From the IMG/VR virus record IMGVR_UViG_3300042556_001279, positions 1-32,413 of that record: a stretch of DNA of 32,413 nucleotides, one strand, 5' to 3'. Both the position numbers and the translations under genes were made by a program. Of this stretch, positions 1 through 32,413 are shown piece by piece. Under the pieces are notes generated by a model. That model made no database searches. It saw only the letters and a program-made list of their open reading frames with translations, and was not told the origin of the DNA. Source of the DNA: a virus. The stretch's first letter is position 1, and every line of letters begins with the position of its first letter.

Positions 1-343
1 GGTCGACGGCTTCCGCTGTGTATTCGCCCAACGCAAACGCGAACGACACGCATGTGCCCGCAGAGCCCTGGTCCCACGACCGCCACGGCGTGCCGTACTT
101 CCGCTGGTGAGCAATGTCGACCGCACGGTAGAGGAACGTGTCGCGGCCGGTCGCGTTCTTCATCGCGTCGGCACCAGCCTCTGCGAAGGTGGGCTGGGCC
201 AGCTCGCCGAGGAAAAGACGGACACCCTCGGGATTCGGCTGGTAGCCAAAGCCGCTATCGACGCGCTTCAGTAGGCGATGCGTGTAGTGGTCAATGATGG
301 CTCCAGCAATCGCCGCGAACACGACGAATGCAATGGCTGACAT
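1..343 (-). CDS. Membrane-anchored papain-like protein (C-terminus cut by window edge)
   Basis: The reading frame starts at ATG 343-341 and runs off the left edge, so only about 114 residues are seen. Residues 3-17 (AIAFVVFAAIAGAII) form an N-terminal hydrophobic segment. Near the edge the sequence WDQGSAGTCVSFAFALGEYT resembles the oxyanion Gln/catalytic Cys block of papain-fold peptidases (QGxxGSCWAFA). The His and Asn of a catalytic triad would lie outside the window, so activity cannot be judged. It is the last visible gene of a series of small membrane proteins. It could be a virion or lysis protein, or a host-interaction peptidase. The papain-like reading is moderate; the gene itself is likely real. 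Confidence 0.6.
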   Translation of the reverse strand, partial: MSAIAFVVFAAIAGAIIDHYTHRLLKRVDSGFGYQPNPEGVRLFLGELAQPTFAEAGADAMKNATGRDTFLYRAVDIAHQRKYGTPWRSWDQGSAGTCVSFAFALGEYTAEAVD

Positions 344-366
344 CGTCCAGACGCTGCGTCGATGGC

Positions 367-612
367 TCAATCGTCAGCCTCCCCGAGATTGCGGAGGCGT
401 GGCAGCACTCGTGGCAGCACGGGGCCAGGGCCACGGTCATCGCTGCAGTGACACGACGCATCCTGCTCGCGAATCTGGACAAGCTCCGCGTGGATGAGAT
501 GCAGGTAGACCGGGCACGCGATGGCAGACGCGGCCACGACGAGCACGGCAATGCAGCAGCACAGCATCAGAGCGTTGTCGACGACCTCCAACACATGATC
601 GAGCAGCGTCAT
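367..612 (-). CDS. Small membrane protein
   Basis: An 81-residue protein whose ATG (612-610) overlaps the TGA of the preceding gene as ATGA, which fixes the start. Residues about 13-36 (ALMLCCCIAVLVVAASAIAC) form one strongly hydrophobic helix with a cluster of cysteines. The tail is soluble, with two more Cys and an Arg/Pro-rich end. I recognise no family. It sits in a run of four or five coupled small genes, each with a hydrophobic stretch, between a HTH gene and the papain-like gene, so a membrane-associated function such as lysis or superinfection control is possible but unproven. Confidence 0.6.
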   Translation of the reverse strand: MTLLDHVLEVVDNALMLCCCIAVLVVAASAIACPVYLHLIHAELVQIREQDASCHCSDDRGPGPVLPRVLPRLRNLGEADD

Positions 613-1064
613 CGGACGGCCTCCTCGGCGGCATCGGCAAGCGTGCGGTACGCGGCGACCCACTTGGCACGAGTCGTCGTGTCGAGCGGCCCGCCAGATG
701 TGCCGGCCACCTCATCGAGATACCGGCCGGCAGCGGCGGTAGCGTGAGGCTGCTCGCGGGTCAGCGTCCGCGGCAGGAATCGCCCCTCGGCGGCAGCAAC
801 GCGAACGTCCTCCAGCTGCACGCCCGTCGTGATTCGTGGCGTGGACTTCAGGCCGTCGGCTTGCAAGGCGTCGGCGATGCCGCGGCACAGCCCGGCGAAG
901 GCGGCAGCGTCATCGGCCGCCGCCGGCCCGACGAACTTGCCCCGCAGCGAAAGGCCGGGCTCGGGGCGAACGTCCTCGCCGGGACGCTGTGCGAACTCGA
1001 CAACGGCAGCCAGTGCCGCGACGGCAAGCAGAGCGGCGAACACGATTCCCTTCTCTCGGCTCAT
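609..1064 (-). CDS. Signal-anchored hypothetical protein
   Basis: A 151-residue protein with an N-terminal signal or anchor (residues 7-24, IVFAALLAVAALAAVVEF), preceded by MSREKG. The rest is an alanine-rich, probably helical, exported domain. There is no clear signal-peptidase motif, so it may stay membrane-anchored. The start overlaps the stop of the preceding gene (ATGA at 1064-1061) and its own stop overlaps the next start, so it is translated as part of a coupled chain. I recognise no family. Confidence 0.65.
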   Translation of the reverse strand: MSREKGIVFAALLAVAALAAVVEFAQRPGEDVRPEPGLSLRGKFVGPAAADDAAAFAGLCRGIADALQADGLKSTPRITTGVQLEDVRVAAAEGRFLPRTLTREQPHATAAAGRYLDEVAGTSGGPLDTTTRAKWVAAYRTLADAAEEAVR

Positions 1065-1330
1065 CGCTTGGCGCTCCCGTGGAGCAGCTCCAGCCAGAGA
1101 CGGTCGACCGCGGCACCGCTCTCCTCGTCGAGCGGGCCACCAGCGGACAGCCGGTCACGCACGGCCAGCAGGCTGTCGATCGCAGCCCTGGCATCCGGCG
1201 TGGCTGGTGCCGCAGGCGGCGGCACGCGGAACAGGTCAGACGGCAGCGGCATCGCCTGTGATGGCGTCGCCTTGCCGGTCGGCCACATGAGCCAGGCCAC
1301 GGCAGCGGCGACGATGAGCAAGGTCATCAT
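1061..1330 (-). CDS. Small membrane-anchored protein
   Basis: An 89-residue protein starting MMTLLIVAAAVAWLMWPTGK, a short N-terminal hydrophobic segment. A Pro/Ala-rich linker follows, then an amphipathic helical region (DARAAIDSLLAVRDRL). The first ATG (1330-1328) overlaps the TGA of the upstream gene (1329-1327), and its own stop overlaps the next ATG. The open frame extends further upstream, but the coupled ATG is the natural start. Its size and topology (short hydrophobic N-terminus, soluble C-terminus) would fit a spanin- or anchor-like protein. That is only an analogy; no family is recognised. Confidence 0.6.
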   Translation of the reverse strand: MMTLLIVAAAVAWLMWPTGKATPSQAMPLPSDLFRVPPPAAPATPDARAAIDSLLAVRDRLSAGGPLDEESGAAVDRLWLELLHGSAKR

Positions 1331-1686
1331 GCGGGGTCTCTCCTCGTGATTGCGAGCAGGGCTTCGATCGCACCGGCGGCGAGCGACAGGATCAGCACGC
1401 GAGTCGCCGGCCGAATAAGCAGCCACGCCGGCCAGACGGTCAGCGGGACGCACTTGTCAGCGAACGTGTCGAACAGGGCGGCGGCGGCCGTCAGCACGAC
1501 CGCCTTCTTCTCTGGACCCGACAACGTCGTCACGGCGTCGAGCCCGGCGACGAGCAGGTGCAGCAACTGCACGAGCAGCCGGCCGAACTCGGCCCATGTC
1601 AGGCCGTCCGCAGCTTGCTCGCGGGCAGCCGCCAGGAACGCATTGGCCTTGGCGGCGACTGTCTGGAGGTTGTCGGCGGCGTCCAC
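1327..1686 (-). CDS. Hypothetical membrane protein, holin-like possibility
   Basis: About 119 residues if it starts at GTG 1686-1684, four bases past the TGA of the preceding gene (1693-1691). The open frame reaches 1776, but that upstream part is Arg/Cys-rich and overlaps the neighbour. The protein has amphipathic helices (GLTWAEFGRLLVQLLHLLVAG), the segment SGPEKKAVVLTAAAALFDTF, then a C-terminal hydrophobic segment (ATRVLILSLAAGAIEALLAI). A helix followed by PEKK and a membrane segment loosely recalls LLH-type holins. The assignment is weak; the start is uncertain. Confidence 0.5.
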   Translation of the reverse strand: MDAADNLQTVAAKANAFLAAAREQAADGLTWAEFGRLLVQLLHLLVAGLDAVTTLSGPEKKAVVLTAAAALFDTFADKCVPLTVWPAWLLIRPATRVLILSLAAGAIEALLAITRRDPA

Positions 1687-1690
1687 GGCG

Positions 1691-1978
1691 TCATCCAGAG
1701 GGCGGCGAATCGTCCTCCGTCGATTCTGCCGCCTGCCCCCCGTCCCCTTGCAGGGGCATCGGGAACACGACGGCATCGCTGATGTGCTGGTAGCACGCCT
1801 GCCAGCAGTCGTCCGCCTCGTCGTGGGCGTCGCGCCGCTCCAGCAGGAACGGCTGCGTGAAGACCTCCTCCCGGCCCGACAGGAGCTTCGCCGTGGCGTC
1901 CGTCATCGTCAGGTACACGTACCGACGCCCGTACTCGATGACGATCCGCCGCTCGATGTAGTCGTGCTCGCGACTCAT
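1691..1978 (-). CDS. Hypothetical protein
   Basis: A 95-residue protein starting at the ATG (1978-1976) that overlaps the TGA of the upstream HTH gene as ATGA. The N-terminal half is charged and beta-rich (IERRIVIEYGRRYVYLTMTD). The middle holds a Cys pair (DCWQACYQH) and the end is an acidic, disordered tail. It has no membrane segment, unlike the four genes downstream. I recognise no family. The coupling at both ends argues that it is a genuine gene. Confidence 0.6.
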   Translation of the reverse strand: MSREHDYIERRIVIEYGRRYVYLTMTDATAKLLSGREEVFTQPFLLERRDAHDEADDCWQACYQHISDAVVFPMPLQGDGGQAAESTEDDSPPSG

Positions 1979-2337
1979 TCTTCCACCGGGAGCTCGTCGA
2001 ACGCTTGGCGAGCCTCGTCGGTCATTTCGATTCTCTTGAGCGTCACCGGCCGAGGCTTGATGACCGACCGCTCCTGCCTGGTGCGATCATCCCATCGCGA
2101 TTGCACTTCCTTGCAGCGTTGTTCAATTTCGGACGGCGTCGGGTCGCGAGTCTCGCCGCGGGCGGGCTTGTACCGCAGCCTGCGATTGTTCCGCAGCGGC
2201 AGATCCCACAGGTCACGCAGGCGAATGACCTGATCCTTGGAGATCGTGTAGCGGACGCAGAGCGCAGCGATCGGCATGTGCGAATCCCAATCCGCGCGAA
2301 AAGACAGCACGTTGATCGTCGCCGTCAATCCAGCCAC
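1975..2337 (-). CDS. HTH DNA-binding protein with DPTPxxIE tail
   Basis: A 120-residue protein with a helix-turn-helix-like region at about residues 16-50 (DWDSHMPIAALCVRYTISKD), a basic stretch (NNRRLRYKPARG), then DPTPSEIEQRCKEV. The same order (HTH, NRR, DPTPxxIE) occurs in the protein at 5240-5494. The homology begins before the internal ATG at 2277, which supports the earlier ATG at 2337. That ATG lies inside the end of the upstream gene, with GAGG about 10 bases before it. It is a probable transcriptional regulator or DNA-binding accessory protein; the target is unknown. Confidence 0.65.
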   Translation of the reverse strand: MAGLTATINVLSFRADWDSHMPIAALCVRYTISKDQVIRLRDLWDLPLRNNRRLRYKPARGETRDPTPSEIEQRCKEVQSRWDDRTRQERSVIKPRPVTLKRIEMTDEARQAFDELPVEE

Positions 2338-3194
2338 GACATCACCGTCCTCATCGCCGGATCGAGGTAGAGCGACTTGCCTGTCTTCGCCGCGATGGAC
2401 GCATGGAACGGAACGTGCTCGCAGTCGCTGCCGTCATAGGTGCCAGACAGATACGCGCCGGTCTCGTAGATCGTCATCCCGCCGAACGCAGATGCCACCG
2501 GAACGACAGGCGATCCCACGGGGGGCAGCCACGAGTGTTTCCAGCCGCCGATGCCAGCCGTGTAGTCGTCGAAGCTTGAGTTGAGCCGCAGCGCCCAGCA
2601 GTCGTACTGCAGCCACGTTCTCTCCCGCTTCGTTTCGCCAGACGGGGTCATCACCATCTGGAAGTGCCGCATCAGCGACACGCTCGCCATACCGTAGGCG
2701 TGCGGATTGGCAGCCAGCGCCCCCACGCCGTGCAGGAATCCTGCGTGGCTCCAGCCGCCCCACATATCGAAGTCGATCGCCACGACCAAGCTGGCATTCG
2801 ACGCGGACTCCCTCACCCACTCCTGACACGCCGTGCGGTATTCCGCGAGCGCCTGCGTCCGCGGCCCAGCCCATTCGGCTCCGTAGTGTTTCCGGCCGAG
2901 CGTCTGGTCGATGTAGGACGCCTGCGGGTACTCCTCGCAAAACTCTTTGAGCACCCGCGGCGTCTCGTCGGTGTTGTCGTTCGTGCGAATGTGCAGCCTC
3001 CACGAGCGGACGCCGTCGCACAGCTGCACCAGGCGAGCGAGATTGCCCGCCAGCCACTTGTCGCAGTTGCGGGCAAGACCGACGAATGCCACGTCGGCAT
3101 CACGCCAGGCGTCGACACCTCGCTCGTAATTCGCTCGGAAGTCCTCAACGAACACGTCCAGCGGGTACAGCAGGTGATCCGGTGGAGATTCCAT
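2325..3194 (-). CDS. Glycosyltransferase-like protein (GT-A type)
   Basis: A 289-residue protein starting at ATG 3194 with GAGG about 8 bases upstream (a GTG lies one codon earlier). Residues about 35-75 (VAFVGLARNCDKWLAGNLAR) look like the N-terminal nucleotide-sugar-binding start of a GT-A fold. Residues 138-146 (VAIDFDMWGG) carry a DxD motif typical of metal-dependent glycosyltransferases. It resembles GT2 or CAP59-like (GT69) mannosyltransferases more than phage DNA glucosyltransferases. It begins directly after the radical SAM gene, so the two are almost certainly co-expressed. A role in modifying a virion protein, host surface sugar or other acceptor is inferred. Family call moderate; substrate unknown. 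Confidence 0.6.
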   Translation of the reverse strand: MESPPDHLLYPLDVFVEDFRANYERGVDAWRDADVAFVGLARNCDKWLAGNLARLVQLCDGVRSWRLHIRTNDNTDETPRVLKEFCEEYPQASYIDQTLGRKHYGAEWAGPRTQALAEYRTACQEWVRESASNASLVVAIDFDMWGGWSHAGFLHGVGALAANPHAYGMASVSLMRHFQMVMTPSGETKRERTWLQYDCWALRLNSSFDDYTAGIGGWKHSWLPPVGSPVVPVASAFGGMTIYETGAYLSGTYDGSDCEHVPFHASIAAKTGKSLYLDPAMRTVMSWLD

Positions 3195-3197
3195 CAC

Positions 3198-4046
3198 TCA
3201 GCCCTCGTGCTTCACGTGGTCACAGCAGGCAAAGCAGACAGCGTCGCACCACTGGACGTGACGCTCCAATTCGTCCAGTCGCACGCCGCCGTCGACTTTG
3301 CAGATTGGCTCGATGTCCTGATACGCAAACGTCACGCACTGATACAGCGAGCCGTCCGCTCCGACTGCCATGAGCTTGTCGTGCCGATTGCAGAGCTTTC
3401 CCTGCGGCGGCGGTCCAGCGAGGTAGACGTCGCCCGGCCCGAGGATCTCCTCAGCCGCCGCCTTGAGGTGCGACACGTCCGCCGGGCCATGCGTGTCGAG
3501 GTGCCAGTTGATTCCCGCCAGCGGCAGCGAGCGGAGGTACGCGAGCGTCTCGGCGAGATTCTCAATCGTCGAGGCGGCAATCACGACCGTGGCCCGAGCA
3601 GGACGGCCGCACTCCGCGAGCATACGGATGCTGCGGCTGTACGAGTCCTCCATGCCGCTGCACGGATGCCACGACGCAGTCCAGGCAACGCATCGCTCGA
3701 GGGCACCCGTGGCGATGAGCCGCTGAATCGCCGTGCTCATCAGCGTGTTGCTCGTGATCGCCCAGCGGTGCGGAATCGCCGCGAGGATCTCGGGCAGGTC
3801 AAGACGCATCAGCGCCTCGCCGCCGCTGATCTCCAGGTGCCCGCCCATCGCGTCGTAGTTGACGGTGAAGAACGCGACGAGGTCCGCAGCCGGGGCACGC
3901 TCGTCGGACGAGGTTGGCTTGTTGTCAAAGATCAGGCGGTTCGTTTGCTTGTCGAGTGAGTATGGACAGTACGGGCATTTTCGGCCGTAGCTCTGACCTG
4001 GCGAGTAGGACTGACAATTCCACGATGGGAACCAGACGAGCTTCAC
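3198..4046 (-). CDS. Radical SAM enzyme, SPASM-like, with atypical CX12CX2C motif
   Basis: A 282-residue protein starting at GTG 4046-4044, which overlaps the TGA of the RusA gene as GTGA. The upstream open frame is antisense-like low-complexity sequence and was excluded. Cys11, Cys24 and Cys27 (WNC...KCPYCPY) would bind the 4Fe-4S cluster. The first gap is 12 residues, against 3 in canonical CX3CX2C enzymes. The SGGE motif (residues 74-77) fits the SAM-binding GGE. The C-terminus has further cysteines (about 219, 237, 249, 267, 271, 274, 275), including GADGSLYQC, as in SPASM/twitch auxiliary-cluster domains. The adjacent glycosyltransferase-like gene suggests a shared modification pathway. 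Substrate unknown. Confidence 0.8.
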   Translation of the reverse strand: MKLVWFPSWNCQSYSPGQSYGRKCPYCPYSLDKQTNRLIFDNKPTSSDERAPAADLVAFFTVNYDAMGGHLEISGGEALMRLDLPEILAAIPHRWAITSNTLMSTAIQRLIATGALERCVAWTASWHPCSGMEDSYSRSIRMLAECGRPARATVVIAASTIENLAETLAYLRSLPLAGINWHLDTHGPADVSHLKAAAEEILGPGDVYLAGPPPQGKLCNRHDKLMAVGADGSLYQCVTFAYQDIEPICKVDGGVRLDELERHVQWCDAVCFACCDHVKHEG

Positions 4047-4444
4047 TGGATTCTCACGGTGGTCCGTGCCTCCTGTCCGTATGACTTCTCCACCACCAGC
4101 CGCCGCACAAGCGTGTCGTCCCCCATGACGTCCTGCAGTGCGTCTAGGACAGCCTTGCCCACGTTGTCGACGTCTGGCCGTGGCAGCTGCGGTGCTGTTG
4201 GCTTCACGCCCTTCTTCGTCATGTGTGATTTCGGTCGTGCGAACACGGCATCCACGATGACTTCCACAGGCTCGCCCGTTTGCTCGAGCCCAGCCTTGGC
4301 GGCCTCCTCGGCAATCGCTGCACGGTAGGCGTGGACGGGGTGTTTGCTTGGCACGTATGCCCGAGCGAACCCGCCCCGCGTCGAGACTCGTGGCCTCGGC
4401 TGCGGGACGGGCTCGCCGGCGACTGTGAAGGTCACAGGACGCAT
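4043..4444 (-). CDS. rusA: RusA-family Holliday junction resolvase
   Basis: A 133-residue protein, close to the roughly 120 residues usual for RusA endonucleases, which resolve branched DNA during phage recombination and packaging. Residues 3-20 (PVTFTVAGEPVPQPRPRV) match the family's N-terminal strand and PxPRPR block. Residues 90-112 carry the catalytic signature PDVDNVGKAVLDAL followed by GDD, with the metal-binding aspartates and the Lys present. The start at ATG 4444 is one base after the stop of the upstream gene. It overlaps the radical SAM gene at its end. RusA fits with the RecT recombinase encoded upstream in the same operon direction. Confidence 0.88.
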   Translation of the reverse strand: MRPVTFTVAGEPVPQPRPRVSTRGGFARAYVPSKHPVHAYRAAIAEEAAKAGLEQTGEPVEVIVDAVFARPKSHMTKKGVKPTAPQLPRPDVDNVGKAVLDALQDVMGDDTLVRRLVVEKSYGQEARTTVRIQ

Positions 4445-4446
4445 GG

Positions 4447-4830
4447 TCACTCGTACCGCACGACCGCGATCCAGCCGCGACGCGCCGGGCACCAGGCGGT
4501 GCCGATCTCACGGACGCGACGCTGGCCCCAGAAACACGCAGAGCGGCACGCATGGTCGGGCGACGAGGTCGAGAACCCCAAGCCCTCGTAGCCGCTTCCA
4601 CGCCGTCCGCAGTGGACGAACGTGTTGGTGCTCGCCAAGTGGTCGGCGTGCGACTGAGCCGACACGACGGTCACGCTACGCGGCGTGGTGACGATGACGC
4701 TGGCAGGTGCGTCACTGTGGACAACGACACGCTGGGGACGCAGCAGGCTGCATCGTCCATTGATGCAGACGGTGTCCGCGTGAGCCGCCGAGCAGAGCAG
4801 GGCGGCGAGAGCAAGAAGTGCGAAACGCAT
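4447..4830 (-). CDS. Secreted Cys-rich protein
   Basis: A 127-residue protein with a clear signal peptide: MRFALLALAALLCSAAHA, with cleavage likely after AHA. The mature part has about six Cys (VCINGRCSLL, VHCGRRGSGYEG, HACRSACFWG, AWCPARRGW), so disulphides outside the cytoplasm are likely. The end, GWIAVVRYE, and ACFWGQR recall small exported proteins seen in planctomycete genomes. That is from memory and not verified. ATG 4830 has a strong GGAGG six bases upstream, partly inside a stable stem-loop. No function can be assigned; an envelope or superinfection role is possible. Confidence 0.7.
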   Translation of the reverse strand: MRFALLALAALLCSAAHADTVCINGRCSLLRPQRVVVHSDAPASVIVTTPRSVTVVSAQSHADHLASTNTFVHCGRRGSGYEGLGFSTSSPDHACRSACFWGQRRVREIGTAWCPARRGWIAVVRYE

Positions 4831-4839
4831 GGCAATCCT

Positions 4840-4881
4840 CCGTGAGCCAGGCCGCACTGCGCGGCCTCATGCGACTCACGG
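4840..4881 (-). promoter_or_regulatory. Nested stem-loop next to the RBS of the secreted protein
   Basis: Two perfect 7-bp stems are nested: an outer CCGTGAG (4840-4846) with CTCACGG (4875-4881), and an inner AGGCCGC (4849-4855) with GCGGCCT (4861-4867), with a 5-base loop. On the minus-strand RNA the 3' arm of the outer stem runs into the GGAGG (4841-4837) of the gene starting at 4830. It occupies most of the 62-bp gap between genes. It could limit translation of the secreted protein or act as an attenuator. No U-run follows, so a simple terminator is less likely. Confidence 0.5.
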
Positions 4882-4892
4882 TAAATGCCGCG

Positions 4893-5243
4893 TCAAGCGA
4901 GACGGGCAAGCAGCTTGCGGAGCGTGGCGGCAGTCTCGTCGTCTGGCACATACGCAGTTCGCAGCCGCGCCTCGGCGCGATGGATCGCCTCCCGCTCCTC
5001 GTCGGTGAGCGTCGGCTTTGACTCGGTGCGTGCGGATATACCGTCGGTATATTCCGACACACCAGGGCAAAGCGTGTAAGAAACCTCTGCCCGTGTTTCT
5101 TTCGGAATCGGTTCCTTATCACCTCGCTCGCGGAGCTGGAGCCGCAGCCGCTCAATCTCGGCGGCCGCCTCTTCAAAAAGCTGGCTTGCGACCGGGACAT
5201 GGACGTAACGCAGGCTGCGAATCCGCTCGACAATGTCGCTCAT
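4893..5243 (-). CDS. Phage accessory protein, Eaa/ead-like
   Basis: A 116-residue protein starting MSDIVERIRSLRYVHVPVAS, followed by LFEEAAAEIERLRLQLRERG. This N-terminal pattern (SDIVERLR... LFEEAADEIERLR) is common in small phage early proteins of unknown function. A short coiled coil spans residues about 24-42. The C-terminal region (PTLTDEEREAIHRAEARL) is a separate helical piece. Its start overlaps the TGA of the HTH gene upstream as ATGA. A hyphenated inverted repeat lies within its coding sequence at 5033-5056. Confidence 0.7.
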   Translation of the reverse strand: MSDIVERIRSLRYVHVPVASQLFEEAAAEIERLRLQLRERGDKEPIPKETRAEVSYTLCPGVSEYTDGISARTESKPTLTDEEREAIHRAEARLRTAYVPDDETAATLRKLLARLA

Positions 5244-5494
5244 CCCGTAGCCCTCATCTCTGCCAGGTGCCGCTCCCTGATTTCCGCCTTCATCCGCTCG
5301 ATGTCGTCAGGCGTCGGATCGCTCTCGTAGATTTCCTTCGTCGGCCGCCGCCTGTTGGTCAGGTTGTGCCGCACCTTGAGGTCGTGCACGTAGCTGTGGC
5401 TGCACCCGAGGACGGCGGCGATCTCGGCATAAGACGCGCCGCCGTCCCACAGGTCGTGCAGTTGCTTTGCGCAATACTTGATTGCAACGGGCAT
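5240..5494 (-). CDS. Small HTH DNA-binding protein with DPTPxxIE tail
   Basis: An 84-residue protein with a clear helix-turn-helix (residues about 12-42: LHDLWDGGASYAEIAAVLGC, then SHSYVHDLKVRHNL), a basic NRRRP segment, then DPTPDDIERMKAEIRERH. It is homologous in layout to the protein at 1975-2337. ATG 5494 is preceded by AAAGGA (8 bases upstream). It lies directly after the sliding clamp gene and overlaps the next start. It is probably a transcriptional regulator or an adaptor that binds phage DNA. The combination of HTH and DPTP tail is a hint of a planctomycete host rather than proof. Confidence 0.7.
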   Translation of the reverse strand: MPVAIKYCAKQLHDLWDGGASYAEIAAVLGCSHSYVHDLKVRHNLTNRRRPTKEIYESDPTPDDIERMKAEIRERHLAEMRATG

Positions 5495-5495
5495 C

Positions 5496-6614
5496 TCAGT
5501 CCTTTGCCAGCGGCATGATTACGCCCGTGTGGTCACCGCAACGCAGCACGACGGCGGACTGCTCGTCCACGGCCTCAACCTCAACCTCGGGCTCGGCGTC
5601 ACCGGAAATGCCGTTGAGCCACTCGATAACGAACGTCGGGTCCAGCTTCACGCTGCAGGAATCTCCAGCCTCCACGACGTCGCAGGTGACGCTGGACTCG
5701 CCGCACTCGGCCGACTGCCCGTGCAGCCAAATGCCGGTGTTGCCAAAGGTGTAGTCGACGCCCTTGCTGCTCTCGCTGGTCACGATGGCAGCCGCTCGAG
5801 TCGCAGCCATCAGCGCCGCCCTGTCCACGGTCGTGGCCTTCGCGTCACGCTCGGGCACGACGTCCCGCCACTTGGGGAATCGTCCCTCGACGAGCCTGGC
5901 CGTAACGACGGTGCCGCCGATGGTCGCCACGATTTCGCTGGGCGTGCCCTCGAGCTGCACCGCAGCGTCTCCAGCGTTGCCCGCGATCCGTGAGATAATG
6001 CCCATCGCACGGGCCGGCACGAGAGTTTGCGAGTCATCAACCGCCAGGTCGTGCTCGGCAGCGAACGATGACAGACGCCGCCCGTCCGTTGCCACCAGGG
6101 TCACCGTGTCGCCCCGCACCTCCACGAGCACCGCACCGAGAGCGTAGCGGCTCGACTCGTTGTCCGTGGCGAACACAGTGCCACGCACAGCACGGACGAA
6201 CTGGTCAGCCGGCAGCCGGGTCACGCTTTTGGCGTTGGTCGGCGTCCACGCAGGGTACTCGGCAGGATCCTCGGTCGGCAGAGTCCACTCGCCGTGGCCA
6301 GCACGGACGATGCAGCTGGTGCCGTTGGGCACCAGAGTGATCTCGTCGCCCGTCGCGTTGGCCACGATGGCCTGCAGCCGGTCCTTCGGCAGCAGCAACG
6401 CCGGCCCGTCGTAGGAAATGGCAGCGTCGATGCGGATGTCGCCATCACTCCCAGACAGGACCGCGCCCGACAGGAGCACGTTCTGCAGCACCGGCCGTGG
6501 ACTTCTTGCCGGGACAGCCGGTGCCACGGCAGCGAGCGCCGCCTTGAGATCCCTGGTGGACAGGCTGATGCCACCATCCGCTTTCTTTCGTCGTTCCTTC
6601 GTCATCGTCGCCAT
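5496..6614 (-). CDS. dnaN: DNA polymerase III beta subunit (sliding clamp)
   Basis: A 372-residue protein if started at ATG 6614, which has AAAGGA about 9 bases upstream; ATGs at 6623 and 6605 are alternatives. The length equals bacterial beta clamps (about 366). Family landmarks are in order: RPVLQNVLL (residues 40-48), VATDGRRLSS (175-184), LVEGRFPKWRDVVP (241-254) and the C-terminal GVIMPLAKD, equivalent to the usual VVMPMRL end. The clamp is a ring that tethers polymerase to DNA. No DNA polymerase gene is visible here, so it presumably recruits the host enzyme or diverts host clamp partners. A membrane-protein frame overlaps its 5' end. Confidence 0.9.
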   Translation of the reverse strand: MATMTKERRKKADGGISLSTRDLKAALAAVAPAVPARSPRPVLQNVLLSGAVLSGSDGDIRIDAAISYDGPALLLPKDRLQAIVANATGDEITLVPNGTSCIVRAGHGEWTLPTEDPAEYPAWTPTNAKSVTRLPADQFVRAVRGTVFATDNESSRYALGAVLVEVRGDTVTLVATDGRRLSSFAAEHDLAVDDSQTLVPARAMGIISRIAGNAGDAAVQLEGTPSEIVATIGGTVVTARLVEGRFPKWRDVVPERDAKATTVDRAALMAATRAAAIVTSESSKGVDYTFGNTGIWLHGQSAECGESSVTCDVVEAGDSCSVKLDPTFVIEWLNGISGDAEPEVEVEAVDEQSAVVLRCGDHTGVIMPLAKD

Positions 6615-6720
6615 CTCGCACATCCTTTCGCAGAGAGGTACCCATCAACACGCCGCAGGAAAACGCTCCTGCGACGACAATCATCCCCGTCACAAGCAGG
6701 GCAAGGTCTTCCGTTGTCAT
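6445..6720 (-). CDS. Small membrane protein overlapping dnaN
   Basis: A 91-residue frame starting at ATG 6720, which overlaps the TGA of the methyltransferase gene as ATGA. Residues 6-28 (LALLVTGMIVVAGAFSCGVL) form a good transmembrane helix, followed by charged residues (RKDVRDGDDDEG). Only the first 35 or so codons are free of dnaN. The remaining 56 codons overlap the first 170 bases of dnaN in another frame and have low-complexity Gly/Arg character, so that part is constrained by dnaN. The N-terminal membrane part is convincing. The tail may be incidental. Confidence 0.5.
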   Translation of the reverse strand: MTTEDLALLVTGMIVVAGAFSCGVLMGTSLRKDVRDGDDDEGTTKESGWWHQPVHQGSQGGARCRGTGCPGKKSTAGAAERAPVGRGPVWE

Positions 6721-7718
6721 GCCACACCTTCAAACAGTGCCACGCTTTGCCGTGCGTCCTTGATACGCCGCTCGGCAAGCTCGATGTAGGACGGATTGAG
6801 TTCGCACCCTATGGCGTTGCGGCCAAGTTCTGCGGCGACAGCCAGCGTCGTGCCGCTGCCGGCGAACGGGTCAAGCACCGTGCCGCCTTCTGGGCATCCA
6901 GCCTTGATGCACGGCTCCACCAGATCGGACGGCATGACCGCGAAGTGAGCGCCGCTGTAGGGCTTGGTTGTGACGGTCCAGACAGACCGGCGGTTGCGGG
7001 TTGGCTTTGCGTAAGCGCCAGCCATTGAGTGTTCGCCTGAGCAAGTGGCCACTTGGCTTTTTTTGTGCGAAGTGCCTTTGCCGCGATAGTATTTGTAGTG
7101 CGACTCCTCCCACCGTGATTCAAAAGGCTCGCTCACCGCCTCCGCGTCGTAGTAATACCGCTCGCTCTTCGTGAGAAGGAAAACGTACTCGTGTGCCTTC
7201 GTGCAGCGATCCCGCACGCTCTCGGGCATCGGGTTTGGCTTGTGCCAGATGATGTCTTGACGCAGATACCAGCCGTCTGCCTGCAAAGCGAAAGCGACTC
7301 GCCACGGGATGCCGACGAGGTCTTTTGCTTTCAACCCTGGTGGCGTGTAGCCAGGTCGAGCCTTTTTCCTGGCTTCTCCTTCCCGCACCGAAAACGCATT
7401 CATCGCTCCCCAAGACTCGCCATCCGCTCGCCGCTGGTTGCATGGAGCGTCTGGTGCGTATCCGCCGCCGCAGTACGAATCCCCCAAGTTCACCCAGCAA
7501 GTCCCATCGTCCCGAAGCACACGCCGCACCTCGCGGAACACTTCCACTATGCGAGCGACGTAGGCTTCCGGCGTCGACTCCAGGCCGATCTGCCCGTCGT
7601 GGCCGTAGTCACGCAGCCCCCAGTACGGCGGCGATGTGACGCAGCAGTGGACGCTCGCGTCAGGCAGCGTCCGCAGCCCGTCGATGCAGTCGCCCTGGAT
7701 GATGCGTTGCGTTGTCAC
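6717..7718 (-). CDS. Site-specific DNA methyltransferase (N4-cytosine/N6-adenine, beta class)
   Basis: A 333-residue protein starting at GTG 7718-7716, which overlaps the TGA of the gene before it (GTGA). The catalytic motif VTSPPYWGLRDYG (residues 27-39) precedes the SAM-binding motif GTVLDPFAGSGTT near residue 290, followed by GCELNPSYIELAERRI. Catalytic before SAM-binding motif is the beta-class order. TSPPYW is typical of N4-cytosine or N6-adenine enzymes of the N6_N4_Mtase family. No cognate restriction gene is adjacent, so it is an orphan enzyme that may protect phage DNA or regulate genes. The base and site cannot be read from the sequence. Confidence 0.9.
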   Translation of the reverse strand: MTTQRIIQGDCIDGLRTLPDASVHCCVTSPPYWGLRDYGHDGQIGLESTPEAYVARIVEVFREVRRVLRDDGTCWVNLGDSYCGGGYAPDAPCNQRRADGESWGAMNAFSVREGEARKKARPGYTPPGLKAKDLVGIPWRVAFALQADGWYLRQDIIWHKPNPMPESVRDRCTKAHEYVFLLTKSERYYYDAEAVSEPFESRWEESHYKYYRGKGTSHKKSQVATCSGEHSMAGAYAKPTRNRRSVWTVTTKPYSGAHFAVMPSDLVEPCIKAGCPEGGTVLDPFAGSGTTLAVAAELGRNAIGCELNPSYIELAERRIKDARQSVALFEGVA

Positions 7719-7909
7719 AGCCCCGCCTCCGACTTTTCGATTACCTGGGCCAGCCTGCAGCACCTGTCCAGCGTCACGGACAGCGTCTTCGCAGCCACCT
7801 CGAGCAACAGGCGATGCTCCTCTGGCGTGTCGTCGTGTGCAGCTGCCTCTTCAAGCCAACGCACGACGTCCAGCGGGGGCGGCAGGTAGATCCACTCGGG
7901 CCTGCTCAT
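7715..7909 (-). CDS. Small hypothetical early protein
   Basis: A 64-residue protein, MSRPEWIYLPPPLDVVRWLE onward, largely helical, with a Leu-rich middle (EEHRLLLEVAAKTLSVTLD). Start and stop overlap neighbours as ATGA (7909-7906) and GTGA (7718-7715), so it is embedded in the coupled replication operon. There is no membrane segment or recognised domain. Confidence 0.6.
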   Translation of the reverse strand: MSRPEWIYLPPPLDVVRWLEEAAAHDDTPEEHRLLLEVAAKTLSVTLDRCCRLAQVIEKSEAGL

Positions 7910-8139
7910 GCGTCACCTCCCGTCACGCGGATGGTGCGGGCCTGGCCGTCGAGCCACGTGACGCGGCCCTTGCGGCGCAGTGCCTTCAAGTGGCAGACCA
8001 TGCCGTTCACCGTGGTTTTGTAGTGATGCGAAATCTCACGCACGGTCGGCGAAAAGCCGTGCACGTTGATCCAGCCCTCGATGAACTCAAGGACGTCCTG
8101 CTGGCGTGGCGTCAGGGTGTTCGTGCTGGTGCTGCTCAT
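7906..8139 (-). CDS. Stand-alone LexA-type DNA-binding domain protein
   Basis: A 77-residue protein that aligns by eye with the LexA N-terminal winged helix: LTPRQQDVLEFIEGWINVHG (residues 9-28), FSPTVREIS (29-37), then HLKALRRKGRVT (50-61) and GQARTIRV (65-72). The protease and dimerisation domain with the Ala-Gly cleavage site and Ser/Lys dyad is absent, so it cannot self-cleave. It lies between the winged-helix initiator candidate and a small gene in the replication operon. It may bind SOS-type or phage operators. The DNA site is unknown. The family call is strong; the role is inference. Confidence 0.82.
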   Translation of the reverse strand: MSSTSTNTLTPRQQDVLEFIEGWINVHGFSPTVREISHHYKTTVNGMVCHLKALRRKGRVTWLDGQARTIRVTGGDA

Positions 8140-8765
8140 GTGTCCTCGTCCTTGAGTGTTTGCGGTTCGTCAACTCCCGGCAGGGCGGCGGCGGCGGCAG
8201 ATAAATCTTCAGACGGGCGGCTCGCCTGCGGCGGTTCCAAACCGCCAGCAGGCGTAGCCGCACTGGTATATCCACTGGTATTGACTGGAATACCACTGGA
8301 TAAGACTGAATTGCGCGCACATAGTGTGCGCACCCTGGACACAGGCTGTGCGCGCGCCGGACACGGCTCGTGTCCACCCTGCGCACCACTCGTGTCCGGG
8401 GTGGACACAGCTTGTGCGCGCCCCTGGACACGGCTTGTGTCCGGGGTGGACACAGTGTGTGCGCGCCTTCCAATCACAAATCTGGTAAGCCCAGCACGAC
8501 CGGAAGCCCCCAAATTCTCAATGATGCCGACCGAGACGAGCTGCCCGACTCCCCTCCTGACGGCAGTCGGGTGGACGCCGATCAGGCGTGCGGCGTGCCT
8601 CATTGAGAACCTGACCTCGCAGCTAGACCAATCGGCTGCGTACAGCACGTAGAGGGCCACCAGGCGGCCTTCGCTACGAAGGCTGGCTATGGAGCCGTTC
8701 TCCAGCATCGCCCTCCATCGGCGGCGCAGTTCGCCCTTGCGTGAAGGGGTCTTTTCTGACGTCAC
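8136..8765 (-). CDS. Winged-helix protein, candidate replication initiator
   Basis: A 209-residue protein starting at GTG 8765-8763, overlapping the stop of the primase-helicase gene (GTGA). Residues about 30-100 form a winged helix (SMRHAARLIGVHPTAVRRGV, then GQLVSVGIIENLG). The rest is a low-complexity linker containing a 15-residue repeat (VSTPDTS twice) and a Pro/Ala-rich tail. The DNA of that linker carries GTGTCC/GGACAC inverted repeats and phased ACTGG repeats. As in lambda O, a winged-helix initiator gene that contains its own origin is a reasonable model. It could instead be only a regulator. The gene is real; the function is moderate. Confidence 0.6.
   Translation of the reverse strand: MTSEKTPSRKGELRRRWRAMLENGSIASLRSEGRLVALYVLYAADWSSCEVRFSMRHAARLIGVHPTAVRRGVGQLVSVGIIENLGASGRAGLTRFVIGRRAHTVSTPDTSRVQGRAQAVSTPDTSGAQGGHEPCPARAQPVSRVRTLCARNSVLSSGIPVNTSGYTSAATPAGGLEPPQASRPSEDLSAAAAALPGVDEPQTLKDEDT
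8262..8467. repeat. Iteron-like repeat region, candidate replication origin
   Basis: Two repeat sets are adjacent. First, five copies of ACTGGTAT or a close variant start at 8262, 8274, 8284, 8295 and 8305 (steps of 12, 10, 11 and 10 bp); three of them also build the near-perfect inverted repeat 8269-8282/8289-8302. Second, eight GGACAC or GTGTCC hexamers lie between 8337 and 8453. These include a 19-bp repeat, GTGTCCGGGGTGGACACAG, at 8392-8410 and 8437-8455, and GGACACGGCTYGTGTCC at 8359-8375 and 8426-8442. The region is coding for the linker of a winged-helix protein. Origin function is inferred from this structure and context. Confidence 0.5.
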
Positions 8766-10525
8766 GGGTTCGCTCCTGGCTTGTCTGGAGCAAACTTGGA
8801 GAACTCATCGAACTCCGGGATCTGAATGGCGTCCTCGAAATACTGGTACTTACCGTGAAACCACAGCTCCAGATCGGACATCTGGCCCTGCCGCAGTTTC
8901 TTGCACCGCCACTCGACCTTCAGCTCGCCGTCTGGGCCTACTTCCCCGGCCCTGTGGCCAAACAGGAAGTTATCGACGTCGAAGTCGATCTGGTTAGATC
9001 CCTTGCCGATGTTGCCGATCTCGGTGTTTGAGTCGCACCCCTTGGCGATGTTCGTCACCAGAATCGTCGCCAAATTGTTGTTGGTAGTCAGCGCTCCGAT
9101 TCGACGCAAAACGTCCTTGATTTCCTCTGTTTCGCTCTGGAAAGAGCGTGTAGAGGAAACCTTCTGCAAGTAGTCCACCACAAGCAGCAGCGGCTTGTCT
9201 TTCGCAACGACACGCTCGATGCGGTCTATGACCAGTGGCGCTTCTACGATCTTCAGCCGTGCTCCCACTTCCTTCGCCAGCTCGGCAGCAATCCTCGGGC
9301 TTGGCTGCTTTTTCTTGATTACATCTTGAAGCGTCAGTTGTTCGCTTGCCCCGCCATAGTTGGTGATCGCCCTGGCAGCGAGCGCCTCCCGCGTCATCTC
9401 TCCCTTGCACCAAACGGCAACCATTTCCGGGTTGTTTAGAAGGCACTGGATCGTCAGCTGGAGCGCTAGTGCGGACTTTCCAATTCCGGGTGCAGCCGCC
9501 AGCGCCGTCATCTGGCCAAGCGGGAGCCCGCCGTCGAACAGCTTGTCCAGGCAAGGTAGCCCGGTCGGAATCGCTGGAGTTTCTTCCTGATTCCGCCACG
9601 CCTCGATCGCATCCAACAGCGTCGGCGTCGGCGTTTCTTCGCTGGCGTCAGTCGCCGGAAGCGCCTCTTCAGCAGGGCCAAGGATGGGTAGCCGCGGGCG
9701 CTTCCATGCGTTAGCGATCTGCCGCGGGCAGTCGTCAAGGTCGTCCTGACGAAGGCCGACACGACGCATCCGCTCCATGATCGTGGATGTCGCCTCGGCA
9801 ACTCCCCATCCGCGGGCGGCCATGTCGCAGGCCACCGTGAACATCGTCTGCCGCCGGCCAGCCGCGAGCGAGAAACCTTCCTCGAGGAAACGCCTCGTTA
9901 GGTCGCTCATGCTCTTGGGCTTCACGACGATCGACTGCACGGCCTGCTTCTGGAAAACGTCCAGTGCGTAGATCCGTGTCGGGTCGCAGTCCCACAAATG
10001 AGCCCGAGGGGTCTGCTCATATTTCCAATTCACAAACCCAGGCAGCCGCATAATCCTGGGCCAATCGCAGATTGATTGGTCCGAGCCAAGCGATGACGCG
10101 ATGGCCTTCATCCGCTCGTGCCAAGCAGCGGCGTCAGTCATGGCTTCGGCAAGACGCCACCAGCAGTGAACGCCGCCACCGCTTTCAATGATCGCGGTGG
10201 GCATCGGGAATCCGGCCGCTCGGACTCTCGCAAGCGCATCCTCGACAACAACGCCGCCGTCAAAATCAGCGAACACGCACCTGGCTAAAGCAACGCCCTC
10301 GGCCTGCGATGCGTTCTTTGCCTTCCTGGGGTTGGCCCCGAAGTAAGCGTGCACCCGCTGGTTCTCGTCTCGGTTCAGCCGCTCCAGCCAATCGACGATG
10401 TCTGGCAGCTCGGGAAGCGGTGCCCAGCGGCGGCCGGCGGCCGGCGGGAGCGGGCGGTATTCAATAATGTCCTCGGGCTCAAAGATCGCGCCGAGAAAAT
10501 CAATGCACTGCGATAGGGCGTCCAT
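8762..10525 (-). CDS. Replicative primase-helicase (RepB-like primase plus DnaB-like helicase)
   Basis: A 587-residue two-domain replication protein. The N-terminal half resembles archaeo-eukaryotic/RepB-type primases: CVFADFDGG with D87 and D89, then ESGGGVHCWW with H120. The C-terminal half is a RecA-like DnaB-family helicase: GLPCLDKLFDGGLPLGQ (322-338), Walker A APGIGKSA (345-352), Walker B LLLVVDYLQ (446-454) and a conserved TNIAKG segment (about 491-496). It would prime and unwind phage DNA. ATG 10525 lies three bases after the HNH gene's TAA. It is followed by the initiator candidate, and with RecT, SSB-like protein and clamp it forms the replication module. Confidence 0.88.
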   Translation of the reverse strand: MDALSQCIDFLGAIFEPEDIIEYRPLPPAAGRRWAPLPELPDIVDWLERLNRDENQRVHAYFGANPRKAKNASQAEGVALARCVFADFDGGVVVEDALARVRAAGFPMPTAIIESGGGVHCWWRLAEAMTDAAAWHERMKAIASSLGSDQSICDWPRIMRLPGFVNWKYEQTPRAHLWDCDPTRIYALDVFQKQAVQSIVVKPKSMSDLTRRFLEEGFSLAAGRRQTMFTVACDMAARGWGVAEATSTIMERMRRVGLRQDDLDDCPRQIANAWKRPRLPILGPAEEALPATDASEETPTPTLLDAIEAWRNQEETPAIPTGLPCLDKLFDGGLPLGQMTALAAAPGIGKSALALQLTIQCLLNNPEMVAVWCKGEMTREALAARAITNYGGASEQLTLQDVIKKKQPSPRIAAELAKEVGARLKIVEAPLVIDRIERVVAKDKPLLLVVDYLQKVSSTRSFQSETEEIKDVLRRIGALTTNNNLATILVTNIAKGCDSNTEIGNIGKGSNQIDFDVDNFLFGHRAGEVGPDGELKVEWRCKKLRQGQMSDLELWFHGKYQYFEDAIQIPEFDEFSKFAPDKPGANP

Positions 10526-10528
10526 GCC

Positions 10529-11101
10529 TTACTCCATGTGCGGGTGAATGATCTTGTGGCATGGCTTGCACACTGCGCGCAGATCCCACAATGGCTCAAG
10601 CCCAAATGTCTCCGGGTATTTCAAGTGGTGCACATGCTCTGCGTCGTACTGGCCGCACGATTCGCAAAAACCGCCGCAGCGGTCCAGCACCAGTTGCCGC
10701 TTGACTTGCCAGACGCTTGACCGCAGGTAACGGTGGTACATATCCCACCACTCGCGAGATTTCTCGCCTCTCTGCGCCCGCATACATTCGTCGATCTGCG
10801 ACCTATAAGCGGAACACGCCTCCTCGTACTGTTCGCTCACCTCTCGCTCTAGTTCCTCATCCCAGTGCTCAGTGACACCGGACATTGACACGTTTGAACC
10901 GACGCCCTGCCCGCACTTCCGGCACTGTCTCTTAGCGCGAATGCCAGACGTGTAAGCCTTGAGTCGCGGCACAAGGTCATGTTCACAAAGACGGGACCAA
11001 TGTGTGTTCCATGGCGCTTTCGCGTGATCCACAGGGGCAGGCCGACGCGGAGTCCCAAACGCCGTCATCGATGAAATGTGAACCAATCCGGTTCGCTGCA
11101 T
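10529..11101 (-). CDS. HNH endonuclease
   Basis: A 190-residue protein started at ATG 11101, which has AAAGGAG about 9 bases upstream. The C-terminus is a classic HNH: CGGFCESC, then AEHVHHLKYPETFG, then RAVCKPCHKIIHPH, with CxxC pairs for zinc and the HH catalytic core. The preceding YLRSSVWQVKRQLVLDRC matches the usual lead-in helix. A second small Cys/His cluster (CEHD...CRKCG) near residues 42-65 may be a zinc ribbon. It sits inside the replication operon, between SSB-like and primase-helicase genes. It could be a free-standing homing nuclease or a packaging/recombination nuclease. Confidence 0.85.
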   Translation of the reverse strand: MQRTGLVHISSMTAFGTPRRPAPVDHAKAPWNTHWSRLCEHDLVPRLKAYTSGIRAKRQCRKCGQGVGSNVSMSGVTEHWDEELEREVSEQYEEACSAYRSQIDECMRAQRGEKSREWWDMYHRYLRSSVWQVKRQLVLDRCGGFCESCGQYDAEHVHHLKYPETFGLEPLWDLRAVCKPCHKIIHPHME

Positions 11102-11177
11102 AACAAGCACTCCTTTGCCTTGATCCCGCCATGCCGCGTCGAAGCGGCTGTCGCGCCTATCGCGTGGCGGTAGCTGT

Positions 11178-11645
11178 TCAGAACGGGATGTCATCGCCGC
11201 CAGACTTGGCAACGACGGCGGCCTTGGGCTTGGCCTTCGGCTTCGCAGCTGGCGTCTGTGCGGCCACGTACCGCTTCACGACCGCAGACACCTTCCCGGC
11301 CTTGCTGGTGTAGTGACTCACCTCGACAGTGACGGCCAGGCCCACGAGGTCTTCTGAGTTCAAGCTGATCCGCCCGTTCGCGGCTTGGATGCCAGCGGCG
11401 TCCGCGAGCTGCTTCGCCCGCCATCCGAGGTGCTTCGGGATGTCGTCGAACACGAATTTGTGATTGCCGCTCGAGGTCGCCAGACGCAGCTTCAAGCATT
11501 GCCCGTCGGGGTTCTCGTCCGAGCGCTTGTATTCATTCGGCCCCTCTTCAGCGTGCTTGATAACCATGTCATGCACGCCAGCGGGAACGATATCTCGCTC
11601 CATCATGGCGGGCTGCGACTGCTGATCTTCAACAATAAAATCCAT
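11178..11645 (-). CDS. DUF669/SSB-like single-strand DNA-binding protein
   Basis: A 155-residue protein started at ATG 11645, with AAAGGA 8 bases upstream. The core (DIVPAGVHDMVIKHAEEGPN, then CLKLRLATSSGNHKFVFDDI, then HLGWRAKQLADAAG) resembles the DUF669 family of phage proteins that accompany recombinases. A Lys/Ala/Pro linker (KPKAKPKAAVV) leads to the acidic end GGDDIPF, the classic SSB C-terminal tip that recruits host replication proteins. It would coat single-stranded DNA during RecT recombination and replication. The family call is by eye; the SSB-type tail is directly visible. Confidence 0.75.
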   Translation of the reverse strand: MDFIVEDQQSQPAMMERDIVPAGVHDMVIKHAEEGPNEYKRSDENPDGQCLKLRLATSSGNHKFVFDDIPKHLGWRAKQLADAAGIQAANGRISLNSEDLVGLAVTVEVSHYTSKAGKVSAVVKRYVAAQTPAAKPKAKPKAAVVAKSGGDDIPF

Positions 11646-11689
11646 AGGTTCCGTCCTTTCTGTATTCCGCTCCAACTGTCGGCCGCACG

Positions 11690-12028
11690 TCAACGAGACG
11701 CCGCCGTTGCTTTCCATTCCCGCTCGCCCCGTCCGCTCGCGCTCTCCACGACGCGGCCCGTGGCCACGATCCTGCCAGCCTTGGCAAGCTCGTTGATCCG
11801 CTTGTTGACCTGATGCGGCAGCAGCCCGCACCGCGCCGCGATGCCACTGGCACCTGCCGGGCCGTGCGACAACGCCTCGAGGATCGCCTGGTGGTGCTCG
11901 CCCGCGAACGATCGCGCCGAGCGTGCCGCCTCGTGCGACGTCACGGGGTCAGACTTGCGGGCCGCCGGCTGTGCGAAGAGCGGCAGGTCCGCCAGCCGAG
12001 ACACGACGTCCAAGTAGTAATCGCTCAC
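11690..12028 (-). CDS. Winged-helix DNA-binding protein
   Basis: A 112-residue protein starting at GTG 12028-12026, which overlaps the TGA of the coiled-coil gene upstream. After LPLFAQPAARKSDPVTSHEA there is a winged helix at about residues 45-90 (HHQAILEALSHGPAGASGIA, then LLPHQVNKRINELAKAGRIV). The DPVTSHEAA plus winged-helix pattern is common in small phage proteins near replication genes. It is probably a regulator or a DNA-structure protein; the target is not known. Confidence 0.7.
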   Translation of the reverse strand: MSDYYLDVVSRLADLPLFAQPAARKSDPVTSHEAARSARSFAGEHHQAILEALSHGPAGASGIAARCGLLPHQVNKRINELAKAGRIVATGRVVESASGRGEREWKATAASR

Positions 12029-12252
12029 AGCCCCTCGCCTCCTTTCTCGCGTGCGGCCTCTAGCCGCTCGTTGCGCTGCGCCAGCGACGTGCATCGCTCG
12101 CGTAGCTCGGACATTTCCAGATCCATCTGGACGAGCACGTTGAGGATGCCTGCCATGTTTCGGCTCATCTCGCCGCTAGTGAAACGCGACCAGTACGACA
12201 GCCAGGTCATTGCGTCGTCTAGGTCGCGGACGGGGCGGGGGCGTTTTGCCAT
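12025..12252 (-). CDS. Small coiled-coil protein
   Basis: A 75-residue protein whose second half is a heptad-rich coiled coil (LVQMDLEMSELRERCTSLAQ). It starts at ATG 12252 with AAGGG about 8 bases upstream. It shares layout with the 12411-12638 protein (a segment ending in an M-A-x-I-x-x-L type helix, then a coiled coil), so the two may be distant paralogues or partners. The stop overlaps the next GTG. No family is recognised. Confidence 0.6.
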   Translation of the reverse strand: MAKRPRPVRDLDDAMTWLSYWSRFTSGEMSRNMAGILNVLVQMDLEMSELRERCTSLAQRNERLEAAREKGGEGL

Positions 12253-12410
12253 GACGAATCCCTTCGTGTATTTGCCCGGTTACGCCGGGCGCGGCTGCGT
12301 CACCTGTTGGAGACAGGCCGCAGCTGCGGCGGTTACTCGCCACCCATCCGCTAGGCGACCAATGCGGCCCGTGATGCAGCCGCTCGGGCAATGGCGTGCC
12401 TCGGCGAATG
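12253..12410 (-). promoter_or_regulatory. Intergenic gap with two palindromes
   Basis: This 158-bp gap inside the replication operon holds no convincing gene. It contains the perfect 14-bp palindrome GCCGCAGCTGCGGC (12317-12330) and a short hairpin, GCCCGG (12274-12279) with CCGGGC (12285-12290) around TTACG. There is no U-run. The structures may be processing or attenuation elements between the RecT-side genes and the downstream genes, or protein-binding sites. No good promoter was seen. Confidence 0.35.
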
Positions 12411-12638
12411 TCAATCTCCTGTCCAGACGACGTCAGGCTGCCGATTCGGTGGCGGCTCGTACTTGTTCAACCTCTTCGCCAGGGCGGCGATCTTGTCCTT
12501 CAGCGCTTCCTCGCGGAGGTACGCATCGCGTGAACGTGAGTCGAGCACGCGAATAAACGCCGCCATGTTGGGCCTGGCCTGCCGCTCGAGGTACTCGGCG
12601 ATCACGCTGGCGTCGATGTTCACGGGCTCGTCACGCAT
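12411..12638 (-). CDS. Small coiled-coil protein
   Basis: A 75-residue protein, MRDEPVNIDASVIAEYLERQ onward, with a helix (PNMAAFIRVLDSRSRD) and a short coiled coil (LREEALKDKIAALAKRLNKY), then a Pro-rich end. The ATG at 12638 overlaps the last eight bases of recT, so it is translationally coupled to it. It might be a RecT accessory protein by position only. Confidence 0.6.
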   Translation of the reverse strand: MRDEPVNIDASVIAEYLERQARPNMAAFIRVLDSRSRDAYLREEALKDKIAALAKRLNKYEPPPNRQPDVVWTGD

Positions 12639-13464
12639 TCGTCACCTCCTCGGGCTCTGCCATGAGGATCTCGACGCGGCCCATCAGCAGCCGCGTCAAC
12701 TCGGCAAACTCGTCGTCGCTGATCTCGCCGCCGTCGTGGTAGACGTCGAGCTTGCTGCGGAGCGCCTCGCACGCCTCAATCGTCGTGGCACTGCCGATGG
12801 CAAGGCGGCCAGCGTCGGCGCGAGACCGCTTGATCTCGGGCGTGTGCTTGGGCTTGAGCGGCACAACCGTCTCGGTCGTGTCGAACTTGGGCCGCACAAC
12901 CACGGGCTCGCGGACGGGCTCGGGCGTGGGGTAGTCCTGGGCCTCCTCCGCAGTCACGAGTCCCTTCAGCACGTCAGGGAAGGCGTCACGCAAAGCAAAG
13001 CCGCGAGCCCTCATCTGGAGCATCCGCCGCGGGTACTGGCTCCAGGGGCCGCTCTTGCCCCACAGCCCTGCCTTCTTGGCGTCATCAACCGAGAACCGGC
13101 TGATCGTGGCGTCCGGGTAGCCTCTCCGCTTGGCATCGCAGATGGCGACCATCTTGTCGCCGTCACCCTCGATCGTCTCGCGGACGTACTCGCAGACGGG
13201 CGAGCCGACGCAGACAGCCTTGGCCGTGTCGCCGTAGATCGACGGGCGACCGTTCACGACGGCGATGCCCTGGACAGCCTGCATAGGGGCCAGGCCAAGC
13301 TCCGCACCGTGCTGGATCGCCAGCAGGCAGGATTCCGGCTTGCCACGGAAATCCTTGGGAGCAAAGTCACTGGCGGCCAGCATCTTCGCGAACTGCATGG
13401 CGTCCGAAACAGATTGCAGCGAAAGCCCTCGGGGCTGCGTCTGCGTAGAAATCTCCGTGCTCAT
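12631..13464 (-). CDS. recT: RecT-family single-strand annealing recombinase
   Basis: A 277-residue protein started at ATG 13464, which has AAAGGA and GAGAG upstream; the longer open frame is Arg/Pro-rich and unlikely. The core is typical of RecT-like annealing proteins: AMQFAKMLAASDFAPKDF, then ESCLLAIQHGAELGLAPMQA, then VQGIAVVNGRPSIYGDTAKA, and later PWSQYPRRMLQMRARGFALR with DAFPDVLKGL. It anneals complementary single strands in phage recombination. The C-terminal third is a variable linker plus a helical region. It heads the replication/recombination operon with the DUF669/SSB-like gene, and RusA lies further downstream. No exonuclease partner (RecE/YqaJ) is visible. Confidence 0.9.
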   Translation of the reverse strand: MSTEISTQTQPRGLSLQSVSDAMQFAKMLAASDFAPKDFRGKPESCLLAIQHGAELGLAPMQAVQGIAVVNGRPSIYGDTAKAVCVGSPVCEYVRETIEGDGDKMVAICDAKRRGYPDATISRFSVDDAKKAGLWGKSGPWSQYPRRMLQMRARGFALRDAFPDVLKGLVTAEEAQDYPTPEPVREPVVVRPKFDTTETVVPLKPKHTPEIKRSRADAGRLAIGSATTIEACEALRSKLDVYHDGGEISDDEFAELTRLLMGRVEILMAEPEEVTNA

Positions 13465-13592
13465 CTCTCGCGTCCTTTCGTGAATGAATGCCCGGCTGGC
13501 GTCCTGCTCACCGGGTGGTATTGCGTCCCTGCTGCTCGGGCTCCGCCCGACTCCTTCCGCCCGCTGCGTCCTGCTCGCAGGCGGTCCTCTCC
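13465..13592 (-). promoter_or_regulatory. recT leader with hairpin and short repeats
   Basis: This 128-bp gap ahead of recT contains a tight hairpin (TCGGGC, GGA, GCCCGA; plus-strand positions about 13539-13553). It also has three copies of AGCAGGACGC or AGCAGGGACGC (plus-strand GCGTCCTGCT at 13499-13508 and 13566-13575, GCGTCCCTGCT at 13523-13533). AAAGGA, the recT ribosome-binding site, ends the leader. There is no gene in it. It could tune recT translation or act as a weak attenuator after the first gene of the operon. Confidence 0.35.
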
Positions 13593-13817
13593 TCAAAACG
13601 TGATGTCTCTCACGGGCACCGACAGCCACGCCCCGCCGACGTCGATACAGGCGTCGCCGTTGTCAAAAAACCAATCGATCCTGCCGCTCCAGGGCTTGCC
13701 GCAAGACACGCCTGACACGTAGTCGCCGACGGCGTAGGTGCGGGCGAGGGCCGACGGCATCGTGTGGTCGGCCATTCCGGCCACGGCTGCGAGGTATTCC
13801 GATCTGTGTGCGTCCAT
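13593..13817 (-). CDS. Small hypothetical protein, first gene of the replication operon
   Basis: A 74-residue protein starting at ATG 13817, with GGAG 9 bases upstream (an ATG three codons earlier has no spacing for it). The C-terminal half is beta-rich (YAVGDYVSGVSCGKPWSGRI, then DWFFDNGDACIDVGG, then WLSVPVRDITF) and looks like a small SH3/KOW-type barrel. It is the first gene after the strong promoter at 13848-13875. No family is recognised. A small barrel could bind nucleic acid or protein. Confidence 0.65.
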   Translation of the reverse strand: MDAHRSEYLAAVAGMADHTMPSALARTYAVGDYVSGVSCGKPWSGRIDWFFDNGDACIDVGGAWLSVPVRDITF

Positions 13818-13847
13818 GTGGGTCATCTCCGTTAGTGGTAGGGCGCA

Positions 13848-13875
13848 ACTATACGCCCGTACAGGTGATGGTCAA
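13848..13875 (-). promoter_or_regulatory. Strong sigma-70 promoter of the replication operon
   Basis: On the minus strand, TTGACC (13875-13870), a 16-bp spacer and TATAGT (13853-13848) form a near-consensus housekeeping promoter. Transcription would start near 13841, about 25 bases before the ATG at 13817. Unlike the three other promoters nearby, its spacer has no TACCGNNNNCGGTA operator, so it may be constitutive or controlled from the operator pair about 100 bp upstream. Confidence 0.7.
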
Positions 13876-13956
13876 GCGTCGCAAAAGGGATTTTCGATAC
13901 TGTTTTCCTGCGGCGAAACGCAGGTTGCGGGAGTGGTTGTTGTGTTCAGTAGTCGC

Positions 13957-13970
13957 TGCCGGTAGCGGTA
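13957..13970. promoter_or_regulatory. Operator A (degenerate TACCGNNNNCGGTA)
   Basis: The sequence reads TGCCGGTAGCGGTA on the plus strand, TACCGCTACCGGCA on the minus strand, one base off the perfect palindromic ends. Its centre lies 31 bp, about three helical turns, from the centre of operator B, and the two sites are in opposite orientation. On the plus strand the last TA begins a possible -10 (TAATGT, 13969-13974) with a weak TTCAGT 18 bp upstream, but no convincing plus-strand gene follows. Confidence 0.6.
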
Positions 13971-13983
13971 ATGTTGGGTGCAA

Positions 13984-14011
13984 AGCGTACCGCTACCGGT
14001 AAAGATGTCAA
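13984..14011 (-). promoter_or_regulatory. Promoter with operator B in its spacer
   Basis: On the minus strand, TTGACA (14011-14006), a 16-bp spacer and TACGCT (13989-13984). The 14-bp site TACCGCTACCGGTA (13988-14001) fills the spacer, and its last TA is the first two bases of the -10. The same geometry occurs at 15339-15366 and 15684-15711. The -10 is weak. The predicted start near 13977 would give a transcript running over operator A into the replication operon. The -35 overlaps the stop region of the upstream small gene. Confidence 0.65.
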
Positions 14012-14151
14012 CCAAGAAATCGGGATGCTGCGGAAACGGCGGCGTCAATGCACTGGGCAACGGCTCGAGCCAGCTCGGAGTCGGTGCCAAGCTGCTGGCC
14101 CAGGCGGACCAAGAGCAGGGAACGAATGATGGCGTCCATGTAGCGTTTCAT
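14008..14151 (-). CDS. Very small hypothetical protein
   Basis: A 47-residue protein (MKRYMDAIIRSLLLVRLGQQ onward) whose ATG 14151 overlaps the TGA of the C5 methyltransferase gene (14150-14148). It is helical and weakly hydrophobic near the start and ends VAQCIDAAVSAASRFLG. The coupling to the methyltransferase is the main support. Its last codons overlap the -35 of the operator B promoter. No function can be given. Confidence 0.5.
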   Translation of the reverse strand: MKRYMDAIIRSLLLVRLGQQLGTDSELARAVAQCIDAAVSAASRFLG

Positions 14152-15062
14152 GTGGTCACCTGGCTTTCGGCTTGAATGATGGCTCGTCCGATGACTTCTG
14201 CGACCTGTGGCACGACGGCGTTTCCGAGGCATCGCAGTCGGTCCACCCGATCGGGTATCCCATGAGCCACTCGACCCACTGCGGGTTCAGTCTCCCACTG
14301 TTGCCTGCATCCATCCGGCCTCGCCCGCCGTCCCCAAGAACTGCATCCGTCAGCGATATCCCCGGATGGGCTTTGCTGGTCGCCGTGTTTCTTGAGCCGC
14401 TGCCGTTTGCGTCTCCTGCAGTTGGCGTCGGCCACTTCCGCACAGCAATCCCCAGGGACGGGCCAGGCTTGCCCTTGGTCTTGCCGTCCTTGTGATCCTG
14501 CACCCGCTGCTCGTAAGCCTCCAGTGGCTCGTCGTGATTCCCCCTGATGGCATGAAACACTGTCGGCGTAGGCCACAAGCCAGACCCTTTCGCGCCGGTG
14601 CGGGGCACCAACGTCGGCAGCGGCAATAACGTGCCATTCGCATACATACCCGACCGAGGCAAGCGCCCGCAGGATTCCGTGGAACGTGCGGCCTCCGTCA
14701 TGGTTGAGAAGGCCGATGGGATTCTCAGCCACAAAGAACCTTGGGCCGAGATCCGCAACAACTCGGAGGGCTTCGCCCCACATCCATCGCTCATCGCTCG
14801 CGCCTTTCTGCTTGCCTGCGTGGCTCACCGGCTGGCACGGCACGCCAGCACATATCAGGTCAACGTGCCACTCGGCGGCATCTCCAACCGGGAACGTGCG
14901 GACGTCAGCCCACCGCTGAACGCCAGGCCAATGCTTTTCCAACACGCGGCTGGCATATGGGTCAATCTCGACCTGCCAGCGGCACTCCATGCCAGCACGC
15001 TCTAGGCCCAAGTCGAAGCCGCCGATCCCGGCGAACAGTGATCCAAACGTCATCGGTCGCAT
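14148..15062 (-). CDS. DNA cytosine-5 methyltransferase (Dcm type)
   Basis: A 304-residue protein with the C5-methyltransferase motifs in order: motif I FGSLFAGIGGFDLGLE (6-21), the acidic EIDPYA (32-37), catalytic GVPCQPVSHAGKQKG (73-87, Cys76), AENP (112-115), PHRRERVWLVA (154-164) and motif X LGNAVVPQVAEVIGRAI (279-295). It transfers a methyl group to cytosine C5 and would protect phage DNA or help control genes; no restriction partner is adjacent. The stretch between motif VIII and motif X is low-complexity, and the same DNA carries a second conserved-looking frame (see 14156-14591). It lies under the operator-controlled early promoters. Confidence 0.9.
   Translation of the reverse strand: MRPMTFGSLFAGIGGFDLGLERAGMECRWQVEIDPYASRVLEKHWPGVQRWADVRTFPVGDAAEWHVDLICAGVPCQPVSHAGKQKGASDERWMWGEALRVVADLGPRFFVAENPIGLLNHDGGRTFHGILRALASVGYVCEWHVIAAADVGAPHRRERVWLVAYADSVSCHQGESRRATGGLRAAGAGSQGRQDQGQAWPVPGDCCAEVADANCRRRKRQRLKKHGDQQSPSGDIADGCSSWGRRARPDGCRQQWETEPAVGRVAHGIPDRVDRLRCLGNAVVPQVAEVIGRAIIQAESQVTT
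14156..14591 (-). other. Alternative +1 frame inside the C5 methyltransferase gene
   Basis: Overlapping the methyltransferase's C-terminal half, the +1 frame is open from at least 14794 to 14156. It carries GLWPTPTVFHAIRGN, a second KWPTPTAGDANGSGS, and SGRLNPQWVEWLMGYPIGWT. These WPTPT and LNPxWVEWLMGxPxGW elements are familiar as C-terminal segments of other phage DNA methyltransferases. They fit directly after the RRERVW block if one base is skipped near GAAAGGG (14591-14585). So the DNA appears to encode two alternative methyltransferase C-termini. This may be an old frameshift, a recombinational overlap or true dual coding. There is no evidence of translation here. Confidence 0.5.
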
Positions 15063-15083
15063 CCTTGCATCGTGGCGTTGGCG

Positions 15084-15287
15084 TCAAGCAATCCGCTTCT
15101 CAAGTCGAGACTCGTCGTTTGGGTAACGAGCAAGCGTGTCGGCGATGAACCGATCAGCCTGCTCAATTTCCGCAAACGCAAACTCACCGATCTTTACCCA
15201 GCCAGCAGAGTTCTTGATGGAATAGGTGACGTAGACGGTGTCACGGACACCAACGGTCCACATGCCTTGCTTCACCGTGCGAATCAT
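15084..15287 (-). CDS. Small hypothetical early protein
   Basis: A 67-residue protein, beta-rich at first (MWTVGVRDTVYVTYSIKNSA, then GWVKIGEFAFAEIEQADRFI) and helical at the end. ATG 15287 has GGAG about 9 bases upstream and lies about 45 bases after the predicted start of the operator C promoter. It is therefore the first gene of the transcript that goes on to the C5 methyltransferase. The fold resembles small phage proteins that take one substrate strand, but no family is recognised. Confidence 0.6.
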   Translation of the reverse strand: MIRTVKQGMWTVGVRDTVYVTYSIKNSAGWVKIGEFAFAEIEQADRFIADTLARYPNDESRLEKRIA

Positions 15288-15338
15288 CGACTTACTCCGG
15301 TTGGCGCTGCGTCAGGTCTCAATCGCCTGACTCCCAGA

Positions 15339-15366
15339 TCATTACCGGTATCGGTAAAGATGTCAA
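15339..15366 (-). promoter_or_regulatory. Promoter with operator C in its spacer
   Basis: On the minus strand, TTGACA (15366-15361), a 16-bp spacer and TAATGA (15344-15339). The operator TACCGGTATCGGTA (15343-15356) fills the spacer and shares its last TA with the -10. The sequence flanking the -35 (GGTTGACATCTTTACCG) is almost identical to that of promoter B. It drives the small gene at 15287 and probably the C5 methyltransferase. The gap 15288-15410 holds nothing else. Confidence 0.7.
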
Positions 15367-15410
15367 CCAAGATTGACGGATTTTCTATAAACCGTGCAAA
15401 ACACCGCTGG

Positions 15411-15677
15411 CTAGCGGGATTTTCGCCGCTTCCGCCTGGGCTTTCCGGCGGGCGTTTTGGCCTGGGCTTCGGCCTTTTTGCCGTTTGAGTGAGGGGCCAG
15501 TTCGCCACGCATGGCACGGCATCCCTCCACGCTCACCATCCAGGCCCGCTCGTTAGCCTTGAAACCCTGCAGCCGCCCCTCACGGAGCCGCAGCCGGATC
15601 AGACCGTCCGTGCATCCTGCGATGCCGCAGGCTTCCTCGACCGAGCACCACTTGCCGTCTGGAGTCATCGAAACCAT
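15411..15677 (-). CDS. Xis/MerR-like HTH protein, candidate repressor
   Basis: An 88-residue protein with an excisionase/MerR-type helix-turn-helix at about residues 10-55 (KWCSVEEACGIAGCTDGLIR, then LRLREGRLQGFKANERAWMV) and a strongly basic tail (KPRRKRRKSR). It is the gene nearest the integrase and divergent from it. Its own promoter overlaps operator D, and the ATG (15677) sits where transcription should begin, so the mRNA may be leaderless. It is the best candidate for the protein that binds TACCGNNNNCGGTA and may also act as excisionase. A second ATG at 15668 is possible. Binding is inferred. Confidence 0.65.
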   Translation of the reverse strand: MVSMTPDGKWCSVEEACGIAGCTDGLIRLRLREGRLQGFKANERAWMVSVEGCRAMRGELAPHSNGKKAEAQAKTPAGKPRRKRRKSR

Positions 15678-15683
15678 GCCTCA

Positions 15684-15711
15684 ACTCTACCGCTGCCGGT
15701 AGACAAGTCAA
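15684..15711 (-). promoter_or_regulatory. Promoter with operator D in its spacer, possibly leaderless
   Basis: On the minus strand, TTGACT (15711-15706), a 16-bp spacer and TAGAGT (15689-15684). The operator TACCGCTGCCGGTA (15688-15701) fills the spacer and shares its last TA with the -10. Seven bases after the -10 comes the ATG of the HTH gene (15677), so little or no 5' leader is predicted. Leaderless mRNA is known for some phage repressors, for example lambda cI from pRM. Confidence 0.68.
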
Positions 15712-15970
15712 TCTTCCGCCGCCGCTAGACCCATTTGTGGAAACCGACCAATGGCACGGCGTAGGATGGGGGCAGCCGAGCCAAGTATCAGCGGAGGGCA
15801 TGGAAGTGGTGCGACTGATCACCTGTGTGCATTCGACTACTAGTGAGCGTTTGTATACAGGTGTTCAGGTCTGGTATTCTTTCCCTTCCGCGGTGGCAAC
15901 GGCATGGAGCCGCTAGGTGTAGGTCGCCTAGAGGTTGATCGCACGGAGGCACCTGCGGAGAGGTGCTTCG
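15712..15970 (+). promoter_or_regulatory. Integrase upstream region with candidate promoter
   Basis: This 259-bp region between the divergent HTH and integrase genes contains a plus-strand promoter candidate: TTGTAT (15851-15856), an 18-bp spacer and TATTCT (15875-15880). The integrase RBS GGAGAGG lies near 15957-15963. No TACCG operator is present. A 38-codon frame from ATG 15800 to TAG 15916, with GGAG very close to its start, is open but overlaps the promoter and is weak. An attP core may lie here or beyond the integrase. None can be identified without host sequence. Confidence 0.45.
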
Positions 15971-16918
15971 ATGACGCTGAAAGAACTGCTGGACCGATAT
16001 TCAATTCTGAATGCCCTGTCCGATAGGACGATTGAGCTCTACGGCTGCACGCTAGACAGATTCCGCGATTTCCTGCGGGCGGAATCTGGCGATCAGACAC
16101 GCGAACCGACAGTTGCTGACCTCGACGACATGGTCGTCAGCAAGTTTTTGCGGTGGCGTGCGAAGACACCGCACCACGGGCGGATTCCAAAGCCTGCGTC
16201 TGTGCTCAAGGACCGCACGCAGATTGTCGCCTTGTGGAACTTCGCCGCTCGCAAGAGGCTGGCGGCAGAGTTCCCAGCATTGGCACGCATGAGGGTTGCC
16301 CAGCGAATTCCTCGAGCCTACACGGCCGATGACGTCGCCAAGATGATTCGGACAGGGCGGCTGCGCCGTGGCACCGTAGGTGGCCAGCCAGCCGCCTGGT
16401 GGTGGCCCACGCTGATCTACACGGGCTACTGCACCGCCGAGCGGATCTCGGCAATGCTCTCGCTTCGCTGGTCTGAGGTTGACCTCGACGGTTGCCGCGT
16501 CACGTTCCTCGGTGACACTCGCAAGGGCGGTTTGCGCGACATTGTGAGAGAGATCACCCCAGACCTTGCCAAGATGCTCCGCGCCCGCCAGCGGGCTCCT
16601 GGCGAGCTCGTATGGGATTGGGACCGCGTTCATCGGGATTCGATCTGGCAATCCCTCAAGCTGCTGTGCGCCAAAGCAAACGTCACCTACAGGGGCTTCC
16701 ACGGGCTGCGTCGTGCGGCAGCGTCCTATATGGCGGCCGGTCCAGGCGGGCGGGCTGCGGCGTCTGCTCTGCTTGATCACAGCAGCCCGAGGCTACTGGA
16801 GCATTATGTCGATCCAGCCATCTGCCCGCCGGAACGGACCAGCGTGGATTCGCTGCCCACGCTCGACCTCGGCTGGCCTACCGCACGAGGCCCAGAATCC
16901 ACTCCCGGTACAGGCTGA
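15971..16918 (+). CDS. int: Tyrosine site-specific recombinase (phage integrase)
   Basis: A 315-residue tyrosine recombinase and the only clear plus-strand gene. ATG 15971 is chosen because GGAGAGG lies 8 bases before it. The N-terminal SAM-like core-binding domain (residues 1-110) is followed by the catalytic domain. Catalytic residues read Arg158 (TAERISAMLSLRW), Lys185 (DTRKGG), His244 and Arg247 (FHGLRRAAASYM), His270 (LLDHSS) and Tyr279 (EHYVDP). All are present, so it should be active in integrating and excising the phage. It is divergent from the HTH gene, and its end overlaps the serine protease gene by about 40 bases tail to tail. Confidence 0.93.
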   Translation: MTLKELLDRYSILNALSDRTIELYGCTLDRFRDFLRAESGDQTREPTVADLDDMVVSKFLRWRAKTPHHGRIPKPASVLKDRTQIVALWNFAARKRLAAEFPALARMRVAQRIPRAYTADDVAKMIRTGRLRRGTVGGQPAAWWWPTLIYTGYCTAERISAMLSLRWSEVDLDGCRVTFLGDTRKGGLRDIVREITPDLAKMLRARQRAPGELVWDWDRVHRDSIWQSLKLLCAKANVTYRGFHGLRRAAASYMAAGPGGRAAASALLDHSSPRLLEHYVDPAICPPERTSVDSLPTLDLGWPTARGPESTPGTG

Positions 16919-17606
16919 CGCGGGTGTGAGCGGTCTCTTCGCCCTGGCGGCTCTTGAGCGTCGCGCCCTTCGCCGCCATCGTGAACGAGTTCACGCCAGC
17001 CAGCCGGCCGCCTGCGAATAGCGGGCCGCCGCTGTCGCCGGGGCTGATGCACAACTCGAGCACGCTTGTGCCGCACGCCGCATGGCACACGATGAGGCTG
17101 CGGTCGAACCTCTCGATCGTCTGCGTCCCGGCTCGCAGCCTGCCGTCGTGGTCCGTGTGCCCCTCGGTCAGCCGTCCGTGCAGCCCGTAGCCGGCGATGC
17201 TGACCACCTGGCCGACGTGCTCGTCGCCGTCCGACAGGGCAGGGAAGAAGTCCAGCTCGAGCGGCTCGTCGCAGCGGACCAGAGCGAGGTCGTGCAGCCC
17301 GTGCACGTCACGCTGCCAATCGGGATGGATCACGACCGTCGCCGCAGCCCGCGGCAGCGTCCCTGACGTCACGATGACATCGGTGCAGCCATGCACTACA
17401 TGAGCCGCGGTGATCGCCCAGTGCGGAGTCAGTAGCGTGCAGGACGCAGAGGCCCGCCTGCCGTCCCCACCGACGCCGCTGACCTTGCAGGTGTACGTCG
17501 AGAATCCACGCCCGTACTCGACATACCGGGCGTCGGGCACGGCATCGTCGGTCGTGCCGGCCACCAGCGGCGAGCACAGCACAGCGATGATGATGGCGGC
17601 ACGCAT
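16878..17606 (-). CDS. Secreted trypsin-like serine protease (S1 family)
   Basis: A 242-residue protein with a signal peptide (RAAIIIAVLCSPLVAG, residues 2-17) and the chymotrypsin-fold triad intact: His69 in TAAHVV, Asp106 in HDLALVR, Ser192 in SPGDSGGPL. Six or more Cys suggest disulphides. It would cleave proteins outside the cytoplasm. Such proteases are uncommon in phages; it may be a cargo gene affecting the lysogen. It ends inside the 3' end of the integrase on the opposite strand. No clear ribosome-binding site precedes ATG 17606. TTGACA (17631-17626) lies upstream without a good -10. Confidence 0.82.
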   Translation of the reverse strand: MRAAIIIAVLCSPLVAGTTDDAVPDARYVEYGRGFSTYTCKVSGVGGDGRRASASCTLLTPHWAITAAHVVHGCTDVIVTSGTLPRAAATVVIHPDWQRDVHGLHDLALVRCDEPLELDFFPALSDGDEHVGQVVSIAGYGLHGRLTEGHTDHDGRLRAGTQTIERFDRSLIVCHAACGTSVLELCISPGDSGGPLFAGGRLAGVNSFTMAAKGATLKSRQGEETAHTRVSLYREWILGLVR

Positions 17607-17631
17607 TGCCGCAGCATCGCGAAAGTGTCAA

Positions 17632-17690
17632 GCCGGGCGGGGGCGACCAGGGTGGAAAGGAGGGCACCCCGGCCGCCGCGCCCGCCCGGC
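17632..17690 (-). terminator. Long GC inverted repeat between genes (terminator candidate)
   Basis: A perfect 10-bp inverted repeat, GCCGGGCGGG at 17632-17641 and CCCGCCCGGC at 17681-17690, encloses about 39 bases. It begins immediately after the stop of the 17691 gene and lies before the protease start. It may end the tail/accessory transcript. The absence of a U-run and the large loop make intrinsic termination uncertain. Confidence 0.35.
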
Positions 17691-17915
17691 TCACTCAGGC
17701 ACGCCCGCCAACGCTGGCAGCGGCCTACGAATCTCGTCACGTCTCGCCAGCTCTACCGTGAGGTGATTCACCTCCGCGAGCAGCCGCTTCCGCTCGGCTA
17801 GGCATCGCAGCACCATGCCGGCGAGAGTACCGCTCGTGCCCGTAAACGCACCGCAGAATCGACGAGCAGCGTGCTCCATCGACTGCACCTCGTCGTCGCT
17901 GAGAGTCACGCTCAC
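17691..17915 (-). CDS. Small hypothetical protein
   Basis: A 74-residue protein starting at GTG 17915, which overlaps the upstream TGA as GTGA and has AAGGA 7 bases before it. It reads VSVTLSDDEVQSMEHAARRF then a Leu-rich C-terminal helix (VLRCLAERKRLLAEVNHLTV) that could form a coiled coil. The initial strand-helix layout resembles small DNA-binding or antitoxin-like proteins, but no partner toxin is visible. No function is assigned. Confidence 0.6.
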   Translation of the reverse strand: MSVTLSDDEVQSMEHAARRFCGAFTGTSGTLAGMVLRCLAERKRLLAEVNHLTVELARRDEIRRPLPALAGVPE

Positions 17916-18109
17916 GAGAAATCCTTCCACTCGTCGTCATCATCGTCGAGGTCGGCCCGCATCGCCTTGACCTCGGCGGAGATGCCCTGCAGGTGAGCAA
18001 CAGCCGCCGTCGCGAATAGCGTATGCGTCGTGGCAATCTCGCTCACCGCCCTGGCGATCGCCAGCACGTCCTGCTCGAGAGCGGACACGCGAGCCTCTAG
18101 GTCGGTCAT
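17912..18109 (-). CDS. Small coiled-coil protein with acidic tail
   Basis: A 65-residue protein: coiled coil MTDLEARVSALEQDVLAIAR, an alanine-rich helix, then an acidic end (RADLDDDDDEWKDFS). ATG 18109 overlaps the TGA of the HNH gene. The pattern (short coiled coil and Asp-rich tip) is common in small phage proteins of unknown role. Confidence 0.6.
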   Translation of the reverse strand: MTDLEARVSALEQDVLAIARAVSEIATTHTLFATAAVAHLQGISAEVKAMRADLDDDDDEWKDFS

Positions 18110-18915
18110 GGCAACTTGACCGCTATCTTGTTGATGTTGCGTTTAGCTTTTAGCACGTCCGATTCAGACCAAAACAACCTCATCTGCCCTCCGGGGATTT
18201 TGTCTTGCTTTCGCTGATTTTCTTCAGCCCACACTGGCCTTAGATTTGTGTAGTGGAACGCAACCGATTGCTGTTCGGGGTCAGTCAGGTCAAATGCCGC
18301 GCACGGAACAATGTGGTCGATGTGCCATTTACGGCGATTGGCCCAAGTCATGCCAGGAAGAAACTGTCTTTCAATGTGTGAAGCAAGCTGAACAGCGGTG
18401 CATCCAGAAACCTGCACAAGCCCTGCGCTTTTATGCGCACCGTGCGATTTCAGCACGGCATTGATTCTTCTTCTCAGCCTATCTGCAACAAGAAACGCAG
18501 GGTCCGAGTTCCTTTTGTTTCGCATGTACGCGGCAATCTCTTTACGCCTTTCAACACGGCGTTGCTTGTCTCGTTCTCTATAAGCCAAATATTGCCGCCT
18601 GCTAATCTCTTTATGTTTCTGTGGATTCAATTGCCGGCGTCGACGGATTCGTGCATTGATCTTTTCCCTGTTGCGCCTGGAATACTCGCAGACGGCAGCA
18701 ATGAAATGCTGGCGGTTTTTGGCATACCGTTCCCTTCCTTTTTGCCGAATTTTTTCTCTGTTTTTCTCTAGATATCGCCTGTTTGCCTCAACGGCCTTCT
18801 CGGGGTGCTTTAGGCGAAACTGCCGCATCCACTCTCGGTGATATGCCAGGCGCTTTTCGCGTTGCTCTGGCGTTTCGTTTGCGTGCTTCTTGGACAAGCG
18901 AGTAGAGTCGCTCAT
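18106..18915 (-). CDS. HNH endonuclease with basic repeat N-terminus
   Basis: A 269-residue protein started at ATG 18915 with AGGAGAG about 7 bases upstream. The first 150 residues are helical Lys/Arg-rich repeats (EKNREKIRQKGRERYAKNR, REKINARIRRRRQLNPQKHK) as in many phage HNH proteins. The C-terminal part is the nuclease: WHIDHIVPCAAFDLTD, then FHYTNLRPVWAEENQRKQD. The DNA looks more AT-rich than its neighbours and has its own promoter candidate, as expected of a mobile homing-type nuclease. Target unknown. Confidence 0.8.
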   Translation of the reverse strand: MSDSTRLSKKHANETPEQREKRLAYHREWMRQFRLKHPEKAVEANRRYLEKNREKIRQKGRERYAKNRQHFIAAVCEYSRRNREKINARIRRRRQLNPQKHKEISRRQYLAYRERDKQRRVERRKEIAAYMRNKRNSDPAFLVADRLRRRINAVLKSHGAHKSAGLVQVSGCTAVQLASHIERQFLPGMTWANRRKWHIDHIVPCAAFDLTDPEQQSVAFHYTNLRPVWAEENQRKQDKIPGGQMRLFWSESDVLKAKRNINKIAVKLP

Positions 18916-18953
18916 AGCCAACTCTCCTATTTGCGTAGGCGTGGTGGTAAGAG

Positions 18954-18983
18954 CCCGGGCGGTCGTTACAGCGACTGTCCGGG
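18954..18983 (+). terminator. Stem-loop, better paired in plus-strand RNA
   Basis: CCCGGGCGGTCG (18954-18965) and CGACTGTCCGGG (18972-18983) pair around TTACAG. In plus-sense RNA the two imperfect positions are G-U wobbles; in minus-sense RNA they are A-C mismatches. On the plus strand a T-rich stretch (TTCGTTATTTAT, 18984-18995) follows, like an intrinsic terminator against antisense transcription. On the minus strand it would form the start of the HNH mRNA leader. Confidence 0.45.
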
Positions 18984-18990
18984 TTCGTTA

Positions 18991-19019
18991 TTTATACACC
19001 CCCACGAGGAGGATCACAA
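18991..19019 (-). promoter_or_regulatory. Candidate promoter of the HNH gene
   Basis: On the minus strand, TTGTGA (19019-19014), a 17-bp spacer and TATAAA (18996-18991). It lies immediately after the stop of the diphosphohydrolase-like gene and would start transcription near 18984, about 70 bases before the HNH ATG. It gives the HNH gene expression independent of the late transcript. Confidence 0.5.
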
Positions 19020-19559
19020 GCGTTCAGGTGCCGGGGGCTGGCAATCCTTGTCTCGCAACGTGCCTTCGTTTAGCTGCGGCCACAGTTCTTGCGAATGAAT
19101 CGCGGCGAGCAGATTCCACGCCGCGTGTCCGAGGTGCGGCTCGCTTCTGTCACCAGACAGAAATCCGTAGATGTGTGCGATGGCGTGATTCAGCAAATCA
19201 TGCACCGGCATTCCCTTCTCCCAGTTCCAGTCTCCGTACTTCTGAGCGCCTTCAGCGCAGGCTCTTGCAACCTCGCGAAGCCCTATGGGCGATACAAGGT
19301 CGTAGCGAAACTCCTCAAATGTGTCAGAGCGAACAGCACCAGTGCCGAACTTTGCTGTCACCCCAGACGCCCGGCTGTGATCCGCAGACGCAAACGCTGG
19401 CGGCGTCCATTCGGCGTAGGTCTCTGGGCTGGCGTTGAGGATGCCGTCACCGGGCAGGCGATAGCCCGTCATCTTTGGATCATCGGCTGGCGTGCCTGCG
19501 AGTCGAGCTTCGACGGCAGAGCGGAGTGCGGATACGGATTCGTCGAGCGTGGTGGTCAT
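19014..19559 (-). CDS. dATP/dGTP diphosphohydrolase-like protein
   Basis: A 181-residue protein started at ATG 19559, which overlaps the TGA of the phosphoesterase gene (ATGA). The conserved part is C-terminal: ACAEGAQKYGDWNWEKGMP, then HDLLNHAIAHIYGFLSGD, then SEPHLGHAAWNLLAAIHS, matching the phage dATP/dGTP diphosphohydrolase (DUF5664-type) pattern of paired His/Glu/Asp helices. The N-terminal 90 residues are a variable extension. Such proteins are thought to hydrolyse purine dNTPs and shape nucleotide pools; some relatives serve base-modified phage genomes. No PurZ-like gene is in the window. Confidence 0.72.
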   Translation of the reverse strand: MTTTLDESVSALRSAVEARLAGTPADDPKMTGYRLPGDGILNASPETYAEWTPPAFASADHSRASGVTAKFGTGAVRSDTFEEFRYDLVSPIGLREVARACAEGAQKYGDWNWEKGMPVHDLLNHAIAHIYGFLSGDRSEPHLGHAAWNLLAAIHSQELWPQLNEGTLRDKDCQPPAPERL

Positions 19560-20755
19560 CGTGTCCCTTTCGGAGTCGAAACGTGCATGGCTGTGAGTCC
19601 GCCCTCGGCGGCGTAGATGAAAGTCTCCATGCACTGTCTAGTGTTCAGGAATCCGTGACTGGCGTGCCAATCGTCAGGAGCACAGAGCGACGGGCTGACC
19701 CGCGTCAGAACGCCGTCGAGCGTCTCAATCGGCCGCGACCACTCCGCAGCCGACGAGTGATAGTGCCCGGTGTGCCACTCGCGGTACGGGCATCGTGCCC
19801 ACTCTTCCGCAGCCTCCAGTGCCATCAGCTGCGGGAGCCGACGCTTTGCCTTGTGGCCGTGGCAGAAGCCGAGCAGCGTCTTGCCTTGCGTCAAATACTT
19901 GCGGCCCGTGTACCGCTCGTCGATCTTCACGCGGCGATCGTTGCGGAATCGCTCAATCAGGATGCGATGGAATGCCCACGACAGCATTTCATCGTGGTTG
20001 CCTTGCACGAGCACGACGTCCGTCGGGCAGGTTTCGGCGGATCGCTCAACGATGCCAAGCAAAACGTCCGCACCAACCTGGATCATCTTCTGCAGCCGCC
20101 CGTCTCGCTCTAGCGGAGTGCCGCTCGATGTCTCGGCACGCTCGGCTCGGTCGTAGTGGAAGAGGTCGCCGAGGAACGCAATCGTCCTGCGGGCCGGCTT
20201 GTGCGTGTCCCCCACCGCGAGCAACTCGCCGGCGGCCTGGCCGATGACCCGCTCCGCAATAGAGAGATCCCAATCGCCCGCTCCGGTCGTCTGGCTCCAG
20301 GCGTAGTTTCCGAGGTGCGTGTCGCTCACCGGCAGGACTTGCCACAGACCATCCCGCTTCGGCGCTTTGACAGCTTTGGTCAAGGGCCGGCGAATGCCGC
20401 CCGACGCACCAGCAATCATCGCCTCGACGATCTCTTTCGTCGTCGGGCCGCCGCGTGGCTTGAGCCGCACGAACACGCGATGCAGCTCGGTGACAGTCGT
20501 GCCACCGTCGCCGTCGCTGCTCGCACACTCCCACTTCGTAGCCTCGCTGGCGGCGACCTCGTAGCGTTCCAGGTCCGCCTCAATGTGGGCAAGCAGATCC
20601 TCAACGGTCTTGATCCGCCGCGACGTGGACCGGGCCTCAAGCACGTCTCCATCACGCCGCTGCGTGACCTGCTCGGCATCCGGTGCTGGCTTCGGCGAGG
20701 AACCAGCGGACGCAGCCGCCAGGATCTCTACGGCGCGTCGGCGTGGAGCAGCCAT
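19556..20755 (-). CDS. Calcineurin-like metallophosphoesterase
   Basis: A 399-residue protein. After a 135-residue variable N-terminus comes a complete metallophosphoesterase core: SDTHLG (144-149), FLGDLFHYD (194-202), LVQGNHDE (249-256), FCHGHKAKR and HTGHYHS near the C-terminus. All metal ligands appear present. The family includes DNA repair nucleases and phosphodiesterases, so DNA end processing or nucleotide turnover is possible. ATG 20755 overlaps the end of the upstream gene and has no strong ribosome-binding site, so translation is probably coupled. Confidence 0.8.
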   Translation of the reverse strand: MAAPRRRAVEILAAASAGSSPKPAPDAEQVTQRRDGDVLEARSTSRRIKTVEDLLAHIEADLERYEVAASEATKWECASSDGDGGTTVTELHRVFVRLKPRGGPTTKEIVEAMIAGASGGIRRPLTKAVKAPKRDGLWQVLPVSDTHLGNYAWSQTTGAGDWDLSIAERVIGQAAGELLAVGDTHKPARRTIAFLGDLFHYDRAERAETSSGTPLERDGRLQKMIQVGADVLLGIVERSAETCPTDVVLVQGNHDEMLSWAFHRILIERFRNDRRVKIDERYTGRKYLTQGKTLLGFCHGHKAKRRLPQLMALEAAEEWARCPYREWHTGHYHSSAAEWSRPIETLDGVLTRVSPSLCAPDDWHASHGFLNTRQCMETFIYAAEGGLTAMHVSTPKGTR

Positions 20756-20991
20756 TCCGAGAGTCCCTTCTTGCAGGGGAATCGTGTCTCTGGCATCTGG
20801 GCGATCAGCGTCTTCGCCAGCGATGCGGCCGACACGCCCGTCATCTCGCGCGTTGCACGCCAGCGGTCACGAATCTCGACGAGGAGTTCTTTTTCGCTTG
20901 GCGGCAGGGCGGTGAGCCAATTCGTCTGGCCCGACGCCTGTGCCAGCGCCAGAATCTCCGCTGCCCTGCTTGAGGGTGATCCAGCCGTCAT
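20728..20991 (-). CDS. Helical protein, possibly the 3' half of a frameshifted gene
   Basis: This frame encodes RAAEILALAQASGQTNWLTA, then SEKELLVEIRDRWRATREMT, ending GLSEWLLHADAP: a well-formed helical protein with C/G-ending codons. The available ATGs (20991 and 21027) have no ribosome-binding site and overlap a better-supported frame. The switch in codon character between frames lies near 20955-20973, where a one-base (+1) shift would join the two frames. It resembles small DNA-binding subunits in size, but no family is recognised. Confidence 0.5.
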   Translation of the reverse strand: MTAGSPSSRAAEILALAQASGQTNWLTALPPSEKELLVEIRDRWRATREMTGVSAASLAKTLIAQMPETRFPCKKGLSEWLLHADAP

Positions 20992-21094
20992 CGTCGGGGA
21001 TGACGGAACCGCCTTCTTCGTCGTCATCGTCGAGCTCCGGGGGCAGGATGACGGCGTCAGGCTTGGGCTTCGGCTGCTTCCGTGGCCGTGGCAT
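20867..21094 (-). CDS. Small acidic protein, possibly the 5' half of a frameshifted gene
   Basis: ATG 21094 has AGGAG about 9 bases upstream, the best start in the region. The protein begins MPRPRKQPKPKPDAVILPPE, then an acidic ELDDDDEEGG, then PDDDGWITLKQ. From about residue 45 onward the codons lose their G/C-ending preference and the product becomes low-complexity (GSGDSGAGTGVG), while the overlapping frame becomes well formed. So either two genes overlap by about 125 bases or a +1 shift joins them into one protein of about 122 residues. Confidence 0.5.
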   Translation of the reverse strand: MPRPRKQPKPKPDAVILPPELDDDDEEGGSVIPDDDGWITLKQGSGDSGAGTGVGPDELAHRPAAKRKRTPRRDS

Positions 21095-21147
21095 GGGCGT
21101 CGCTCCTGTGACGCCGTAGATTGTGGACAACCTGTCAAGTCATCAGA

Positions 21148-22947
21148 CTACTGGAGCGTTCTGTAGTAGCTGTCTGGATAGTATTCCATCGGCTGGTCGA
21201 TTTCGCGGCAGATGGCATCCTTGCGGATCGCAACGCATACAGGGTTGAATCCTGCATAGCAGTAGACGTCCACCCACCTGGCCTCTGGCGCGATCTGCTG
21301 CATCGCTCTTCTAGATGCCGTCAGGTCAACGCTGTCGCCTAGCAGGCCGTTGTCGTTCTTTCCGGCAGACCACATGGTTCCATCTGTCTTTATGCCTACA
21401 AGATAATTCCGAAAGAGCGACGAGTTGTAGTCCCAGCTCGTAAACGTAGCGCCTGACGCATAGCCATCTCCAATGCACGACAACGCAAATCCGTTTCCCT
21501 CAACCCGATTTGCGGCGATAGAGTCAATCTCTAGCGTGCTATCCAAACTAGGATTGGCAACGTACAGCCTGCCTCCAGATGAAATGACGACTCCGCTCCT
21601 GGCAAAGCGATATGGCCCGGCAGAATGGAAGAGTATCCGGTCGTGGAAGGCATCGGTTGCGTTGGCAACATCCCAGTACGCCGACAAACCAAATGAGTAA
21701 AGCCCGCCATTGTTGTCAATCAGGAAGTCGTCGCCGACTGCATCGCTTGATACAAACGAATGGCTGTCATCAAACATCTCGCAAGAAAACTGAGCGCCGC
21801 TTCCACTGCGAATGTCGTTTGGGCCGCCAGGCGGTTCAACCACAGGACTAGGTGCAGAAGAGTAGCCGCGACCAGACTTCACCAAAGTCGCTGAAACAAC
21901 GACTCCATTCTGCACCTGACAGTTTGCTATTGCTTTGACTCCAGATGCTGGCTCGCTGAATACAAGCGGAGCTGGGCCGAAGGTAGTCGCTCCCTGCGAG
22001 CCTTGCGAATAGCCGCTGCCACCGCTCGTCACACTTATTCGCTTCACAAAACCAGTGAGCTTTTCCGGTGCGTTCATCACGCTGTTTTGGTAGTCATACC
22101 ACCAGAAATACATCTGGTCGTCGTCTGCGATGACGCAGTTGCTTAGTCCAGCAGGAATTGAGACGGCTTTGATGCCCGCCGGAAGATTTACCTCCGTAAC
22201 TATGGGAGCGAACGGCGGGTGGATGGAAGCGTAAACCGACACAGACCTTCCTTGTCCTCCGTAAAGCCTGGCGTCCGGCCTGCTTGTGTTTGGAGAAACG
22301 CCATGCGCACCGCCATTGAGCATTCCCGCGACAAACACTCTTCCGCTGCGCGTAACGACGGTCACGCTGTATGCGTTTCCGTTTCGCGGCGACCTTGCAG
22401 CGACATCAACAATTGGCTCGTCTATCGCGGGAAAGAAAATCCTTCGCGGCCTTGCGCAGTAATCTGCGGGGAAGAAAATCGGCGACAATGAGTCGCGGAA
22501 CGGAAGGTACACGCGAGCGTTAGCACTCAGCGTGTTTGCCGCGTCTCCAATAAACGCGCTGAATATGTCACATTGCCGGCCAGGCTGCCCCCATGCGTAG
22601 AGCTCGCCGTGAATGGTTAGGCCGACCAAGCCGTAAATTGTTGAGCCGCCACCACCGTGAACAAGCTGTATCTTTTTCCAAGGGAACTGCTTTTCGCAGG
22701 GGACGTCATGAATCTCGCCGCTCTGGGCGGTATTCTGGCTGGCCCCTAGCGGCCACCTTTTGAAAAGGACTCTGCGTGGCCCGGATTCTCTAGTCGGGAC
22801 AATCGGTGATATGGCTTGGCTGATGTTGAATCCTGCTTGAGAATTCACATAGCCAGACACGCCATTTGGGTAGAAGCTGAATGGCGTGTTGTCATTGCAG
22901 TGTCCCCAGATATGGACGGGCAGCCTGCCGTCGTAGAAGAAGCTCAT
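21148..22947 (-). CDS. RCC1-like beta-propeller tail tip/receptor-binding protein
   Basis: A 599-residue protein with RCC1-type blades: GELYAWG (114-120), GRVFVAGMLNGG (202-213), GGLYSFG (414-420) and GTMWSAGKNDNGLLGD near residue 530. Between blades sits a separate insert with SGGSGYSQG (308-316) and KSGRGYSSAP (358-367), a Gly-Ser-Gly-Tyr repeat common in phage fibres. It is the last gene of the tail module, where receptor-binding proteins usually lie. The DNA looks distinctly more AT-rich, with A/T-ending codons, than the neighbouring genes, suggesting recent acquisition. Propeller fold likely; ligand unknown. Confidence 0.75.
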   Translation of the reverse strand: MSFFYDGRLPVHIWGHCNDNTPFSFYPNGVSGYVNSQAGFNISQAISPIVPTRESGPRRVLFKRWPLGASQNTAQSGEIHDVPCEKQFPWKKIQLVHGGGGSTIYGLVGLTIHGELYAWGQPGRQCDIFSAFIGDAANTLSANARVYLPFRDSLSPIFFPADYCARPRRIFFPAIDEPIVDVAARSPRNGNAYSVTVVTRSGRVFVAGMLNGGAHGVSPNTSRPDARLYGGQGRSVSVYASIHPPFAPIVTEVNLPAGIKAVSIPAGLSNCVIADDDQMYFWWYDYQNSVMNAPEKLTGFVKRISVTSGGSGYSQGSQGATTFGPAPLVFSEPASGVKAIANCQVQNGVVVSATLVKSGRGYSSAPSPVVEPPGGPNDIRSGSGAQFSCEMFDDSHSFVSSDAVGDDFLIDNNGGLYSFGLSAYWDVANATDAFHDRILFHSAGPYRFARSGVVISSGGRLYVANPSLDSTLEIDSIAANRVEGNGFALSCIGDGYASGATFTSWDYNSSLFRNYLVGIKTDGTMWSAGKNDNGLLGDSVDLTASRRAMQQIAPEARWVDVYCYAGFNPVCVAIRKDAICREIDQPMEYYPDSYYRTLQ

Positions 22948-22950
22948 GCT

Positions 22951-23337
22951 CTACGCCCCGCCAGCGGCAGCCTGCACGTGCCAGATGCCGTCAATCTTGG
23001 CAACGGTCACGAGAGCGGTGGCCATGTAGGCCGAACTGGTCACGCCAGGGATTGAGAACATACTTGCCACCGCAGTGGCTGTCTTGTTCGTGGCGATCTT
23101 GATTGGCAGGATTGAGACAGACGCTGTGTCCTTCTCGAAGAAGTAGACTTGTCGAGCGGACATCCGTACCCAGACGGACGTTCCAGTAAATGCAGCTAGT
23201 CGCAGCTGCTTCCCGCTAGGAATTGTTGGAGTGATTCCAAGCTCAAGCGGCTGCCCGCCAGGACGTGTATTCTCAACAGTCCTAACAACGCGAGCGATCC
23301 TCGCCGCGGCAGGCCGTGTGAATGAGATCCGCTCCAT
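22951..23337 (-). CDS. Hypothetical virion-associated protein
   Basis: A 128-residue beta-rich protein (PLELGITPTIPSGKQLRLAA, then FTGTSVWVRMSARQVYFFEK, ending IDGIWHVQAAAGGA). It lies between the tip protein and a small adhesin-like protein, within the tail fibre cluster. No family is recognised. Position suggests a fibre accessory or tip subunit. It ends with TAG three bases before the next ATG. Confidence 0.6.
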   Translation of the reverse strand: MERISFTRPAAARIARVVRTVENTRPGGQPLELGITPTIPSGKQLRLAAFTGTSVWVRMSARQVYFFEKDTASVSILPIKIATNKTATAVASMFSIPGVTSSAYMATALVTVAKIDGIWHVQAAAGGA

Positions 23338-23352
23338 GCGTCACCTGCGGCG

Positions 23353-23727
23353 TCACTTGTATTCGACGTAGGCCACATCGACCGTCAGGTCGCCGGTAGC
23401 GTTTGCGAAGACGCGAATCGTGTGATCCTCGGGCAGCACCAGCTTCGCCGTGCCGTCGACCACGCGGAGCGAGGCGTCGGCCGGCACCGAGATTGTCGTA
23501 TACAGCTGCGTGGAGTTCGTGCCGACGAATCGCAGCACGCTCACGTCGGCAGAGTTCACTCCGTCGATGTTGTTGACCGTGAGCGAGTTGATCTCGAGGA
23601 CGGCGGAACTAGCGGACCCGTTGGCGAGTACGAGCGTGGCGCTCGACCCGGTGGCGGTGCCGACAGGGATCGTCACTGTCCGCAGATACACCTCGGTCGC
23701 GGTACCGGCAACATTCGGAGCAGCCAT
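23353..23727 (-). CDS. Hypothetical beta-rich virion protein
   Basis: A 124-residue protein with alternating Ser/Thr/Val strands (YLRTVTIPVGTATGSSATLV, then VLEINSLTVNNIDGVNSADV), ending DLTVDVAYVEYK. Composition suggests a beta-sandwich of the decoration or fibre-domain type. ATG 23727 has GAGGTG about 8 bases upstream. It follows the HxH-repeat fibre gene by 8 bases. No specific family is recognised. Confidence 0.6.
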   Translation of the reverse strand: MAAPNVAGTATEVYLRTVTIPVGTATGSSATLVLANGSASSAVLEINSLTVNNIDGVNSADVSVLRFVGTNSTQLYTTISVPADASLRVVDGTAKLVLPEDHTIRVFANATGDLTVDVAYVEYK

Positions 23728-23735
23728 CGTTCACC

Positions 23736-25181
23736 TCAAGTACGGAAGACAAAATGCAGAGAACGTGCAGCCGGGGCGGCAGAGCCACCGCTTCCACCAC
23801 CCGACGCAATCGTGATCGTCGAGCCGGCGGTGCTCACCGTCACATTACTGCCCGCTGCAATAGTCAGCGTTCCCGTGAGCCCGTTGAGAATGCTCACGTG
23901 GCTCGGCATCCGAGCGACGTCGAGCGTCCCGCTCGTGATGTCGGCGGCGGCATGGGTGTGAACCGCGGCAGCGGCAGTGATGTCCCCGACCGTCGGAAGC
24001 GTGTGGACGTGATCCTCGCGGCTGGCGTTTGCGGACGAACCGGCCGCCGCCGTACCGAGCGGCTGCGGCGTTGCCGAGCCAACCGCCAGGCCGGACGTGC
24101 CGCCAGCGAAAGCAATCGTGATAGAGCCGGCAGACGTGTCGCGGGTGAACGCCATGCCCGCGCCCTGCACGAGCACGGGATTCACGATGGAATACCGACT
24201 CGTCCACGTCGCACTCGTGCCGTCCGTCACCAGCGGCCCTGCGTAGCCTGCCTGTGGCGGCAGCCCGGCATACCCGGAGATGTCGCTGGTGGAGTGCGTG
24301 TGCGTGGCCGGTGCGAACGTCACCGGCACGTTGCCTAGGCTCGTGTAGGAGCCGCTGGTGGCCACGTCCGCCAGACCCGAGACGTCAGCCGCGGCCAGGC
24401 TGATCGCCCCCGTGCGGCCCGCCACGGACTGCACAGGGGCTGCTGCCGACGCCGCCGCAGTGAACGACACGATGTCTGTCGTGCTGTGCGTATGTGCCGA
24501 GGGGGAGAACGACGACGGCACCCCAGACAGGGCGGTGTACCCGATGGTCGGGATGCGGGCGATGTCGAGCGTCCCGCTCGTGATGTCGGCGGCCGCGTGC
24601 GTGTGGCCCGCCTGGGAGAACGACGCCGTGAGCCCGACGATGTCGCTGGTCGAGTGCGTGTGCACCTCAGCGGCGGCGGTGAGGTCGACCCGTGTGATGA
24701 CGACGGCACCCGTCCTCGACTGCACCGACTGCACGGGTGCTGCGGCAGACGCCGCCGCCGTGAATGCCACCACGTCCGTGGTCGAATGCGTGTGAGCGGA
24801 AGGAGCAAACGTCGTCGGAACGCTGCTCAGAGCCGTGTACGAGATCGTCGGGATGCGAGCAATCGCGAACGTGCCAGCCGTGACGTCGCTCGCCTGGAGC
24901 ACGATTGCCCCGACTCTCCCGGCCACGGACTGCACCGGCGAGAATCCCGCGACGGCCGCCGTGTCGTAGCTGGCGATCGTGAACTGACCGCTCGTCGTGC
25001 TGACAGTGATGCCAGGTCCGGGCACCAGCTGGAACGTGCCGAACGCATTCGTCGCCGTGCCCGGCACGGTCAGGAATCCAGCGGGTCCGATGCCGCCGCT
25101 GGCGACCACGGAGATACCCGTGTTGCCGCTGACGGACACACTGACGCCCGTCTCGCCAAGAATCGAGACGTTGATCGGCAT
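23736..25181 (-). CDS. Tail fibre protein with HxH repeats
   Basis: A 481-residue fibre. The N-terminus (SILGETGVSVSVSGNTGISV) is a Gly/Val repeat. The body contains seven HTH or HVH tripeptides, mostly as HTHSTTDI, HTHSTSDI and HTHAAADI, linked by repeats such as SGTLDIARIPTIGYTALSGV and AASAAAPVQSVAGRTGAI. His-x-His repeats bind metal along the axis of trimeric phage fibres such as T4 gp37. Near-identical DNA blocks (for example at about 23907-23950 and 24551-24595) encode the repeats. Its start overlaps the upstream stop (TGATG). It likely contacts the host or connects to the tip. Confidence 0.85.
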   Translation of the reverse strand: MPINVSILGETGVSVSVSGNTGISVVASGGIGPAGFLTVPGTATNAFGTFQLVPGPGITVSTTSGQFTIASYDTAAVAGFSPVQSVAGRVGAIVLQASDVTAGTFAIARIPTISYTALSSVPTTFAPSAHTHSTTDVVAFTAAASAAAPVQSVQSRTGAVVITRVDLTAAAEVHTHSTSDIVGLTASFSQAGHTHAAADITSGTLDIARIPTIGYTALSGVPSSFSPSAHTHSTTDIVSFTAAASAAAPVQSVAGRTGAISLAAADVSGLADVATSGSYTSLGNVPVTFAPATHTHSTSDISGYAGLPPQAGYAGPLVTDGTSATWTSRYSIVNPVLVQGAGMAFTRDTSAGSITIAFAGGTSGLAVGSATPQPLGTAAAGSSANASREDHVHTLPTVGDITAAAAVHTHAAADITSGTLDVARMPSHVSILNGLTGTLTIAAGSNVTVSTAGSTITIASGGGSGGSAAPAARSLHFVFRT

Positions 25182-25561
25182 CAGGGAACCCTCACGCTCA
25201 CGTCACCGGCCAGATAGGTCCGCGTCACGTTGCCGGGCGTGATCGTCTTGAACCACCAGCGGTACACGCCCGTCGCCGCCAGCTGGTCCGTCTGCACCTC
25301 GGAGAGTGAGACGTTGACCTGGCCGGCGGTGAGATTGACCGGCGTGACGGTGAACGCCACAACGGTGCCACCCGCGGCAACAGTCACGCCGGCTCCGAGC
25401 CCGCCGCCAGCAGCGACGCTCGTGAGTGAGTAGATGCGGCTGTCGTAGGTGTGGCCGGTCAAGTCCGTGCCGTCCATCGAGATAACCATCCCGAATTCGT
25501 CACCTTTGACGAACGCGAGATCAAGCTCGGCCGGCAACTGCTCGTATGTCGTGTCTGCCAT
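25181..25561 (-). CDS. Baseplate/tail Ig-like protein (BppU-N-like)
   Basis: A 126-residue protein: LPAELDLAFVKGDEFGMVIS, then DLTGHTYDSRIYSLTS, ending WWFKTITPGNVTRTYLAGDV. The LPAxLDL...KGDxF...DLTG pattern is typical of small immunoglobulin-like phage proteins that sit between baseplate and fibres. It overlaps the start of the fibre gene, so the two are coupled. Function is inferred from motif and position. Confidence 0.7.
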   Translation of the reverse strand: MADTTYEQLPAELDLAFVKGDEFGMVISMDGTDLTGHTYDSRIYSLTSVAAGGGLGAGVTVAAGGTVVAFTVTPVNLTAGQVNVSLSEVQTDQLAATGVYRWWFKTITPGNVTRTYLAGDVSVRVP

Positions 25562-25605
25562 GATTCTGTTTTACGCCTTGCGGGTACGATTCTTGCAGAC
25601 GCTAT

Positions 25606-26478
25606 TCAGCCCGGCGGCGAGCCGAAAAGGCCGGTAAAGCTCGCCGATGGAAGCACTCGCCGCTCCAGAATCGCCGGGTAGCTGCCTGTCTGTGCGCCGC
25701 TGCCGTTGAGGCCGACGGGGCCGGCACTGGGAATCCATTCGCCATTTTCAAAATCGAACACCATCGCGCGACGCTTTACGTTTCCGGCGAGATAGTTGAA
25801 CCCGACGTCGGGCAGCTGGAGGTTCCAGCCTGTCGGCCGGAACAGCACCTGCGACTCCGTTTTCCAGTAGGAAACAATCGCGTTGCCCCACAGTTCCTCG
25901 ATACGCTCGATCGTGCTTCCCTCGTGCTTGCACTGATACGGCTCCGTGCCGACGAACGAATCGGAATTCACATAGCCGAACGATGCGATGATTGCATCGG
26001 GGCGAGCTGCAAAGTTCTGCGTGATCGTCGCTCGCGTCAGAGACTCCTCGACGGTCAGCCCTTCAAAATAATCGTTTGCACTGTTCGTGAGCGGTCGCCT
26101 GTCCGTCCCGTCGTAGTAGGAAAGCGCCGGAATCTGCTCGCCCGACACGACCTCAAATTTCCACTCTGGGATTCTGTCAAGCGGCCCGAGTGCCTGATTC
26201 GTCGTCAGCACCGCGTACTCAAGGATGACCTCGACGTGGTACGGATTCTCGCCGAACGTCTCATTCATCACGATTTTGCGGAGCTTCAGAAATGAAAACT
26301 CCGGGTGGGCGACGCCCCACAGTCCGCCGCCGACGGCGTTGACGACATCCAGGTTCGCCGTGGGCGAGACCGTGGCGTTGTCGTCAAGGATGACAACGAA
26401 CCGTCGCTTTGCCACGGTCGACTCGCCGATAGCGCCCTCGATGGTGCGACCAAGTTCGCGGAAGCTTGCGACTGCCAT
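25606..26478 (-). CDS. Distal tail/baseplate protein
   Basis: A 290-residue beta-rich protein directly after the tape measure gene (TGATG overlap). That position usually encodes the distal tail protein or the first baseplate hub subunit. It starts MAVASFRELGRTIEGAIGES and contains DDNATVSPTANLDVVNAVGG and FNYLAGNVKRRAMVFDFENG. I see no clear Dit or Tal signature, so the specific name is left open. Confidence 0.65.
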   Translation of the reverse strand: MAVASFRELGRTIEGAIGESTVAKRRFVVILDDNATVSPTANLDVVNAVGGGLWGVAHPEFSFLKLRKIVMNETFGENPYHVEVILEYAVLTTNQALGPLDRIPEWKFEVVSGEQIPALSYYDGTDRRPLTNSANDYFEGLTVEESLTRATITQNFAARPDAIIASFGYVNSDSFVGTEPYQCKHEGSTIERIEELWGNAIVSYWKTESQVLFRPTGWNLQLPDVGFNYLAGNVKRRAMVFDFENGEWIPSAGPVGLNGSGAQTGSYPAILERRVLPSASFTGLFGSPPG

Positions 26479-29400
26479 CAGAAAATCTCCGCTGGCGTGT
26501 TGAGGTAGCCCGCTACCGCGTTAGTGATGGCAGTGCGAATGCCTGCCAGCTGCTTCGTCTGGAGGCGGGCCTCGATCAGCTGCGGGTCTTGCGCCTGAGC
26601 GCCGAGCCCGAGGACGAGCTTCGCACCCTCGGCAGTGCGAATGTCAGCAGTCGCCACCGGCCCCTGCACGGGACGGGCAAGCTCCGCTCGGCGGGCAAGC
26701 TCTGCACCGGCTCTCGCAGTTGCCGCGATAGCGTCGTTCGCCGACGCCAGCATCCGCTGCTGCGACTGTGCGGCCCTCTGCTGCTGGGCAATCGCGGCAC
26801 CGAACTGCTGATTGCCGCCGGCGGCCTGCTGCTGAAAGTTGATGCGGCCGTCGGCGATATTTCTTTCAATTCTCTCTGCCTGCCGAAGCTGTCGCAGCCT
26901 GGCCGTGCCATCCTTTGCGGCCTTTAGGTTCCCTGCGTCGCGAGCCTCCTGCACTGCCTGCTCTTCCGCGTTGATCCTGTCCTGCAACGCCTGGATGTTG
27001 AGTGCAGCCTGCCGCTTTCGCTCCTCCACCTGCGCCGCGAAATCAAGCTCCGCACGCTGCCGCTCGTCGAGCTGGCCACGCAGGAACTCTTCGACACGCT
27101 GGGCACCTACGATTCGCTGGTCGAAAATCTCTCGCTGGCGGGCGACTTCGGCCTGGTAGGCGTCTGCCGTCAGGATGCCGTCCCGAGCCTGCTGCTGGGC
27201 GGCGGCGATTCCAGCCTGCAGCTCGTCGGCAGCACGAACGCCAGCACCGCCAAACTGCTCTGTCTTTGCGATAAGGTCGTCAATGCTCTTGGTTGTGGCA
27301 TCGAATGCTTTCGTGAACCCGTCGCCGAAGCCTTGCCGTGCGGCCTGCTGCTGCTCTGCCAGCCTTGCACCAAGCTGGTCAAGCTGTGCCAGCCTCGCAG
27401 TGGCAGCGTCTGCGGAGGCCGTATCTTGGGCAGCACGTGCTGCCGCTTGCTGCTCTTGCACGCGAACCTGCTCACGCTCAACGGCTGCGAGATCCTCTGC
27501 CAGCTTCGACTGAGCGTCGCTCACTTTCGTCAGAGCTTCAATCCGTTTTGTGTCCGCGTCGGCCTGGGCGATAGCAGCATCCTTCACGGCCTGCCGCGTC
27601 TGTAGCTCTTGATCGACTGCACGGTTGACCTTGTCCTGCTCTACCTTGATGCGGGCAATCTCGTCTGCTGTGATATTGAGCGGGTCGGCAACAGATGCCG
27701 CAGCCGCCTCGAAACCACGCATCGCCTCGGTTACGGCACTGCTTTGATCGACGACCCCATTGAAGAACGAGTCGAATCGGTCGCGGGTCTGCTCAATGTC
27801 AGTCTCGATCTTGAACTGCGGCGACCGCTCGCGTTCGATCTGAGCCCGCAAGCCTTCAAGGTACGTTGTCGCCGCACCGGCTGCGGCGTCCTGCTGCTCA
27901 GCGGCGGTGCCGAAAATAGCCTGCGTCGTGCCGTCGATGATCTGCTGGCCTGCCGACTCAAGCTCGGCAAGGTTCTGCTGTAGTTGTGCGTTCGCGTCTA
28001 TCTGCAAACCACGCCCAAAGTTTTCGAGGTCGGTACTGACGTAGCTGCCAATCGCCTCAAGAGCCTTGCCAAGTGCCACCGCTATGCCGTTGCCGATGAT
28101 TTCAAACGTGTTGAAGATGCCCTTGAACACGCTGCTGAGAACCTCAAGCACACCGGAAATCTGATTGAAGGTTTCCCCGGCTGTAGTCAGGGCACCTGTA
28201 AACCCGCCGAAATACTCAACGTACTCGTCGAAGATGCCAGCGAAATACTCCGCCCCTCGCAGCAGCGTGTCTGTGATCGCGTTGGCGATGCCAGTGCCGC
28301 CCTGGCCGTCAATCCCGGCGAACTCTTCTACAAACTTTAGAAACTGATTCGTCACGTCAGTGACCGCCGGGGCAAGGTTGCCAAGCACCTGCCCGGTGAT
28401 GCCTTGCACCGTAGCGGCCACAAGGTCGAAAGCGTCGTTCATGCTCGTGACGTTGTTGACCTGCGTCTCATCGACGATCACTCCGAGCCTTTCGGCACGG
28501 GCTTGCAGTTCCTCGATACTGTCTGCACCGGCACGAAACAGCGGCGCGAGTGCGGCACCCTGCTTGCCGAACACCTCGACCGCAGCGGCGGCACGATCCG
28601 CGACGGTGGGCAGCGTCGAGATAGCATTGCCGATAGCTGAGAACTGCTCCTCTGGCGACAACGCACGCAGTTCACCGACAGACAGGTTGATCGCTCGCAG
28701 CGACTTGTCGAGTGCGTCACCGGGAGCGGCCTTGCCGATGCTCACCGCGAGCCGCTGGACGGCGGTTCCGAACTGTTCCGTATCGACGCCAGCCAGGTTC
28801 GCGGCGAGTGAGTAGCCTTGCAAAGCCTCCACGCCGATGCCAGTGCGCTGGGCAAAATCGTCAAGCTGGTTGATCGAAGCGTTGGCGGACGTCACCAGCC
28901 CAGCGATCTGATTCTGCACGCTCGCGAACGCATTGCCGAGGGCACGCACGCCGTCGAATACCAGCCTGCCGATTTCGATATTCTTCAAGAAGTTGACGTT
29001 CTTGTTGAGTTGCTCGATGTTCTTGTCAGCCTTGCCTGCTTCTTTGCCGATCCCGTCGAGGTCAATCTTTGCCTTCTGGGCAGCACGGTTGAACTGATCC
29101 TGCGAGAGGCGGCCAGCCTCAAGATGACCGCTCAACTCCAGCATCTGCTGCGAGTACCGCTCTTGTGGGCTCAGGTTCGCGGCGATGATGCGAGCCGCCG
29201 ACGCGGCAGCGTCAGCACGCTCCTTCTCCACACCAGTGGCACGCTCTGACGCACGGACGAACGTCTCCTGCGAGATTGCCCCACGCTCTAGGAGGTCTTG
29301 CAGCCTGCCAAGCTCCTCGGCCCGACGCTCCTCTTCGCTGCGAACCTCGCGGGTGACACGCAGCCCCTCCTCGAACGCAGCCGCAGACGCCTTGGCTTCC

Positions 29401-29669
29401 TCGGAGAGCTTCCCGAATGCCGCTGCGTATTGTTCCGGCGCAACAACGCCGTCTCGCAACTGCTCGGCAAGCGACTCAAACTTCGCAGCAAACTCCTCTT
29501 GAGCCTTGCCTGCGGCAGCCGTCTTGTCGGCAAACGGCTGGAACACAGCCGTGGCCTTCTCGGCCTGCTTGCCGAGATTGTCGAGCGCACGATCGACAGG
29601 CGTAAGTGACTTCGCCAGCCCGCTGGCGTCACCGCTAACCTTGAGCGCGAGTCCGAGAATGTTCGCCAT
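26478..29669 (-). CDS. Tail tape measure protein
   Basis: At 1063 residues the longest gene in the window. The N-terminus (ILGLALKVSGDASGLAKSLT) is typical of tape measure proteins. Long coiled coils rich in Ala, Gln and Glu cover residues about 30-240 and about 640-1000, with hydrophobic helical segments between about 250 and 560 that could insert into a membrane during DNA injection. It sets tail length and lies right after the chaperone pair. Its ATG overlaps the end of the G-T frame (TGATG at 29671-29667). Tail length scales with such proteins, implying a medium siphovirus tail. Confidence 0.92.
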   Translation of the reverse strand: MANILGLALKVSGDASGLAKSLTPVDRALDNLGKQAEKATAVFQPFADKTAAAGKAQEEFAAKFESLAEQLRDGVVAPEQYAAAFGKLSEEAKASAAAFEEGLRVTREVRSEEERRAEELGRLQDLLERGAISQETFVRASERATGVEKERADAAASAARIIAANLSPQERYSQQMLELSGHLEAGRLSQDQFNRAAQKAKIDLDGIGKEAGKADKNIEQLNKNVNFLKNIEIGRLVFDGVRALGNAFASVQNQIAGLVTSANASINQLDDFAQRTGIGVEALQGYSLAANLAGVDTEQFGTAVQRLAVSIGKAAPGDALDKSLRAINLSVGELRALSPEEQFSAIGNAISTLPTVADRAAAAVEVFGKQGAALAPLFRAGADSIEELQARAERLGVIVDETQVNNVTSMNDAFDLVAATVQGITGQVLGNLAPAVTDVTNQFLKFVEEFAGIDGQGGTGIANAITDTLLRGAEYFAGIFDEYVEYFGGFTGALTTAGETFNQISGVLEVLSSVFKGIFNTFEIIGNGIAVALGKALEAIGSYVSTDLENFGRGLQIDANAQLQQNLAELESAGQQIIDGTTQAIFGTAAEQQDAAAGAATTYLEGLRAQIERERSPQFKIETDIEQTRDRFDSFFNGVVDQSSAVTEAMRGFEAAAASVADPLNITADEIARIKVEQDKVNRAVDQELQTRQAVKDAAIAQADADTKRIEALTKVSDAQSKLAEDLAAVEREQVRVQEQQAAARAAQDTASADAATARLAQLDQLGARLAEQQQAARQGFGDGFTKAFDATTKSIDDLIAKTEQFGGAGVRAADELQAGIAAAQQQARDGILTADAYQAEVARQREIFDQRIVGAQRVEEFLRGQLDERQRAELDFAAQVEERKRQAALNIQALQDRINAEEQAVQEARDAGNLKAAKDGTARLRQLRQAERIERNIADGRINFQQQAAGGNQQFGAAIAQQQRAAQSQQRMLASANDAIAATARAGAELARRAELARPVQGPVATADIRTAEGAKLVLGLGAQAQDPQLIEARLQTKQLAGIRTAITNAVAGYLNTPAEIF

Positions 29670-29986
29670 CAGCCACCACCTAGCGCCGACTGCAGCATTC
29701 GTATCTGTGCGAGCATCTGATCCTCGTGCTGCGGCGGATGCTCAATCGGATTGAAGTCTTCTGCGGACGGTGCCTTGCCTTTTGCGGAGTACGGTGCCAG
29801 CATCGCACTCACCTCGAGCCCTGTCTGTCTCCACGGATCGGGCAACGCCTGGAAGTACCGCGTGTAAGCCATCCACTCGGACAACTCGCGAGAATCCATT
29901 CGCTCGCACAATTCGCCGACCGTCATTTTCAAGTGCCCCGCCAACGCGAACAGAAACCTCCGCGTCGGCGAGACACTCAGGTTTTC
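29669..29986 (-). CDS. T-like extension of the tail chaperone, made by -1 frameshift (G-T)
   Basis: This frame is open without an upstream start from the slippery GGGGAAAA. It reads ENLSVSPTRRFLFALAGHLK, then MTVGELCERMDSRELSEWMA, then YTRYFQALPDPWRQTGLEVS. RRFLxALAxxLxMTVxELxxRMxSxELxEWxAY is the hallmark of lambda T-type tail assembly domains. The conserved part begins before the first ATG (29926), so independent translation would cut the domain. A -1 shift from gene G joins them naturally. The fusion would be about 217 residues and works with G as chaperone for the tape measure. Confidence 0.8.
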   Translation of the reverse strand, partial: ENLSVSPTRRFLFALAGHLKMTVGELCERMDSRELSEWMAYTRYFQALPDPWRQTGLEVSAMLAPYSAKGKAPSAEDFNPIEHPPQHEDQMLAQIRMLQSALGGG

Positions 29987-30321
29987 CCCAGCTGCTCGAC
30001 ATCCGCCTCCGTCATGTTGTTGTGCTGCAGCGCCTCATCGAAAAGCCTGCCCATGACGGCTCCACTCTTGTTCGCGAGCGCGGCGACCTGCTCGCGGGTA
30101 AAGAGCAGCTCGCCCTTCTCGTTGCAAAGCACCCTGCACAGGTACTCGGTGCGGAAGTTTTCGACGCCGGTCTCCCGCTTGCCCATCCACAGCCGCTCGT
30201 AGGAGTCACGCTCGCCGACGCTCATCACTCGGATATAAACGTCATCGCCCCACTCCCTGACGTGAATCTTCTTCAACCCCAGGTCGTCGCTCGCCAGAAT
30301 CTGCTCAGCAGTCAGTGCCAT
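29977..30321 (-). CDS. Tail assembly chaperone (lambda G-like)
   Basis: A 114-residue protein with AGGAGA before ATG 30321. The pattern VREWGDDVYIRVMSVGERDS, then LCRVLCNEKGELLFTREQVA, then GAVMGRLFDEALQHNNMTEA resembles the G/XkdN-type tail assembly chaperones of siphoviruses. It ends EQLGKT and then TGA. The codons GGG AAA sit in the G4A4 slippery run just before the stop, from which the -1 frame continues into the T-like domain. It binds the tape measure during tail assembly. Confidence 0.8.
   Translation of the reverse strand: MALTAEQILASDDLGLKKIHVREWGDDVYIRVMSVGERDSYERLWMGKRETGVENFRTEYLCRVLCNEKGELLFTREQVAALANKSGAVMGRLFDEALQHNNMTEADVEQLGKT
29982..29989 (-). other. -1 ribosomal frameshift site GGGGAAAA
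   Basis: Minus-strand CTG GGG AAA ACC TGA. On a one-base backward slip, the P-site tRNA-Gly re-pairs perfectly with GGG and reading continues GAA AAC CTG into the T-like frame. Lambda uses GGGAAAG at the same point between G and T. The stop codon two codons later fits the usual arrangement. Efficiency cannot be read from sequence. Confidence 0.75.
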
Positions 30322-30330
30322 GCTCGTCTC

Positions 30331-30663
30331 CTAGATGGGTGCTAATCGCAGCGTCACCGTGTGTCGTTGCACATCATTGAGCTTCTTCTCGACGGCCAGT
30401 CGCTCGAAGATAGCCTTGTGAGTGAACACGACGCCCGGCCCCGAGACTTGAAACGTGGCACGCTTGCCGTAATTGGCAACGCTACAGTTCGCGGTCCCGA
30501 GGCACGCTATCTCTATAGTGCCAAGGTCAAGCGAGAACGCGCTGCCAGCTGGCGCTGCACGCGAGATCGGCAGATTGCCGCCGAGCGTCACTTTGAAGTC
30601 AGTGACCTCGGTGAACGCAACGCTGTTCCAGGTGACGGTAACGCCGGCAGCATAGACAGCCAT
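30331..30663 (-). CDS. Tail tube-like protein
   Basis: A 110-residue beta-rich protein (VTWNSVAFTEVTDFKVTLGG, then SLDLGTIEIACLGTANCSVA) that looks like a small tail-tube fold: strand-loop-strand with a mid-protein helix. It lies between a larger tube-like protein and the tail chaperone, where one expects major tail protein genes. It may be a second tube subunit, a decoration or an adaptor to the tip. Family uncertain. Confidence 0.6.
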   Translation of the reverse strand: MAVYAAGVTVTWNSVAFTEVTDFKVTLGGNLPISRAAPAGSAFSLDLGTIEIACLGTANCSVANYGKRATFQVSGPGVVFTHKAIFERLAVEKKLNDVQRHTVTLRLAPI

Positions 30664-30687
30664 GACGGGATGCCTCCGTCACGGCAA

Positions 30688-31068
30688 CTAGCGAGCGACC
30701 TTGAAGACCGCCTGGCCCTTGATGACGTCGTTCGTGGCAAGCGTCACGGATGAGCTCACAACCGTGGCGTTCTTTGAGAGGAACGATGCACCGGCGTGCG
30801 TAATCACAAGGGCCGCGCTGGAGGCATCGGCCACGACAGCCTTGCCGAGATAGTCAATCGTGACCTGCCGCCCCGTGTCGGTGGCGTTGCCGGTCAGCGG
30901 GCGGTCCATCGTCTCGACGGAGTTGCCAGCGGTGAGCCCGAGGTGCGACACGTCGATCGTGTTGTCGGTTGCCGGGTCGGCCAGATTGTACACGATGTTC
31001 GTGACGGTGAAGGCCGTGCCGCCAAACGTGAACACTGTACCCGCACCGTCATGAGGCGTGATCGCCAT
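30688..31068 (-). CDS. Major tail (tube) protein
   Basis: A 126-residue protein, MAITPHDGAGTVFTFGGTAF then NTIDVSHLGLTAGNSVETMD and GRQVTIDYLGKAVVADASS. The TFGGTxFxVTNI and IDVSHLG segments fit the tail tube subunits of small siphoviruses. The gene order (tail terminator, tube, chaperone, tape measure) supports it. It polymerises as rings around the tape measure. Confidence 0.75.
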   Translation of the reverse strand: MAITPHDGAGTVFTFGGTAFTVTNIVYNLADPATDNTIDVSHLGLTAGNSVETMDRPLTGNATDTGRQVTIDYLGKAVVADASSAALVITHAGASFLSKNATVVSSSVTLATNDVIKGQAVFKVAR

Positions 31069-31071
31069 GTG

Positions 31072-31488
31072 TCAACTCTCCTGCCAGAGGATGCCGTAGA
31101 TCTGTTGCACGGTGTAGACCGGCGGGAGGTCGCCGCCGGCCAACTGGGCGAATCCGTCGCTCTCGTTTTCGAGCGACACACGCGCCACAGTCACATTTTC
31201 CAATGTGCCCCCCCAGCCATCCAGAGACTGCCGGCACTGGTCTGCGATATCTCTCGCGGATTCGTAGGTCTCTGCGAAGATGTCGACCGAGAGGCTTACT
31301 GTCGGCGTGCCGATTGGCCCCTTGAGGGACTGCGTCCGCTCGACTGCCACACGCCGCCACGTCACGAACGGCAGGGCAGCCGTGGCCGGTGCAATCACGG
31401 GGTAGATGCGGGTGCCGATGAGGGCGGTCACACCGGCTGTCGCGACGAGGCGGCTGCGAACGGCAGCCTCTGGTGACTTCAAAGGCAT
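31072..31488 (-). CDS. Tail terminator/completion protein (DUF3168-like)
   Basis: A 138-residue protein. SPEAAVRSRLVATAGVTALI, then GTRIYPVIAPATAALPFVTW, then RRVAVERTQSLKGPIG and DIFAETYESARDIADQCRQS match the DUF3168 pattern of tail completion proteins (siphovirus gp17-like). It caps the tail tube before joining to the head. It lies three bases from the upstream gene and just before the tube gene. Confidence 0.82.
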   Translation of the reverse strand: MPLKSPEAAVRSRLVATAGVTALIGTRIYPVIAPATAALPFVTWRRVAVERTQSLKGPIGTPTVSLSVDIFAETYESARDIADQCRQSLDGWGGTLENVTVARVSLENESDGFAQLAGGDLPPVYTVQQIYGILWQES

Positions 31489-31490
31489 CG

Positions 31491-32291
31491 TCAGACTCCG
31501 GAGAGGGTGCCTTCGCCGCGGAACGTGAGCGTGCTCAGTGCTCGCTCTAGGCTGATTCGCAGCTCCTGCTGCAAGATGAACGCCACCTGGCTTTGCGATT
31601 GTTCAAAAGCAGTGCGAACCGGCGGGCGTCCTGCACGACCGCCCACGGGCGTCGGTGCGATCACGATGGGCGTTTTCGACTTGCGGAAAAACGCCCCCGG
31701 ATACGGCGGATCAGTCTGGACGCGGCCGTTTCGCTGGCGGATCGTGTCGAATGGCCCGAGGGTCTTGAAGCTCGACGCGATGTAGGCGTTCTGCCCCTTG
31801 ACCGTATGCACGACGCCCTTGCCGCGGACGGTCTCTTGTATGCCCATGCGGGTTCGCACAAACGGCACCGTCGGGCTTTTCCGCTGGTACGGCGTGTTGG
31901 AAAACTTGCCGACCACACGCTGCCGCGTGCCGTACTCAATGAGCCACTGGTGATAGGCCCGGTCGCCGGAAGACGCACGCGAGGAGCGGACTTTGCCGCC
32001 GGCGGCGCTGGTGGAGTCGAGCTTTCCGGCACGCTGGTAACCGATCAGGGCGACGGCGTTGCCATCCCTTGAGTACGCGATGACTTTTGTGGAAATCGCA
32101 GCACGCAGATTGCCGGTCGGCCCGACGGGCGTGAGTTCACGCAGGCGAAGCCTGGCTGGCTCAATGGCTTTTTCCAGTGCTTCCTTCAGCGATTGTGCAG
32201 TGAAGTTCGTGTCGCCCAGCCCCCGGATAGCGTCCCCCACCTTCTTGAGGTCGGGAAAGTCTGCCGAGATGACGATGCCGGCTGTTGCCAT
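31491..32291 (-). CDS. HK97 gp10-like head-tail joining protein
   Basis: A 266-residue protein, longer than the 120-170 typical of gp10-like proteins. The N-terminal part (ALEKAIEPARLRLRELTPVG, then PTGNLRAAISTKVIAYSRDG) is the gp10 signature region. The C-terminal part returns with RPPVRTAFEQSQSQVAFILQ. A basic insert (residues about 100-200, RASSGDRAYHQWLIEYGTRQ) makes up the extra length. It follows the adaptor and precedes the tail terminator, as in many siphoviruses. Confidence 0.75.
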   Translation of the reverse strand: MATAGIVISADFPDLKKVGDAIRGLGDTNFTAQSLKEALEKAIEPARLRLRELTPVGPTGNLRAAISTKVIAYSRDGNAVALIGYQRAGKLDSTSAAGGKVRSSRASSGDRAYHQWLIEYGTRQRVVGKFSNTPYQRKSPTVPFVRTRMGIQETVRGKGVVHTVKGQNAYIASSFKTLGPFDTIRQRNGRVQTDPPYPGAFFRKSKTPIVIAPTPVGGRAGRPPVRTAFEQSQSQVAFILQQELRISLERALSTLTFRGEGTLSGV

Positions 32292-32413
32292 CTAGGTGTT
32301 CTCCTGGCAGATGGCCTCGTGCTCTTGGCGGTGGCCGTGCTCGAGCAGGCTGACAATCTCCAGCGTGCGAGACCGCCACGAGAAGCGATGCGACTGCGTC
32401 AGGCCAGGCAGAT
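32292..32413 (-). CDS. Head-tail adaptor protein, C-terminal part only
   Basis: About 40 residues ending LTQSHRFSWRSRTLEIVSLL, EHGHRQEHEAICQENT and TAG at 32294-32292. The start is beyond the right edge. The RSRTLEIVSLLEHGHRQEHE ending (beta strand plus charged helix) resembles the end of SPP1 gp16-type head-tail adaptors (RxLxIxSVxxxxxRxxxLxLxCxE). It lies directly upstream of the gp10-like gene, which fits. Identification is moderate because so little is seen. Confidence 0.5.
   Translation of the reverse strand, partial: LPGLTQSHRFSWRSRTLEIVSLLEHGHRQEHEAICQENT

Follow-up and report, generated by a model that had tools for sequence, protein, structure and literature searches.

A probable one-protein phage switch with operators inside the spacers of three early promoters

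In lambdoid phages of the CI/Cro type (434-type 14-bp sites) the repressor is autoregulated and its operators, with a double operator among them, lie over the early promoters. Small regulators have been described in several other temperate phages. Apl of phage 186 represses both pR and pL in the section of the source cited (PMC7498355), and a separate repressor, CI, is described for the same phage (PMC7708051, excerpt). Separate repressor genes are likewise given for Pf4 (Pf4r) and P2 (P2 C) in the cited part of PMC7379572. For cluster A mycobacteriophages the passages cited report up to 30 asymmetric stoperators, most of which share an orientation (PMC6550527). In the Bacillus temperate phage GIL01, gp6 is presented as a truncated LexA, mainly its DNA-binding domain, and LexA boxes are placed at phage promoters (PMC6182141, excerpt). 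The literature search gave no recognised report of an excisionase-type protein acting as the sole immunity repressor.

The 14-bp palindrome TACCGN4CGGTA was analysed in the window, that is, the whole virus record of 32,413 bp. The pattern search revealed three exact sites and no fourth anywhere in the record, against an expectation of about zero (mean 0.00 in 100 dinucleotide shuffles; three sites in 0/100). All three are situated at minus-strand promoters of the form TTGACW-N16-TA: the -35 lies 4 nt before each operator, the spacer is 16 bp at P1, P2 and P3, and the final TA of the operator is also the TA of the -10 (Table 1). These results confirmed the three palindromes and the identical geometry described in the earlier note, and the case it had named as damaging, a palindrome frequent elsewhere without promoters, did not occur. 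A further operator, O2, carries one mismatch and stands 31 bp downstream of O1, the operator of P3, so that the four operator sites fall inside 1.75 kb. The interval of the earlier note starts at O2 (13957) without naming it. As in a phage immunity repressor system, operators lie over the promoter of the proposed regulator and over early promoters; P1, P2 and P3 all face the same way, without a divergent repressor promoter. A consensus scan of positions 12600-17000 gave P1, P2 and P4 as sigma-70-like promoters, compared to 0.7 +/- 0.9 in shuffles; P2 was scored with a 17-bp spacer and P3 was below the threshold. The predicted P1 start is at or adjoining the ATG at 15677, and the P1 mRNA is possibly leaderless.

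Table 1. Features of the operator region and related elements in the window
Feature	Position	Strand	Remarks
P1 promoter TTGACT-N16-TAGAGT	15684-15711	-	operator 15688-15701 in spacer; pattern and promoter scan
P2 promoter TTGACA-N16-TAATGA (or N17-AATGAT)	15338-15366	-	operator 15343-15356
P3 promoter TTGACA-N16-TACGCT	13984-14011	-	operator O1 13988-14001
O2 operator of P3 (TACCGCTACCGGCA)	13957-13970	-	just downstream of predicted P3 start
88-aa excisionase/MerR-type winged-helix protein	15411-15677	-	proposed operator-binding repressor, autoregulated from P1
67-aa P2 gene, without family match	15084-15287	-	P2 cargo varies between relatives
C5-cytosine DNA methyltransferase, P2 operon	14148-15062	-	PF00145, 5.5e-51
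47-aa conserved small protein	14008-14151	-	stop TGA inside P3 -35 (TTGACA)
P3/P4 operon, first genes	12631-13826	-	77-aa orf77 (13593-13826) and RecT (12631-13629)
Tyrosine integrase (int)	15971-16918	+	divergent from P1; start is invariant Met13 of ORF 15935-16918
Non-coding block between P1 and int box	15759-15808		conserved in 5/5 phages compared
P4 promoter TTGACC-N16-TATAGT	13848-13875	-	LexA-like box TGTACGGGCGTATA (13850-13863) over -10
Second LexA-like box (TGAACACCTGTATA)	15854-15867	-	int promoter region
77-aa stand-alone LexA DNA-binding domain (mini-LexA)	7906-8139	-	PF01726, 7e-17

The conservation of this arrangement was examined in relatives. P1 was defined by TTGA, an ATG 23-27 nt after the operator start, a protein of 70-125 aa and a position near int; by this rule the P1 geometry was present in 173 of 208 int loci and absent from 35, and removal of identical 300-bp P1 regions left 100 non-redundant contigs. 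TANNNT was found at a spacer of 16 in 95 of these and at 16 or 17 in all 100; the rule favoured operators ending in TA, which makes that TA (95/100) partly a product of construction, while the final T of the P1 -10 was free of such selection. The same order recurs in relatives, P1 leading to the 88-aa gene beside int, P2 to a variable gene and P3, with its double operator, to the recT operon. P2 mostly lies at +300 to +321, counted from where the protein begins, and is followed by different proteins. The 47-aa protein family is present in 66/100 contigs, with the stop codon within TTGA in 50 of the 66. The operator pattern alone fetched, among the matches listed, six contigs missed by the protein scan, which encode four distinct proteins of the 88-aa type at 42-51% identity; many single-site contigs among these matches resemble chance matches in coding sequence. 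Two match lists were used as the best 80 of 217 and the best 80 of 374.

Among the 31 contigs with TACCGN4CGGTA at P1, TTGA was placed 10 bp upstream of 66/71 exact coding-strand operators. In a different set of 31 loci, int adjoined the gene in 29, the other two (L009 and L018) having less than 400 bp on that side. The O1-O2 spacing was 29-31 bp in 13 of the 14 scored contigs and 20 bp in one. P2 and P3 were both exact in only 14 of the 31 contigs with the P1 palindrome, and eight contigs (L017-L021, L032-L034) have the exact operator at P1 only. The set recurs across relatives with its promoter geometry, though some relatives lack one or more of the sites. The central TA of the operator was found at P1 in 0/31, at P2 in 16/16 and at P3-O1 in 14/19; its absence from P1 fits a different binding strength at the regulator's own promoter and at the lytic promoters. 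In L152, however, the operator half-sites form a perfect palindrome at P1 and not at P2, which counts against a general rule of a weak P1.

The identity of the 88-aa protein was analysed by profile and fold comparison. It falls below the family cut-offs (HTH_17, E 0.13). Its aligned relatives match TIGR01764 'excise' in 33/51 (E 0.01) and HTH_17 in 35/51 (E 0.1), limits at which the window protein itself gave no match. The predicted model (pLDDT 67.9) has a winged-helix fold of the Xis type, and its best Foldseek match was Pukovnik Xis (4j2n; probability 1.00, TMt 0.73-0.76, E 0.02-0.03), which is also the only solved match of the profile, at 17% identity over 48 columns; no Foldseek match of the model reached E 0.001 or better. 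The MerR-type proteins GlnR, TnrA and BldC appeared at E 0.3 or worse, ranked under CbpM and MarR-type chains. The relatives of the 88-aa protein are winged helices of the excisionase/MerR type and not CI. A CI-type repressor with HTH_3 and Peptidase_S24 was not recognised either, as neither domain was found in the 46 window ORFs compared with Pfam (of 285 ORFs of at least 50 aa), in agreement with the earlier claim of no recognisable CI.

The weaker fold matches include MerR-type proteins, and the operator sits between -35 and -10, which raises the reading that the protein activates from the spacer in the manner of MerR. Classical MerR promoters have overlong spacers of 19-20 bp, corrected by activation, whereas here a near-consensus -35 is combined with a 16-bp spacer, and MerR-like activation is considered highly improbable. 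The Xis likeness, the 'excise' matches and the adjoining int gene would also suit a protein that is mainly the excisionase (RDF) of the integrase, its promoter sites serving only autoregulation. This appears improbable, since the sites are inverted 14-bp repeats at three promoters and not direct repeats at att, compared to the direct repeats 10-11 bp apart of RDFs in the cited part of PMC7498355. Moreover, between the window and L165 there is little change in int (97% identical) or in the non-coding DNA on its side, yet the small protein is only 46% identical and the operators differ. The non-coding block of Table 1, a proposed attP, is kept across the five phages despite differing small proteins and operators; that the int-P1 block stays unchanged when the protein type changes weakened the excisionase-only reading.

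The relation between the protein and its operators was analysed in phages that have backbone genes in common with the window and carry another small protein and operator (L152, L154, L237, L151, L165 and L162). The int identity to the window is 92% for L237 and 40% for L152 and L154. Each exchanged phage has its own operator type in 3-4 copies at the P1/P2/P3 positions (int-orf77 region) and other types in 0, except for one B-type (TAACG) match in L154 that lies inside its own site. Since the patterns of the types were composed after reading the exchanged contigs, the resulting table is descriptive and not blind. Six operator types were distinguished, that of the window and its near relatives included. 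The operators of L154, L165 and L162 are not clean palindromes, which indicates that symmetric dimer binding is not general.

A first concordance test compared a 16-mer with 2.5 kb on both strands and gave scores of at least 13 in 36.6% for self, 2.4% for shuffled operators and 3.7% for other proteins below 35% identity. The scores were noisy, shuffled operators reaching a mean of 10.9 of 16, and a promoter-anchored test was used instead; a downstream stretch of at least 1200 bp was available in 93/100 contigs, 88 of which had a promoter candidate. The P1 operator matched the contig's own downstream promoter spacers (at least 10/14) in 62.5% of the 88, compared to 0.8% for shuffled operators, with 33/88 contigs lacking such a match. 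The P1 operators of other contigs matched in 63.9% at a protein identity of at least 90%, 70.7% at 70-90%, 39.9% at 50-70%, 32.1% at 35-50% and 16.6% below 35%. Within the largest family of the protein, operator base 3 is predicted by residue 32 for 57/57 scored members, R going with C in 43/43 and G with A in 14/14; six of the 63 members were unscored, and no base other than C or A is allowed by the pattern at this place. On the tree, residue and base change twice, both times together (only two independent changes; p 0.5 by sign test). The co-exchange and the co-variation of residue 32 with base 3 make the 88-aa protein very probably the reader of the P1-P3 operators, and the earlier reading of the palindromes as operators of one regulator is supported. 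The co-variation has exceptions at P1 in L093 and L095, where TACCGN4CGGTA stands beside a small protein of another family; thus the 14-mer by itself does not identify the protein.

Some LexA boxes have a 5-N4-5 geometry like that of the palindromes, and a mini-LexA is encoded in the window, which suggests a reading in which the operators are bound by host LexA or another host repressor, or by the mini-LexA, and the 88-aa protein is a bystander. A single host regulator is, however, unlikely for the TACCG, TAACG, GGTTCCG and TTCTAACGCCG types, and a LexA-type reader fits better with another element, the P4/int box, which is independent of the small-protein type. TGWWCN4GTAYA has exactly two matches in the window, at P4 and in the int promoter region. 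The P4 box was present in strict form in 33/100 contigs and in relaxed form in 51/100, against 0/500 shuffles. Among the ten backbone relatives L148-L157 only L151, L152 and L154 span P1-P3; these keep the mini-LexA (95%, 88% and 73% identical) and have other operators, and LexA or mini-LexA was rejected as the reader of TACCGN4CGGTA, the bystander reading being extremely improbable. The mini-LexA was found in 40/43 contigs spanning its region, in 31/31 with the box and 9/12 without; this association is suggestive only, and the mini-LexA is a candidate reader of the P4/int box. In one MAG CCGAACATATGTACGG was seen by eye to precede a lexA-type gene, where the scanned motif list matched nothing.

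The palindromes together with O2 probably serve as the operators of a phage switch run by a single protein, the 88-aa one. Expressed from P1, the protein would bind TACCGN4CGGTA, presumably as a symmetric dimer, and between -35 and -10 would exclude RNA polymerase, which is the natural reading of the geometry, giving autoregulation at P1. P2 would be blocked likewise, shutting off variable early cargo (the methyltransferase operon in the window), and so would P3 with the recT/replication operon through two operators, whose distance of about three helical turns suggests cooperative binding. In a lysogen the early operons would be off with a low level of the protein persisting; a superinfecting phage with the same operator would be repelled, and heteroimmunity would be expected of sisters whose protein and operators are exchanged. 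Host LexA and/or the mini-LexA probably act through the P4/int box as a further control, independent of the first.

The earlier note had proposed an immunity/lysogeny switch without CI; its operators of one regulator stand, as does the lack of a recognisable CI among the 46 scanned ORFs, while the lysogenic part is plausible and preferred. An early regulator of the Cro/Cox/Apl kind would, however, be expected to mark the sequence in the same way. A protein of that kind would damp lytic early transcription, with lysogeny maintained by another, unrecognised or host factor. The excisionase-like relatives and the operator common to own and other early promoters agree with it, as do 186 Apl, both excisionase and repressor in the cited part of PMC7498355, and Pf4 XisF4, which controls the switch beside a separate repressor gene in that of PMC7379572. 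The window also encodes other small HTH proteins, at 5240-5494 (HTH_23, E 9.5e-5, with HTH_31 matched only weakly, at E 0.03, and less well than HTH_23) and 11690-12094 (HTH_20, E 1.6e-4), whose identity does not track operator type. Against it, no second repressor gene was found in the int-P1 gap and none was recognised in the 46 scanned ORFs, and the whole operator set exchanges with the protein, like immunity regions. This early-regulator role is regarded as rather unlikely, and the lysogenic role of the 88-aa protein is preferred.

The genome scan with the 88-aa protein alignment gave no integrated copy in a known host (0/61 candidates), and that with the int alignment gave three short MAG contigs among 61 candidates and no secure host. 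No named phage matched int, the 88-aa protein or that of L237, and the matches to named phages were only weak ones, of helicase and tape measure. No tRNAs were found in the window and no Rfam families in 13500-16200.

A broader reading is offered tentatively, with slightly more doubt than confidence: these phages may form a large uncultivated temperate group with an excisionase-type winged helix as the only immunity repressor, in which co-exchange of the gene with four operators in three promoters creates many heteroimmune types, R/G32 sets one base, and the switch is coupled to the host damage response through a phage LexA domain whose boxes lie at the recT and int promoters. If true, a small excisionase/MerR-type protein can itself be an immunity repressor, and metagenomes could predict which of these phages exclude each other, the protein and site pairs of sister phages being a lock and key readable by sequence alone. 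The natural series of repressor-operator pairs would offer a readable, testable DNA-recognition code, and the compactness of the pairs (about 90 aa, 14 bp, fixed promoter geometry) makes them convenient for reporter strains.

Compared with known systems, the locus resembles lambdoid CI/Cro in the proposed autoregulation, promoter-overlapping operators, the double operator and a possibly leaderless repressor mRNA, and differs in that no HTH_3/S24 protein was found and its three promoters run in the same direction, without a divergent repressor promoter. With 186 Apl, P2 Cox and Pf4 XisF4 it has in common a small regulator of early promoters, here very probably the 88-aa protein, as far as the cited sections describe these (PMC7498355, PMC7379572); unlike in 186, P2 and Pf4, no separate repressor was found in the window, and the sites are 14-bp inverted repeats in spacers, not RDF direct repeats one helix turn apart. 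The likeness to GIL01 gp6 concerns the mini-LexA only, a truncated LexA with boxes at phage promoters; gp6, according to the part of the source cited, activates a late promoter with host LexA and gp7 control (PMC6182141), and the candidate boxes of the mini-LexA lie at P4 and int. Pukovnik Xis, a named excisionase, is similar to the 88-aa protein by fold. Cluster A mycobacteriophages such as L5 and Bxb1 have one repressor, a motif diverging with it and a heteroimmune series in the passages cited, much as is proposed here (PMC6550527); unlike their many asymmetric genome-wide stoperators, the four sites of the window are symmetric and all placed at early promoters, with a different protein.

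The window is an entire virus record, 32,413 bp long, in which the palindrome TACCGN4CGGTA was found as three exact matches, against 0.00 expected from 100 shuffles, at the places where the earlier note had put them. Its further claim, that these operators are located within minus-strand promoters of the same geometry, was also borne out, as in 3/3 predicted promoters (P1, P2 and P3) the spacer is N16 and the last TA of the operator is the first TA of the -10. The ATG of the gene for the 88-aa winged-helix protein lies 24 bp past the start of the P1 operator, and if transcription begins 6-8 nt after the -10, as is usual, the first base of the P1 transcript would be at this ATG or next to it. 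With the -35 close to consensus and the spacer at 16 bp, the simplest effect of a protein covering spacer and -10 is to block RNA polymerase; the 88-aa protein would sit over this region and keep the polymerase off. The 47-aa ORF family at the end of the P2 operon was present in 66/100 contigs, and one idea is that its product is an antirepressor.

Features of the window and their positions
Feature	Position	Strand	Sequence	Remark
P1 promoter (position of operator)	15688-15701	-	TTGACT-N16-TAGAGT	followed by 88-aa gene
P2 promoter (position of operator)	15343-15356	-	TTGACA-N16-TAATGA	67-aa gene, C5-methyltransferase, conserved 47-aa ORF, in order
P3 promoter (position of operator)	13988-14001	-	TTGACA-N16-TACGCT	77-aa gene (orf77), recT
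Fourth site	13957-13970			one mismatch; 31 bp beyond P3 site
P4	13848-13875	-	TGTACGGGCGTATA (13850-13863)	box across -10; directly before orf77
LexA-like box	15854-15867		TGAACACCTGTATA	int promoter region; same kind as P4 box
88-aa gene	15411-15677	-
47-aa ORF	14008-14151	-		last in P2 operon; stop codon within P3 -35
orf77	13593-13826	-
Integrase (int)	15971-16918	+		divergent
Non-coding block	15759-15808			~50 bp, between int and P1
Trypsin-like serine protease	16878-17606	-		adjoins integrase
mini-LexA	7906-8139	-		replication operon, between dnaB/primase gene and beta clamp
Polymerase III beta clamp	5496-6623	-		phage-encoded; all three Pfam domains
Small ORF, HTH_23	5240-5494	-		E 9.5e-5; early operon
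Small ORF, HTH_20	11690-12094	-		E 1.6e-4; early operon
599-aa protein	21148-22947	-		RCC1-like repeats, weak tail-fibre similarity

The recurrence of this arrangement was analysed in related viral contigs. The scan with the 88-aa protein gave 31 viral loci, and the scan with the promoter-operator pattern, made with no protein, gave among the matches listed contigs with two or three sites as well as apparent chance matches. Six contigs found by the pattern and missed by the protein scan (L062, L064, L067, L090, L097 and L136; four distinct proteins) code for a homologue of 42-51% identity. In the recurring layout P1 stands at -24 and P2 between about +300 and +321, and P3 has a second operator. 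The non-redundant set with TACCGN4CGGTA at P1 comprised 31 contigs, 29 from the window protein family together with L093 and L095, which carry this palindrome yet code for small proteins of other families. In this set TTGA was present 10 bp upstream of 66/71 exact coding-strand operators. P2 and P3 were both exact in 14/31, the full set not being kept by all relatives, and P1 alone was exact in L017-L021 and L032-L034. The two P3 operators (O1 and O2) were spaced by 29-31 bp in 13/14 cases and by 20 bp in 1/14, that is three or two helical turns. Alignments of int and orf77 were also used as queries, taking the best 80 of 374 and the best 80 of 217 relatives respectively, with a P1 rule blind to operator letters apart from favouring the terminal TA. 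P1 was present by this rule in 173/208 loci with int, and 100 contigs were left after removal of identical P1 regions; a TANNNT -10, whose final T was unselected, stood at spacer 16 in 95/100 and at spacer 16 or 17 in 100/100.

The agreement between operators and small proteins was evaluated by a promoter-anchored test on 88 contigs, a match being at least 10/14 between the P1 operator and the downstream promoter spacers. Own P1 operators matched own spacers in 62.5% (55/88) and shuffled own operators in 0.8%. The P1 operators of other contigs matched in 63.9% at small-protein identity of at least 90%, 70.7% at 70-90%, 39.9% at 50-70%, 32.1% at 35-50% and 16.6% below 35%; this last group is a fairer control than the shuffles because P1 and the candidate spacers all tend to terminate in TA. 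A cruder earlier matching test showed the same direction with more noise. Within the protein family with the most members (63 non-redundant, 6 unscored), the residue at the Arg32 column predicted half-site base 3 in P2/P3, R going with C in 43/43 and G with A in 14/14, under a scoring pattern, T[AGT][CA]CGNTA, that allows only C or A at this base. The column stands where the predicted helix 24-33 ends, and this helix has 17 distinct sequences among the 43 R members and 8 among the 14 G members. Of residues 5-60, this column alone reached 100% (runner-up 96.5%). On a tree made without this column, residue and base each change twice, jointly both times; two independent changes are a strong pattern, formally non-significant (sign test p 0.5).

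Exchange of protein and operators was revealed by L148-L157, ten contigs reached via the gene of mini-LexA, a stand-alone LexA DNA-binding domain, with many genes more than 75% identical to those of the window. TACCGN4CGGTA is absent from L151, L152 and L154, the members that span P1-P3; these three, together with L237, L165 and L162 from subsequent scans, have the same promoters with different operators and a different small protein. Each int-orf77 region holds 3-4 copies of its own operator type and 0 of the others, except for one B-type match (the TAACG form of L152) inside L154's own site; the type patterns were composed after inspecting the same contigs, and these counts are descriptive, not a test. 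In L165 and L237 protein and operators changed with int kept; int also changed in L152 and L154. Non-coding DNA of the window and L165 is nearly identical from int to ~50 bp before P1. The block at 15759-15808 is common to five compared phages with differing small proteins; it is a candidate attP and gave no match in the Rfam or tRNA scans. The trypsin-like protease is 93-98% identical in L152, L154 and L165.

Relatives with exchanged small protein and operators (identity to the window)
Contig	Small protein	Operator	int	orf77	Other
L152	43%	TAACGN4CG[TC]TA	40%	97%	mini-LexA 88%
L237	another family	GGTTCCG and TTCCGN4CG[GC][TA]A	92%	77%
L151	another family	as L237		77%	mini-LexA 95%
L165	46%	CTACCG[AC]TA	97%		trypsin-like protein 98%
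L154	third family	TTCTAACGCCG	40%	92%	mini-LexA 73%
L162	fourth family	ATGCAAA[GA]	79%	91%

The window 88-aa protein matched HTH_17 at E 0.13, under the Pfam threshold, while among 51 aligned members HTH_17 was matched by 35, NCBIfam 'excise' by 33, PHROG 'DNA binding protein' by 24 and two PHROG excisionase families by 20 and 19. The sole solved match of the profile was 4j2n gp37 (E 0.01), and the predicted model (mean pLDDT 67.9) best matched the same entry, Pukovnik Xis (E 0.02-0.03, TMt 0.73-0.76). The model had no structure match at E 0.001 or better; lower-ranked matches were CbpM, MarR-type and MerR-type chains including GlnR, TnrA and BldC. Profile comparison related the other small-protein families to that of the window at 92-96% probability. 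The protein is taken as an autoregulated immunity repressor. The one alternative to be taken seriously is that it is a Cox/Apl-like early regulator. Such proteins in Pf4 and P2 work alongside a separate repressor (excerpt of PMC7379572), and 186 Apl, bound between two promoters, is a repressor of each (excerpt of PMC7498355). No separate repressor gene was recognised among 46 scanned ORFs of the window, in which HTH_3 and Peptidase_S24 had no match, though one may have escaped recognition. The products of the two other small HTH-matching ORFs are 99/67/46% (5240-5494) and 89/83/92% (11690-12094) identical in L151/L152/L154, in no agreement with operator type. The central TA of the operator occurs in 0/31 at P1, 16/16 at P2 and 14/19 at P3-O1, L152 being an exception to this difference; judged from these letters, a P1 operator lacking it would allow the repressor a different binding strength at its own promoter.

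A putative second, LexA-like layer was independent of small-protein type. TGWWCN4GTAYA matched only the P4 and int boxes in the window; the strict P4 form was present in 33/100 contigs and the relaxed form in 51/100, across several protein families, and the strict form in 0/500 shuffles. The family of the 77-aa mini-LexA, which is without a self-cleavage domain, was found in 40/43 contigs spanning the region: both box and gene in 31, the gene alone in 9, neither in 3 and the box alone in 0. In the MAG with L314, CCGAACATATGTACGG was seen by eye just upstream of where a LexA-domain gene probably starts, the scanned motif list giving 0 matches. Host LexA, mini-LexA or both are candidate readers of the box, and a phage protein that is a truncated LexA has a precedent in GIL01 gp6 (excerpt of PMC6182141).

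Neither the 88-aa protein nor int nor the L237 protein had a match among 50,697 named phage records, and no account in which the sole immunity repressor is of excisionase type was recognised in the limited literature searched. Excisionase-type proteins are already known as switch partners. Cluster A mycobacteriophages form heteroimmune series in which one repressor has diverging operators; the protein there is a different one, and the stoperators are numerous and asymmetric (excerpt of PMC6550527).

Follow-up and report, generated by a model that had tools for sequence, protein, structure and literature searches.

A viral C5-cytosine methyltransferase gene appears to encode a second subunit in its +1 frame, an arrangement common in a phage family

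The stretch of DNA under study (the window) comprises the 32,413 nt of the viral record IMGVR_UViG_3300042556_001279 in IMG/VR. On its minus strand lies a gene for a DNA C5-cytosine methyltransferase, the product of which we have termed alpha; a second open reading frame, termed beta, is nested within it in the +1 frame. The features of the locus are given below in window coordinates.

15062-14148, minus strand: alpha, predicted C5-methyltransferase catalytic subunit, frame 0, 304 aa
14803..14807, minus strand: AAAGG, Shine-Dalgarno-like sequence, 8 nt 5′ of the beta ATG
14792..14794, minus strand: putative ATG start codon of beta, invariant in 11 close relatives aligned
14794 (ATG) to 14156 (stop), minus strand: beta, predicted nested gene in the +1 frame, 212 aa
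14580..14600, minus strand: motif VIII (HRRERVW) of alpha, containing GAAAGGG (14591-14585)
14297..14575, minus strand: region between motifs VIII and IX, where the beta frame is the better conserved and alpha is an open, weakly constrained passenger linker
14237..14296, minus strand: beta-frame motif IX, GRLNPQWVEWLMGYPIGWTD, matched by hhalign to motif IX of single-chain C5 methyltransferases
14178..14228, minus strand: motif X in the alpha frame, LGNAVVPQVAEVIGRAI, assigned by sequence and a family-wide profile match

Residues 4-168 of alpha match PF00145 (Pfam; 5.5e-51), the match stopping at residue 168, and the PHROG match of the protein is phrog_363 (2.8e-77). The closest solved structure is that of M.HhaI, residues 12-176 of which align with residues 4-170 of alpha and nothing beyond; alpha residue 170 lies just past motif VIII. 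Alpha carries the C5-methyltransferase motifs I-VIII, including the catalytic PCQ (residues 75-77, invariant in 19 sequences), as well as motif X, the profile match for which falls in the same open reading frame as motifs I-VIII throughout the family. However, the chain is not that of a complete PF00145 enzyme, in which motifs IX and X accompany I-VIII: motif IX is not recognisable in alpha and occurs only in the +1 frame, where the motif IX-like stretch of beta reads LNPQWVEWLMGYP. When the beta motif IX profile was aligned to single-chain C5 methyltransferases with hhalign, the probability was 85-92% with the cut-out motif, and 78% when the whole beta protein was aligned to their motif IX.

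Beta comprises WPTPT blocks, a presumed target-recognition region and motif IX. Its PHROG match is phrog_1008 (6.5e-23 for the window beta), a cluster matched by all 114 beta sequences tested. A Pfam search of beta yielded no significant match (an HNH-like domain was also sought there, and not found), and, with E values of up to 10 allowed, a PDB profile search returned zero chains. When beta was modelled by itself with AlphaFold, the mean pLDDT was 59 for the window protein (51 sequences) and 63 for the more typical beta of locus L213 (114 sequences), too low for a fold search and too weak to support the small-domain fold proposed below; such values would also be expected if beta needed its partner subunit in order to fold. 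The sequence-only reading, in which the C-terminal half of the gene codes in two frames, with motif X in the main frame and WPTPT blocks in the +1 frame, is borne out at the place where it was proposed.

In a survey made without reference to beta, 80 viral loci were picked by the N-terminal 88 residues of alpha, a part that is free of overlap with beta in the window; these loci are the best matches to a window-led N-terminal profile and describe its branch, not all phage methyltransferases. The nested arrangement (motif IX in the +1 frame, motif X in frame 0) was found in 59 of the 80. Among the remaining 21 loci, seven encode single-chain enzymes with IX, X and I-VIII in one frame, four more resemble shortened single-chain enzymes, six end at a contig edge, L160 appears to carry an indel, the +1 frame of L161 contains a divergent motif IX and L191 is ambiguous. 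The single-chain-like gene of L141 (2504-3673) has a standard motif IX, RRLTPAECERLQGFPDGW, in the +1 frame and motif X in frame 0; this displacement probably reflects two compensated indels or an assembly error, and the locus was left out of the nested count.

The WPTPT/VEWLMG endings, which had been held to be known as C-termini of other phage methyltransferases, do occur in abundant homologues, but there they sit within methyltransferase genes in the +1 frame: this was so in 78 of 80 loci picked by motif IX, the other two being without the N-terminal part. Likewise, all loci retrieved with the beta protein have beta inside alpha in the +1 frame. No natural fusion or side-by-side arrangement of alpha and beta was seen in the surveyed loci. 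A scan of genome contigs returned two relatives only, both with a motif IX-like stretch in the +1 frame. Isolates with both frames include Acinetobacter phage ABMM1, Lacticaseibacillus phage R9.1, phage C72C1, Paenibacillus phages Shelly and Leyra, Escherichia phage Ivi and Erwinia phage Gungnir39; the records of Shelly and Leyra annotate both genes (in Shelly, as “g55 internal gene”).

The +1 frame of the window is open for 222 codons, as compared to a mean of 114 when the synonymous codons of alpha were shuffled, a length reached in three of 1000 shuffles; for most relatives the corresponding figure is 0-10 per 1000, rising to as many as 157 in a few of the closest, while the +2 frame is as open as expected by chance. 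As this test is favoured by composition as well as by the manner in which the loci were picked, we relied on evolutionary tests instead. In 10 aligned sequences of the window clade, the ratio of substitution rates at third and first codon positions of alpha (D3/D1) changes along the gene: it is 3.4-4.7 upstream of the beta ATG (alpha-only coding), 1.2-1.5 from that ATG to motif VIII (double coding) and mostly 0.3-0.9 between motifs VIII and IX (beta-dominated coding); both frames are coding through motif IX, and past it, at the 3′ end, the ratio is 2.05 (alpha-only coding). Independent clades repeat this order of regions, with a D3/D1 of 0.62-1.14 between VIII and IX. Per codon, synonymous variation of alpha among close relatives falls at the beta ATG. 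Synonymous-site conservation across homologues thus reveals constraint in both frames, and the +1 frame is under selection, not relaxed.

In alignments of the region between VIII and IX, beta outscores alpha in all of 25 clades and has the higher identity in 22 of them; mean identity is 0.450 for beta, 0.374 for alpha and 0.380 for the +2 control, that is, alpha is conserved there no better than a non-coding frame. Upstream of motif VIII, too, the +1 frame is better conserved than the +2 control, by our count in 22 of the 25 clades. Alpha is nevertheless always open between VIII and IX, whereas shuffling the synonymous codons of beta keeps it open at a mean frequency of 0.087 (median 0.028), in a test that presupposes motif IX inside the alpha open reading frame; the +2 frame is open over this interval in 14 of 249 loci. 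A beta downstream of a stopped alpha was seen in no locus of the survey. Alpha is kept open between VIII and IX so that motif X stays reachable.

As to how beta would be made, 62% of the 98 loci examined have a Shine-Dalgarno-like sequence before the first possible start of beta, as compared to 20% of control starts, and 42% have a strong Shine-Dalgarno 5-mer there, as compared to 6%; these figures refer to the first possible start codon, from which the real start may differ. The sequence-only reading had envisaged that a one-base shift near GAAAGGG swaps one ending for the other, the family alternating its C-terminus by frameshift. A programmed +1 frameshift near motif VIII would indeed connect the frame 0 catalytic core with the WPTPT/motif IX frame, as an alternative C-terminus with IX placed behind VIII, but its product would be missing motif X, as far as which alpha is kept open. 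Selection on the +1 frame begins at ATG 14794, about 70 codons upstream of GAAAGGG, and among relatives the constraint on beta and its openness begin about 70-110 codons upstream of motif VIII, at ATGs with ribosome-binding sites. No slippery sequence at motif VIII is shared among the relatives, the nucleotides there being variable, so that the overlap is without the conserved slippery site of a programmed frameshift gene. A single-frame fusion product is encoded in no relative, and a natural fusion of this type was not found in the surveyed loci. With Shine-Dalgarno enrichment, upstream conservation of the +1 frame and no shared slippery sequence, internal initiation is the better explanation for how beta is made, and we consider the frameshift very unlikely. 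Rather than alternative forms of one protein, the products appear to be a pair of subunits.

The small domain of M.HhaI-type enzymes is made up of a variable region and motif IX (PMC3404938). These single-chain enzymes share the catalytic core of alpha but have a single frame for motif VIII, the recognition domain and motifs IX and X. Since beta holds a selected variable region together with motif IX, it is most likely the small domain that completes alpha, the two forming one enzyme. The locus would then very probably encode a two-subunit DNA C5-cytosine methyltransferase, the second subunit being produced by internal initiation. Alpha, read in frame 0, would supply the catalytic domain with motifs I-VIII and X; beta, initiated from a ribosome-binding site of its own at the internal ATG (14794), would supply the small domain, i.e., target recognition and motif IX. 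The linker of alpha between VIII and X would be read from beta-coding DNA, its openness being needed while its amino acid sequence would be of little weight. We infer that alpha and beta associate into one enzyme with methyltransferase activity, probably modifying phage or host DNA. The recognition domain appears to reside in the nested subunit, beta, and it is likely that in this phage C5 family the +1 frame of the catalytic-subunit gene encodes specificity and dictates the linker sequence of the catalytic subunit.

The nested frame could alternatively specify a separate protein with an unrelated role, such as an inhibitor or a mobile nuclease. There are precedents for genes lying out of frame within phage methylases: the ShiLan element is a mobile insertion in which an HNH nuclease is encoded in the third frame inside phage methylases (PMC11855218). 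Beta resembles this HNH gene in being out of frame within a phage methylase gene, and it is without a Pfam match. Yet beta is a constitutive part of the locus, occupies the +1 frame and carries the very motif IX that is missing from alpha and that single-chain enzymes have in their own frame. Almost all family members whose ends can be assessed have it nested, a family-wide rather than patchy presence, and the HNH-like Pfam domain expected of a ShiLan-type insertion was not found in it. We regard an unrelated role as improbable.

That only alpha is real, the +1 frame being open and similar through the composition of alpha and shared ancestry, is hardly tenable: high GC and the composition of alpha do favour an open +1 frame (shuffle mean of about 100 codons) and for a few of the closest relatives the shuffle result is unexceptional, but all 25 clades show better conservation of beta than of alpha between VIII and IX, where the +2 control is on a par with alpha, the reversal of codon phase contradicts this reading already, and ribosome-binding sites are enriched at the first beta starts. 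Just as implausible is an alpha that was formerly a whole single-chain enzyme, with the nested frame the unused fossil of an old frameshift; single-chain relatives with IX and X in one frame exist, but selection is present now, at small divergence (in the window clade and in clade c5), and beta has separate start signals.

For the two-subunit enzyme that we propose, a bacterial counterpart exists. M.EcoHK31I (C5, YGGCCR) consists of two polypeptides, the large one with motifs I-VIII and X and the small one with motif IX, and its predicted recognition domain sits in the large subunit (PMC3404938). By this described architecture, the phage locus is alike: alpha has motifs I-VIII and X, and beta has motif IX. 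Lee et al. are said to have reported in 1995 that M.EcoHK31I beta (176 aa) is nested in alpha (309 aa) in another frame, and that both polypeptides are needed for methylation. In the phage loci, too, the small gene is nested in another frame (+1; 59 of 80 loci). The differences are that the predicted recognition domain of M.EcoHK31I is in the large subunit, whereas the phage data point to beta, and that the locus described here is on a phage contig. M.AquI is a natural C5 methyltransferase split into two subunits between motifs VIII and IX (PMC3404938). The phage enzyme would likewise consist of two subunits parted between VIII and IX, but in M.AquI motif X goes with IX in the small subunit, and the split, in the variable region, is not described as involving nested genes.

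PHROG 363 (alpha) and PHROG 1008 (beta) are phage clusters both labelled “DNA methyltransferase”, labels that are silent on nesting and on subunit status. We did not find the nested arrangement in phages in the open-access literature. The arrangement is known from one bacterial enzyme; what appears to be new, on the evidence of the surveyed loci, is that the nested two-subunit form prevails in a large phage family and that its recognition domain appears to lie in beta.

If this is true, phage genes recorded as a single “Dcm” are half-annotated enzymes: many single cytosine methyltransferase entries in phages would be incomplete without an often unannotated nested subunit, and, as that subunit would be needed for the whole enzyme, codon-optimised expression of the annotated gene would fail. 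A change of recognition module would rewrite both proteins together. These loci would also be a large natural collection of long overlapping genes, one frame of which evolves nearly free in sequence as long as stops are avoided, and the location of the recognition domain in such two-polypeptide C5 methyltransferases becomes directly testable.

In the beta open reading frames of some close relatives (L012-L015, L102, L103, L105 and L106), the recognition region includes a Cys/His-rich, zinc-ribbon-like insert, WIKCPCCExYxCTIHxxHxHDCxCPPIEEW, which the window beta is without. It gave no Pfam match in the two tested; it looks like a swappable recognition module.

Elsewhere in the window, TTGACATCTTTACC occurs exactly twice on the minus strand (14011-13998 and 15366-15353), flanking the methyltransferase gene, with a palindrome-like stretch of the ACCGGTA type after each copy; the 15366 copy is consistent with a sigma-70-like promoter, and the pair is possibly a repeated operator or promoter. 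Also on the minus strand are a 599-aa protein (22947-21148) with a weak RCC1-like repeat match (PF25390, 2.2e-07, under the curated cut-off), a trypsin-like serine protease (17606-16878; PF00089, 4.6e-16) and one protein (10525-8762) in which a RepB-type primase domain is followed by a DnaB-type helicase domain.
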